Shown: positions 1-64,000 of the stretch, in pieces
Numbering within the stretch: the first letter of the stretch is position 1
Layout of the letters: every line of letters begins with the position of its first letter
NCBI GenBank assembly: GCA_037976565.1
Contig: CP137671.1
Span: 23,933,019-23,997,018 of the forward strand
Direction: 5' to 3'
From: Mesocentrotus franciscanus
Lineage: Eukaryota > Echinodermata > Echinoidea > Camarodonta > Strongylocentrotidae
Length of the DNA stretch: 64,000 nt
Translations under genes and position numbers: made by a program
Notes under the pieces: generated by a model
The model's database searches: none
Seen by the model: only the letters and a program-made list of their open reading frames with translations
Told to the model about the DNA's origin: nothing

Positions 1-2
1 TC

Positions 3-266
3 AATGCTTGCAGTCCTTAGTTCAAGCTTTTACTCGCAAAGAAAAGGTTTGTGAACATGCTTCTAATCGTCTTACTGACCTTCTTTATCTGCTGCGGTCC
101 CAATCAGATCTTCTTCTTGTTGCTTAACCTTGGTTAAGTTTCCACGTCTTTTCTCTATGGCCCATTGCACAGGTTTCTTGTTGTCTTAGCCTTCTTTAAC
201 TCTTGTCTAAACCCTATCATTTACACGGCGCGCTATCCCCGTTTCCGAGAGGCTCTTACAGATTAA
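3..266 (+). pseudogene. 3' end of a rhodopsin-family GPCR, broken by two stops
   Basis: Read in the frame starting at base 3, the sequence gives the end of intracellular loop 3, TM6 with a CGPNQ motif (the usual CWxP region), TM7 with NSCLNPIIY (the NPxxY motif) and helix 8 (RYPRFREAL), ending at a TAA at 264-266. The order and spacing are typical of a class A receptor C-terminus. Two in-frame stops interrupt it (TAG 18-20 and TAA 135-137), so it is most simply a decayed single-exon receptor copy whose 5' part lies before the window. Sequence error is a less likely alternative because two stops would be needed. The ligand class cannot be told. Confidence 0.7.
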
Positions 267-755
267 TTTCTAAGTTCTTCTTCATCCAAGTCACATGTCC
301 CAATCTTTGGGCACAAAGTGGAGGCAAATACATTTTCCTCCGCCAGAAGAGACGTTGTTTCGACTACCCCTTCAATGAACAACTCTCATTTTCTCATTTT
401 AAGTTTCATTGATTTCCATAGAAGAAAAACAAATCTTTAAAATGTTTGTACATAGCAGGGGCAAATCGTTAAATGACAAGCATGTATGCATTTACTTTTC
501 ACTTACTGTTTAAAACATATTTTATGTCATTGATAACTGAAAATAATCGTAGACAACAAGATTTTTTGTATGTCAGTTTGTAAATGAAATATATTATCAC
601 AAATATGTACGGCAATACTTTGTCGTGATAAATCCAGTGTGTCTGTTCATTATGTAGTTTAGGCTTCCACCAACCTCAAAGGTGAAAGAAAATATGGCAT
701 TCAAAATTCAATACCATGAGTGTTTATACTGTTGCACCCAATAGATTTTGTAATA
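267..755. other. Intergenic, nothing recognised
   Basis: AT-rich sequence without a convincing exon, repeat or RNA gene. The 70-codon frame starting at 203 is a shadow of the receptor remnant. Confidence 0.5.
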
Positions 756-928
756 CAGTCAAACCTGTCTATAGCGACCACCCAAGGGAAACACAAAAAG
801 TGGTCTTTGTAGACAGGTGGTCTTTGTAGACAGGTTCCTTTAGTACATGTTTCAATGAGAAAGCTTTTTCAAGGGAAACAAAAAAGGTGGTCTTTGTAGA
901 CAGGTGGTCACTAAAGCAGGTTTGACTG
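756..928. mobile_element. TA-flanked MITE with CAGTCAAACCTG ends, copy 1
   Basis: The ends are perfect inverted repeats (CAGTCAAACCTG and its complement), flanked on both sides by TA (754-755 and 929-930), the target signature of Tc1/mariner-type insertions. The interior repeats the phrase GTGGTCTTTGTAGACAGGT three times and is itself partly palindromic. Related copies lie at 26695-26850, 51269-51355 and 52020-52189, with degraded ones near 20379, 37170, 46736 and 56220. There is no coding capacity, so it is non-autonomous. Confidence 0.85.
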
Positions 929-963
929 TACTATGCACCTCCAATTTATACCTTAAAATATGA

Positions 964-1925
964 TGTAGCCATGTTGATTGATTGATTGATTGATTTTATT
1001 TACTAACAGCAATACAGTAATACATTTCATACAATGTGTTACATTATACAAGAAGAGAAACTATTGGTTGGTAAAAGGGGTCAGATAATAGCACATGTGC
1101 TAGTCGAGCCCAACCCCTTAAACAGCTAAACAAAGTATTTTGGTACAAATCAGTTTAGAAAACGTAACAAATTTTGTTAGCAATGAAAAAAAGCAATCAT
1201 ATTATACATGATTATTTCAGCAAATTTTGAAATTATATGATATTTATGACTTAATTTCTAGGTGTTGACAACTGAATTGATTTCTTGAACAATAAATGAA
1301 GCATTTGATTGAATGATAGTTACATTGATGAGTTGAGGACGAATTTAGTTATTACATGTATAACAAGTGGCATGATGGTTGATATTTTCAGTTAAATAAT
1401 TAGTGGTTGGGAATCATTCTAATTAACTTATTCCTTTATTTATTGATATATATTGGACTATCAAGATTTAAACAAGACATTACTGTTCTTGTTGTTATCA
1501 TTAATTATTATCATGATCATTATCAAATTAAGTGAGTGAGTGAATGCCTCTGTCATGTCTGTGAGCAGAAAGTGATTCGCGAGATCAATTAGTGTGTATG
1601 CTGAATGAGTAAGTGACCAATACTTTTTTTCAAATGTATTAACATGATTAAGTGAGTGAGTTGATAAGTAGTGCATTGATAGATCTCATGTTATTGTTTG
1701 TTTGATTGATTTATTGATTGTTTGAATGATGACTGATTATTGATTGATTGACTGGTTGGTTGATTGATTGATTAGTTGGTTGATTGATTAACTGTTTAAT
1801 TGATTAATTGACTGATGGAATGGTTGGTTGATTGATTGGTTGATTGACTAACTGATTGATTGAATGATTAATTGACTGATTGGTTGGTTGATTTATGTAT
1901 CTATTGATTGATTGATTATAGAATG
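964..1925. repeat. TGAT/TTGAT-rich degenerate microsatellite tract with possible LINE tail
   Basis: The tract opens with (TGAT)n at 971-996. From about 1690 to 1920 it becomes an almost continuous mix of TGATTGAT, TGGTTGATTGAT and TGACTGAT words. Between them, 1000-1150 reads on the minus strand like a short retroelement 3' end, with the phrase GGGGTTGGGCTCGACTAGC, for which the tetranucleotide run would be the tail. No exon is supported here. Confidence 0.55.
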
Positions 1926-1929
1926 AGAC

Positions 1930-2720
1930 AATCGGAGACTGACTGGTTTAGTCATTTTAATATAATCGAGTTCAGCATGATGAGTAAAGTGACGGCATTA
2001 TTTATTCATAGTATCCAGAACTGCTTAAAAATATATCAACAAAAACCAAAAAACAATTTAAGAGACATGGCCATCAACGCTTTTTAGAAGGCACTTAAAG
2101 AAGAAGACTTAGATACACATACAGTGACAACATGAATATAAACGAAGCTTTATTTTTGTATACATTTTTTTTGGAGGGGGGGGGGCGATGATTGCTACAC
2201 AACAATGAAATATTGTTGTAAGCTTTATATTTTCTGTCCATAATATCCATTATTGCATCCCCAAAAAATAAAATAACTCGATATCATCGAGTGAATGATG
2301 TCACTTCCGTACACAAATTAGTATTAAGGGGGAGGGGCATTTTCATTCGCCCAAATATAGTATGCATGGGCAGAAATTTCTCTCCAAACGTGATGGAGAC
2401 ACATCCAAAACAACATTTTTTTATCAAGAGAAATAGTTTCATTTTTGTTGTCAAGAGATACTTGTGTAAAGTCGGAAGGCTAGAAAATATTGTAAAATAT
2501 AGATACGGTATAAATAGCTTTTTAGCTTCTTTGTGTACATCTCAAAAATGCCAGTGTATTATACGAGTACATCGATACATCACAGATACTGGATGTGGCT
2601 TTTAATAAGCAAGTTAAATCATTTGCGATTTACCATCTTGAAATGATTTTTTTTTTTACGATTTAAATTTTATTAAACATCTCAACATTCTTATTGTTGC
2701 TCCGATTAAACGCTTTCAAC
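1930..2720. other. Intergenic, nothing recognised
   Basis: AT-rich, with short homopolymer runs (a G run near 2175 and a T run near 2647). The 104-codon frame at 2291-2605 shows no domain, no codon bias and no splice context that I can support. Confidence 0.4.
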
Positions 2721-2724
2721 TTGC

Positions 2725-3300
2725 TTACAAAATGCCCCTTTTCTTTTTTTGATAAGAGCCACTTCCCTTTCTCATAAATGCCCCTTCTCACACGTCTGAT
2801 AAATGCCTCTATTAAAATCTCATAGGTGCCCTTTTTCTTTCGACAAGTGCCAATTTTCCTTTGTTATAAGGTCCCCTTCCCAATCTCACAAGTGCCGCTA
2901 TTCATCTCAGGTGAGTGCCCCTTTTTCAGGAACAAGAAAAGCCCCTTACCACCTCTGATAAGTGCCCCTTCACCTCTTATAATTGCTTCTTTTCAAATCT
3001 GAGAGGTGTCCCTTTTATTTTGACAGTTTTAAGTGCCTCTTTTCATTTCCGGTGAGTGCCCTTATTAAAGATTTGATAGGTTCCCCCTTTAACTTTGTAA
3101 TAGGTGCCTCTTTTATCTCTGATAAGTGCCCCTTTATTTTGACACGTGCCCCTATCCTTCCTAATTTGTGCCTTTTTCCTTCTGATAATCACCCCTTTTC
3201 CTTTGTAATAAGTGCCTCTTTTCCGTTCTCATAAGTGCCTTTTTTCATCTCTGGTGAGTGCCCCTTATCAGGTGCGTGTAGTGCCCCATTTTCACCTCTG
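2725..3300. repeat. Degenerate minisatellite, ~30-bp unit built on AAGTGCCCCTTTT
   Basis: At least fifteen imperfect copies of a unit resembling CTGATAAGTGCCCCTTTTC follow one another, with spacing from about 25 to 40 bp and variants such as GGTGAGTGCCCCTTTTTC. The pattern stops abruptly near 3300. Open frames here (for example 2983-3234) are products of the repeat, not a gene. Confidence 0.8.
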
Positions 3301-4359
3301 ATCATACCGAATTTTACTTTTACCCAACTGCCAAGTATGATGCTTAAGCAGTATATTGGACCATGTAAAAGAGAGAAAAAAACAATGAAATCATCCCTGA
3401 TAATCTAATCACAATGTAGGGGTATAAGGGCCTACCAATGTCTAAAAATTGTATATTTTCGCTTTGAGGTTTCCCTTTTGTTGGTGCCCACCCCCCACTT
3501 TGAAAGACGCTCCGCCGCCCCTGGTCAGAACAAAGCTTACAAGCCAGGATGTTTATAATGTTGAAAAATTAACTCCCAAATGTGCAAAAAAAATTGCACG
3601 ACAACAAAGAAGTGAGGATTTGTAAACATTCCTATGATTTGTAAACATTCCTAATTTACCATTTCGAGAAGGCTCCTAATATGGTAAAATCCCCCCATTT
3701 ATGGCATTCATGAAGGATCCGCGGTTATTATTAAAATTAGTATTATCATCGTCATCGTTATCATCTCTTAGTTTTTAATTATCTGTTAGTTAATTATCTG
3801 TTTATTTTGTTATATTTTTCATTCTTTCATTTCTATATATTTGTCATTATTTTCAATATTTATTATTCATTAATCTATGGGGGATTTGCCACAACGGTTT
3901 CAATAAGTAAAACATAATGGGGACTCCCAACTTTGAATGACAGGGGGTGAAACATCCTCTCCGGAAATGAAAACCCTTTTTTTTTTTTTTTTAGGTTACG
4001 CCTGCAAGAATTCCTGCGCATCATAATGTACTGGTACCCACATTTGTTTACCATGTTTTCTCAGCATGATAAATTAGTCTCAATTCCTCTACGTATGAAA
4101 GAGTCTCTTTACTGATATTATTTAGGCCTGTCACAAAAACGTGCCCATTCGTTGAACTCCAATTGATAGAATTCTCATGCCAGTTCGTTTTTTCACATTG
4201 AGCGATCGTTTAAATCAATAAGGATCAGATCACCATCGACGAGATTTTCACGAAAAACATAATATCCATTGTGCTCAGGAAAACAAGTCGTTTTAGTTGT
4301 GAAATTAAAGCCATTTCCACAAAGATATCCTAAACGTTTCTTTGTTCATTTTCATACTC
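3301..4359. other. Upstream region of the PEBP gene, no clear elements
   Basis: Mostly unique AT-rich sequence with a T run near 3978. No confident TATA box, CpG island or conserved block is visible. Any promoter of the PEBP gene should lie in the last few hundred bases, since the coding start at 4360 is in the first recognisable exon. Confidence 0.35.
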
Positions 4360-7300
4360 ATGGAGAAACAAGAGGTTGTTCCCGATGTCATTGATGTCGT
4401 GCCCGAGCACGTCGTCGAGATCGCCTGGTCTGATGACGTCATGACAAACATGGGCAACGAGCTAACTCCTACACAGGTGGGGGAAGTACCTTTTTATCAG
4501 TTTCTTTCTTTCTTCCTTTTTTAACATTTAATGTCATCGAGTTTGTTTTACACTGTTGTCGTTGTTGTTGCTGCTATTGCTGCTACTGTCGTTGTTGTTG
4601 TTGTTGTTGATTTTGTGTATGATTGTTCTTGTGACCATGTACTCAAGATGACACCCTTCTGGCCATATTTTTAAATTTCCTCGTGTACAAATGAATAAAA
4701 TATCTCTAAAGTGTCTTCTTGATTGTTAATATCAAAGATATTATTTAACATGGTCCTGAAAATATGTTTAACTTGCCTTTAACTTGATTCTAAAAAATGT
4801 AAGAAAACAAACATTCTTGCAAGTCTTAACACAAAATGATCAGCATTTGGTAAGATGAAATTAATGCTGCATTTCAAAGAGAACCCCATAAACGTTTATT
4901 CGTATGTGGTGTTATGAATTACTTCACAATCATATCACCTAAACATGAAGAATGATTTTATAAGAATTCCGCATCACGTATATACAAGTCGGATAGGCCT
5001 GCATCGGAGGGCTAAAATCCAAAGCCTAGTGAAATAGGGTGGTATTTTTTCATGAAATGGAATTGTTCATTTTATGAAAAGGAGCCGTTTCAGAACATCC
5101 AAGACAAAAATGAGTGAGAAGAGTAAAAGCATATCTCACCTACTTTCTGATCCACCCGCACATTTCTAGTATGGCATTAACGTCAGAATATATAATGCTC
5201 TGAAAATTACTCTATGCAGGGATTGTGAATATGATATTTTCAATTCAATGATTAGCTTGTATTAATGTAGTATACAAATATACACTGTCTTGAGAGGTTC
5301 TGGTTAAAACTATGCGCAAGAGGTGACTCCAATATTACTATTTGCTGAGGGGCGCAGCCCCGAAGCAAATGGTACTTTTGGAGTCACCGAGGCCCATAGT
5401 TTTAACCAGTACCTCGAATAGAAGGCATGGTATATTTGTTTTATATCCTGCATCAAAAATTTATTTTATTAAAATAAAAAAAAATAAAAAAATAATAAAC
5501 ATTTTTGGGACAAATTTAGAACAAAAAAAATGTCAATTTTTATCTAAAAAGATTTAGAATATTTTGTTTTCATTAAATTAAGATTTGAAGAAGAAAAAAA
5601 AATTCAATTCAAAAAAAAAAAAACAACATTTTTTTCAACTCCCAAATAGTACTCCCAAATAGTACTCTCATATAGTACTTTCTAAAAATAGTTCAAATAT
5701 TTCTGGTCATGTGACGAGCTCTCAACCAATCAAAAGCCAACAAATTTTTGATGCAGGATATATTTTGTCTATTTGATAAATAAGGAGCGGAAATAGTATT
5801 GCACTACATGTAGACCATATCTGTAACTTGATATTTGAAGGGGGAGTCTTTGAATATATGCTGCATTCATGCCATGCTATATCTGCATGTCTCCGGGATC
5901 AGAGACTGTTGTGACATTATACCCTACTGAAAGAATTGTAAGGAATTAATTTCATTCATCAAATTACTTTATAATTATTCCACGACCGAAGGCGTAGCAG
6001 GGGCGGAGGGGACTGCATGGGGCTGCAGCCCAAGATAATGTGGAAATTTCTAATATTCGGGTAATTGTTACCTCGTATTTGGGAAGAAAAAAGGTTGTAA
6101 TTTGTAATTTATTTTCTATGCTTTAAAATAGAAATTCAATGTGCGTTGAACAAACACTAAATGATCAATGAATGAATCAATTAATGGTAATGAAAAGATG
6201 AATGAATTAATGCATTTATGAAAAATGCATAAATTAATGATTGAACGAATATTTGGAGAAAAAAAAACACATTGAATTGATGGTTGAATGAACAAAGAGT
6301 TGAAAAAAAACATCAATCATTCACGCCTAAATAGGTAAAGTTTGCACCGACAAAATCATCCTGGCCCTCAGAACCTAATGCTCTATACACCTTGGTGATG
6401 ATCGACCCTGATGCTCCGTCTAGAAAGGATAGATCAGTGGGAGAGGTCCTCCATTGGTTGGTCATCAACATTCCCGGATGTCAGGTCAACCAAGGTCAAG
6501 TTCACGCAGAGCACATCGGCTCAGGACCCCGTGAAGGCTCAGGTGAGAAATTGCGTAATGTATTTTTTCTCTCTCCTTCATGATGGGTGTGTTTTTCGTT
6601 TAACTAGCTCTCACAATGTAAGCGTAATTATTTTTATATCATTATTAAAACCACCATCTTTAATACCATCAACATGATCACCATCGCCATCACCGTCATT
6701 ATCATCATCATCACCATCACTGTCATCATTATCATCGCCATCACTGTCATCATTATCATCATCACCATCACCATCACCATATCATTAACATAATTGTCAT
6801 CATTATCATCATCAACATCAAAATCACCATCATCAACATCACAATCATCAACATTATGTTCAGATCACTATCACCACCTCCAAAAACGCCACCACTACCA
6901 TCATCATGATCACCATCAGCATCGCCATATGTCGCCATCGCTACCGTTATCACCATGACCCTGTATCATTTAGCTGTTTGGTGGTTGTTGATGGTTGTCC
7001 CTAGACTAAAAGGTGGGGGGACAAGTCTAAAATTCTCTTTCCTCCTCCCCATCTGCCGCAGTCCGTTTGTTTTCNNNNNNNNNNNNNNNNNNNNNNNNNN
7101 NNNNNNNNNNNNNNNNNNNNNNNNNNNNNNNNNNNNNNNNNNNNNNNNNNNNNNNNNNNNNNNNNNNNNNNNNNNNNNNNNNNNNNNNNNNNNNNNNNNN
7201 NNNNNNNNNNNNNNNNNNNNNNNNNNNNNNNNNNNNNNNNNNNNNNNNNNNNNNNNNNNNNNNNNNNNNNNNNNNNNNNNNNNNNNNNNNNNNNNNNNNN

Positions 7301-10300
7301 NNNNNNNNNNNNNNNNNNNNNNNNNNNNNNNNNNNNNNNNNNNNNNNNNNNNNNNNNNNNNNNNNNNNNNNNNNNNNNNNNNNNNNNNNNNNNNNNNNNN
7401 NNNNNNNNNNNNNNNNNNNNNNNNNNNNNNNNNNNNNNNNNNNNNNNNNNNNNNNNNNNNNNNNNNNNNNNNNNNNNNNNNNNNNNNNNNNNNNNNNNNN
7501 NNNNNNNNNNNNNNNNNNNNNNNNNNNNNNNNNNNNNNNNNNNNNNNNNNNNNNNNNNNNNNNNNNNNNNNNNNAATTTTTACAGATATCGGAAATAATA
7601 ACAAATTATCGCCACGAGGTGACGAGGCGGCCAACATTGGTATTGATATATTCTATCTTTCAAATCTATATTGTTGAAATGTATCAATTCATATATACTC
7701 ATCATGACTATATATATGATTACATCTAAAAAGCGGCGAGGCGATTTTGGGGGACTATTTTGAACCCCCGCAAGTTCCGGCATCATTAACTAACACCATG
7801 GAGACCATAAAAAGTAGTGCATGATATAGGGGAGAGCGGGGAGTGTTCGCCCTATTTTTGATATCACTCTTCTAGAGCCGTCATTTAATAAGCAGGAAGA
7901 CCATGCTTTTTCATGTATCAAGGCATAGGTAATGTCTAGCTAATATCCCATTCTCACTGGGGTCAGGCACACAGTTTCCAAAAAAACGAATCATAAAGTT
8001 AATTACGACAAGGGCGAAACTGCCCCACCCTGGGGCTAATTCGTCCGTTTGCAGGTAAGGCCCTGTTAGGAAAACAATGATACATGAAACAAATATAGTG
8101 TTTTAAAACTTCAAAACATTTATTTAAAGGGAACTAGAGCCAAAAATAATCTCTGACGAAGGATGGGAACAAATAAGCTGAACCAAGGTGTACTGGGCGT
8201 AGAACAGCTGGTGATAACACTGAGCGGATTCACTCATCCAGAACGTATATAGTTTCAACTTCGCTTGCGGCAAACAAAGACTCAAAATGTCTTTCAATTC
8301 AATGAAATATTTATCAAAAAGTAGCTAGAGTCAACAAAATAATTTCCAACATAGTATGGAGAACAATAAGCTGTACCAGGCGCAAAACAAAAGATGTTAA
8401 CATTAAACGGATCTACCTGACCAACAACTATTATTTTCTTGACCTACTCTTCAAAATGGCAGTGTAGGTCAAAGCAAATGAAGGAATATAATCCCATTAG
8501 ATTTGCATGTCTGTAAAAATTGAGTATTTGTTAACACAATTAATAAAAATACCACTACACACAATTTGAATGAAATGCGCTTAAACCTTGCTACTACTGA
8601 AGTTGAATATAACAAATCCATAGGCCTTATTGAAAGGGGTCACATTGTGTCACCACGCCGATATAAAATGATATATTACATATCATAACTTTCTTGGCAT
8701 TTTTTTCGATGATTTCTCACAAAACAAATTAGTAAAATCACATTGCTTGATTGGTAATGTTGGTAAGGAAAATGCTTTTTTTGTGATTCCTGGAAGAGAG
8801 AAAAACACACACAGTAATTCATGCCATACGACTTTTAGTACCAATTGCGGTCGCCCCCAATCGAAAGTGGGGGGAAACACATTTTGCGCCCCCTCCCCTG
8901 AAAAAATCAGCAGTAAAGGAGTAAAAAGGTTTGTATTTTTAACCAAAATAAAATAAAAATGAATTGATCATAATCACAATTATATTCCATTCAAAGAAAA
9001 GGAGAGTAAACAGGAATTAAACTTCCTAAACATTCCGCATGCCCCTATATTTATCAATTAATGGAGTGTGGGTTTTTATGATAGGGTGAGAAGATGAGCC
9101 CCTGAACACTGGCGTACTGATGGGGGGGCAGATGCCCCCAAAATAAAATTCAAACGTGGTTTATTTCATATTCGATACCAGTGATTTACAAATGTTGCTG
9201 AAATGATATGATTTCCCAGATTTTTCTCAATTTCTGTATGCGTTTGTTGGAAAATTACAGATTCCCAAATTTACAGTCAGGCAAAAAATATGCTTATTTA
9301 GAAGCCTTCATGTCAGGATCTGCAGAACGACGGAGGCTCGGGGCTCGAGCCCCCCTCACTTTTTTGAAAAAGTATGTTAAAGAGAAAAAGAAAGAAAGAG
9401 AGAAAGAAAGAATGAGTGACCCCCTGGACCCCACCAAGGGAAGGAGGGCCCCTGGATGCTCATCTGACCGTAATTAAATGCCTAAAACCCCTGAGCTTCA
9501 TGGGGCTAAGCCCCCTCGACCCCCGCCACTTATTGACCTGCCAGTGCCACAAATAAGGTATCAAAATATGGTCATCTGACCGTAATTAAATACCTAAAAC
9601 CCCTGAGCTTCCGGGGGCTCTGCCCCTGGACCCCACCAAGGGCCCTAAGCCGGGCCCCTGTATGCTTATCTGACCGTAATTAAATGCCTAAAACCCCTGA
9701 GCTTCATGGGGCTAAGCCCCTGACCCCCGCCACTTATTGACCTGCCAGTGCCACAAATAAGGTATCAAAATATGGTCATCTGACCGTAATTAAATGCCTA
9801 AAGCCCTGAGCTTCCGGGGCTCTGCCCTGGTCCCACCAGGGGCCCTAAGACGGCCCCCTGAATGCTCATCTGACCATAATTAAATGCCTGAACCCTGAGC
9901 TTCATGGGGCTCAGCCCCATGGACCCTGCTGAATTAGTGACCTGCCAGTGTCAAATAAGGTATCTAAATATGCTTATCTGACCGTAATTAGTGCCTAAAA
10001 CCCCTGAGCTTCCGGGGGCTCCGCCCCTTGTACTTTTTGCTCATTACGCTACTGCCCCTGAAAGGTGAGCCCCTGAATGTTTGCCCCCAATCCCAAACTG
10101 CTTCCGGCACGCCTGCCACATTGAATGGGGTAAGTTCGCCACTCAATGCGGGGCAAGTCCGCCCGGGTGAACATGACCCGTCAAAAACGGCGAACTACCC
10201 ATGGGCTGTTATCGTCGTTTATCTCGTTCTAGGCAAATGTACAACCAATGTTGACTTGTTCCAACATTTTTCAGTAGACACATACCATACCTTAACAACA

Positions 10301-13300
10301 AAAACAACCATCACCACCTTCATCAATGTCTACAGGTAAATACAAGAAATGTAAAGACAATTTTTTTACTTAAATGGCCTTGAAATGGAAATTTTAGCGT
10401 AATTTCGTTTATCAAAGAGCCATTGTCCTCGTTCCGTTGTATGTTGTACGGTGTGGCTAGTTTGTCATTACATCATCGGCGAAAGTTTTATCCAATCACC
10501 GCAAGGCTGAGAATCAAGTGGTGGGTGGACTTGCCCCCAGGGCGGACTAGCCCCGCTCTCCCCTACGTCTTTTTAAATCAACTAATACACAGTTCCTGGG
10601 GGGTTAAACCCCCTAAACCCCCGTAGATTCGCCACTGCCAAGAGTAGGGATTTCTTTCTTTTCTCTTCTCATTATTCTCCTTTTCCCCATATTCTCTCCT
10701 CCGTCTTTCCCCTTTCTTCCTTTTCCGCCTTTTCTCTCCTCTCTGGCCTGATCTTCCCCTTTCACTCCTTTTTCCCCCTCCCTTTTCTCCTCTCCCCTTT
10801 TCTCTCCTCCCTCTTTTCTTCTTCTTTCTCTCTTCCCTTTTCTTTCTTTTCACCTGTTTTTGTTCTCCTTTTCTCCCTTTTCTTTTTCCCCTTCCCTTCC
10901 TCCTTTGTTTTACCGGGGCACGTGCCCCCTGAATCCGCCACTGGGTATATGACATATATGAGAGTAAAGAGAACCAAGTCGAACTTTTTATTTAAATAGT
11001 TATTACATGTAATTAGCATCTAGGTTTAAAAGCGGTAGGCACTTTTGAGGCGACTTTGACGTGAGCGGAAGTGAATTCACAGTAAAGGTCACGAAGCCTG
11101 ATAAATATTCATGAGGCAAATCTAGAACTTTACGAAATGAATATTAATCGCGTACTGACCAATCATAGACAAAGAAATCGTGAAAATCTTCACACATACA
11201 CTCATAGCCTACACCTCACTCTACGTTCGCCTCACCTCACTGTACGTTCGCCTCATTTTCTCTCTGGGTTCTCTTTAGTAAATCCAACATGACTTTGTCT
11301 TTGTTTGCAACATTGAATTGTTTTGATTTCTATAGTCTAGATTAATAGGCCTATAGGAATATAATTATTGTGCCAAATCTCATGTTAGCACCTAAATACA
11401 GAAGTCATTAAGAGAAATGAAACATAAATGTTTTAATTAATTCACTATAATATAGGCTAAAGTACGCCTCACTCTACGTTCGCCTCACCTCACTGTACGT
11501 TCGCCTCATTTTCTCTCTGGGTTAATCTCTTTAGTAATCCAACATGATCGACTTTGTCTTTGTTTGCAACATTGAATTGTTTTGAATTCTATATTCCAAA
11601 GAAGAATCTGTTCACTCTTGCAAAATAAAATGATCCATTTACATAAATTCAACGTAGATCTAAAATTAATGTTTTAATTTAGTATATATATGATACCTAT
11701 ACACCTCACTTTGCGTTCGCCTCACCTCACGGTACATTCGCCACATATTCTCTCTACTACTATCTAACTTGATCTAATTGTTATTTGCATTTAATTGTTT
11801 TTGAATTCTATATCCCAAAGTACCACTTGAATTAAATTATTGTACGTTATATAATGTTGCTAGGCCTACACCTATAATCTATAATACACCTCACTCTACG
11901 TTCGCCTCACCTCACTGTACGTTCGCCTCATTTTCTCTCCGGGTTCTCTTTAGTAAATCCAACATGACTTTGTTTTTGTTTGCAACATTGAATTGTTTTG
12001 ATTTCTATATTCCAAAGAAGAATCTGTTCACTCTTGCAAAATAAAATGATCCATTTAGATAAATTTAACGTAGATCTAAAATTAATGTTTTAATTCAGTA
12101 TCTATACACCTCACTTTGCGTTCGCCTCACCTCACGGTACATTCGCCACATATTCTCTCTACTAAATCCAACTTGATCTAATTGTTATTTGCATTTAATT
12201 GTGTTTGAATTCTATATCCCCAAGTATCACTTGAATTAAATTATTGTACGTTATATAATGTTGCTAGGCCTACACCTATAATCTATAATACACCTCACTC
12301 TACGTTCGCCTCACCTCACTCTACGTTCGCCACATAATTATCTCTATATACATACATAAATCCAACATGACTTTGTTTGCATTTAATTGTTTTGAATTCT
12401 ATAGTCTAGATTAATAGGCCTATATATAGGAATATAATTATTGTGCCAAATCTCATGTAAGAACCTAAATCCAAAAGTCATTAAGAGAAATGAAACATAA
12501 ATGTTTTAATTCACTATATAGGCCTACACCACTCTACTCTACGTTCGCCTCACCTCACTGTACGTTCGCCACATATTATTCTCTCTTTAGTAAATCCAAC
12601 TTGACTTTGCCAGTTTCCATTTGATTATTTAAAATTCTATATTCCAAACTATTAATTTCATTAAATTCGTACTGCGCATAATCTGTTCACTCTTGCAAAA
12701 ATAAAATGTCACATTAAGAGAAATTCAACGTTAATGTTTTAATTCAGTAGGCCTATGATATATCCACAACTCACTCTACTTTCGCGTCTCACCTCATTGT
12801 ACGTTCGCCACATAATTCTCTCTATAGGCTATACATAAATAAATCCAACATGACTTTGTTTGCATTTAATTCTTTTGAATTCTATAGTCTAGATTAATAG
12901 GCCTATAGGAATATCTCATGTTAGAACTTAAATACAAAAGTCATCAAGAGAAATGAAACATAAATGTTTTAATTCACTATATATCTACACCTCACTCTAC
13001 GTTCGCCACATATATTATTCTCTCTTTAGTATAAATCCAACTTGACTTTAATTGTTTGCATTGAATTATTTAACAAAATTATATTCTAAACTATCATTTT
13101 CATTAAATTCGTATTGTGCGTAATCTGTTCACTCTTGCAAAAATAAAATGTCACATTAAGAGAAATTCAACGTAAATGTTTTAATTCAGTATGTGATAAT
13201 ATATTATGATCAACACCTCACTTTACGTTCGCCTCACCTCACTGTACGTTCGCCACATAATTCTCTCTACATAAATCCAACATGACTTTGTTTGCATTGC

Positions 13301-16300
13301 ATTGTTTTGAATTCTATATATAGTCCATAATAGGAATATAATTATTATGCCAAATCTTATGTTAGAACTTAAATACAAAAGTCATTAAGAGAAATGAAAC
13401 AAACATGTTTGAATTCACTTTACAGTGTGAGTCAAAACAAAAGTTTACACCTAGAAAATTGCTAATTATTTTAACAATCATTTATGAACAGTAAATTATT
13501 ATACATCTTATGAAAGAGTGTTTTATCCCAAATCATTTGGTATCATTTTTGTGTGGCATGTGTTCACGCTTGGATGAACAGGAGACACTGTTTAAGAGAA
13601 TGCCTTGTGATCTGATTGTTGTTCCTTGGTATCTTTAATGTCTTGTTAAATGACATGTGTGTATTGGCTGCGACCAGGGGCGGCGCCAGGTTATTTCGTT
13701 AGGGAATGGGCGCGCTAGCGCCATCGTCGCGCTTGCCCGACGCAGGGCACAGGCGCAACGGAAGCAGTTTGGGATTGGGGGCAAACATTCCAGGGGCTTA
13801 CCTTTTCAGGGGCAGTGGCGTAATGGGCAAAAACGTTTAAGGGGCAGAAGAAAAATCTGCATCACCACCACTCTTACATGTTACATGCAGACCCCACGGA
13901 ACGTTTTTCAAAGTGGAGTATTAACGATCAGGTAGAGCGTAGCGAGCGTAAATGGTGTGGGGTCCAGGGCGGAGCCCCGGAAGCTCAGGGTTATAGGCAT
14001 TTAATTACGATCAGATAAGCATATTTAGATACCTTATTAGTGACACTGGCAGGTTACTCATTCTTTCTTTCTCTCTTTTGTTATTCTCTTTAACATACTT
14101 TTTCAAAAAGTGAGGAAAGGCTCGAGCCCCTGAGCCCCGCTGCTCTGCAGGCCTTGACATGAAGGCTTCTAAATAAGCATATTTTTGGCATGACTGTAAA
14201 TTTGGGGATTTGTAATTTTCCAACAAACGCATAAAAAAGTATAATTTACAAAAAAAATGAGAAAAAATCCCGCAAAATCATTTCATTTCAGCAACATTTG
14301 TAAATCACTGGTATCGAATTAGAAATGAACCCCGTTTGAAGCCCCCCCCCCATCAGTACGCCAGTGTTCAGGGGCTCATGTCGCCCCCGTTCCACACCTT
14401 GTTGGCGGGGAAAATCTCAACTGATCCCCCACCTTTCTTCTTCCTCTTTGTCCTTTCCCTTTCTCTCCTCTTTCCCTTTCCCTTCCCTTCCTTCTCTCTC
14501 TTTTAAACTTGCTGGGGGCGGGGCAAGGGGCTTTCGGTCCCCCCGATCCACACGTTGTTGGCCGAATTGATCGCAACTGATCTCCCCTTCTTCTCATGTC
14601 GCCATTATAAAATCCTCCATTGATAAATATAGGGGCATGCGGAATGTTTAGGAAATTTAATTCCAGTTTACTCTCCTTTCTTTGAATGGAATATAAATTT
14701 TATGTGATTAAATTCAGGTTTTATTATTTCTTATTTTCTTTTTGGTTAAAAAATAAAAACAATTTTTACTCCTTTACTGCTGATTTTTTCGGGGCCTGTT
14801 TTTGTTTGGTGGGGTGAGGCGAAAATGCGTTTTGCCCCACTTTTCGTTTGGGGCGATCCCCCACACACACACTTCCGGCGCCCCTTGCAGGATGTGCCCC
14901 TCAAAAGTTGAAGAATTTTTAGGAATTGAGGCTCGATTTGGTGCATACTTTTGCCAAATTAAAAGAAAAACAAAGTTATTAAGTTCAACTAACAAGAACA
15001 AGCTCAATTTTCTCTATCTTATTTTTTTCTTTTCCCTCTCCCTACCCTCCCTTACGTCATACATATTTACATTTTATAGTTCTCTTCCTCCTGGCCTTCC
15101 TCCTTTTCTTCCCCTTCCTTCCCCTTCCTTTTCTTTTCTTCTCCTTTTTCCTTTTCTTTTCCTTCTCCTTTTCCTCTTTTTCCTTCTCTTCCGCTTCCTT
15201 TTTTTGAAAATGATAGGGCGGCCGCCCCTGACCCCTGTGGCGCCGCCCTGGCTGCGACCTAATATACAGATGGACTTTCATTTGTTTTATTAATTTATTG
15301 TGATTGTCTACGTCAATGCCGTGTCAATAACATTCCATACATGTTTCTCCACTTTGAACTTATGATCGGTCCACCGCCAATTAGCCGTGAGAAAGACAGT
15401 GATTTGACCACTTAAATCACTTGATCATGGAATATCGATGTTCAGTGAACCGTGTGTTATATTTTGGAAAACTTGTTGATAGTACATAATTATTTGTATG
15501 TGCCTTGAGCATCTCTAGGGATGGATATGTTGCGCTTCATAAATATGGTTATGATTATTATTATTATTAATAGAGGTTATATTTTGATTGATTGTTTAAG
15601 ATTTAGAATCCTGTTTTACCCATTTTCATCATCTTATTCTTTAGTTACACTGGACGGGCTTATAAAGATAATGGCATTCTAGTTGTTACATGGGCGTGCG
15701 AAAACGTGCACATTTTGTTCATATCTCACAAATCATATAGTTCTCAACATTTCTGCTCATCATCGGCAGTGTTTTGATTCAAGAAAAATACTCTTACAAA
15801 GCACACCAGCCAAAAAAGCCAGGAGATGGAAACTTCTCCTTTGCTAATGACAGAACCTGCTTTAAAGATACTATGTCCCTTTGCAGCCAACATCAAATTC
15901 TGTAGAACTTTGCAGGAATTATGAATATGTCATGTATGTCCTATCTGTGAAATTTAAACGTTAGCAGTGTCCTAATATTCAAATTATGCAAGGAAACCCA
16001 TTTAATCGCTAGACTTCACTGTCAGACACTATTGAGTGACTGACTGGCTTTTTTCTTCTTTGGTAATAACATACATAAAATGAGCTGTAAAGAGTACATG
16101 AGCATTTGTCTACATCAATAACCAACTTCTTGTAATGGCCAAAATTAAACTGATTGAATCTTTGCGCAGCATAAAACGTACGACCATTCGGTACAATGGT
16201 CTGAAAATCAGACTATTACTTACTGGCTCTATAGCTCTTAAGTCGATTCGACAACTAATAGTCGTTATTTTCCCACTTAAAGACATTTTCAAGCCTCCCC

Positions 16301-18329
16301 CCTTTTTTAGGGAAGTTCTAAATTAGTATTGTCTTTCAAATGCCGTTGGAATTTAACCTTTTCATTTTTTTTGGCCTGCAAATGGGACATAGTACCTTTA
16401 ATATGCAACTGTTAATGTGACATTTTATTTTTGCAAGAGTGAACAGATTATGCACAATACGAATTTAATGAAATTAATAGTTTGGAATATAGAATTTTAA
16501 ATAATCAAATGGAAACTGGCAAAGTCAAGTTGGATTTACTAAAGAGAGAATAATATGTGGCGAACGTACAGTGAGGTGAGGCGAACGTAGAGTGAGGCGA
16601 ACGTAGAGTGAGGTGTAGGCCTATATAGTGAATTAAAACATTTATGTTTCATTTCTCTTAATGACTTTTGGATTTAGGTTCTTACATGAGATTTGGCACA
16701 ATAATTATATTCCTATATATAGGCCTATTAATCTAGACTATAGAATTCAAAACAATTAAATGCAAACAAAGTCATGTTGGATTTATGTATGTATATAGAG
16801 ATAATTATGTGGCGAACGTAGAGTGAGGTGAGGCGAACGTAGAGTGAGGTGTATTATAGATTATAGGTGTAGGCCTAGCAACATTATATAACGTACAATA
16901 ATTTAATTCAAGTGATACTTGGGGATATAGAATTCAAACACAATTAATTGCAAATAACAATTAGATCAAGTTGGATTTAGTAGAGAGAATATGTGGCGAA
17001 TGTACCGTGAGGTGAGGCGAACGCAAAGTGAGGTGTATAGATACTGAATTAAAACATTAATTTTAGATCTACGTTAAATTTATCTAAATGGATCATTTTA
17101 TTTTGCAAGAGTGAACAGATTCTTCTTTGGAATATAGAAATCAAAACAATTCAATGTTGCAAACAAAGACAAAGTCATGTTGGATTTACTAAAGAGAACC
17201 CAGAGAGAAAATGAGGCGAACGTACAGTGAGGTGAGGCGAACGTAGAGTGAGGCGTAGCTAGCTTTATAGTGAATTAATTAAAACATTTATGTTTCATTT
17301 CTCTTAATGACTTCTGTATTTAGGTGCTAACATGAGATTTGGCACTATAATTATATTCATATATAGGCCTATTAATCTAGACTATAGAATTCAAAACAAT
17401 TAAATGCAAACAAAGTCAGTGTTGGATTTATGTAGAGAGAATTATGTGGCGAACGTACAGTGAGGTGAGGCGAACGTAGAGTGAGGCGTAGGCCTATATT
17501 ATAGTGAATTAATTAAAACATTTATGTTTCATTTCTCTTAATGACTTCTGTATTTAGGTGCTAACATGAGATTTGGCACAATAATTATATTCCTATAGGC
17601 CTATTAATCTACACTATAGAAATCAAAACAATTCAATGTTGCAAACAAAGACAAAGTCATGTTGTATTTACTAAAGAGAACCCAGAGAGAAAATGAGGCG
17701 AACGTACAGTGAGGTGAGGCGAACGTAGAGTGAGGTGTAGGCTATGAGTGTATGTGTGAAGATTTTTCACGATTTCTTTGTCTATGATTGGTCAGTACGC
17801 GATTAATATTCATTTCGTAAAGTTCTAGATTTGCCTCATGAATATTTATCAGGCTTCGTGACCTTTACTGTGAATTCACTTCCGCTCACGTCAAAGTCGC
17901 CTCAAAAGTGCCTACCTTTAAAAGCATTCAAACCCATTCCCGTACTCCCATTTCCAACACTCTCAACTGATATGTGCAAAACTTTCTTCTTTTATTTTTG
18001 ATTGGACGCTTTGGAGACACTATAACCTCCCTAATTGGAAGCTGGCTTATTGGTCGCAAGTTTCAGTTCAGACTTAAGTGCATAATTTTACAAAAAGACG
18101 TCTTTTTAAACACTGTAACAAGTTAGTTCTTTGGTTCAGTTAACAGGTCAACTCTTTACTGTGGATGTCATTTGCATTTGGTATGTATGATTAAATAATT
18201 GGACCTAGCTATAATTAGGTCTAGTATTAATAAACAAGTAGACTAAGTTAGTAGCCTACCTACCGTAATTAACTACCGACTAGACTTACCGTTGTCAGCG
18301 GCGCGGCGTTGACTAAATTCATAGACTCT

Positions 18330-18371
<42 letters not shown>

Positions 18372-18936
18372 CGATGATTGATGACACATTGACACTTTGA
18401 CAGTGATGGTGATGATGATGTGGATGCTATTATACCAGTTACGGTTAAGTCTAACGTTAGATCTCAGTCATGGCATGCATTGCAGGAGTGGGTGGCGGTG
18501 ATGATGACGATGACGGTGATGATGACGACAACGAAGATGATGGTGTTGATGATGGTGATGATAATGACGATGGTGTTGATGATGGCGTTGATGATGATGG
18601 TGATAATGATGATAATGATGATGGTGTTGATGATGACGGTGATGATGAATTCCAACAAAAGAAACTAATTAACTCAACTCCTCTTTTCCTTTTCTTCTTC
18701 ATATATGATATCATTTGTTTGGAGCCAGAACTTGGCTATTAACTCAAATAAATTTAAACAGAGTGACCACCCTTCTGGCTCTAAACAGATGATATCTTGT
18801 TCATATAAATTTCCACTGTGCTTCTGTCTTCCTGCATTTCTCACATTCTTTTCTCAATTCATTTACAGTAGTAGAATCTCTGGTAAAATACAGGGATTTC
18901 GCCCCATCCCTCTCTGTCTGTCTGTCTCTCCCTCTT

Positions 18937-18973
<37 letters not shown>

Positions 18974-21900
18974 CTGCCTCTCTGTCTCTTTCTCTTTGTT
19001 TTCTCTCTCTCTCTGTAGCTGCCATGGTTCATTAGAAAGAAAGTTGTGGTCACCTCTCCCCTCCAGTTGGCTTTTAGAATAAAAGAATAGGAATTAGGGA
19101 GAGCAGATCAGTGAGAGTTTGAAGAAAATCTGAAACAGGATTTAGACTTCTAGATCTATAAGAGTTATGACATTTTTCATTCATAATTGATTGTATGCAC
19201 TATGCAAATTGGCAACTCTGTGAATATTTCAGATAGTTGACCTTTTTTCAGACTGTGCTTCCTGGCCAGATAATCCTGAATCTCCTACTAGATGCTAGAA
19301 GAAAAAGGATAACAAAAATTAAGAATTTTAAAGTTGTAATCTGTCAAATGGAAATTGGCAACTTTGTGACAGGGCGTTTTAGGCACTTTTCTCACTTTCT
19401 CATTTGTACTGTTCTAGAAATCTCACATGTATATGATAACCTTCCTTTTTTTCTTGTCACAGATTATTCAGGCTAGTGCCCCATGTCAAAGAAATTCTGG
19501 ATCCATCTCTGTACATTACAAGATCGAGAGAATACCCCTTGGAATGGCAGACAGTTCTCAAGGTGACTTTGTCATCATAGGAGGTGGCGTGGCCGGGGTA
19601 TCTTGTGCAGAGCAGCTGGCCCACCTGAGTCCAGATCGCAAAATTAAGCTGTTCACAGCATCTCCCCTCCTCAAGGCCGTTACCAACTACAAAAAGGTAT
19701 TCAAGCCCCCTAAAAACACAGAAACGCTTAGGGGGAAGGGGTGGCATTGCATTCAGGAATATTGTTTTCATCGCACAGCTTGAGCTATGCATTGATGCAT
19801 TGCAGGTAATTGATGATATTCTGTGGGGATTTTTTGTTATAGTTTATTACTTTATTCTACATTTCTGAATGATTACAAACATATGAGAAATTTAAACTTT
19901 CTAGTACCAATATTTCTTCTGGTCACCTGTAAATATAATTTAAAGTTGTTTGATAACGTCTCATTTGGTCTTACAAGCATTAAATATGCTGCATTTCACA
20001 TATTTGTTTGTATATATCGACAAAGAACATGATACTGTTGTGCATAGTCTAGATCCCCCATCCTTTCAAGCCTTTTCTTAACCCTTTCTATTTGTCAGAC
20101 ACTTCCAACTACATGTATTTCTTTGTTTTTCTTATCAATTAATTCGAATTCAGGTGTCCCGTGCCTTAGAAGACTTTGATGTTGAAGAGAAGCCATCTCA
20201 ATGGCTGGAAGTCAAATGCCCCAATGTAGAGGTCATCAGGTCAGAGGTCAAAGGACTTGACTCGGAGCAACATCTCATCAAGACGAAAGATGGTCATCAG
20301 AGTGGCTACTCTAAGATCTGCGTCTGTACGGGAGGGAGCCCTAAGCTCATTGCAGCAGATAACCCATATATTTTAGGTACAGTCAGACCTGCTTTAGTAG
20401 CCAGGGCATTGTTTCATGAAACCGGCAGAAGTACAAGTTCACCCGACACCGCCATCCCATTCAAACGTGTGTTAATCGTAATACACACAAACAAGAACTT
20501 GTACTTATGACAGTTTGGTGAAACTCTGCCCTGCTTTACAAAAGACTAAGTGTCTATGGAGATGACATTTTTGTGTATATCCTGAGCAGAGTTTGTTATT
20601 GAATCATCGATCAGATGAACCTATGGTTAAAGACCACCTGCCTATTTAAGTATGAAGGCCACTCTTCGTGTCTCCATTGACTAGATTTCAGAACAGGTTT
20701 CACTTAATTTACATGCAGTCTAACCCGTCTGTCAAGGCCACCTAAGAAAAATGGTACAAGGGAAGGCAGCCTTTTGAACAAGTAAAGTCTCTTTGAAGAC
20801 GATAGAAATGGCCATTAAATTCAAATGTATATCTTGCCACTTGGGTAGATTTTAATAGTATCCCTACTTCATGCCACTCTTGCATTTAAGGGGGAGTGGG
20901 AATAGAAAGAAAAGGAAAATAATCGTGAATAAAACATGGTAGCCTTTTCCTCCAGTAGTTGATGAAATTTGATAGATTATTTTTGAGAAAGACTTAAATT
21001 AACTTTGATCTGATAGTGAATGTCAGGCCTCAAAGTGTTTGATTGCTGATTATCTTTAGATAAATCACTTTATCAAGTACACCTTCCTCTCCTTTATCAG
21101 GAATCAGAGATACAGAGAGTGTCAGTGCTTTCCAGAAGCACTTGGAAGGAGCGAGGAGAATCGTAGTGGTTGGAAACGGGGGCATAGCAACCGAACTGGT
21201 GTACGAAGTGGAAGGATGCGAGGTGATTTGGGCTATCAAGGATAACTCCATCTCCAGCACGTTTGTGGATGCTGGAACAGCAGAGTTTTTCTTACCCCAC
21301 CTCACAGAGGAAAAGAAGACAACAGACCAAGGGCCTTCAAAGCGGTTGAAGTATACAGGTTAGACTGGACTTTCTAGAAATCTCATGTATCCAACTTTTC
21401 TCTGTTTCATATACTCACATCACTGTATTCACATGTCTGCGTTTTCTTATATTCTTCATTCATGTACCTTTCACATTCTCTCTCTCTTTCTCTCCCCCCC
21501 CCTCCTCTATCACTCTTCTTCTCTCTCTCTCTTTCTATCTCTTATTATCTTTGCTCGTGTATAAATTTCTATAGTTGATTATTCTGTGAACTAATTGTCC
21601 ATTAATGTATATCTGAATGCCCCCAAAAAAAAAACCTTTCAAACAAGATGACTCTTGTCAATTCCATTCAGAAAGAACTTTCTGATCTTTAATTATACTT
21701 TATCCCTTAACATTTAGGCAAGGGCATGCCGAGTTGTCAATAAATATTTCGAAAAAGGCATTTATAAAGATGACCTGACAAAATATTAATATTGAGGTAA
21801 ATTTGGTTAGATGTGTAAGGTTACGTGGTCGTGAATTAAGGGATCGTGAGCATGTAAATATGTAGAGGCATATTAGAGACACAGTTCACAGTTGTATTTA

Positions 21901-24900
21901 TCTAGTTTTTTATGTGCATGTACATGTGTAGTACTCTCATTATCCCCTTCTTTTTTTTTACCTGTCTATAATTAGTTACCAAATCTTCCGAGGGCGACAC
22001 AAGGAAAGAGCCTGGTGTTCTGGGTAGCGCACTTGGCCCTGATTGGAGCTCTGGTTTGAACATGAGAGGCCAAGGGTCGCAGTCACATTCTGTTCATGTG
22101 GAATATAAGTGTGAGGTAAGCAACAGTCTTCTCATTACACTGATTTTGGTTGGAAGATCTTGAGTGGGGGGTTCAGGACAACTGCTCTGGACTTTATTAA
22201 TTTCATCAAGTCAAGTTCAGAGTGTGATGAGGTTAGGGGTTAGGGTACCGATTAGGTAGACTTGTATACCAGGCTTGTAGTTGGGAATTTGGTCAGGGTA
22301 GGTTATTAAGTTGAGCAAGTGTCACCAAAGGATGTACAACCTCAGTGGGATATTTTGCTTTCTCTTCTGGTAATTATTATTATTATTTTTTTCTTCCATG
22401 ATGTTGTTCAATGCCAGGTTTTTAGAAATGGGTACCCAGTAGGATGCAAAATAGTGTTTGCATAGTGCAAGCCTCTATAATAGCACCTGGCTTTATAGAC
22501 TATATTGCAACCCCGGGAATGGTGCGTCATTGGTCCTATGTGAGTCGGATATCGGGTTACCATGACGCACCCGTGTCAACATTTTGACGGACCATTCAAC
22601 TACATGACGGTATATACGGTGACTTATGTGACGCACCATCTCTTGATTTTGAAGACACACAGGTAAACTGACTGACAATGACGCAATACTTTTGTCATGA
22701 TATGACGGACCAAAGGTTGATTTGACGGTACCTGCGTCAAAAATGTTTTGGTAAATGACCCAACCATGACGCACCATTCCCGGGGGTCGCTAGGTGCGTC
22801 TTACAATTGATAAGTGCATAAAAGAAAAGGAAACTATATTTTTCCCTTCACTTTTGTTTATACCAGATTCAAGAGTTACTTACTCCTGAAGAAGCCAAGA
22901 TGTTGGGGATCACGGAAACTGTACCTGACATTGCAGGTGCTATATCCCACCCTACAAACTCCTGGCCTATTTATGTCAAACTTACAAACAGCAAAATATA
23001 TGGATGTGATTTTATTGTGAGTGCAACAGGAGTGACACCAAACACACATATCCTCTCAGATGTACCGAATCTGAAACTTGCTCAAGATGGTGGTATCGAG
23101 GTCGATGATCACATGAGGACTAGTGTTGCAGATGTTTACGGCGGGCGACGTCTGCACCCCAACATGGGATCCCGCTCCAAACTGGATCCAGATGCGACTG
23201 TGGTCACAGGCTCGTCAGATGGGCGCATATGCCGCTAAGTGCATGGTGGCCGACGTGGACGGAGAGAAGATCCCGCAAGATTTCTGTTTCGAGCTGTTCG
23301 CCCACATTACACGGTTCTTCGGTTTCAAGGTCGTCCTGCTGGGGAAGTTTAACGGCCAGGGACTGGGATCTGACTATGAGGTCTTGCTGCGGATGACAAA
23401 GGGCGTGGAGTTTGTGAAGCTGGTGATGCACGAGGGATTGATGAAAGGTGCCATCGTGATCGGAGACACAGACCTCGAAGAAACCTTTGAGAATCTCATC
23501 CTGAATGAGATGGATTTAAGTAGATATGGAGAGGACTTGCTAGATCCCAACATTGATATTGAAGATTACTTTGACTAGCTAATCGTGATTGTAGACACTG
23601 ACCTTTGACCTTTAATAATCTTATTCTGAATGAGATGGACTAGCGTATCCCGTACTTGACATTTAAGTAAAATCACACGGTTTTATTCAGATTGTACACT
23701 AAGGAGATTGCTATTTTATAATCCTCTACCTGTCATGCTTTTTATTTTTTTAATTTATGACAAAGAATTATTGTAAGTTTTTAATTACTGAATTAAAATT
23801 ATTTATGAAATACTTTTAAAGGAAACCTCACCCCAAAGAATAAGTGTAGGTATTCTGAAAAATGAGATGTATTCCTGCCCTTTGATTTACAATATTCCAT
23901 ACAAAAATGTACAAGAGATATATAAATGAAGATATTCTTGGCATGATGTGATGCCTTTTAGCATGACATGGGCGCAGTCATTTTCTTGAAAATGTGACGT
24001 ACCAGTTGAAGTTGTACATGTATCATGCACCAAGCTTTAGTTTGAAAGACTTTTAAATCAATAACAAAACCATTACTTTTCAATGAGAAAAAATCATAAC
24101 TGAGAAGAGAGAAATTATATTTGGTGAAAAATAAATAACAGGGGAACAATTGCAACTAATTCATTTAAAAATACTAAAATATAGCAGTTGTCAAATCTAT
24201 TTCGTTTATGAGAAACCTTCACCCCAGAAGAGCACCAACTTATTAATGCAATTTGCATTCCGGCAATTGTAGTACAAAGGATAATAGCAGGTGAATAAAA
24301 TCTTCATCACCACACACGCCTGGGGGAATACATTTACTTGATAAACGACTTTGCACAGTACGTCACTTTATCAAGATAATGGTGATGCCCATGTCGTGCT
24401 GAGAAACTGCTCATTATTCTTGCTTTATACCTCTCTCATACACTTCGGTGGGGAATCTTCTAGATTAATGGGCAAGAATATCACAAATCTCTCAGAATAA
24501 GTAAAGTTATTTCTTGAGATGCGGTTTCCTTTAAGTTTAAGGAGGGGCTTGGGATTCTTGCATTCATTTTCTACATGTGCCTTGCTTAAATTTATTTATA
24601 CATGTACTATCTTTTTTTGGAAGGGGGGGGTTCACCCCTAGCCCCATCTCGAATCACTGCTAGATGCAATCTTTTGGTATTTAATTACAGTGTAATGCAT
24701 TTAGAGTGCCATATTTTGTTCAGGAAACAAATCCAACTGTGGATATTTTAAGAATAAATATATTTTTACGATTTTTCAGAGAAGAAATAATGTGTCTATA
24801 TTCTGTAGTCTATACATAGTGGTTATAGCATTGTACATCTTTTCATGTAATAGTGGTAAGTAGCAAGAATGGTAATGCAAATGGGTAAAATTTTGAATTA

Positions 24901-25003
24901 AAAGGAGATACCGGTATAGAAAGATAGATAGTGATAAATAGAGAGAGAGAGAGAGAAAGAAAGAGAGAAAGATTAAGAGGGGGAGGGAGAGAGAGACGGA
25001 GAG

Positions 25004-25048
<45 letters not shown>

Positions 25049-28000
25049 GAGAATGTAAGGAGACACAATGAGAGAAAATCCATGGGGGAAAAGAAGAGAG
25101 AGAATTCAGAAGGGGGTGGGTGGGAAATGATTCAATGGGGGGAGGTATGCCCAAGGTATTCCAATTATTTCCTAAATCCTTTTTTTAAGAACCTATGTGA
25201 CACAATCTGTATCTGTAATGGTAAACAGTATGTGGATGTAACCCACAGTCCCACCTTGCAGTATGAAACTATCACTGCTTTGTCAGGCAATCTACTGGGT
25301 TATCCTTAATGGCTTCATTTAAAAGAATGCAGTCAAGAATAATCCTAATTATATGTGTGTCTGTCTAAAACTATGTGAATGTAGTGATCTATGTGAATAC
25401 ACTCAGTATACATGTATACACATTTCTGCAATGCATTTACATTTCATACCATAGATTCATACTATTCAAGATACATAGTTTAGTGTTGGTAAAAGGTCAT
25501 GGATTTGGCTAAAATATACTTTGGCTGGTTGAAAATCAAAGAGGTATCAATTTGTCTTCAATTAGTCCTAAAACTATGGCAGGAGAGCGTAAATCCAGGT
25601 TACATGTGTCTGTGAGCCAAACAATTTGTCTCGCCCTTTAACAATACCATTCTTCTTTGAAATTCCTCACCCTATACTTTAAAAAATGAATTCAGATGCA
25701 TCTACATAAAAAGCCTTGCCTATCGGTAAATTGTAGGTCCTTAGAAATATGATGGAACCACATGAAATTCATATTGGAGCATACCACCCGTAAAACAAGA
25801 AATTTATTGGTAACAGCTTCATCCAAAAATAAAATTTCTTCAAAATTTAGGCGTAGGTAAGCAAACTCTTTAGGGATTGTGGCCTGGCTTCCTTATACAT
25901 GTATGTGTGTGTATTACTGTATCCAAACTTTTAAAAAATCAAGAAAACATATTTCTTTTTGCCTCCTTGACTTTTACCAACACTGTTAAACATGTCTAAT
26001 AAATTTACAAAAGAATAAACATGCTTGTGATGAAGGGACTATAGACACAAAATAGATTCATTTCATGAAAAAATCTTTAATGTATCATATATGACAACCA
26101 CAGTGGGTTGATATTTAACGATGGACAAATCAATAATTGTGTCCAATACACATCATCAGGAAAGCATGTATAAAAGTACATCTTCTTGAATAGTAAGTAA
26201 ATAACTTGGGATATTTCACCCATTAGAAATGCATGTTAAACTTAATCCAATGGCTTAATATTAAAAATATGTCCAACTCCATCTCTCCAGGATTGCCTAA
26301 TTCTGGTATCAATCCACCCTTGCAGGATAGTGGCAATGTATTTGAACGTCACAAGTAGCTTGAAAATTGATTCATGAAATAGTTTGACAAGTGATCAACT
26401 TTTCAACTTACCGGTATACCTGTATGACGTATGGATGATAATATAATGACAATTTTAATGAATTAGATGTTAAAGATTATTTCTAGTCAGAGTGGATCCT
26501 TATCAATAGTATTTTTCCCCCAATGTTTTTGAGAACTGTATGGGATTCTGCTCTACAGGATTTTCTACATTACTGGAGCATAATACATGTAGTTCAATTC
26601 TAAATGATTCCTTACAAGTCATTTGTCATAATCATGACCTGAATAACATTCAAAATGAACTGGACTTCACATTGAAAGTATTTTTTTTTTAGTACAGTCA
26701 AACCTGTCTATAGCGACCGCCCAACGGAAACACAATAAGTGGTCTTTGTAGACAGGTTCCTTTAGTACATGTTTCAATGAGAAACCATTTTCAAGGGAAA
26801 CAAAAAATGTAGTCTTTGTAGACAGGTGGTCACTAAAGCAGGTTTGACTGTACAAGGATCGATTCCTCAAAATACTCTTGTACCCAAACTGGACTTCATT
26901 ATTTTCTCTTAATAATGATGGTATTTGGAAGCACAGGCATAGGTCATTCACAGAACCAACAATTGAAAATAATCTTTAAAACAATTGTTATACAAATAAA
27001 AATACCTACAATAACAAATATCCCAAATGCTCACTATTATAATCTCAATGAATGATACTGCGGTCTGTCTCTCAGCAGAAGACAGGTGAGTTCAGTCCAC
27101 AGTATCAACCATCTGCAAGCCACGAAAATGGCAAATTGAGAACACACAATTCTTCAATCACAGAATACTGTACATTGGACAACACAGAAGTTGGAAAATA
27201 CACCATGAGTGATATCTCTGATTGTATGCCTACATAGGTCTGTCATTCATGAACACCTAACTTTAGATTTTACTTATATAATTGCACTTGGTATAAGAGA
27301 TTTTGGTCCCCCCATTCTTCCAAATTTCAAACGAGTTGATCGATCCAGAAATCAGTCGGTGTAATACTAAAGAGAAAGCAATTTGCCATCAACTTATTCC
27401 TTCTCAAAAATTAAAGGTTGGCAGATGGCTTGAAAAGATTTTTTTTTTAAAGCATATGTGCTCCATAATGACCTGACAATACAAAATTGTTAACACACAA
27501 TATGATTCTCTTCACACATACCAGGATAGACCAAAACTCATGAACAGTATAAAATAATTCCATTTCAAATAGATGACATAATCGTTGTAAGTCAATCTCA
27601 ATATTAATTGGATTGAGATAAATCAAGACTATCAAAATGCAGAATTGAAATTCAATTACATGCATAGGCACACGAGGTAGAAAGGGGAGGGGGCTGCCAC
27701 CAGGAATTTTGAAATTATAAATCTTCGGGCACCCATCACCTCATATTCTGGCAGTGAGGTTATCCTTTCACATATATTTGAAACAATCAAAAAATGCATT
27801 TTCACAGTAACAGGTTGTCAAATGTGGCTTGCTCGTTCACTCATTTGTAAAATTTGTAACCTGGAAAGCTGACATTCGGGCAAGAAATGTCAGCCCCTCC
27901 CCCCTCTTTCCAGCAAAATTGCACCTGTGTGCCTACAATTACATAACAAATTCACAGTAGTTCTGGCCCAGTGAACATATGAATTTAGACAATGATTTCG

Positions 28001-28981
28001 TCTAACCCAATATATTTGGGTAAAATACAGCTCCATCAAGCCCTCTGTTCCTCTGTCTCTAGCTCACTATCGTCATAATGAGTCCTTCTTTGGTGGCGTG
28101 TAATGGCTCCTACATTTCTCGTGGAATACCTGCAAAAAGATATAATAAAATAAGCTTAGAGTGAAGAGGCAACATTGGNNNNNNNNNNNNNNNNNNNNNN
28201 NNNNNNNNNNNNNNNNNNNNNNNNNNNNNNNNNNNNNNNNNNNNNNNNNNNNNNNNNNNNNNNNNNNNNNNNNNNNNNNNNNNNNNNNNNNNNNNNNNNN
28301 NNNNNNNNNNNNNNNNNNNNNNNNNNNNNNNNNNNNNNNNNNNNNNNNNNNNNNNNNNNNNNNNNNNNNNNNNNNNNNNNNNNNNNNNNNNNNNNNNNNN
28401 NNNNNNNNNNNNNNNNNNNNNNNNNNNNNNNNNNNNNNNNNNNNNNNNNNNNNNNNNNNNNNNNNNNNNNNNNNNNNNNNNNNNNNNNNNNNNNNNNNNN
28501 NNNNNNNNNNNNNNNNNNNNNNNNNNNNNNNNNNNNNNNNNNNNNNNNNNNNNNNNNNNNNNNNNNNNNNNNNNNNNNNNNNNNNNNNNNNNNNNNNNNN
28601 NNNNNNNNNNNNNNNNNNNNNNNNNNNNNNNNNNNNNNNNNNNNNNNNNNNNNNNNNNNNNNNNNNNNNNNNNNNNNNTTCTCATACCATCCTTCCTTTT
28701 TTCTGATCCAACTTCCTTCTATTTCGTTCAATTTGATAGGTCTCCATCGGTATGTATTTCTGGTCTACCGGCAACCTGGTCACATGACCCCACCCTCCGG
28801 GGAGGAAGCCTACAGGCCCCGCAACAGCGAGCGGCGAATCAGATGGAATGCCAGGCGTTTTGCTTTGGAACACATTCTCGGCAGACCGGTGGCTGCCAAC
28901 TTCTACCTTGCCAAGTACGACGATTACGTGCCAACATTTTATAAAGAACTGCATGCCAACGATCCTGATCACGCTAATTAG
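4360..28981 (+). CDS. PEBP1: Phosphatidylethanolamine-binding protein (PEBP/RKIP family), three coding exons
   Basis: Exons at 4360-4476, 6335-6542 and 28740-28981 join in phase (0, then phase 1 completing a Gly codon) to give 188 residues, matching the ~187 of animal PEBP1. The family's first conserved block DPDAPSRKD is at about residues 63-71, followed by a His near 79, the GSGP turn near 101-104 and the second block [10 protein letters not shown] from about 109. These form the anion/phospholipid-head pocket. Family members bind phosphatidylethanolamine and nucleotides, and vertebrate PEBP1 restrains Raf kinase; both are family knowledge, not visible here. The start at 4360 is preferred over an in-frame ATG at 4342 because the added residues (MFIFIL) fit no PEBP N-terminus. 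Splice sites are canonical. Intron 2 is 22.2 kb, carries two 500-N gaps and contains PYROXD1 on the same strand, so the link between exons 2 and 3 depends on the scaffold order. The C-terminal third is unusually Arg-rich. Confidence 0.85.
4556..4612. repeat. GTT/GCT trinucleotide microsatellite
   Basis: Runs of GTTGTTGTT interrupted by GCTGCTATT, within the first PEBP intron. Confidence 0.8.
5294..5762. mobile_element. Hairpin-capped repeat element H1
   Basis: 5294-5415 is a near-perfect palindrome: CTGGTTAAAACTATG and GAGGTGACTCCA recur as complements on the other side of a GC-rich core (GAGGGGCGCAGCCCCGAAG). Next comes an A-rich stretch bounded by a perfect 21-bp inverted repeat (TATATCCTGCATCAAAAATT plus one T at 5442-5462, complement at 5742-5762). 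Just before the right copy is CTCTCAACCAATCA, shared with the similar element at 48723-49022. It lies in PEBP intron 1 and has no coding capacity. It could be a MITE of an undescribed family. Confidence 0.65.
6600..6925. repeat. Degenerate ATC/CATCAC microsatellite
   Basis: Dense ATCATCACC and ATCGCCATCAC words just downstream of PEBP exon 2. The low-complexity reverse-strand frame at 6774-6956 is a product of this tract. Confidence 0.8.
7075..7574. other. Assembly gap, exactly 500 N
   Basis: A run of 500 N. The round number indicates a placeholder of unknown true length, so order and distance across it rest on scaffolding rather than sequence. All open frames crossing it are meaningless. 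Confidence 0.99.
8650..10112 (+). repeat. Copy A of an internal repeat, direct orientation
   Basis: Blocks here match the reverse complement of 13745-15000 in the same order: a block with AATCAGCAGTAAAGGAG (8909 on), GAACACTGGCGTACTGATGG (9104 on), a Lys/Glu-rich tract near 9370, and GTTTGCCCCCAATCCC (10079 on). Frames such as 8747-8956 and 9208-9477 belong to the repeat. It is probably a non-autonomous DNA transposon, but its own ends are not clear in this copy. Confidence 0.65.
9440..10025. repeat. Tandem array of ~105-bp half-units (about 210-bp higher-order unit)
   Basis: The phrase TGACCGTAATTAAATGCC followed by CTAAAACCCCTGAGCTTC recurs near 9463, 9568, 9670, 9779, 9868 and 9980. Alternate copies carry CATGGGGCT and CCGGGGGCT after it, so units alternate in type, giving an ABAB arrangement. 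A single inverted unit is at 13925-14060. Confidence 0.75.
10566..10940. repeat. Fragments with GGCGGATTCAG-type transposon ends and a pyrimidine-rich tract
   Basis: At 10924-10943 the minus strand reads CCAGTGGCGGATTCAGGGGG, and near 10626 it reads CAGTGGCGAATC. Both resemble the CAGTGGCGGATCC ends of hAT-type elements, such as the complete one at 63272. Between them is a C/T-rich tract (10650-10905) that generates long Lys/Arg/Glu frames on the minus strand. No gene is supported. Confidence 0.5.
11025..11033. repeat. Left 9-bp target-site duplication TTTAAAAGC
   Basis: Identical to 17917-17925. The two copies directly abut the outer ends of the foldback element. Confidence 0.85.
13435..13675. 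other. Left part of the foldback element's central segment
   Basis: Non-repetitive sequence starting TACAGTGTGAGTCAAAAC, a Tc1-like terminal look (CAGTGTGAGTCAAAACAAAAG). No matching right end or transposase is seen. Confidence 0.35.
13676..15249 (-). mobile_element. Nested 1.57-kb DNA transposon (copy B), flanked by a 10-bp duplication
   Basis: The element begins AGGGGCGGCGCCAG and ends with the imperfect complement CTGTGGCGCCGCCCT. The 10-bp sequence GGCTGCGACC occurs immediately on both sides (13666-13675 and 15250-15259), a clean target duplication. The interior is largely the inverted counterpart of 8650-10112 and includes a pyrimidine-rich block at 15020-15200. A 9-10-bp duplication with GC-rich ends is compatible with a Mutator-like element. 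Frames at 13657, 14364 and 14802 belong to it and encode nothing recognisable. Confidence 0.75.
15260..16401. other. Right part of the foldback element's central segment
   Basis: AT-rich sequence without repeats of the arm modules. It includes a retroelement-like tail near 15517-15571 (GGGATGGATATGTTGCGC, then ATT repeats). No transposase domain is seen in any frame. Confidence 0.4.
17917..17925. repeat. Right 9-bp target-site duplication TTTAAAAGC
   Basis: Direct repeat of 11025-11033, abutting the right end of the foldback element. Confidence 0.85.
18329..18660. repeat. GAT trinucleotide microsatellites
   Basis: A pure (GAT)n run at 18330-18370, followed by a degenerate GATGATGGTGATGAC tract at 18490-18655. 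Asp-rich and Met-rich frames here (18420-18742) are products of the repeat. Confidence 0.9.
18900..19016. repeat. CT-rich microsatellite
   Basis: (CT)n and CTGTCTGTCT runs about 0.5 kb upstream of PYROXD1. Reverse-strand Arg/Glu frames are artefacts of the repeat. Confidence 0.9.
19544..23578 (+). CDS. PYROXD1: PYROXD1, pyridine nucleotide-disulphide oxidoreductase domain protein 1 (one frameshift)
   Basis: Five coding exons: 19544-19696, 20154-20376, 21101-21358, 21976-22115 and 22867-23578, all with GT-AG borders and compatible phases. They give about 495 residues against about 500 in human. The FAD-binding GGGVAG motif is at residues 13-18, the second nucleotide-binding motif GNGGIA is in exon 3, and the conserved C-terminus [16 protein letters not shown] closes the protein. 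The family is a class-I flavin oxidoreductase that uses NAD(P)H and lacks the classical CxxxxC redox pair; in vertebrates it is nuclear/sarcomeric and is linked to myopathy. In exon 5, the expected VYAAGDVC reads out of frame: two bases are missing at about 23140 (TACGGCGGGC where TACGCGGCGGGC is expected), giving an early stop at 23236-23238. The rest of the exon is intact in the shifted frame, so sequence error is the likeliest cause. The ATG at 19544 is chosen over an in-frame upstream one at 19427, which sits in intron-like pyrimidine-rich sequence. An ATTAAA at 23792-23797 could be the poly(A) signal. Confidence 0.93.
20379..20775. mobile_element. Degraded member of the CAGTCAAACCTG MITE family
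   Basis: Within PYROXD1 intron 2, the sequence opens with ACAGTCAGACCTGCTTTAGTAG and near its end has CAGTCTAACCCGTCTGTCAAGGCCACC. Both resemble the family's ends, but no clean target duplication remains. Confidence 0.45.
22507..22790. mobile_element. Short DNA element packed with TGACG motifs
   Basis: The ends are inverted repeats (GCAACCCCGGGAATGGTGCG on the left, complement of GCGACCCCCGGGAATGGTGC on the right) of about 25 bp. Inside, TGACG-core words recur about ten times in 284 bp (ATGACGCACC, TTGACGGACC, ATGACGGTA and others) in both orientations. It sits in PYROXD1 intron 4 and has no coding capacity. Confidence 0.65.
23820..24530. mobile_element. TTAA-flanked MITE downstream of PYROXD1
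   Basis: TTAA at 23816-23819 and 24531-24534 flank a segment starting AGGAAACCTC and ending GCGGTTTCCT. Subterminal matches (AAAGAATAAG left, CAGAATAAG right) continue the symmetry. TTAA targets are typical of piggyBac-type elements. It begins about 25 bp after the possible PYROXD1 poly(A) signal. The phrase AAACCTCACCCCA-AGA recurs internally near 24213. Confidence 0.65.
24935..25060. repeat. GA-rich microsatellite
   Basis: (GA)n runs with GGGAGG interruptions. The Ser/Leu frames on the minus strand are products of the repeat. Confidence 0.9.
25150..26690. other. AT-rich sequence within the PEBP intron, nothing recognised
   Basis: No exon with splice sites and conserved sequence, no RNA gene and no clear repeat could be supported on either strand. 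Confidence 0.4.
26695..26850. mobile_element. CAGTCAAACCTG MITE, copy 2
   Basis: Perfect CAGTCAAACCTG inverted ends with TA at 26693-26694 and 26851-26852. The interior is very close to copy 1 (GTGGTCTTTGTAGACAGGTTCC and ACATGTTTCAATGAGAAA occur in both), but one internal repeat is lost. Confidence 0.85.
28036..28129 (-). CDS. Orphan terminal exon of a minus-strand gene
   Basis: Reading leftwards, a strong acceptor (TATCTTTTTGCAG) at 28130-28142 is followed by an open stretch ending in a stop. In phase 0 it encodes [18 protein letters not shown] and stops at 28073-28075. With one base carried in, a 30-residue Arg/Glu-rich tail stops at 28036-28038. The first looks more protein-like to me, but the phase cannot be settled without the upstream exon. 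That exon would lie to the right, inside or beyond the 500-N gap that starts 50 bp away. Nothing matching is seen between 28679 and 31150, where PEBP exon 3 sits on the other strand. I do not recognise the protein. Confidence 0.4.
28179..28678. other. Assembly gap, exactly 500 N
   Basis: Second 500-N placeholder. PEBP exon 3 begins 61 bp after it. All open frames crossing it are meaningless. Confidence 0.99.
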
Positions 28982-30560
28982 CAGATGCGGCACCCCTCAG
29001 GGCAGTAGGTCACAGTACCCCATCCAATTTTTCAAGTACCCGCAAACTACATGTATTATCACCACTAGTATCATAAGTCGATGTACCAGCATTCATTTTA
29101 TCATCACCACAATAGTGTCAATCATCATAATCATCGTCCCCTCACATGTATCGATATCATCATACTCACTATCACAAAGCAGCAGATGATAGTCAATTCA
29201 TTTTCATAAATTATATTTGCAATATAGTTAAACATATTTCTCATGCTTAAAATCTTAATTCACACACAAGAGTTGATATAAAAGAATTACAATCGTATGC
29301 CAATTGCAAACAAGTCACAACGGTATTTTGATTTGTCATTATACTCTTTATTACTAGCACATTTTTAAGCATGAAAAATACCTGTAATAAATACTGATCA
29401 AAGATTTTCATTTTTAAATATTTTTTCTTTGAGGTCCTTGCAATCATCTACCCTTGCTCTTAAAGTTGCAGTTAGGAAAAAAGTTACTAAAAATCATCAT
29501 AACAAGAAGTGGAGAGGGACTAAAAATGCTGATTTATATTAAAGCAAGTTCATATTTTCAAAACAATTTATAGAACAGCAATCGAAAGAGGAAGTGAAAA
29601 GGGAATTAAAAGATACTGGGGATGAAAAGGAAATCAAATCAAGAAAGACAAGCTAAAGGGATGAGAAGATGAGGTTCCAATACAACAAATAAAATCAAAG
29701 GATGAGATGAAAAGTGAGAGGAAGGGAATGAGATCAACACTAAACAATCACATATCAGAGCTGAAAGTAAAGCATTCATAATTCTGCTCATGTTCAAAAT
29801 ATTTCCATCATTTTTATGAATTACATACAGCAGTTTGGTTTCTTTCTTTGCCTCTCTACATGGTCACCTGTTTGCAACACAAGAGCTTTGCAAAATTAGC
29901 CATTTCCGGTCTTGATTAGCTCCATGATTTTTTAACACTGCTACAGGTTAATCTTGCACCAGAAACAGTAAAAGAATCTTTGGTATATCTATCCATGATA
30001 AATACAATGTAGCACAGGAAGATTATTTGTGTGGTATGTAAAGAGTTAATAACTGAATGATTTGAATAATTTTATGTGAAATTCCTGCTGAAGCTACAAT
30101 CAGAGAGTATTTTGTTAAACATGATCCATGTAATTCATAGCAATTATGTACATTTGGTTTATGTGTATCAATAAAACTATATTTATATTTGCAATTTTAT
30201 ACAAACAAAAACATGATCAGGTGTATAATAATGCCCTTCTGAGTCTTAGTAGATGCTTTGTATAGATGTGTTTTCACCATTTCTTAGGCCCATAGCTACC
30301 TGAGAGAGATGGTTGTGTCATTGGAAGTTGCTTCTGATTGTTCAGGCATTTCATGAAGCTTCAAAATAGTTCCCTTCCATAGAGATTGTACGTGGGAGGG
30401 AATAATTTGGAGCTCCATGATTTAATCTATGATCCATCTCGCATACACGTAGATGTGCATGTCACAACTATCTCTCTCAATATGCTATGCTTAGGCCTAG
30501 GCCCAAAGCAGTCAGTGTGCATGCCTAAAACAGGCACCTGTGCTTGCTTGCTAAACATTC
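28982..30560. other. PEBP 3' flank and intergenic sequence
   Basis: An ATCATCACC-rich stretch at 29050-29190 may belong to the PEBP 3' UTR. Possible poly(A) hexamers AATAAA occur near 29387 and 29690. Otherwise nothing is recognised. Confidence 0.35.
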
Positions 30561-30562
30561 CA

Positions 30563-30710
30563 GAGGCCAGTTTTATTAAAACTTGTTACTAATAACAAGC
30601 ACCAAATTTCTCTGGACAATAACCCACAGCCAATCAAATGCAATGATTTCAGTAAGCTTATATCAATTCTAACTTGTCATTGATTACAAGTGTTGTGAAG
30701 CAGGACCTCA
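30563..30710. mobile_element. Fragment of the AACAAGTGTTATGAAACAGGACC MITE family
   Basis: The right end (TTACAAGTGTTGTGAAGCAGGAC) and the internal AATAACAAG motif match the better-preserved element at 55082-55612. Confidence 0.45.
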
Positions 30711-30804
30711 GTAAAATACATTATCAATCAATCAGAAAGCATTCAAAATGTTGGTTTATGTGACGATGATGATGATCATCATGATCATTTAACTTCCATA
30801 TTTC

Positions 30805-30975
30805 TAATGCTGTGGGATGGGCTAGATGTTTCATTTCCTTATGGTTCTTTCCTAAGCCTTCTGGTCTTCAGCATCCATCTGGGTGAGGCCAGACTTCTTT
30901 TAGTGTCTCCTTCCAAGTTTTTTGCGTGGTCTGCCACAGGGTTTAGAGCCAGCAACCTGGAAATTCATTTCTTTC
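30805..30975 (-). pseudogene. Decayed non-LTR retrotransposon 3' coding fragment
   Basis: On the minus strand, CGRPRKKLGRR, then a stop, then KKSGLTQMDAED resembles the conserved tail of many LINE reverse-transcriptase ORFs (GRPxKTWxxxLxxDLxxLGL.xEDAxDRxxW). Two stops break the frame within 40 codons. It lies just past the 3' end of the neighbouring minus-strand gene. Confidence 0.5.
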
Positions 30976-31051
30976 TGCACCTAATGGCTTTTCTCTTTCC
31001 TAACCACCTAACCATACCATACCAATCTACCCATCCTTATCTCCTGTGAGA

Positions 31052-31057
31052 TTTATT
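31052..31057 (-). terminator. Probable poly(A) signal AATAAA of the 31-42 kb gene
   Basis: AATAAA on the minus strand, 100 bases past the stop codon at 31157-31159. It is the first canonical hexamer after the stop. Confidence 0.5.
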
Positions 31058-31156
31058 GTAATGTTAAGAAACAATCGTGTCTGTCAGCAGAAAAATGCCA
31101 GTAAGTATAATGAGAATGCTCCATGTTTTCGTCAGACTGACGGAACCTTCCAATCA

Positions 31157-33620
31157 TCATTTCACTGGGGGAAGAAACTTGCCGTAGTTGATCCACAATG
31201 CACTTGGACGTTTTACAACCTGGAGGGGAAAACAGATAAAAGATAGAAAGAAATTAGGAAGAACAGAAAAGAAGGAAAGGAAGTACAGGGAACCCAAGGA
31301 ATGGCAGGTAAGAAAAAGAGGAGGTAACAGGTGGGCAAAGAAACACAAAGGAAATAGAAGGATTAAAGTCATGGAGAAAAGAAAGAAGGAAGGATGTAAA
31401 GAGGAAGAAATCACAACAAAAATTTATAAAATGGCTGACACTATATTTTACTTTTGAAACACTTGGAAACAAGAAATATTTCTACCTATATAAATATGAC
31501 ATAGACATTCATCTTTGCCAATACATTGACCAGACATGATATCATAAAAGTTACTGCAATTTTTTACATCCTGAACCAGATGTTGCTACTAATATTGATC
31601 TGACATCTGCTCCAGTAACATTTCCCCAGGCTTTCATTACATAAAACATGAAAGCTAGGATTTGGGTTGCCTTAAGTTTTATGTTAGGGTTAGATATGGA
31701 GTTGGATCCAAGGTTATTCAGTTATTTTTTACCAATCATTTGATTAGGATCTAGGAAGGAGTGGTTTAATGTAGGAGATTGACCATGGAGAATGTGCCAC
31801 AGATCCATCCCAAGCTAACACTCCTAATCTCACTAAGAACACATACCTTGGTGTCAGTGTGGTCCATCACTGCATCTAAGGTCAAAGGGAATGGTTGAGG
31901 AGGCTCAGGGGTCACTGGCATGTTTCTCCTACAAAGAGAATCAAAAGAAACAGGGTTTTATAGAACTAAGAATCAATATAGATGGTAACTGAACATGAGA
32001 GGGAATATAGATCAAACAAGAATATGCATTCTTCTACTGATACAAGGAACACAAATTATGTTAGTTTACATGTACAGGGCAACTGCCATTTCTAAACAGG
32101 CAAGGTAAAAACCTTTTTTTGTCCCATCACTGTTTACATACATTCCTTTTCAAAATAAGAGCAAGTTTATTTCTAGAAAAATAAGAATTTTTCCCCCTTG
32201 AAACATGAAACATGAAAACAGAGATATAGAATGTAATAAGGTAGCAAATATCAAGGAATGACTATTACCTTCTATCTGATTGAGTAGATGTCAGTGAACT
32301 TCGTCTGCTCGATGACCTACTGCTATAGATGATTAACCTTCCATCTTCATCTCCTTCCTCCTCCTCTTCTTCCAAATCGCCCTCTTCCGATATCCTCTCG
32401 ATGGCAAAGCCCGGGCTGGGTCTACCTGGGTTGCTTCCTCTGCGTCTGTTCCCCTGATGGGGTGAGGCATTGGGAGGAAGTAGGGCAAGTCTTTCGGTTC
32501 GTTCATCCTCCTCCTCCTCCTCTGCCTCCTCTGACATTCTTCTTGCAATGTTGAATAGTTGCTCTGATGGGTCCTGGGCATAGAGCTTATTTATTAAAAG
32601 AAAGAGGGAAAACAGGAAAATGTTTTATTGGCCTACATTGCATTTTGGCTAGATTTTGTGTCATAGTTTATGTATTATATGCTATAATTATGTTTGGAAA
32701 GATGACCAATAAATGAATGCCTTGAGTGAAAAAATTAAATTAAACAACTTCTTGATGTTTACAGTCATTTCTTTCTGTGCTGTTTTGCAAATACTATTGT
32801 GCGAAGTAACATTCCATTTTAATATAGTAACTGATGAACACTTTAATCTACACTTGAAGAAGAAGGGAAAAAATACTTAAGTTCTGCATCAGCCTTACAA
32901 TGGGGTTCGAAACCATCTGCTCACATGCCATCAGGAAAATAAAATGGCTATATACTAAAGTTTAGAAGAACCTAATAACTGCTGAGTAGAGAAGGAGAGT
33001 TATTCAGCATTACAATAGATTACTGATGAAATATTTGAACCAGAACTGGCTTTAAAATGTATTACAGTTATGAAATATATGACTGTATTTTTATTTGGTG
33101 TAATGATAATTAAGGAAGAAATGATTGTAACAAATGGGAGAGAAAGAAACAAAACTCACCACATCACCTAATGACGGTCCATTCAGCACCGCATTGAATT
33201 CATCTTTCATGTCAAATATTCTGCAGGAAAAAATAAAAAAGACAGAGTAACACATTTTATTGTTGAGAATCACATGAAAGAAACAATATATTGCTACAGT
33301 TCTTTGCTCCTTGTACTTGTTATTATCTTTAATACACCTTGAAAATCCCACATCTCAGTACACATTTCATCATGAAGATAAAATGGAAAATCACATGTAC
33401 TGTTTTTTCTTTGTTTTATTAGCTCAAATACCATCTAATCATCTTATAATTTATCGATCTGGAGTCTCAGTGTATGTTTCATCATGAAAGATACAATTAT
33501 GCAATATCACATACTTTTTTTCTTTGTTTTGTTTGCTCAAATATCATCCAATCATTTGATACTTTACGGATCCAGAGTCGCAATGTACGTTTCATCATGA
33601 AAGATACTGCACCAAGCCAC

Positions 33621-33653
<33 letters not shown>

Positions 33654-35742
33654 GGCATTTCTATAGCGCCGTCTATCTAGAAATTCTATTCCGAGGCGCA
33701 TTTATTATTACCCCGGCTTTAGCCTAGCTGCCATTACAGCGCTCCAGCATTTCAAGGAATTAATTCCTGCCAGGTACCCATTTACATCACCTGGGTTACA
33801 TACCCAAAACTTTTTTTTTTCTCTCCTTTTATTTCATCATGAAAGACACAAAGCAACCACCTGTAGATTGTATGCTGTTTTTGCTTTTTGTTTTGTTTTG
33901 TTTTTTTAATTTTTTTGGCTCAAATTTCATTTACTTTATATAGCCTGAGTCTCAATGTACATGTATGCTTCATCAAAGAAGACACAACATAAAACCATAT
34001 ACTGCTTTGTATTGTTTACTCAATTATCATCTTATAATTTAAAGAGCCGAGTCTCATTGTATATTTCACTATTGATCACAACACACCTCTGCGTAGCTGC
34101 ATTGTTGGTGAGGGAAGACTGGTACATCTTGCGAAGTCTACTGTTTTCAGCGTTGCGCAGACGAGCTCTAGTTCGGAATTCCTCTCGCATCGATTCCACT
34201 TCAGGATCTTCCTTTGGAGGCTCAAGGTCAAGGGTGAAAGCTGCCAATTTAGGGAATTCAACCTGAAAGAAGATTTTTTAAAGAAAATAATATACCAATT
34301 GATTGTATCTGATCGTCTGAAATAGGGAAAATATAGGAATTAAGGGTGAAAGAAAACAAGAAAAGAAGAGAATCACAGCATATACATTTAAATGAGAAGT
34401 ATGCACAATCAAGACAAAATAGAGACAAAAAAAGAGAAAGAAAAATAAAAAAATATATACAAGAGAAAACAAACAAGTTTATTGGAAAAAAACAAAGACA
34501 CAAAGATAGAGAATAGCAAGATGAGGAAACGCCAAAATAAAGATGAGAAAGAAAATGTCAAGCCAAAGAGAAGGGCAAGATACAGGAAAGAGAATGAAAA
34601 GATCAATGACATTTAGGAAGAGGTCAGAGGCAGAGATAAAGACTGAGGGAGATGAGAGAAAAAAAATAGAAGAAAGACAGACAGTCAGACAGATATAGAA
34701 AAAGAGTGAGAGAAAGAAAGAAAACAAACATAGGAGAGAAAGAGAGCAGAGAAACATACAGACAGACAGACCTACATGTACATATAGACAAAGAGAGAGA
34801 GAGAGAGAGGATCGAGAGAGGAGGGGGAAGGAAAGTTGGGAGGTAGGGGAGAAAAAGAAACATGGGTATAACAGCAATACTTACCCTTGGACATTTCTGT
34901 TCCATTTCCAGGACCTTTGGATGAACTGACTTCTTGGTGGTGAGTGCCTGTACAGCTTTCTGCACAGCAATGAAATGAAAAATAAAATCATGTCAAATAT
35001 CAATTTAATTACAACGCACATTTGCTTGTAAGAAAAAAACCTTTGTATTATTCCTTATTGTCCATTCCTCCCTTATTGTCCATTCCTTGCGTTTTGTCAA
35101 AGTACTGTTTTTAAATTATCTGTTTGTATACGCAACCTCTCCGGGCACACACCATGTAGGTATATGCAGGTGTCGTGGTCTGGTGGATACATCACCGGAC
35201 TGGGCTTACATGGCTTGTGGTTGAGTCCCATAATGGCACTATTCCCCCTTGGCAAGACATTAATCTACATTTTTCCACTCTCCACCCAGGTGTAGTGAAT
35301 AGTACCTAATACAAATTTATTCCTTGAATGCTCTTAGCGCCTTAGGCCGGCTGGGCCAAAGCCTTGATCATCCCCTTGGATGGATGCATGCGCAATATAA
35401 ATGTACAGCTAGGTAGCTATTATTATTATCATTATTACATAATGGAGACAAATACAAAACAAACAAAATGCTTTCAGTGCCTAATTAGGGCAGCTGGGCT
35501 AAGGCCAGGGTTATAACAGTACTTTGTTAGTGCCTTGAACATCCCCTGGGATGCAAGCATGCGCAATAGGAAAGTAGCCATTGTAATGATAATTATAATT
35601 AAAATCATTATCATAATCAATTATTTAGTTGTTTTTGTTACGGTTATTATTATTATTATTGTTAGTCCAGTGTAATAATAGTCATTGGAAGTTGCCTTCA
35701 GCGTCCCCTGGGATGGATGCATGTTCAATATAAATGTAGCTG

Positions 35743-35783
<41 letters not shown>

Positions 35784-38700
35784 GTCGTCGTCGTCGTTGT
35801 TATTGTTGTTGTTATTATTTATTATTATCATTATTATTATACAATGAAGACGAAAACAAAACAAGAAACAAACAAACAAATAAACATTAACCACAGACTA
35901 TACCTTCTTTAGCTTTGGCTGCTGGATCCAGGACTGGAGGTAAGGACCGCCCATGGAGTTGGGCCTGGAGGGCTCCTTGACCTCCTGGATCTGGTCCAGG
36001 TAGGCATGGTGGAGGGGATCCAGCTGGCGGAGGGAGATGAACGAGGGAGAACCACTTTCAGGGATGGAGTCTGATGCTGGAGAGAAACAAACAAAACATA
36101 TGCATACATGTACATCATTAAAAAGTGAAGTATTAACGTTACGATTTACATATCTGTACTTAGGGCTACAATGTAAATTCAATCTACTTTTGCAAGATTT
36201 GCAGGGTACTATACAAAATATTTTAAAAAACTGACTAAATTATTTACTAAGTAAATAATTAAGGTAATTAATGTACTCTGTTTCATAAGTGCACTAAACC
36301 CCCCCCCACACACACACACAAATCGAGGGATCATATGTGCACATCAGTATGCTATTACATGTTTGCGGACACACATGTTTGTAGGAATATAACATCCAGA
36401 GGATGATCTCGGAAATTTACTGCATAACTGAGGACCTATTTTTTTCTGCGCAAATTAAAAATACGGAACTAAATAAATGTAACCCTACATGAAAGGGGCT
36501 CAAATTTGAAACAATTTTACAGGGTTCTTGAACAGAGGATGTCCTCCTTTTGTGAGTGGTTGTCAAAATGAGGGTACAGGTACAGTTGTTACGAGTCGAT
36601 CTCCCCGTTACCCATCCACCCACCCACCCACCCACACACACAAAAATAAATTCTCTTTGAACGAATTAACAGGTACTTGGTCTAGGATGCTGACAATACT
36701 TAAGAAGACCACTTCCCTCACATTTCATCTTCATTTTATGACAATACAGGGTTAATGACATACCTGTGACTTGGCTGAGTGCATCACTCCCTGGCATCGT
36801 CTCCCCTTCTCTCTTTGTAGGTTTGGTCCCAAAGCTGGTCTCAACACCATCCTGATGCTCCGTCCCTTCCTCTCCGAAGATCCTCTGGTAGTTCTCCGGT
36901 TTGCTCATCTGCTCCCAGTAGGCCCTCACATGCTCGTCTGTTCTCAGACGCCCCTCCCTGGCAAGATGGCCTTGTAAAATCACAATCTGGAATGAAGGAA
37001 AATTTCAGGAGTGCATCGATCAGCATCAATTCATCTTTGCTCTTCCTTTTTTACTTGGTACTAAGCACTATTCTGTGTATACTCAGCTTCATTTCAATTT
37101 GTTTGTATTTCTTTTTCACACATCTTCATAGTTCCATTATAATGTTACCATTATTTGATTCAAAAGAGGTCTTCATAAAAAGTGGTCTTTCTATACAGGT
37201 GGTCACTCATGCCTCGTTCAGATATGATCCGGTAAAAGCGCGGTAACTATATGGGTAAGACCATTGTTGCACGCAGTTGCCATTCATTCACATGTCCACA
37301 TTTTTTTTTCTCAACTATTTATCACGGCATATCTGAACAAGCCAAGGAAGGTTTTACTCTACTCACATTATGAAACTTAGTTTTCGAAAGGCCCCTCAGG
37401 AAGGTATTATCGGTGGAGACCTCAGGATGATGCATCTGGATTTTAGCCTTCTGTGCTGCCTCTCGCTGTGGACAACAAGGTACAAATGGGAGTGAGTGAA
37501 GCATCAATCAAACATCGAAGAAGAACACAATCAAATATCAAACAAGAAAACAAAAGGAGAGTGACCAGGCAATTGGCTTCTTGACACAGTGATACAAAGA
37601 GAGAGAGAGAGAGGGAGAGAAAGAGTGAGTGAGAGAAATATATAGCAAGATATATCAAGAGATATAAATGTATCAAGAGATAGACCCGTCTTTCTTAACC
37701 TTACTTATTTCAGATCTTATTGTACTTTCTATTTTCCAGAACAAAGAGACAATTGATGTAGAAATATGAGCTACACGTAGATACAACAATTATTGTAAAA
37801 AGTGCTTCTCTGTTCTCTTGCCATGGCAGAAAAATGCTGCACTGTGCAGTGTGCACTCATTTGGCAACATGCAGTCAGTCACAGCATTCCCTTGTCACAG
37901 GAATATTCTTGAAATTCAAATATGAAATTTAAAAGAATTAACTCAAGTATTAAAAAAAATAAACAAAAAACAATCAACTCCAAGTTGCAGGTATGATACA
38001 ATTAACCCTTTGGCAAACACCATCATCAAGAAACAGACATAAAACAGCCAACGGTTCATGGAAATTTTTCATATATATTTTTTCGTATAAAAAACATCAA
38101 CAAAAAACAATCAACTCCAAGTTGCAGGTATGATACAATTTAGCCTTGGGCAAACACTATCTTCAAGAAACAGACATAAAACCGCAAACGGTTCATGGAA
38201 ATTTTTCATATATATTTTTCGCAAAACTAATCGATGAAGCCCAAAACCAACCACTAAAGCTCCCAAAGATCGTGGTACCTCTTTCTTCTCCTTCTTCAGC
38301 CTTCGTTTTCTGGACTGCTCACTCTTCCTTTGAATATCTTTTCGCTGGTCTTCCACCTTGTCTGTGAGTGCATCCATGTACTCCAGATAGTAATGAGCTT
38401 TCAGCTTTTCTAGATCATCCAAAGCCCTCATGTGTTTCTTTAAAAGGATGAAAGATGAACCAGTTACATTTGTATTCCCACGAGGTTTACTATTTACATG
38501 TTAACTTGTCAGACTGCCTGTGTTAATTTTCAATTTTATACTATGTACTATCAATTTCGTAAATTCTGTGATAAAGTTTACTATGGAGAGCTTTTACTAA
38601 ATACTAATCTTGTTAGATTATTCTATTGAATCTTTGTTCATTATGATTTCAGTTATTGCATTATATGATGTATTAAATCAGAATAAAGACCCCAAATTTT

Positions 38701-41700
38701 TTTTATTTTGTAATTTTGTAACATGGTTAACAGCATACAATTGAAATAAAAGTGTCACTAACATTATAACTACATGAAGTTTCTCAAACACTCTTTCATA
38801 GAGTTGCCTTATTGTATCATGCCATGAGCACAATACATCTCAACAAAGTTTACTTATTTCATTTTCATCTTGAAGCCAAGATTTACTCCTGTGATCTATG
38901 TAAAAATAAACAAACAAACAATCATTCATATGAAGTTATGTCATGTATCCAACAAAATACAAAATGCACTGTAAAATAATACTGCAAATCAATCAACAAT
39001 TCAACAACAAAAATAACAACAAAATGTGCCATATCACATATGAACAAAAGAAAATGTGCAATGACAAAAACTGCCATCATGTTACTACAGCATAGGCATT
39101 TACACAAATATTGCATTCTTATCAGATTTGATTTAAATTAAGTAGCCAACCATTTGTTACAAGTATCACTATTAATCTGTAATCACTGATAGATGGTTCT
39201 AAAGAGAGAGAGCGAGAGTAAGACACACAGAGAGAGAGAGAGAGACGAAGAGGAAGAAGGGGGAAAGAAAGACAGAGATAGAGGGGGCACCATCAAAGTC
39301 CATCATCCTTTTAAAATGTACTTAAGAGGGAAATTTTAAAGAAATTTCCTTACTTTGGTAATTCCGATTTCCAATTTTGCCAATTAAACAAAGTGGTAAC
39401 TATCGGATACAATTTACATTCATTGTGACAGCCTTTCATTAGCAAATGGTTGATCTGATATTCTGATTGACAGTGGATTGACATTTTGACAGATTGGATT
39501 ATTCTATTTTAATACATCAAGACATGATAATGGAATAACTGGATTATCAAAATACTATGACGATAAAGAGATTAAATATGTAAATGGATAAATCTTGCAC
39601 ATAAAACTAATGAGAGCCATGAAAGATGTGCTTTGATGGCCCAAGGACTTGGTTTTATGTGAGTGTGAGAGTGTGAATTATAAAGGGGTAGGGGGGGGGT
39701 CTTACCAGGTTTAAAGAAGAGGGAGGGTGTCAGTCAGTATAAGGGTGAATAAGGAATGGAATATGGGTCTGCATGGGGTGAATTGCAAAGCTATGGTGTT
39801 CCTTATTTGTGCAGAAATTGGAGGGGTAGTATTAACTGGTGTGGATGGTTAGTTCATGTATTTGTGCACAGAAAGGTTAATGATAATAATAATAACACAG
39901 TAATTTAGGAGTGCTTAAAGGTAAAGACCAGTTTTGGAAACGTCCCTCTCTCAAAAAAATGAAATGGAAGCTCTCATTACCAATCATGTGAAAGAATATG
40001 TTTTGACTAATACGTGATGATACAAATTTTGCCGGGAAAGTTGGGAAACCGCCTACTAATTGATATATTTGGTAAATTATTATATCTATTGGGACCAAAT
40101 AGATATCGCGCACGTGGTCGCATAGTCCCATATACATCTTTCTGTGTACAGTGCTTGTAACTTTACCAAGACTAGGCCAAATTTCTTATCATTTTGATGA
40201 TTCCAGAACCTTGCAGTACACACCAATACTTATATGCTAGATGATCAACCTTTTCTGATCGATTTCACAACGTTTCTTTCACAATACAATCACATGACCA
40301 GAACTGGTCTTTATCTTTAAGGCAAAAAAAAAAAGATCATAGTGCTTACAAAATCATAAAATGTGAAGAGAAACATAAAATACATACATGTAGACTCACA
40401 AAATAGGTACATTATATATTACTGAGGAAAGGAGTGTGCTTTAATGGATCTTTTTTAGAGTGACAAGACAGGATAATTCTCTATGTTCATACACCTATAA
40501 ATATACAGTGTTGTACAGTCGATCTGTACATTAAATCATAAATATATACAAGATGTCTGTCAAGTTGCTTTAAAATTGCAAAATCTGTCATTTTTTTATA
40601 TAGAAACATGCAGAGTCACATTTTTCTGATGGTGACATTAAAGGTCGTCCAAAACGTAAATAAGCATTTCTGATTGATACGCATTTGTAAAAAGCCAATT
40701 ACACACACATACAGACACATTGTGACAATATGCTATTCATTGTACAGCACGAGTGCAGAAAGTACATTAATGGTGCAATGTGTTACATACATGTAATACA
40801 ATGGGCATGGTGTGCAAAAACATGCTCTTACCAACATCGCTATCTTCAACTCATGGTGGATTCCACTTTTGTCAGCGTCCGTATTCAACCACTGATTTCC
40901 AGAGAAAGAATCAGTGGTATTACAAATTTTGGGGGGATTTTTTTTCATTGGGGGTAGAAATGTTTGTCAAAAGGGCGTTAGGGCGGGAAAGAAAACAACA
41001 CTAGTTCATGCAACATGCAATGGAAATTGTCATCTCGATTAAATAAATATCAGTGTTAATGTATACAATGAATTAATTCAATGATCCATAGTCATTCCCA
41101 TGAAATGAAAATGTTCCTAAAAACAATTATCCCTATATCAAAATGTTCAAACTAATTATTGCAGAAGTTTTCTTAAATAAATTTTGTTGAGACTGTAGAA
41201 TAAATTTGCTTTGATATCAAGAAGGAATAGGTTGTTCATCACAGTATATGACGCCGGTTCTTCATATAACAAAATTCTGCACAAACTTGAGAATAAAAGT
41301 ACTCAATATGATGCTTCTCTACAGTAATGCCATTCATAGTTTATATTTTCACATAGATTTACATGTGACAATCAAAATAAAGGCTGTAATATCTTTCATA
41401 CCATATGTTTCACCGATTCTTATCAAGAGGTTTATTAATAGATAATCTATTGATCTTTTAACGAGAACAAAATTCAGACTTTTTCCAAAGATGTGGAGTT
41501 TGATGAATATAATATATCTGTCTCTGGTAATAAATGTTCAGTGTAGAATAAAATATGTTTTTTGTTTTTTCCCCATTGCAGGATTTCTTGACTTTTCATC
41601 TAAGAGTTCAGTAAAATATACCTCTACATCGTTACCACTATGTATTGTTTTGAAAATGTAGGTGGAACTATTAAAGGAATGCTGAAATCAAGAAATATTA

Positions 41701-42523
41701 CCTCCTTTAATTCCTGAAGTCTCTCCTTCTCTCTCACGTCGATGTCCAGATCGAATGATTCCTTCTTGGCCTTCTTTTTCTTCTTTTTATTCTCTTTTGT
41801 GCTTCTGACCTGTAAATATGAAAGAATCAATCATACTCTCATGACGTCAGTTTGACTACTGTGCCATAAAGATTTAGAGTTGAACACAAGTGAAAAGATA
41901 AAACTGAAAAATAAGTTATATCTTTGCTCAATCTTTGAAATAAGAATCTCTGCACATAGAGTAAAACACGCAGATAATCTAATGATTACCGACTGGGAAA
42001 GTTCTATCCCAGTTGCAAGATATGTCAAACGTAACCCTAACCAGGCGCAGGTTTAGAAATGCAGAGGGTGAAGGTCACTTAAGGGAGGCTGCTGTGATCT
42101 CTTCAAATAGTGGATCAAAAAGGACAAGATGTGTTTTTGCATTATAGGAGATGGTAGTGGAAGGTCACAATACTTTATGGAATTTTGATGGTACCATAAA
42201 CTCATAGGATAGTGTTTATCATGGTGTTAATCGTGATTTCATGATCATGATTTCAGTTCTAGCAGCTACAACATACTGTAAACATAAACAGGGTTAAAGA
42301 CTAACAGTTGTTGGAAAGAAAAAGATTTTTTAAAAAGAACCTTTGGTGGTCTGTAAAATTCATCTTGATCATCAGCATCATCACGAGGGGGTTCTGGGAT
42401 GGGGGCAGTGAGAAACTTCCTGCGGATGGTACCAAGTGATTCACTGGACATTGGCCGACCCTCAAGGGCAAAGCTGGTTGGCTGCATGCGACGCTGGCTT
42501 ACCGGGGGCTTTGGAGCTGCCAT
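31157..42523 (-). CDS. Unrecognised 568-residue charged coiled-coil protein, 13 coding exons
   Basis: Exons in gene order: 42341-42523, 41702-41809, 38279-38437, 37367-37465, 36764-36986, 35904-36076, 34885-34959, 34087-34262, 33160-33220, 32269-32573, 31847-31928 and 31157-31219. That is twelve located exons; all phases agree, and a noncoding first exon (44425 upward) makes the thirteenth. The start MAAPKPPVSQRR is the first ATG after an acceptor at 42526. Features in order: a Pro-rich N-terminus, a Lys cluster (KENKKKKKKAKKE, about residues 66-78), a helical charged region around 85-185 (VREKERLQELKE, DDLEKLKAHYYLEYMDALTDK), a conserved-looking block REGRLRTDEHVRAYWEQMSK in the middle, an Arg/Glu helix (MREEFRTRARLRNAENSRLR), two acidic runs (EEAEEEEEDE and LEEEEEEGDEDG), a Ser/Arg patch, and the C-terminus LWINYGKFLPPVK. 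No signal peptide or membrane segment is seen. Length and character would suit a ciliary or CCDC60-like (DUF4698) protein, but this is a weak guess from memory. The gene structure is well supported; the function is unknown. Confidence 0.8.
33622..33830 (-). repeat. SINE-like repeat with (ATA)n tail
   Basis: (ATA)n at 33622-33652 is followed by TAGCGCCGTCTATC, CCCCGGCTTTAGCC, GCCATTACAGCGCTC and AAGGAATTAATTCCTGCCAGG. The same blocks recur at 45516-45715 and 53938-54232, so this is a dispersed family on the minus strand, in intron 8 of the unrecognised gene. Confidence 0.65.
34270..34880. repeat. Purine-rich intronic tract
   Basis: GAAAGAGAGA-type sequence throughout, with a pure GA run at 34792-34812. 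Long reverse-strand Leu/Phe/Ser frames here are products of composition; they have no splice or domain support. Confidence 0.75.
35171..35430 (+). repeat. tRNA-derived SINE with ATT tail
   Basis: It begins TGTCGTGGTCTGGTGGATAC and GGTTGAGTCCC (A- and B-box-like), continues through CCCCTTGGCAAGACATTAATC and GGATGGATGCATGCGCAATA, and ends in TATTATTATTATC. Tails of two more copies follow at 35455-35590 and 35690-35830. It is intronic in the unrecognised gene. Confidence 0.65.
35690..35845 (+). repeat. SINE tail followed by ATC/GTC/ATT trinucleotide run
   Basis: GTCCCCTGGGATGGATGCATG then AATATAAATGTAGC (a third SINE tail) is followed by (ATC)n, (GTC)n and (GTT)/(ATT)n. Poly-Asp and poly-Asn frames derive from it. 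Confidence 0.75.
38450..39910. other. Large intron of the unrecognised gene, first half
   Basis: AT-rich, with a GA run at 39207-39245 and a G run near 39690. No further exon with matching phase was found, and the flanking exons already agree in phase without one. Confidence 0.4.
39919..40316. mobile_element. TTAA-flanked MITE with AGGTAAAGACCAG ends
   Basis: TTAA at 39915-39918 and 40317-40320. The left end AGGTAAAGACCAGTTTTGG is matched by the complement of CCAGAACTGGTCTTTATCT on the right. The target and end sequence fit a piggyBac-type non-autonomous element. It lies in the large intron between 38437 and 41702. Confidence 0.7.
40625..40712 (+). repeat. SINE 3' domain (GATGGTGACATTAAAGGTCG)
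   Basis: Same 3' domain as the minus-strand SINE at 43013-43192: GATGGTGAC, ACGTAAATAA, TGATTGATACGC, then CA repeats. The head is not recognisable. Confidence 0.55.
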
Positions 42524-43012
42524 ACTGGATTGAAGAAGAAAAAAATGATATCTCAACTATTGAATGTAGATGTATCAAACTACATGTATCATGTTAAACT
42601 TATAAAAGCTTCAAACAATAATTTCAAGAAGTTTACAAATACAAGCAATATTTTATAAATATCATTAAAGTTATATTATTGTATACAATATTATTAAGAA
42701 CAATTATGGCGTTATTTGAAGCATATTATTCATTAAATTCAAAATCAAAAGAGAAGGATTTATTTTTGAAAAGCATCCAAACATACAAGTCACAAAACAG
42801 ATAACCACCCCAGGGCCAGACCATGACCATGCATAGGAATGATTAGACAGAAATAACCGTCTGGTATGGGTCATTCTTTAATAAAACTGACATTTGTTGA
42901 CATTCCCCATACACAGACAATACCCCGTACGCCTCGCACCACGGGGAGAGATTGAGCCGATTATGGCCCGCTTTGGTCCCAAAAACTTTCTCCCACGATT
43001 TTCTTTATTTAG

Positions 43013-43192
43013 TGTGTGTATTGGGTTTTTACAGACGTGTATCAATCAGATATGATTATTTACGTCTGGGGACCGACCTTTAAACGTCACCATCCGAAAG
43101 ACGTGACTCAGTTTCGAACCTGCGTCCTCGGCTGAATCAGTTTGTAACTTTGACTGTTAGCTGGATTACAGGCGCACGCCACAACGCCTAGA
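43013..43192 (-). repeat. Full-length SINE with B box and conserved 3' domain
   Basis: Read on the minus strand from 43192: TGGCGTGCGCCTGTAATCCA, a B-box-like GGTTCGAAACT, then TTTCGGATGGTGACG, ACGTAAATAATCATAT and a short CA tail. It matches the 3' domain at 40625 and most of the copy at 59900-60030. It lies in the intron between the noncoding and first coding exon of the unrecognised gene. Confidence 0.6.
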
Positions 43193-44424
43193 TCTAATTT
43201 TCTGATTTATAAATCAGATACAAAAATACTATGTCTATTTTTCTCCTATGTACAGTTATCAATTTTTTTATGACTTATTTCTAAATGCGAAATTTACGGA
43301 CTTACGTATATGAGTTATCCAATTTTATCTCAGAACCAAGGAAACCGTACGTTCATGCATTCGAACTGGTAATCTATGACATGACCCGCCCGATATATTT
43401 CCGGTCAACCGACCAAAACAAGCCCAATGGCCAATCAGAGCACGTGTTTGATATTGGGCTTATGAATATTCAAACATCACCGGCTCAAGCCGGGCTGACT
43501 CATACGTAGCTATTGGACGTTCGAAAAGAAAAAATGAATATTCATCAACTTAAACCAAGATGGCTGACAACAAATCTTGTTGACTACAAGACTTTCTCGG
43601 ATTAATCATTAATATAGGATCTAAATGAGCAAGCTATCGTAAGTCAAAGTAGATATTTCTGTGTTATTTTTAATTTTTAATAAGATTCAGTGTAATATTG
43701 CAGCCAAAGTGGATATATGAAGACGTAAAGAGTGAAAAACTCGTTGCATATCTCATTCATCGCGGTCCGGCCGAACTGAACCATTCGTTCCCCACACTAC
43801 TCCATTGACGTACTTCAGTCTATGTATAGAGGCGGTCAGAGGAGCCAGATGCAATCTCAGCGGAACAAGCGTCGATATCAGAGACTGAAGCTTTCGGTCT
43901 AAGGAATGATATGCATATAGGATAGGCGGCTAGGCATATATTGTCTAGAGTCTAGCCATATCATCATAGAATCTCTACTGCACTGGCTACTGCCATATAG
44001 ATCAAGAATTTTTAGAAAAAGTACGAAAATTATGACTTATGAGACCAAAGATAACTTTCTTAAACACTGCATTAACTAACAAACAAATTGGTCTTCGGAA
44101 ATAAACGAGGAAACATCTGAATTCAGAGGTCTCGCACCCGGCCTAGCTCTTCCAACCATCACCCGTCCCTAGGTCCTTGCTACGACACACCAAGCCAGAG
44201 TTTAGGCGTACAAGCTGGAGCAAGTTACGGCTACCCCGACGGCCGAAGGTTGCCTTCTTCTACTGCACTGCACTGTTCTAGATGTTAAGTGTTTGATGCA
44301 CAAAAACACACCGACTTAAACTTCCTTTAACAAAATGAATCAATGGAAATTACTAGTTGATAAAAAGGGGTGCCATAAAACACTATAAGAGTTTCAAAAC
44401 TTGTAAAAGATATGAAATTCTTAC

Positions 44425-44485
44425 CTCATAAAAGTTGACGCTGAAGTTGTTGTTGTGGTAACTATACACAATGTTTGTCGCCCTC
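44425..44485 (-). other. Probable noncoding first exon of the 31-42 kb gene
   Basis: On the minus strand, TTTTATGAG is followed by a consensus donor GTAAGA at 44419-44424. No ATG is usable in it, and the first coding exon starts right after its own acceptor two bases before the ATG. The 5' limit is not determined. Confidence 0.45.
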
Positions 44486-44759
44486 TATCGCTGATCAGCA
44501 ACACAAGCTAACAGCCAGGTACAGGTGCCGTCACCCTTGGATCTTGATACGTTATCTTCCCAATTATTCAAAAATTCAGTTTTAACTGGAGGTGTTGGAG
44601 GGTGGATGATTAGGTGGAATCGGAAAGTTCTAAAAGAACAGCAGATTTTAATGAGTGAGGAGTGGTTTGGTCGATGGTAGACTGTTGAAGGCAGTTTCAT
44701 TTTTTGGTGGTCCTAATTGGAAGAAGAAAAAATCCTAGCCCTATAAAATAGGGGTGTCC

Positions 44760-45125
44760 TTTTCTTTCTCCGTACTTTTTTCAAATCTCTAATATATATT
44801 CATTATCTCTCTGTTCTATTTTATTTTCTCACTCTCTCTCCTTTAACATTCTTTTCTCATTTTCCCCGATTTATTTCCTCTCCCTCTCTCTTCCTTTCAT
44901 TTCGCTATATTTTCATCTGTTTTATTTCTCCTTTATCCTCATCTCTGTTGGTGTTCCGTATATATCCATACTCTCTATAGCTGCCCTCTCCCCATCTCCT
45001 TTCTCTCTCTCTCTCTCTCTCTTCCTCGTTTGTTCTTCTCTTTCCCTCCCCCTTTCTCTCTCTTGCCCTCTGTGTGTTTGTGTGTGTCTCTCTCCTTCAC
45101 CCTCTCTCTCTCTCACAGAAAATAA
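44760..45125. repeat. Pyrimidine-rich tract with (CT)n
   Basis: CTCTCTCTC runs at 45003-45022 and 45100-45115 in a long C/T-rich stretch between the two minus-strand genes. The Arg/Glu frame on the minus strand is an artefact. Confidence 0.85.
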
Positions 45126-45515
45126 CAATTGAATTAAAGGAAGTTATATATGCAAAATTGTGTATACACCTTTTGTCTAGCTGCATAAGGCTATTTTGTC
45201 ATTGGTGCAGTTTCATAGCTGAGAAAGCCCTTCTTTCCTACATCCTTTTTCAGATAAATGCATTTCTGAATATATTTTAAAAGTTTAAGGTATATATATA
45301 TATAGAAATAGTTGAATTAACAACAAATACCCAAAATATTTCATAATAAATGTACTGCAGTTTATTTACACAATATACAAAGCTGGTCATATCTAATGTA
45401 TGTACAGTAAATCACTAATTAATGTAACATGAAGAAGAAAACGTCTGCAAGTTACAACAAATCACTACAAATACTCTACAAAGAGTTGTCTATTTACAAA
45501 TACCTGTAGTGTGTA

Positions 45516-45715
45516 CAACAACAACAACAATAATAATAATTCACTGTAATAATATTCTGTTAAAATCTTGTATAGTGCATATCACATTATGATATAATGT
45601 CCCTATGCGCTTCCAAGGAGCTTTGGAAATTATTACCCTGGCTTTAGCTCCAGCAGCCGATATCAGCGCACAGTGCATTTCAAGGAATAATCCCATCTAC
45701 AGAACTATATTAAAA
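45516..45715 (-). repeat. SINE-like repeat, second copy of the 33622 family
   Basis: AACAACAATAATAATAATT is followed by CCTGGCTTTAGCTCCAGCAG, ATCAGCGCACAGTGCATTTC and AAGGAATAATCCCATC, in the same block order as 33622-33830. Confidence 0.55.
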
Positions 45716-45719
45716 AGTA

Positions 45720-46735
45720 GTCTGTACAGTATGTTATATTAAAATTTATAACGTCTTAATTATTGGTGGGGGAAAAAAAATCACTTTCCGTTAAAGAATG
45801 AACAAGAAGCAGTTCTAAATTATACACAATACGATTTTGGGATGATCTATAATGATCTCAATATTTCTATCATTGCTTGAAATAAATGCATCAATTTAAA
45901 CTTACTTATCATTCATATTGTCACTAAAATAAAATAATAATTCAACTATTACAAAAATTGAACCAAATTAAAAGGAGCATGTGAAGGAGAAAAAATATAT
46001 ATCACTACTGATAGACACACATATACATTGTATTATCTTAATACATACATACAGGCCTTTTTATTTTTTTTTCTACAAGTACATTTAGTGTGCATTACTA
46101 TAATGATTACTAAAAGCAATGACTTCAAATGGACTATAGATCAGACTGATAAATGATGATGAAAATCACAGGATTCCTCCCTCCTCCACAACAAAAATTT
46201 TAATCAGTTAAATCAGTATTGATTTTTCTTTTCTTTTCGTATCTTTCCTTTTTTTCATATTAAACCCTAAAATAGAGAAATTCACATCTACACAGAAGAT
46301 GCAAAATCTTATACACAGAAACCTTCTACATAGAATATTACAAATCAGGTTAGGCTATCAAAATTGAAGCTGAACTATGTAACTGATTTTAATAATTTTT
46401 TTTTGGGGAGACATCAGTGATTAGAATGAATGTGTACTTGACCAGTTTGATATAAATCACAGATTCTAATTGTGATTTTATCATCTTCCAGATTAAAAAA
46501 AAAAAAAATCATCAACTCATTTGAAATTACCTGTGCATAAAATGTAATCCATATTTAGTAAATTAAAAAACTTATATTAAAATTGGTTACCAAATACTGT
46601 TGATCATCATATAGAGTCACTATTAGGCACTTTATAATCTAAAGTAATTTAATTCACTATAATCATTACATGCAAGTTTTGAGACATTAATAGCATAGAA
46701 TACTGTACTATAAATAATTATCATACAAATAAGAT
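45720..46735. other. AT-rich NDC80 3' flank, nothing recognised
   Basis: May include NDC80 3' UTR. A minus-strand AATAAA lies near 45360 but is 1.8 kb past the stop. No exon is seen. Confidence 0.35.
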
Positions 46736-46860
46736 GAAACCTGTATAGAAAGGCCACCTGAGAGAGACATAAAAGCAGTCTTTCTAGGCAGGTGGTCTTC
46801 ATAATACAAGTTCCATTATCACATCACATGTTGCAACGAGAAGGGAACCAAAATGAAACA

Positions 46861-47160
46861 TGTATTTCTTAATTTGTAATGAAGAAAGTGCTGGAAGTTG
46901 GCTAAATTGGCTATCGACGATGAATCATCTTCTATGAGTGTATTCAATGGGAGGACTTCTTTACATGGTATCGCAGAGGCTGGCTAAATTGGCTATCAAT
47001 GGCATACAATGTATTTCTTAATTTGTAATGAAGAAAGTGCTGGAAGTTGGCTAAATTGGCTATCGACGATGAATCTTCTTCAATGAGTGTATTCAATGGG
47101 AGGAGTTCTTCTTTACATGCTATCGCAGAAGCTGGCTAACTTGGCTATCAATGGCGTACC
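46861..47160. repeat. Two-copy tandem duplication, unit ~149 bp
   Basis: 46861-47009 and 47010-47160 are direct repeats differing at only a few positions. Each carries TGAAGAAAGTGCTGGAAG and GGCTATCGACGATGAATC. It lies just after the NDC80 stop codon, so it is probably in its 3' UTR. Confidence 0.85.
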
Positions 47161-47177
47161 ATCATCTATGAGAGTAT

Positions 47178-49832
47178 TTACGTGGATGGGCTAGGATGCT
47201 GAGGAAGCCTGATACCTCTGATGACTTCAAGGTGGCTGTGAGCCTCTTGTTGTAGATGCTTGACATGATTCTGTGTAGAAACAATAAATATGATCATTAA
47301 TATATACTTTATGTCCTTGAGCATTGCATCTTATCTGCATAACTGTATTACTCCTCTCCATCCAGGGGATGTTTCACAAAGGCTAAATTCAACTTTAAGT
47401 TGAACTTGCTCTCACTATTATGATCTTTAACTTTAGATAATTTGTTTTCCTTCAATAATGAATTATCAAAAAATGTAAATACTGTAGATTTGTGACCATG
47501 ATTTGTATGTCCCTTGAGAGAAAAATGTGGCATGAATGGCCTGCCGTAGTTAATTCCAACTTAAACTCAATCTTAGTCTTTGTGTTATAGGGGTAACGGT
47601 AGGAATTGAAAGTCAACGTGATTGGATTAGCATGATTGTGCGCACTCGTAAAAAGTTGAGTGGCTGGAATACTCCCCAGTGGAGTACATAGTGTGCACCA
47701 TAAAGTGCGGAATCGTAATGGAATCCAGTAACCAGGATGATAATAATACTGTAAGTGCTTTGGTCAGTTAACTGGTAAAGAGCTTTATAAGACACAGTCA
47801 TTTATTCTAATTACAGAAGTTACCGTATCCCAGGCAGAATGGCACTAAACAGTTAGTTTTGATTACTGAAAATTAATATTACCGTTAAGAACTTGGACTA
47901 AGTATGGACTGAAAGGTCTTGCTTAGGTATAGTCAAAGAATAATTAAGACTTTAGAATGTATTTTCTGAAGAAGAAAAAATCTTGACGACCAAGCATCCA
48001 TTCTTATGCCATATCTTCATGTACCAGAGTTGAGATACAACCAAATAAATGCTGTATGCTTTTACCTACTGTAACAGTGGATTGTGTCTAAATAATATTT
48101 TATTATTCTCTACTCTTCATCACATATTAGAGTAACATCATCCCCATGTATTTACTAGACCAATAGGTATGGATGTATACTCTTTTGCTGCAAAAAGCAA
48201 CACAAAGCATTCACAATACAAGACAAATGTTCTGGGACAGTAACATAGAGAGTTACTAAAATTACTTGTATCTCCTTCAATCAATCTTAAACTATATAAT
48301 ATATTAAGCTTAAAATTAATTTTATGTTAGTTGTTACAGATAAATACAATGCATGTTAAGATTAACTGTAGCAAGACTGGAGCTTTTACGATTGCTTGAA
48401 ACATCAAAGTTGATTTTTATGTCAGGGCCCCACACATGACTATTATAACTGAAACTGACCTGTAGTTTTGTCTTGTGTTCTAATATCATTGTGCACACTT
48501 GTGTGAGGAACTTGTTGTAATTCTCCCTCTCCATCAGCATGTTCTGGCAGCCTTCTTCATATCTATGCAGAAGAAGAAATAGAAGAGGTAGTATTTTATT
48601 TCAAAATTTTCAGAAAAAACATAACAAATATACTAAAGGGAAGAATTTCACTTGATGGTGAAAGAAATACATTGGAATACATAAAAAGAGAGTGCTAGTA
48701 TATAAATAATACACAGCAGTGAGGGTATTAGTAAGAATTACCCACACAAGGTACCATTGGAACAGTCTAGCACGCCTGAGGCGATAGCCGAAGGTGTTTG
48801 GACTGTTTTGAAGGTACCGAGTGTGGGTAAGTTTACTAATGCCCGAACAAAATGATGTGTATTATTTGTTTTATAAGATTATGTTTTATTTATTTTATAA
48901 AATGATGTTTTATAACATGATTTTACTAATGACCGGTCATTAGCATTTGATAATGACCAGTCATCAAAATTACGTGTTAGGTAAAATCAATGCTTGGTCA
49001 CGTGTACGCTCTCAACCAATCATTTGATTAGGATCCATGTCATCATCTTATAAAAAATGATATACATGTGTACAAAAGAATCAAAATCGCTATAAATATT
49101 TTTAAAGAAATTTTGTACACGTCAGATGTCCTACGTAACTTTTTTATGTCAATTTATGTACAGAACTACACAATACTCGATAACGTAGGGACACCATATG
49201 ATCTTTATCCATCTACTATTCACCTTGACTGCATCTGTCTGACTTGTTCCTGTGTCTGAGCGATGTCTGTGCTACCTGATGCCCTTGCCATCTCCTTCTG
49301 CTGCTCAATGTCTGAAAGTCTGGCTGTCATCGCTTGAGTCTCATCACGAGTTTTCTACGATAATACATTAGTAAAGAAATGATCATAATGAAAACAGTGG
49401 ACAGATAAGTGGCATCTGCACAGTGCAATTAGCTTACAGTCTTTTCAAATGTGCTTCAGAACTAGTATACACACCTTGTATATAATCTCTTTCCTATTTT
49501 GTTTCAGGGAATGGAAATAGAATTCATTAATAAATTTATTCATTCATTCATTCATCCATTCATTCATCCATTCATTTATCCATTCGTTGAATCAATCATT
49601 CATTCACTTCCGGTTCCCTTGTGATTCCTAAAGTAGCAAAAACTTGGGGGGAAAGATCCTTTGCTCACGCATGTCCTACCTTATGGAATAGCCTTCCTAG
49701 AGACATCAAAAATTTTATAACCTCTGATTCCTTTAAAAATCATGTAAAAACGCTTCTGTTTAATTCTTAATTATATCTACAAGCGAAGCCCCTTGAGCAT
49801 TCCAAAGAGTGGAGTTGGCACTATAAAGTTAA

Positions 49833-49872
<40 letters not shown>

Positions 49873-52800
49873 TATATTGGCTTTAGCTGGGCAGACTCAT
49901 ACATGTACAAAATGCACACAAGTGGATCAGGAGTTGGGAAAATTGGAAATAAAAAACATTATAAATATACCGTATGAAAAAATGCATGAAGAAAAACAAT
50001 AATAAAGATACATTGCTAACATCTGCATTTGAAACAATAATTATCCATGGCCACCTCACCTCTTTGAATGCATTGACATCTTTCTCCAGTCTTTGAACTT
50101 GAGAATCTAGCTTTCTGATCTCCTCTCTCTTCCCCTCTGTCATCTCTTTCACCTAGAAAACAAAAAAGTACACAAAACATATATAAGAAAAGCCAACTAG
50201 GACTGCCACTGAACCTACATTGTACAGGGATTACAAAATAATATGGGAGATAAATTCCCTTGGCTAATTGGAAAATATTTCATTGGAATATCTTGAAGAT
50301 GACTTCAGAATCAGTTCACTCCACAACATGTTGGAAAAAACAGGGGTATATACCACAATAAAACAGATAGGGGGAACTGCAATGTTCTCTTGCAAACCAA
50401 ATTATTTCATTGAAACCTACTGTACCAAAAGGAATTTTCAATATGAATAAATATTTCCACACAATATTGTTACTAAATGTTTTGTTACTGGCAAGCAATG
50501 CTTCAGCTGGGAATTGAACCTGGACCTGCTAATCTAGAGTCCTATATATCAAACCACTTACCTGATCATGTGCTTCTTCTTCATTGAGTCTCTGGCTGTG
50601 GAGTTTATGTACCTCACCATTAATGTTCTTCTTCAGTTGTATCAGGGCAGGCTGTAGCAAAACATATGATGTATAGACTAAATGATATTCGCAGTGGGAA
50701 ATGGTGTAAACTACCAGGTATTTTCATATTTATTTCAAATATATATTGTGTTGTTCTCAGTTGAATCAAGGCAGGCTGAAACAACATATACAACAGACTG
50801 AATAACACTTGCATTGGTGTGAAATAGTAAGAATCCCATAAAAATAACAAATATATTTCTGTTCTTTCAGTTGAACTGGTGCTTGCTGTATCAAAATATA
50901 CAACAAACAACAGACTGAATGAACATGGCTGGTACAAGGTATATCAAAACAGAGATAATAGCTTTCCAGAAGGGAAGATAATGAATGACAGATAACAATG
51001 TGATCCTACCTTTATGGTGCTGACAAAGTCCAACATGGGTGAGTGCTGGGTGTGGATGGAGTGGAAGTTGAGACGGAGCTCGTAGTCTATGCCGTGGGCA
51101 TTCTCGGCATCAGCTGGAATCAGCTTCAATTTGCGAGCAAGGCTGTTGTAAGCATTTACTTTCCTCTCAAGCTAAAATGAAAAAGTGGAATATTACAATT
51201 TCAACTCTTTATATGCCACACATATAATCTCCACATCACATTCATGTATTTATCAGGGAATAGATATACAGTCAAACCTGCTTTAGTGACCACCTGTCTA
51301 CAAAGACCACTTTTTGTGTTTCCCTTGGGCAAGTCGCTATAGACAGGTTTGACTGTACCAAAGACTTCAAAATTATTTAACTGCTCCAGGCTATTCTATA
51401 CAGGGTTGTCATGGATCTAACCAAGACAGGGAATGGGTAATTCCGCAAAGCAATAGTGTGGCAGAAAGTAATCCTGCCAATTGGTTCCTATTGTTTTGTG
51501 CAAAACTGCACGTGTGGTAAACAAACAACTGTGCTAATTAGCACTGATGGCAAATGAAAAAGTTAAGTCTCACTGTTGATCTGCAAGTACTGATTCTCTT
51601 CAAGCAAATAAATTGTCAGAAAAAACTTGTAATAAAAAATGATATTCACATATACATGTAAGTCACCCATGCTATGAATTTCGTGATCCTACCTGAATGT
51701 TGTCCGAGGTCTGAGAGTACTGCACTTATGCAAACCAATGGATGCACAGCATTTTAAATCTTTTGTCAGAGACAGGGGTTAAATTGTACCCATTGTCTTT
51801 ACACAGTTTGGAACTTTGGATACATTTCTTTAACAAGCTTTAATACGCAGTATACTAGAATATCATTCTTTGGTTATCAGAGACAGTCGACATGTCATAT
51901 GATTTCTTGTTTGTCAAGGTAAGATTTCTGTTGATAAGGATTTTTTTTAATTTTTCTTTTAGTTTATGCTCTCTTAAATTCACTTCCAGAGTGCTTTCAG
52001 GAGTGTTTAATCACTTATACAGTGAAACCTGCTTTAGCGATCACCCATCTATGAAGACCACAATTTTCATTTCCCTTGAGAATGGTTTCTCTTTGAAACC
52101 TGTACTAAAGGAACTTTTACTTGACTACCTGCCTATAAAGATCACTTTACTTGTCTCTCTTGTGCAGTCTTTATATACAGGTTTCACTGTACTTCTTCCA
52201 CTGACCTCTTCTTGCTTCTTGGCAATGCTGCGTTCCTCGGCCCAGATCTCCTGGTCCAAGGCCTGGTTCTCTCTCCACCTGGTCCAGGCTGGAGTTGGCC
52301 TGGCGGAGCTCCGTCTGCATGCGCTCCACATCCTTGGCCGAGAGTTCCTGGTTCTCCAGCTGGTATTGCAGGCGAGCCATCGTCCCATCCAGCTCAGACT
52401 CCTCCAATTCTGCTTGCCAACAATCCAAAAAAAGAGATGAATTTTTTTAATTTGCTAACTAAAAACATCAATCAAATATTCTTAACTCTTGTTGGACAAT
52501 ACATTTAGACTTAATATGGTCAGATTTACCCAGGGATTTTGTTTTGTTCTGATGATTTTGTGCATCTAAGACACATGCTCCAGTGACAAATGCCCTGGGA
52601 TAAATTTTCTACAGTAATCTCCCATTTTCAACCCTGGACGTGACACTACATGTACATGAATCCCAAACCAGGGCTCGACATAAACAGACAACCGGAACAC
52701 ATGGGCACCCAATCAAAATCTAAGTCTGAACCCCCAAAATTTCAAAAATGTAGGGCTCATGCAGACAGACTGTAAAAAGTTCAATCTGGTTCCCCTTCCT

Positions 52801-55800
52801 AAACAGTTAGTGTGGAGCCCTGCCTATACCTAACCTAAAACCACAACCCTCACCATAACCACATACTTGAGAGGGAGCAAATGTCGGATGTCCTTCTTAC
52901 CCATTTGACCTAGATGAAGGTCAATCTCCTGCATCTTGAGGTCATGTGTCTTCTTGTGTTCTCTCAGACTGACCAGGTAGTTACAGAACCTCTCACAGTC
53001 GATGGTCTTGGCCTTCATCTGCTCCTGCAGGTTCGGAATACGGCTCTGAAGAGGGAGAGAGATGAGTGAGAGCGAGGAGAAACAGATCAAGGGGCGAGTT
53101 ATAGGCATGATTTATTTTTGCAATTTATTTCATTTTATTCTAATTTTGTATATACTCTTCAACTATAAACAATAGCCACATCAGATGATGATCTGACACA
53201 GGCTGTGGCAATTTTTAAACAAGGCTTTACTATGTGAAAGACAGAGGGTTAGAGTTAGGTCAAGGGTTGAAGTGAAGAGTTGGGTTCAGAGGTAGAGTAG
53301 GGCTTGACACAGATAGGTTAAAAAAATTACATAACATTTTTGAAGAGAGAAAAAGAAACATTTTAACCCACTTAATACCATTTGAATTTGGTATTACGTT
53401 ACACGATTTTTCCATAGACCCAAGCCCGAGTATTGAACGGATTTTAACTTAATAAGGGGTGTCCCAAACGTCTTTTTAACATTTGAAAAATGATATGTCT
53501 TACAAACAGAAGCATACCTTTGTAGTTTTACCTTAATCCTCTTCAAATTCCCTCAAAGTTTAGGAGATAGTACTACTATATTACCTATGAAATTTCAGTG
53601 AGACTAATTACCTACTTTCTAAGAAATTACCATTCAAAATATTGTTGCTTTATTTTTAGACACCCCATATTGCCTACAGAAAAAGGGCGCCGCTAGTATT
53701 AAAGCCTATTGGAATGTGAGAATTCAATGTGAGAATTCAATGAGAGAATTCAATGAGAGTAGTCAATGGGTAAGATACCTGTTGCTGTTCCAATTCCTGT
53801 AGCTCTGCTTGAAGCCGCTCTTCCTCTGCTACCAGATTGTCCATGTTCACATCACCACCCTTTGTCGTCTCTGTAACGTCAAGTGAGAAATCCAACAGAA
53901 AACAATTATCTCCCCCACAAACACAGGGTTGTCTTGTTAATACTGCTACTAATAATAACAGTGGATTCTTATATAGCCCTCATGCCTGGCACGTAGCCAC
54001 TCCTGGCGCTCTATTATTATTGACCCGGCTCTAGCATGGCTGCCATTAAAGCGCTCAAACATTTTAAGGAATTAATTCTTGCCAGGTACCCATTTACTTC
54101 ACTTGGGTGGAGTGTGGCAAATGAAGATTAATGTCTTGCCAAAGGACATTCGTGCTGCCACAGGGATTTGAAGTCTGTAACTTTTTATTCACAGTTTGGG
54201 ACTTATTCACTGGACCACAACACCTAGACCCGTTGCTGCCGTATAACATAGGGGGCTTCTCATACCAAGTGTGACAGATTTTAAAATGAAATTATTCATG
54301 GTAAATTTACCCTGACAAGGAAGTTGACAATTTGTATAAATAAAAGAAAAGTTAAAGAGCATCTACTCTCTTTGAAAATTACATTGCAGGAAGATTACTC
54401 CTTCCATATTCTCAAGAAATTCAATTAATTAGGTATAGTATAATAAAATTTACATTTGGTTCAATTACTGTACTTACGTATAGCATTCCTGAGTTTCCTC
54501 TCATGCACACCATACTGATCTTGTCCATTCATATATTCAGCGTATGTGTTTTCCAAGTAGTCAAAGTGCACCTGTTATGGGCGAAAATAGAGAGCTTATA
54601 TTATTGAAAACTGAGCAACACTAGAAAACTCTGAAAGTGCTCTGCCAAGAAAATCTCCCATGTACAATAGCAAATCCAACAAAAAAAAAAGCTCCTGTGA
54701 ACAATTTTAAATAATTTGGAGTTGTGATTCAATTTTTTTTGTTTTAGCATGGAAATGTCACAACTCTCTCAATATTTTGAGTTTGACTTTAATCATATTT
54801 TCATCCACATTTTAGAGGGACTTTAACACGACTCAATCCTCTGTGATACTAACCTCAGAGTAAGCTTGTTCATCCAGGCAGCCAGGCATTTCTTCATCAG
54901 TAAACAACAGCTCTGCTACACTTGTGTTCATAGCATACTGTAAGGATTTTACAAAGGAAACAAATACATCAACTTATAAATGTTTTTGCGTTAACTCCCA
55001 GTGTTACATGAATAAACATGATATCTGTTGAGAAACATGAACATTGCCTCTAAAATTAAAATGAATAATTTTTCATAATCTGGGTCTTAGTTCATAACAC
55101 TTGTATTAAAGGGATCCGGTAACTTTCTCTCAGATTCTGAAACAAAATCCTGGATTTAACTCATTCTGCAATGATAATTATAAACCTTTAGGTCAGTCAG
55201 GAACCCCATGACTTTTACAAGCCAATCGCCTGTCTGATTATCAAGATATTTATAATTGGAAATCGAAACCAAATTTTGCGTTTTCCTAATGGTTTTCATA
55301 ACACTACAGTCTATTGGGGAAAACGAGTACGGTAAAACTGGTCACTCAAAGATTTTTACTTTTTTGAGGCACTTTGTGATCATTTTGAAGCGCGATTTTT
55401 TTTTTTAGGGCTTCAATATTACACTATATCACAGACACTGATAAAACGTAGGGCCGTGCATCTCAGATTTAACATTTTTAAATGATGCCTTTAATAACAA
55501 GTTACAATCATTGTAATTGGCTACTGAAATCGTGGCATGTCATTGCTGAGAGCAAATTTTTCATAGAATATTGGAATTTGTTATTGATAACAAGTGTTAT
55601 GAAACAGGACCCTCAACTTTCTTCTTTCGTTAAGATACAAATGATTTTTTTTCAAAAGATTGCACATGATTCCTTCTGAATTTCACACTAACTGCAATGA
55701 CTATACTTGACCATTTAATTTCCCACAGCCTGTATCCTACTAATGAAGTAAGGGTCAGAATAGTCATCTTTACATTAAAAATAACATACAAAGATCACAT

Positions 55801-58800
55801 AACATGTTTAATTAAACAATGACTGGGAATCGTCTATAACACACCAGTGACAGCACCTAGTCCACAGTATTTAATTACCTGGATAGAGTCAAAGAGCCAG
55901 TGAAGAGCAGCCAGGATGTGAGGCCATGCATGAGAACTTCCAAGGGTACACATGGAGCTCTTAGAGATGGTGAAGGGGTATCTAGAAAAGAGAAAAGATT
56001 CAACCAAATAAAATCATTTTAATGTGCTCAAATCGATTATTTGGATGCAATGACACAAGCATAGAGCTACAACACAAAGGGCATCTGCCTATAATCCATT
56101 TGTATTTGTCGATAACATTTTGCTAATATGAGGGAAACGGGAAAACTACGGAACCGTAGACACACATTTCTTCTGAGAGAGAAACGATGTATACATTTGT
56201 CAACTATAGGCAGGTGACTGCTGAGACAGGTCTGACTGTGTAGAAACTTGTTGATTTTGTACATTGAAAATCAAACAGCATGCATCTGCCGGTAAGGCGT
56301 AACAAAAAAAAGATGTATTGCCCTTTGCGACCGACCCAAAAATCTTGAAATCTATTGTCGGCTTTTTAAAAAAATTTAATGAATACAAAAAAATATGTAT
56401 TAAAGCATTCAAAACTGAGAAATATCAGCCCAAAGAGGGAGAAGAAGAAAAATTAATGCATTCAACAAAACTGAGAAATATCAGCCCAAAGAGGGAGAAA
56501 GAAAGAAAAAAAAACGACCGACCAACCCATGTTTTGGCACCTAAAGGGTAATACAACATCTTTTTTGTTTTGTTAGGCCTAATATACACTGTATATGCAT
56601 CAATAACATTCTGTCAATAGTCATAAAACCATAGTTCAAAAGTCTCTGAATCAATGAATGTTCATACAACTGCTTGGGTAACAAGGTTTTTACCAGACTA
56701 TATATAGCCCTGTAAGTTATTCTTGTTAATTAAAAATGTCATCAGGGAAATCTATGTACCCATTTCTGATCAAATCAACCGTTGGTTGATACATGTACAT
56801 ACTCCCATGAAGTATAAATTTAATGCCTCAAATGGTGCATGCAATTTGTGATAATTTGAGCCTAATCCCCTCATCTCCCCCTCTAGTGGGAATTATTTAA
56901 TCCTGCAAGAAAATCTTTTTTCACTGCAATGTTTATGCTTTTAAAATGCAGTTGCTAAAATGTTAGAAAAGCAGAACAAATTCATATACTGTATGATTTA
57001 TATGAGGAAAATTAAACTCCCAAACACTATACTTATGATACTGTTCATTATATTCCAGAGTATAACTAAATGAGAAACTACATAAGATACTTTGAAAAAT
57101 AAAAAGATAAACTGCGTGTAATAGATTTTGTAAGTACAAAGAAAGGCAAACAAAGTCCATGTTTTTACTTCATTTCTTTGAATTTGGCTGGAATCTCCTC
57201 GTCAATCTTTGACCCGACCACATAGTCGTCATCCAGGAAGTTGAAGAGGAACTGGAAGACGCGGACAAAGTCCTTGGTTGTTGGAGACATCAACTGCTTC
57301 ACAGAGATGGGGTTCGAAAAACCATTCTCTTGCAAGAACTGGAATACAAAAGAGAAGATGAAATTTTAAAGAAAATTGGTCTTGAATGGAACATTCGGCC
57401 AATGGACTTTCTATCAACCTAGGCACATAGTGGTTTTCACAAAAAAAAAAGGAATGTAGGATTCAAAACACTAGTTGGAAAAGAAAAAAAATATGAATCA
57501 TTCCTCCAAAATAGGAATGGTTGGCAGCTATGGTAATGCCACTGAAAAGACAGGCAAAAGGCTAGGTGTTGCTTATATACCACAAATTTCTCCTTGCAAA
57601 ATTTCATTACTGATGTCCAGAAGAGTTTGAATTTCAATATTATGCTATTCATTTGTACTTCGTGAAGTTCAGAATATAAAATAAGAAAATAAGAAAACAC
57701 CTACCTCTATGATTCTCCTGATTTCTTTCTGCATGTAAGACTTGTCACTGATCGGACGTGATTCCCGGAGTACTTCCCTCGACATGTTAGACCGCCCATA
57801 GCCACTGGAAGGTCTGCAAAGGAAAGTAGTTGATAAAAATTAAAACATATGGCAGAGAACCACTGAACGGTCTAAATGAACAAAACATATTAGTTTGTAA
57901 AATTCCTAGCTTGTGTGAAACCTTTAAAAGTCTTTAAATGTCCTTTGATATAGCAAAATAAGCACAACAACTGAAAGGTGTACATACATACATTTGAAGA
58001 TCTTATATGCTACAGGTATTGATTTCAGCATCAATTCAATTTCACATTGACAAAATCAATACTCTGAGGACCACTCTGATACCTGTGCACTTGAATATAA
58101 ATCAGTTGACACGGTAACACCACACTTGAAATGATTCAAACACTTTTAAGATCTGGGGCGGTATTCTGAACATTGTTGTAAGTTTTGTGTTATCTTTTGT
58201 TGTATCTTCCAGAGATAACACAGCGCTAATATTGTTGTAAGTTGGTATTCTGAAAATCATTTTATCCCTGTGTTATCTCTTGAAGGACCGCCTCTATCTT
58301 ATCTTTGACCACTGTTGACACGCCCATTTTTATGGACCCTACCAATCAAAATCTATTTTATATAAGCGTGATAAGTAGGTCAACCAATAGGAATACTTTA
58401 TGCCATATCTAATGATGCGCCTAGCGCATACTAATCTTGGGCGTATTTAGTAAATTGAGTGCTTATTACGGGCGTCATCATAATGCGCTGTAGCATGTGG
58501 ATCACGAAGACAAGTTACGCTTTCAATTAGTGGTTATAGATGAGAGCATTAACATCGTCATATCCTAGCATGTAATTTCTTAGAAAGTTCTCATCTGTGA
58601 TGTCTCCGGTCAACACACAATCTTCTTCTAACTCGTCTATTGGCACGAAGTTGGTTTTGGGCAAGGAATATTGCCGCCATTATATCACCCGAAAGATACA
58701 ACAACCCCTACCTATTGTAAATATTGTTGTAAATACCACGCAAGATAAGATAAGATAAAAGATACAACAATTTTCAGAATACCAATTATCTTGTCATATT

Positions 58801-61011
58801 ATCTCCCGTGCGCATATGCAAATGAGGATTAAGCGCCATTTTTGTAATACTACGCATTATTACAAGCGCACAAAGTTTTAGCGCAGGCGCGACCAAAGAA
58901 ATGAGAGAAAAGATACAACAAAAGATACAACAAAAGTTACAACAATGTTCAGAATACCAACTTTATCTTATCTTCAAAGATACAACAATATTAGAGATAA
59001 CACAGGGTTCAGAATACGGCCCCAGAACTGCATGTCAATGCTACAGGGCAGCCCAATAAAAAACGGACTAGCATACTTCAAATAATGTGGGGTCAAATTC
59101 ACTTGTACCAGCAGAAGCTGTATCTTTTCACCTAAAAACTACTTCACACCAAGATTGACAAATTTGGTAGAGGCATTTGTGTTTTAGGGAGCATCTTGTG
59201 ATGCAAGGTAGCCTAGGTAGGAATTCAAATTTGTCCAGTATCAGTGAATCTGTTTTAAACAATGCTGTTTTGCCTTGTTTATAGAAATCGGCAGGTTTTC
59301 AACGTACATAACTGCACTAAACTTCTACAAAAAGCAATATAGTTACCTTCTGCTATTACTGAAGCCAAAGCTGGGCTTTGAGGTGGTGGACTTGCGCCCT
59401 CCAGCAGTCCCCGACCCTGAGGATCGACGCATGAACCCATTTCCTGCAGCTCTGCTGGTCGATGGAGCATCTGATGGAAACCAAACCAAAGCGTTCACAT
59501 GAGGGAAGGTTGACAATGGTTTAGACAACAAATGGCAGGGCTTGACACTTTTCACAGGGGTTCAAGTATTTAATTTGACATTTCAGAACCAGGGGTAAAG
59601 AGTTCTTTCAAATTTATTATTTACAAAGCTTACACCGGACAGCAATGAGGTGGGAGAATGTAGATTATATGGAGATACTGCAATATAATATATTTCTCAC
59701 ACTTTAAAGAGTTGCCACTTGCCAATGTTAATAAGAAAACCTGAATAACCTGATCCTGAACTTACTGCTTTATGATATCCATTTACACTTTACAGTGCCC
59801 AAATATTTTGAGAAATTCAAAATTAAGTACATTTTTTTTGTTTTTAGTCTTATCAAATTTCCTGTCCTGAATGAGTTTAGTTTCAAATCAAACAAGGTGT
59901 GAGTTAGTGTAGCAGTACCGTAAACTCTTTGTCTTCTGCCACAATCTGACTCGGGCAGACCCTGTTCAAAACCCAGTTGCGCCTTTCGGATGGTGACATT
60001 AAACTTTAGTGTCCAGACATAAATAATAGTACTTACACTTAATGGCAAACCTGCTTGTAAACACAAGAACACATGCCCACATCCTCACGCACTCAGGTTT
60101 TGTTTGCTTTATCAAGGAGTTCCTTGGTTTTATATACATGTATAATTACATATACAGAGCTGCCAACCTTGTGCGACCAAAAAAAGGAACCATGATGGCA
60201 AAAAAAAGGAATTTCAAGCAAAAAAAAGGAATTCATTAAAACGAAACTTAAAACCACGCGCGACACACTTCCAATGCAGAACTGTCAATTCCTCATGCTG
60301 TTTTTTTCCATACAAGCAGGTATATTTTTTTTGTTATTTTGGTATTATCGGCATTTCATTCTTTTTGAGAATATTTTTCTCTTCAAATATGTTTTCAAGT
60401 ATGCTTTAAATTTAGTTTTCTATTGAATTTGTGATCAAATCAACATTTTAGGGCAGTTGTTTGACGTGAGGTATGTTAAAAAAAATAAAAAATAAAATTA
60501 AAAAATTAAAAAAATTTAAAAAATTAAAAATTAAAAAATTTAAAAAAAATGTATTTTATGAAGAAAAAACGTACTACCGTAATTTAGAGGAAAAAACGGA
60601 GTAATTCCGGCAAAAACGGAATGGTTGGCAGCTCTGCATATATATAACTTGCAAAATATGAACAATAGCATCAACAAACATCTTACGAAATGTGCTGAAA
60701 CAGCAGATTCTCATTGAGAGCTCAAGTGGTTCACTGCATCTCAAAATGACTAAATGTTTATAAGACATGCAATTACAAAGAAACAAACTATAATACCAAC
60801 ACAAAATAATAGCCCCCCCCCCCCAATTTTTGTTCTTTGTTTCAATGTCACATTAATGAGGTATCCACGTATTCTACGATTTAAAGCTTGAAGTCATTTA
60901 TCTGAGAGTTTTCTACTTACTGTTGTCATGTTTGACCCTGAGAGGTCCCACTGAAGATCTTCTACTCCCCATAGAGGACATGGAGGCCCTGCCTGCACTC
61001 TGACGATTCAT
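47178..61011 (-). CDS. NDC80: NDC80/HEC1, outer kinetochore protein (one frameshift)
   Basis: Sixteen coding exons: 60921-61011, 59347-59470, 57705-57813, 57169-57338, 55879-55981, 54854-54937, 54478-54571, 53779-53870, 52901-53045, 52206-52412, 51010-51171, 50562-50651, 50060-50152, 49224-49354, 48460-48562, 47178-47270. Every border is GT-AG and phases agree, giving about 630 residues against 642 in human. The first ~75 residues form a basic Ser/Arg tail with RRSS and RKS motifs, typical of Aurora B target sites. Then comes the calponin-homology domain ([15 protein letters not shown], then [36 protein letters not shown]), the microtubule-contacting head. The rest is coiled coil, with the family block [20 protein letters not shown]80 pairs with NUF2 and, with SPC24/SPC25, links kinetochores to microtubules. 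In exon 10 two bases appear to be missing from a GA repeat (about 52266-52276): the frame before reads LDQVERE, the frame after reads [13 protein letters not shown]. The next exon joins correctly only if the 2 bp are restored. Confidence 0.95.
48723..49022. mobile_element. Hairpin-capped repeat element H2
   Basis: 48723-48844 is a palindrome: GGGTATTAGTAA, TTACCCACAC, GGTACC and AACAGTC recur as complements around a core GAGGCGATAGCCGAAGG. Further right come small inverted words (GACCGGTCATTA, TAATGACCAGTC), and it ends with ACGCTCTCAACCAATCA, nearly as in H1 at 5706-5731. It is intronic in NDC80. Confidence 0.65.
49527..49602. repeat. CATT/CATC tetranucleotide microsatellite
   Basis: (ATTC)n with CATCCATT interruptions in an NDC80 intron. 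Confidence 0.85.
49775..49872 (+). repeat. Retroelement tail with (ATT)n
   Basis: AAGCGAAGCCCCTTGAGCATTCC, then GGCACTATAAAGTTAAATTT and (ATT)n. It has the same style as the SINE tails near 35400 and 15540. Confidence 0.55.
51269..51355. mobile_element. CAGTCAAACCTG MITE, short copy 3
   Basis: Perfect 12-bp inverted ends, TA on both sides (51267-51268 and 51356-51357), only 87 bp long. It lies in the NDC80 intron between exons 10 and 11. Confidence 0.85.
52020..52189. mobile_element. CAGTGAAACCTG MITE, copy 4, next to an NDC80 splice site
   Basis: Ends CAGTGAAACCTG and CAGGTTTCACTG with flanking TA (52018-52019 and 52190-52191). Its right edge is about 14 bp inside the intron from the donor of NDC80 exon 10 (exon edge at 52206). 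Confidence 0.8.
53938..54235 (-). repeat. tRNA-derived SINE, most complete copy of the 33622 family
   Basis: On the minus strand it begins GGTGTTGTGGTCCAGTGAATA with a B-box-like segment and runs through CCTGGCAAGAATTAATTCC to TAGAGCCGGGTCAATAATAA and an ATT-rich tail. The order of blocks equals 33622-33830 and 45516-45715. It is intronic in NDC80. Confidence 0.65.
55082..55612. mobile_element. MITE with GGGTC..TTCATAACACTTGT ends
   Basis: The left end GGGTCTTAGTTCATAACACT is matched by the complement of the right end (AAGTGTTATGAAACAGGACCC). A related right end is at 30680-30708. It is intronic in NDC80 and no coding potential is seen. Confidence 0.6.
56295..56579. mobile_element. MITE with GGCGTAACAAAAAAAAG ends
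   Basis: Left GGCGTAACAAAAAAAAGATGT and the later ATTGCCCTTT are mirrored by the right end (AAAGGGTAATACAACATC, TTTTGTTTTGTTAGGCC). A 30-bp internal phrase with CTGAGAAATATCAGCCCAAA is repeated directly (56415 and 56470). Intronic. Confidence 0.55.
58152..59026. mobile_element. 875-bp inverted-repeat element with TCTGGGGC..GTATTCTGAAC ends
   Basis: Left end TCTGGGGCGGTATTCTGAAC and right end complement TCTGGGGCCGTATTCTGAAC match. Subterminal words GTTGTATCTTTTGTTG and GGTATTCTGAA recur several times on each side. On the minus strand the interior holds a short open stretch (about 58530-58655) with [20 protein letters not shown], which recalls the start of Harbinger-type nuclease proteins. No target duplication could be recognised. 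It is in an NDC80 intron. Confidence 0.6.
59900..60035 (+). repeat. SINE, same family as 43013-43192
   Basis: TCTGACTCGGGCAGACCCTG, TTCAAAACCCAG (B-box-like) and TTTCGGATGGTGACATTAAA follow in the same order as in the 43-kb copy. Intronic in NDC80. Confidence 0.55.
60155..60636. mobile_element. hAT-like MITE with CAGAGCTGCCAACC ends
   Basis: CAGAGCTGCCAACC at the left and GGTTGGCAGCTCTG at the right. The 8 bases outside are TACATATA and CATATATA, an imperfect duplication in a TA-rich site. The interior is very A/T-rich (AAAATTAAA runs at 60478-60550). Intronic in NDC80. Confidence 0.65.
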
Positions 61012-61284
61012 GATGATTGCTGGATCAAGACTCAAGTCCTGCACTGGAAACTAATATAATAATACAAATATAATATAATTCATTCTTTGTTGACTGCATG
61101 ATATGACCTGGCCTAGATAAAGAGTGGAAATGTGTCATTTATCAAAGGACATTACACCTGAAATTAAAAAAACCCCTAGTAGTCTATACAGTAATTTTGA
61201 TTGTCAATGGGATCACATATTTTACATTGTTGAAATTTGTTTGAGCATTAATTAGTTAATGTTTATCTTAATAAGACATAAGGA

Positions 61285-61445
61285 GGCGCGATAGCTCAGT
61301 TGGTAGAGCAGTGGTCTCGTAATCCAGTGACCCGGGTTCGAAACCAAGTCGATGCGCTAGTGCCCTTTGGTAAGGCATTAATCCTCATTACCAGGTATCT
61401 CGGAGAGGACCTAAAGCTGTCGGTCCTCTTGTTGCTTATTCTAGT
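61285..61445 (+). repeat. SINE with tRNA-like head
   Basis: The head GGCGCGATAGCTCAGTTGG (A box), TCTCGTAATCC around a CGT anticodon position, and GGTTCGAAACC (B box) is tRNA-like, but the acceptor and T stems do not close, and it runs on without a break into CCCTTTGGTAAGGCATTAAT and a unique-looking body. It is therefore a tRNA-derived SINE, not a tRNA gene. It is in the first NDC80 intron. Confidence 0.7.
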
Positions 61446-61972
61446 AACTACATTTATGCTTTCTTAGCAGTCAGGTAAAATAACCAACACTAGATCTACT
61501 CCATATCTGAAATTAAAAAAAACCCTAGCACAGTAATTTTGACTGTCAATGGGATCACATAGATTCTAGACTAGTTTAGATTGTTGAAATTTGTTTGTGC
61601 ATTAATTAGAAATGTGTCCATTTTTTGGTGCTAATTCAGCAGAAAAAAAACCGACAGATTTTGCCAACCTTTAGACACCACTTTTGTCACTGTTTGACTA
61701 GTGTTTGTTTATTTTTAGTGAGCTTATTCACAAGTCTAGACCCAAATGCATGTAAAAATGAATGAGTGTGTAGACATGCCTGGCCTGGGATCCTTTGAAT
61801 TGTGTTGAAATGAAACAATGCATGCCTTTCTAATTCTATTGTATTGCAAAAATGACAATGTTGACATTGCATTGTCCATGGCCATGCTTAAATTTTGACA
61901 ACAATTTTGGCACACTTGACTTTACTCTTTCTAGTCCTTTAGTCTAGACTTTACTTTGTCTTTAGTGTCATT

Positions 61973-62306
61973 GGGTGGTATTCTCATAAGTTAAGCCGGG
62001 ACTAAGTCCAGACTAAACAAGAATTTTAGTTCACACTTCTATGGAATGCTAAGTTTCATCTTCCTCCTTCAATATTCATGACAAAGATAAACTACCAAAG
62101 ACTTTATTGAAAATCGTTTCATACTCATAGATCTACATGTATTATCTTTTTCTTCCCATTTCATTGCAAAATTAATATTTTGGACACTTTTCATTGCAGG
62201 ATTAAAATAATCTGTACAGGGTAAATGAGTTGGCAACAGGCACTCCATAAAAGTGTGAACTAGTTAAGCCAGGTTTAACTTAGTACGCGCTATCGGAATA
62301 CCACCC
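61973..62306. mobile_element. MITE with GGGTGGTATTC ends
   Basis: GGGTGGTATTCTCATAAGTTA on the left (first 20 bases meant) is mirrored by GGAATACCACCC on the right, with AAGCCGGGACTAAG and TTAAGCCAGGTTTAACTTAG as subterminal partners. No coding sequence. Confidence 0.6.
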
Positions 62307-62789
62307 TTTGACTTTACTTTAGTCTAGATCTACTCTTAACTCGGACTCGGAGTCTAAGTTTTGATTAAGGAATAATAATATCAGATTAAGCATAGACTAT
62401 TTAGAGGAATATAAAAGAAGATCCTTGTCAATTTAAACTGTTAAAGTCAAATGTTAGGAGTGCAGAGTTGCAGACATATTCATAATCATAGGGCTCCCCA
62501 TCAAGGCCCATCACACTGCACAATACTGCACAGACTAAACCAAGGAAGCTAGCTCCGCCGCGGCAGCGCCACGAAGCGGAGGAGCTCCTCGGCGGAACTC
62601 ACACTCAAACGGCCAAAGCTCACACAAGATCGCACTCGACAAACACTCGAACGTCACGCAAATGTTCTCGTAAAATCCCTACTTTCGATATGTTCAATAA
62701 AAAATCAAGGTTTAACACCACTGCTTAATGTGTTCATTGACATTGTAAAATAAAATAAAGAAGACAGGTGATAATTTAGGGCAACTTAC

Positions 62790-62885
62790 ATTCTTTTTCT
62801 CGGCAAAATTTTGTTGACTTTTTTCGTTTGAAAATTAGCGGTCTAAATGTGACGTTGAGGGCGCACTATATTTATGGAGTGCGAA
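62790..62885 (-). promoter_or_regulatory. Probable noncoding first exon and promoter of NDC80
   Basis: On the minus strand GAGAAAAAGAAT is followed by a perfect donor GTAAGTTGC (62781-62789). The next exon carries the NDC80 start codon. Upstream on the minus strand are a TTCAAA (62827-62832, reverse of the cell-cycle CHR word TTTGAA) and an ACGTCA (CRE-like) near 62851. This fits a mitotic gene but rests on short motifs. Confidence 0.4.
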
Positions 62886-63180
62886 AAGAAGAATTATCTT
62901 AATTATTGTTATTTTCATTATTATTATTATTATCACTTTTATTACTGTTATTATTATCATCATTACTTTTATTATTATCATTATTATTGTTTTCATAATT
63001 CAATTCAATTCAATTCATTTATTTTCCATTTTAAAACAGTGTGAACACAAGGGCAAAATACAACAATGGTGGGATATCAAAGCAAATTGCTTGTGGGCAT
63101 GGGTCCCAGTTTTTACAAAATGATTCAAAAGTTAAAAATTATACGTAGGATCCGAGTACTTTTTTAACAAATTATAATAC
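62885..63180. repeat. ATT/ATC microsatellite and CAATT-tailed retroelement remnant
   Basis: ATTATTATTATT words to about 63000, then (CAATT)n at 63001-63017 leading into sequence of the type seen at 990-1150. Probably a LINE 3' end on the minus strand. Confidence 0.45.
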
Positions 63181-63271
63181 AGTGCTAACAATAATACATA
63201 AAATCAAGACATTCAGCATTTGCACAACAATCAGCTGAAGAAAACAGGCGTACTAGACACATACAAATATA

Positions 63272-63578
63272 CAGGGGCGGATCCAGCCGGCGGCAAGGGA
63301 GGGGACCGAAAAAGGGGCCCACTTCGTGCGAAAATTTGAAAACCGTGCCGACATGTAAAAACACCCTTTTTGGGGGAAAAAGAAGATGGGTCCCCCTGGC
63401 GCTCAAGGGGTAGTGAGCACATTTTTATTTTTTTGCCTTCAAAAATTGAAAAGAAAATTTCACCACCACCCCCTTGAGCGCCAGGAGGGACCCATCTTCT
63501 TTTTCCCAAAAGGGTGTTTTTACATGTTTTTTTTTCTAGGGGAGGGGGCCCGGCCCCCCCCCCCTGGATCCGCCACTG
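63272..63578. mobile_element. Palindromic hAT-type MITE with 8-bp target duplication
   Basis: CAGGGGCGGATCCAG at the left and CTGGATCCGCCACTG at the right, flanked by identical CAAATATA (63264-63271 and 63579-63586). The 8-bp duplication and CAGGG/CAGTGG ends are typical of hAT elements. The interior is a long hairpin: AAACACCCTTTT, AAGAAGATGGGTCCC and GGCGCTCAAGGGG recur as complements around a ~70-bp loop. Confidence 0.85.
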
Positions 63579-63799
63579 CAAATATACACACCCTCACAAA
63601 CACACACATACATACCATGAAGAGAATAAGAAATAGACGAGATGATAAAGCAAGAAAGGAGATAGAAAAGTAAGTCCATACTAGTTCGATAGATCTATCA
63701 GAATGTTCTTCATTAATAAAAATTTATGATTAATCCTCTGAGGAGATATATTATTATAGATAATACAATGTTTTGGTATGGGGTCATGATATTGGAAGC

Positions 63800-64000
63800 C
63801 ATGGGCGTCAATTCGAGCTTGAGAATTGGGGGACACAATTACATGTCACCTTTACAGTTACTTTTAATGAGCACTAACATTTTTTTTTCTTTTTTGCCCC
63901 CGGAAATTTGAAAATCGCGCCGACCGATATTTCGCTCAGTGGGGGTGTAGTGAGCACTAAATTCGACCTTGAAAATCGCGCAGACCGTTATTTTTGCTCA
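63800..64000. repeat. Start of another dispersed repeat, cut by the window end
   Basis: CATGGGCGTCAATTCGAGC at 63801, followed by the directly repeated phrase GAAAATCGCGC-GACCG-TATTT and TAGTGAGCACTAA, which also occurs as TAGTGAGCAC in the 63272 element. The right end is not in the window. Confidence 0.4.

Follow-up and report, generated by a model that had tools for sequence, protein, structure and literature searches.

The 64,000-nt window analysed here, to which all coordinates below refer, derives from the sea urchin Mesocentrotus franciscanus (GCA_037976565.1, CP137671.1, 23,933,019-23,997,018) and contains a foldback element of 6,883 bp (11034-17916), both ends of which are recovered elsewhere in the genome. 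The inverted ends of the element, GGTAGGCACTTTTGAGGCGA, lie flush with the 9-bp target-site duplication TTTAAAAGC, which is present at 11025-11033 on the left and in an exact copy at 17917-17925 on the right, as an earlier note on this DNA had claimed. Each end carries an outer domain without modules (left, 11034-11214, plus strand; right, 17735-17916, minus strand). The two domains align over 181 bases, with a single gap and no mismatch, in agreement with the near-identical outer ~190 bp described in the same note. The outermost 59 bp of the left end (11034-11092, plus strand) are common to the 420-bp relative L050; those of the right end (17858-17916, minus strand) were identified by BLAST of the short relatives L050-L052 against the window element.

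The long inverted termini are made of internal tandem repeats, as is characteristic of foldback elements. The left arm (about 11034-13425, plus strand) is 2.4 kb long with 10 modules and the right arm (about 16402-17916, minus strand) 1.5 kb with 6 modules, matching the arm lengths previously given; together they form inverted arrays of modules of 184-253 bp. With at most one mismatch, the head sequence TACGTTCGCC occurs 32 times in the window, 31 of these inside the element, compared to a mean of 0.50 and a maximum of 2 in shuffled sequences, so that the proposed modular arrays with repeated heads are recovered. When up to 4 substitutions are allowed, the 21-bp unit is found at 19 sites in the left arm, at 12 in the right arm and at none elsewhere in the window on either strand.

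Counted inwards on the plus strand, the left arm consists of L1 (type a, with a B-type 5' half and an A-type 3' half; 11215-11467), L2 (B; 11468-11705), L3 (C; 11706-11889), L4 (B; 11890-12110), L5 (C; 12111-12294), L6 (A; 12295-12532), L7 (D; 12533-12770), L8 (A; 12771-12991), L9 (D, with a single head; 12992-13217) and the innermost module L10 (A; 13218-13425), the inner edge of which is approximate (one segmentation cut at 13450). The right arm, on the minus strand, comprises R1 (a; 17486-17734), R2 (5' half nearer A, 3' half nearer a; 17253-17485), R3 (B; 17032-17252), R4 (C; 16848-17031), R5 (A; 16597-16847) and a truncated R6 (D; 16402-16596). Judged by its sequence, L1 is a chimera of B-type and A-type halves: its 5' half displays 2/119 mismatches to B vs 12/106 to A, and its 3' half 7/125 to A vs 23/96 to B. 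Aligned stretches differ by 0-1.2% between the arms, whereas repeated modules within the left arm differ by 2.7-8.7%; for the BC pair, the contrast between within-arm and between-arm differences reaches a p of 0.033 only.

Two captured mobile elements, which are absent from the earlier account, fill about 2.1 kb of the span between the arms (~3 kb). The larger one is hAT-like (13675-15250), has the ends CAGGGGCGGCGCC / CAGGGCGGCGCC and is flanked by the 8-bp duplication GCTGCGAC at 13667-13674 and 15251-15258. The smaller one (15866-16397) shows a TTAA duplication and the ends AGRTACTATGTCCC. The left junction of each is present in 11 of 11 aligned interiors; the right TTAA junction was found in none of these 11 interiors, the one of the window included, and the cut interiors end there. 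The captured elements travel with the foldback element. The interior as a whole (13426-16401) showed no coding match in the frames scanned, and 97% of its 2,920 compared bases have counterparts in 10 of the 16 other copies fetched. Nothing above the Pfam cut-off was detected in 12 frames of the window element, in 9 frames of relatives, or in 6 more frames from L043 (three), L018 (one) and L042 (two); in a 12.2-kb copy the first 10 kb were read (L026), and its frames of at least 120 aa were listed. Pattern scans of viral and prokaryote collections gave 0 hits. Among 8 other frames scanned, a PEBP-like frame at 6335-6580 is the sole one above the Pfam cut-off. Greater divergence of the two captured elements relative to the rest of the interior initially appeared strong; after gap-adjacent and CpG columns had been dropped, Fisher p was 0.23 for each, and no constraint is therefore claimed.

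A 30-bp terminus pattern matches the genome at 112 positions, vs 0 for a reversed control. Among the termini listed (100 of 112), at least 37 pairs closer than 15 kb were built, spanning 420-12,498 bp with a median of 7,135. The copies terminate at the identical base, as expected of the mobile unit with fixed ends that had been proposed. Independent long copies carry target-site duplications, as do foldback elements: with both flanks read in 18 copies (15 testable fetched copies, 14 of them with exact 9-bp duplications, plus the window element, L045 and L028), 16 of 18 are exact over 9 bp, one has a single mismatch and one is 8 bp long. A lack of 9-bp duplications at other copies, which would have spoken against the earlier note, is not what these copies show. 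Eleven full-interior copies differ by a mean substitution distance of 0.63% over 1,589 gap-free columns, which fits the fairly recent insertion suggested before. No empty site was found among the fetched loci, where L021 and L050 give the two spanning matches, each of them to its own locus.

Two large pairs were considered as autonomous copies and rejected. The 12.5-kb pair on C15 consists of two interiors joined by back-to-back arms (7.5 kb read, L044), with no terminus in between among the termini listed. The 28-kb pair on C17 is largely dissimilar to the family, which matches 1,909/9,901 bases in the 9.9 kb read (L043), and none of its three scanned frames reached the Pfam cut-off.

In contrast to their near-identical interiors, the full-interior copies carry arm strings that are all distinct (11/11). 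Eight copy pairs separated by 1-3 substitutions are 2-13 module edits apart, and over 55 copy pairs, which are not independent, the number of module edits does not follow that of substitutions (rho 0.17, p 0.20). The module strings, a classifier output in which types a and A are confused in places, mostly read a^n(BC)^m A D (A D A), where n and m vary; L010, L011, L022, L025, L017 and L028 depart from this simple grammar. Arms that grow and shrink had been postulated from the unequal arms of the window element, and differing arm lengths are now seen directly among copies. By these sequence comparisons, the family would offer direct indications that its arms are rapidly remodelled. Within a copy, the left outer domain differs from the right one by 0.54%, vs 0.65% in other pairings (15 copies; 29 of 20,000 permutations as low), and the within-copy likeness is a small effect. 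L018 and L020 hold N stretches near an arm, and long inverted arms can be mis-assembled. If modules were gained, lost or half-swapped during excision or gap repair, arm structure would count jumps; that the arms are remodelled at nearly each transposition cycle, forming a jump counter decoupled from the substitution clock, is a rather doubtful proposition.

Given that palindromes are hard to assemble and that N runs lie close to the arms of two fetched copies (L018 and L020), one could suspect that the arms themselves are an inverted duplication made by assembly. This is extremely improbable: the same ends and inverted arms occur at many loci, between which module counts, duplications and flanks differ, and the structure is therefore no assembly artefact of this one locus.

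The short relatives separate the ends of the element from its modules. The 420-bp relative L050 has only the outer 59 bp in common with the element (1 mismatch for the left half of L050, 2 for its right half), contains no module and is nevertheless flanked by an exact 9-bp duplication, so that modules are dispensable for movement. The 400-bp relatives likewise combine the first ~59 bp of the element with exact 9-bp duplications and lack heads. These headless copies weigh against the idea that the heads of the modules serve as sites for transposase binding or as transposition enhancers and are kept by selection, which is a tentative proposal with a modest chance of being right. It would account for a mean identity across the four module types of 0.91 in heads vs 0.65 in bodies (8 of 152 circular shifts reach this difference), and the THAP domain of Galileo provides a precedent for binding to such sites (PMC3688188); however, recombination at repeated sequence could equally explain the similarity of the heads. 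The terminus contains TGAGGCGA..GTGAG, which resembles a head on the opposite strand, but this likeness is weak, with 86 of 2,000 shuffles scoring equally high, and the reading of the terminus as an inverted module head was dropped.

The earlier note had suggested a search for copies in which these ends enclose a transposase, and none was found. None of the 57 MULE-domain matches in the genome lies inside the 37 pairs among the termini listed (100 of 112), and the match nearest to a listed terminus is 32.8 kb away; a diverged partner may exist. Twelve short MULE loci contain neither module heads nor termini; L042, where heads alone were looked for, and L047 and L049 contain no module heads. 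L048 is also headless and shows two loose terminus-like matches, each 12 bases long and with two mismatches; repeat sequence of this locus also occurs in the interiors of L017 and L028. Since no transposase-bearing copy was found, the superfamily placement rests on duplication length and precedent. The prevailing 9 bp fits the 8-11-bp range of MULEs, often 9 bp (PMC6446971), and is typical of both MULEs and Rehavkus (PMC6446971; PMC3169594). Because of this duplication length, the moving enzyme is probably of the Mutator/Rehavkus type. The 37 pairs devoid of MULE matches would also agree with an enzyme from another superfamily, either P-element/Galileo-like or undescribed, and Galileo demonstrates that the foldback form arises within the P superfamily (PMC3688188). 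Such an origin is unlikely, given the fit of 9-bp duplications to MULEs and Rehavkus (PMC6446971, PMC3169594).

Furthermore, the present copies depart from the P superfamily in duplication length. P elements make 8-bp duplications and Galileo 7-bp duplications, a length of 7-8 bp that is at odds with the 16 of 18 copies at exactly 9 bp; one copy has 8.

Sea urchin TU elements are foldback elements with arms of ~15-bp tandem repeats and 8-bp duplications. From TU so described the present element is set apart by its 9-bp duplications and its modules of 184-253 bp. The literature search yielded no named sea urchin family resembling the element, which may be catalogued in Repbase or Dfam, both outside its coverage.

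Further close parallels are found in other hosts. Tetris of Drosophila virilis is likewise a foldback element, with TIRs that combine an outer flanking domain with ~220-bp internal tandem repeats in variable number, and resembles the sea urchin element in its 8-10-bp duplications, lack of coding capacity and unknown autonomous partner; the MITE DAIBAM has the TIR end in common with Tetris, paralleling the short relatives described above, and two Tetris alleles differ by one repeat (PMC4079207). Likened to Tetris by description, the present element differs in its host, its four alternating module types, the doubled 21-bp head and the two captured elements. Rehavkus-1_TC of Tribolium (~9.5 kb) is alike in its inverted termini with a 164-bp tandem unit and in the 9-bp duplications of Rehavkus; Rehavkus encodes a PHD-finger transposase, whereas none was found in the sea urchin element, and the hosts named for it are arthropods and annelids (PMC10218199, PMC6446971). 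Tm1, a Mutator/Foldback element of Meloidogyne, shares variable-length composite TIRs, mostly 9-bp duplications and non-coding and MITE-like groups, but is built of 13-15-bp repeats, and one of its known copies carries a Phantom-type transposase (PMC3169594). Galileo of Drosophila has long TIRs with ~210-bp repeats, the number of which varies from arm to arm within a copy and from copy to copy; it belongs to the P superfamily, with known transposase remnants and tested binding sites (PMC3688188, PMC3573991).

The joint reading, which is quite probable, is that of a young, non-autonomous cut-and-paste foldback DNA transposon with a transposase acting in trans and dispensable modules that are remodelled; a non-autonomous, Tetris-like foldback is the best reading of the family. 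The transposase supplied in trans, most likely from the Mutator/Rehavkus group, would recognise the outer ~59 bp or less, and end recognition would be independent of the modules. The modules may expand, contract and swap halves via unequal exchange or single-strand annealing between the repeated heads, probably during repair of the excision gap, while conversion across the hairpin would keep the two arms of a copy similar.

The purpose of long repetitive foldback arms is unsettled, with binding sites, hairpin structure and a by-product of recombination as candidates. As one genome harbors dozens of near-identical copies whose arms differ, together with module-free relatives, the roles of terminus and arm are separable here, and relatives that differ mainly in block number offer a good natural test of arm growth and shrinkage. 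Sea urchins, cited among foldback hosts in PMC4079207, gain a foldback family unlike TU as characterized above, and satellite-like arrays and inverted-repeat rearrangements might originate from this family.

The foldback element is real, and the earlier note was correct in nearly all respects. The element comprises 6,883 bp (11034–17916) and lies flush between two exact copies of the claimed 9-bp target duplication, TTTAAAAGC (11025–11033 and 17917–17925), with the terminal sequence GGTAGGCACTTTTGAGGCGA present inverted at both ends. Its module-free outer domains (11034–11214 and 17735–17916), described as nearly identical, align over 181 bases with 0 mismatches and one gap. The modular inverted arms with repeated heads were likewise borne out: segmentation yields modules of 184–253 bp, 10 on the left side and 6 on the right. 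The head sequence TACGTTCGCC (at most 1 mismatch) has 32 matches in the 64-kb window, where shuffling leads one to expect 0.50, and all but one of the 32 lie inside the element. Four related module types (A, B, C and D) can be told apart, in addition to a type 'a', which is a chimera of a B-type 5' half (2 mismatches in 119 positions) and an A-type 3' half (7 in 125). In the left arm their order is a B C B C A D A D A; for the right arm, taken from the outer end inward, it is a a B C A D.

Beyond the right end of the element, the exons of a PYROXD1 gene (19544–23575, + strand) begin after about 1.6 kb. Stitched together, they give a protein with 85% identity to XP_011670008.1 (eukprot), which we take to be a Strongylocentrotus purpuratus entry, and 78% to Lytechinus pictus; for the last exon the values are 95% and 91%, respectively. 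These identities point to a sea urchin host close to S. purpuratus, though probably of another species. Further window features are an exon-like frame with an above-cut-off match to the phosphatidylethanolamine-binding protein family (6335–6580), a tRNA match exceeding the Rfam gathering score (61286–61356) and two runs of exactly 500 N (7075–7574 and 28179–28678), which are probably scaffold gaps.

The search covered a genome of 773 Mb (21 contigs), in which the window belongs to contig C6. With the target duplication and the adjoining end (the first 201 bases) as query, 40 of 115 candidates were scored. Other genomic copies end alike: the 40 places are 98–100% identical, and their alignments start at the identical terminal base or only a few bases away in the flank, the full duplication being covered only by the window's own two ends. 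A 30-bp terminus pattern (up to 3 mismatches) has 56 forward and 56 reverse matches genome-wide, and the reversed pattern, serving as control, has 0. Among the 100 of 112 termini listed, 74 form 37 pairs less than 15 kb apart, spanning 420–12,498 bp (median 7,135), and 26 are unpaired. Twenty places were fetched, 16 of which contain both ends. The 9-bp duplication also holds at other copies, being exact in 16 of 18 long copies with both flanks, including the window copy and L045; of the remaining two, L028 has one mismatch among its nine bases, and the duplication of L012 is eight bases long. The duplicated sequence varies among copies. Locus L044 (C15:25083000–25090500) is a fused pair, in which two foldback interiors are connected via back-to-back arms, with no terminus between them among those listed. 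N runs near an arm in L018 and L020 (500 and 3,224 in all) suggest that long arms break assemblies.

Situated between the arms are two other mobile elements, a hAT-like element (13675–15250) with an 8-bp duplication and CAG ends, and a 532-bp element (15866–16397) with a TTAA duplication. These are not late insertions into the window copy alone, since 10 of 16 other copies match 97% of the interior sequence compared. Four further copies retain it partly (77, 52, 29 and 22%), and L017 and L028 match just 7 and 20%. As a genome query, the 603-bp stretch between the captured elements gave 690 candidates, of which 40 were scored, all of these being 97–100% identical. Examined at their left junctions, both captured elements are present in 11 of 11 aligned interiors. 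None of the reading frames scanned (12 from the window element, 9 from relatives) gave a Pfam match over cut-off. The family therefore acquired both mobile elements ahead of its burst, moves with them on board and is, as far as read, non-autonomous. Outside the element, window positions 8896–10115 contain roughly three copies of a 204-bp unit (9421–10028), neighboured by stretches related to the hAT-like element, and a hAT-type end was recognized by eye at 10919–10943, near the left flank of the insertion.

Short relatives indicate the requirements at the ends. The 420-bp element L050, flanked by an exact 9-bp duplication, is module-free and resembles the foldback family only in the outermost 59 bp on either side; the 400-bp relative L052 also carries an exact 9-bp duplication. 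Judged from these two elements, a terminus of about 59 bp is probably enough for movement and the modules appear dispensable. In the related copy L051, the right end deviates from the consensus and no duplication was established. Positions 290–350 of L050 have, by eye, a tRNA-derived look. The modules may still increase the efficiency of movement, as argued for Galileo (PMC3688188). Across module types, identity is 0.91 in the heads versus 0.65 in the bodies, which 8 of 152 circular shifts equal; the likeness between heads and terminus is weak, with 86 of 2,000 shuffles doing as well.

A genome search for the MULE domain returned 57 matches, none of them inside the 37 terminus pairs and the nearest 32.8 kb from a terminus, both among the 100 of 112 termini listed. 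The putative Mutator/Rehavkus assignment therefore draws on the 9-bp length of the duplication together with published precedent (PMC6446971, PMC3169594 and PMC4079207), not on a found enzyme. The 12 MULE loci listed contain neither heads nor termini. Longer stretches were examined at four loci: L042, searched for heads, has none; both heads and terminus-like 12-mers are absent from L047 and L049; and L048 lacks heads, has two loose terminus-like 12-mers and carries repeat sequence that also occurs in L017 and L028. Within L042 (9.9 kb around one match), no inverted repeat of at least 25 bp flanks the domain. For the MULE family of L030–L041 and L042, sixteen genomic matches tie for the top score, and 11 of the 12 listed loci are 98.6–99.5% identical to L030.

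The closest published case found is Tetris of Drosophila virilis together with the MITE DAIBAM (PMC4079207). Tetris is described there as an outer domain plus a variable number of ~220-bp repeats, with 8–10-bp duplications and no coding capacity, and DAIBAM has a TIR end in common with it. Outer domain, variable repeats, duplication length, non-coding nature and short relatives with a common end are shared with the urchin family. Rehavkus-1_TC, with inverted termini containing a 164-bp unit (PMC10218199), as well as Tm1 and Galileo, are further parallels. By description, the urchin element would be a Tetris-type foldback in how it works and, as far as searched, a further member of a kind already known.

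Between the two arms of the window copy, corresponding modules diverge by 0.4–1.2% over the aligning stretches, whereas the divergence among repeated modules inside the left arm is 2.7–8.7% (Fisher p 0.033 for this contrast in the BC pair). Across 15 copies, the two outer domains belonging to one copy are 0.54% apart, compared with 0.65% for random left-right pairings; 29 of 20,000 permutations gave a value as low as 0.54%. Conversion across a hairpin would keep the arms of one copy alike, and this likeness, a small effect, would be its expected product.

The foldback family is young: its 11 full-interior copies (window copy plus 10) differ by a mean of 10.1 substitutions per pair, or 0.63% (1,589 gap-free columns). 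The pair of arm strings is distinct in all 11, with 9 distinct strings on one side and 10 on the other. Arms usually consist of an outer 'a' run and BC repeats, followed by A D on one side and by A D A D A on the opposite one, with variable 'a' and BC counts; L010, L011, L022 and L025 depart from this grammar, and L017 and L028 most of all. Eight pairs of copies are 1–3 substitutions apart, yet 2–13 module edits, counts that are approximate as the classifier sometimes mixes up types a and A; one of the two edits in the closest pair, L012/L023, is of this type. Over the 55 non-independent pairs, the number of module edits does not follow that of substitutions (rho 0.17, p 0.20). The arms change faster than the sequence. 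The 5' halves common to a and B would give homologous exchange a route to the loss of whole modules or to chimeras. The set of young copies separates the terminus from the arm and reveals the speed of arm rebuilding.
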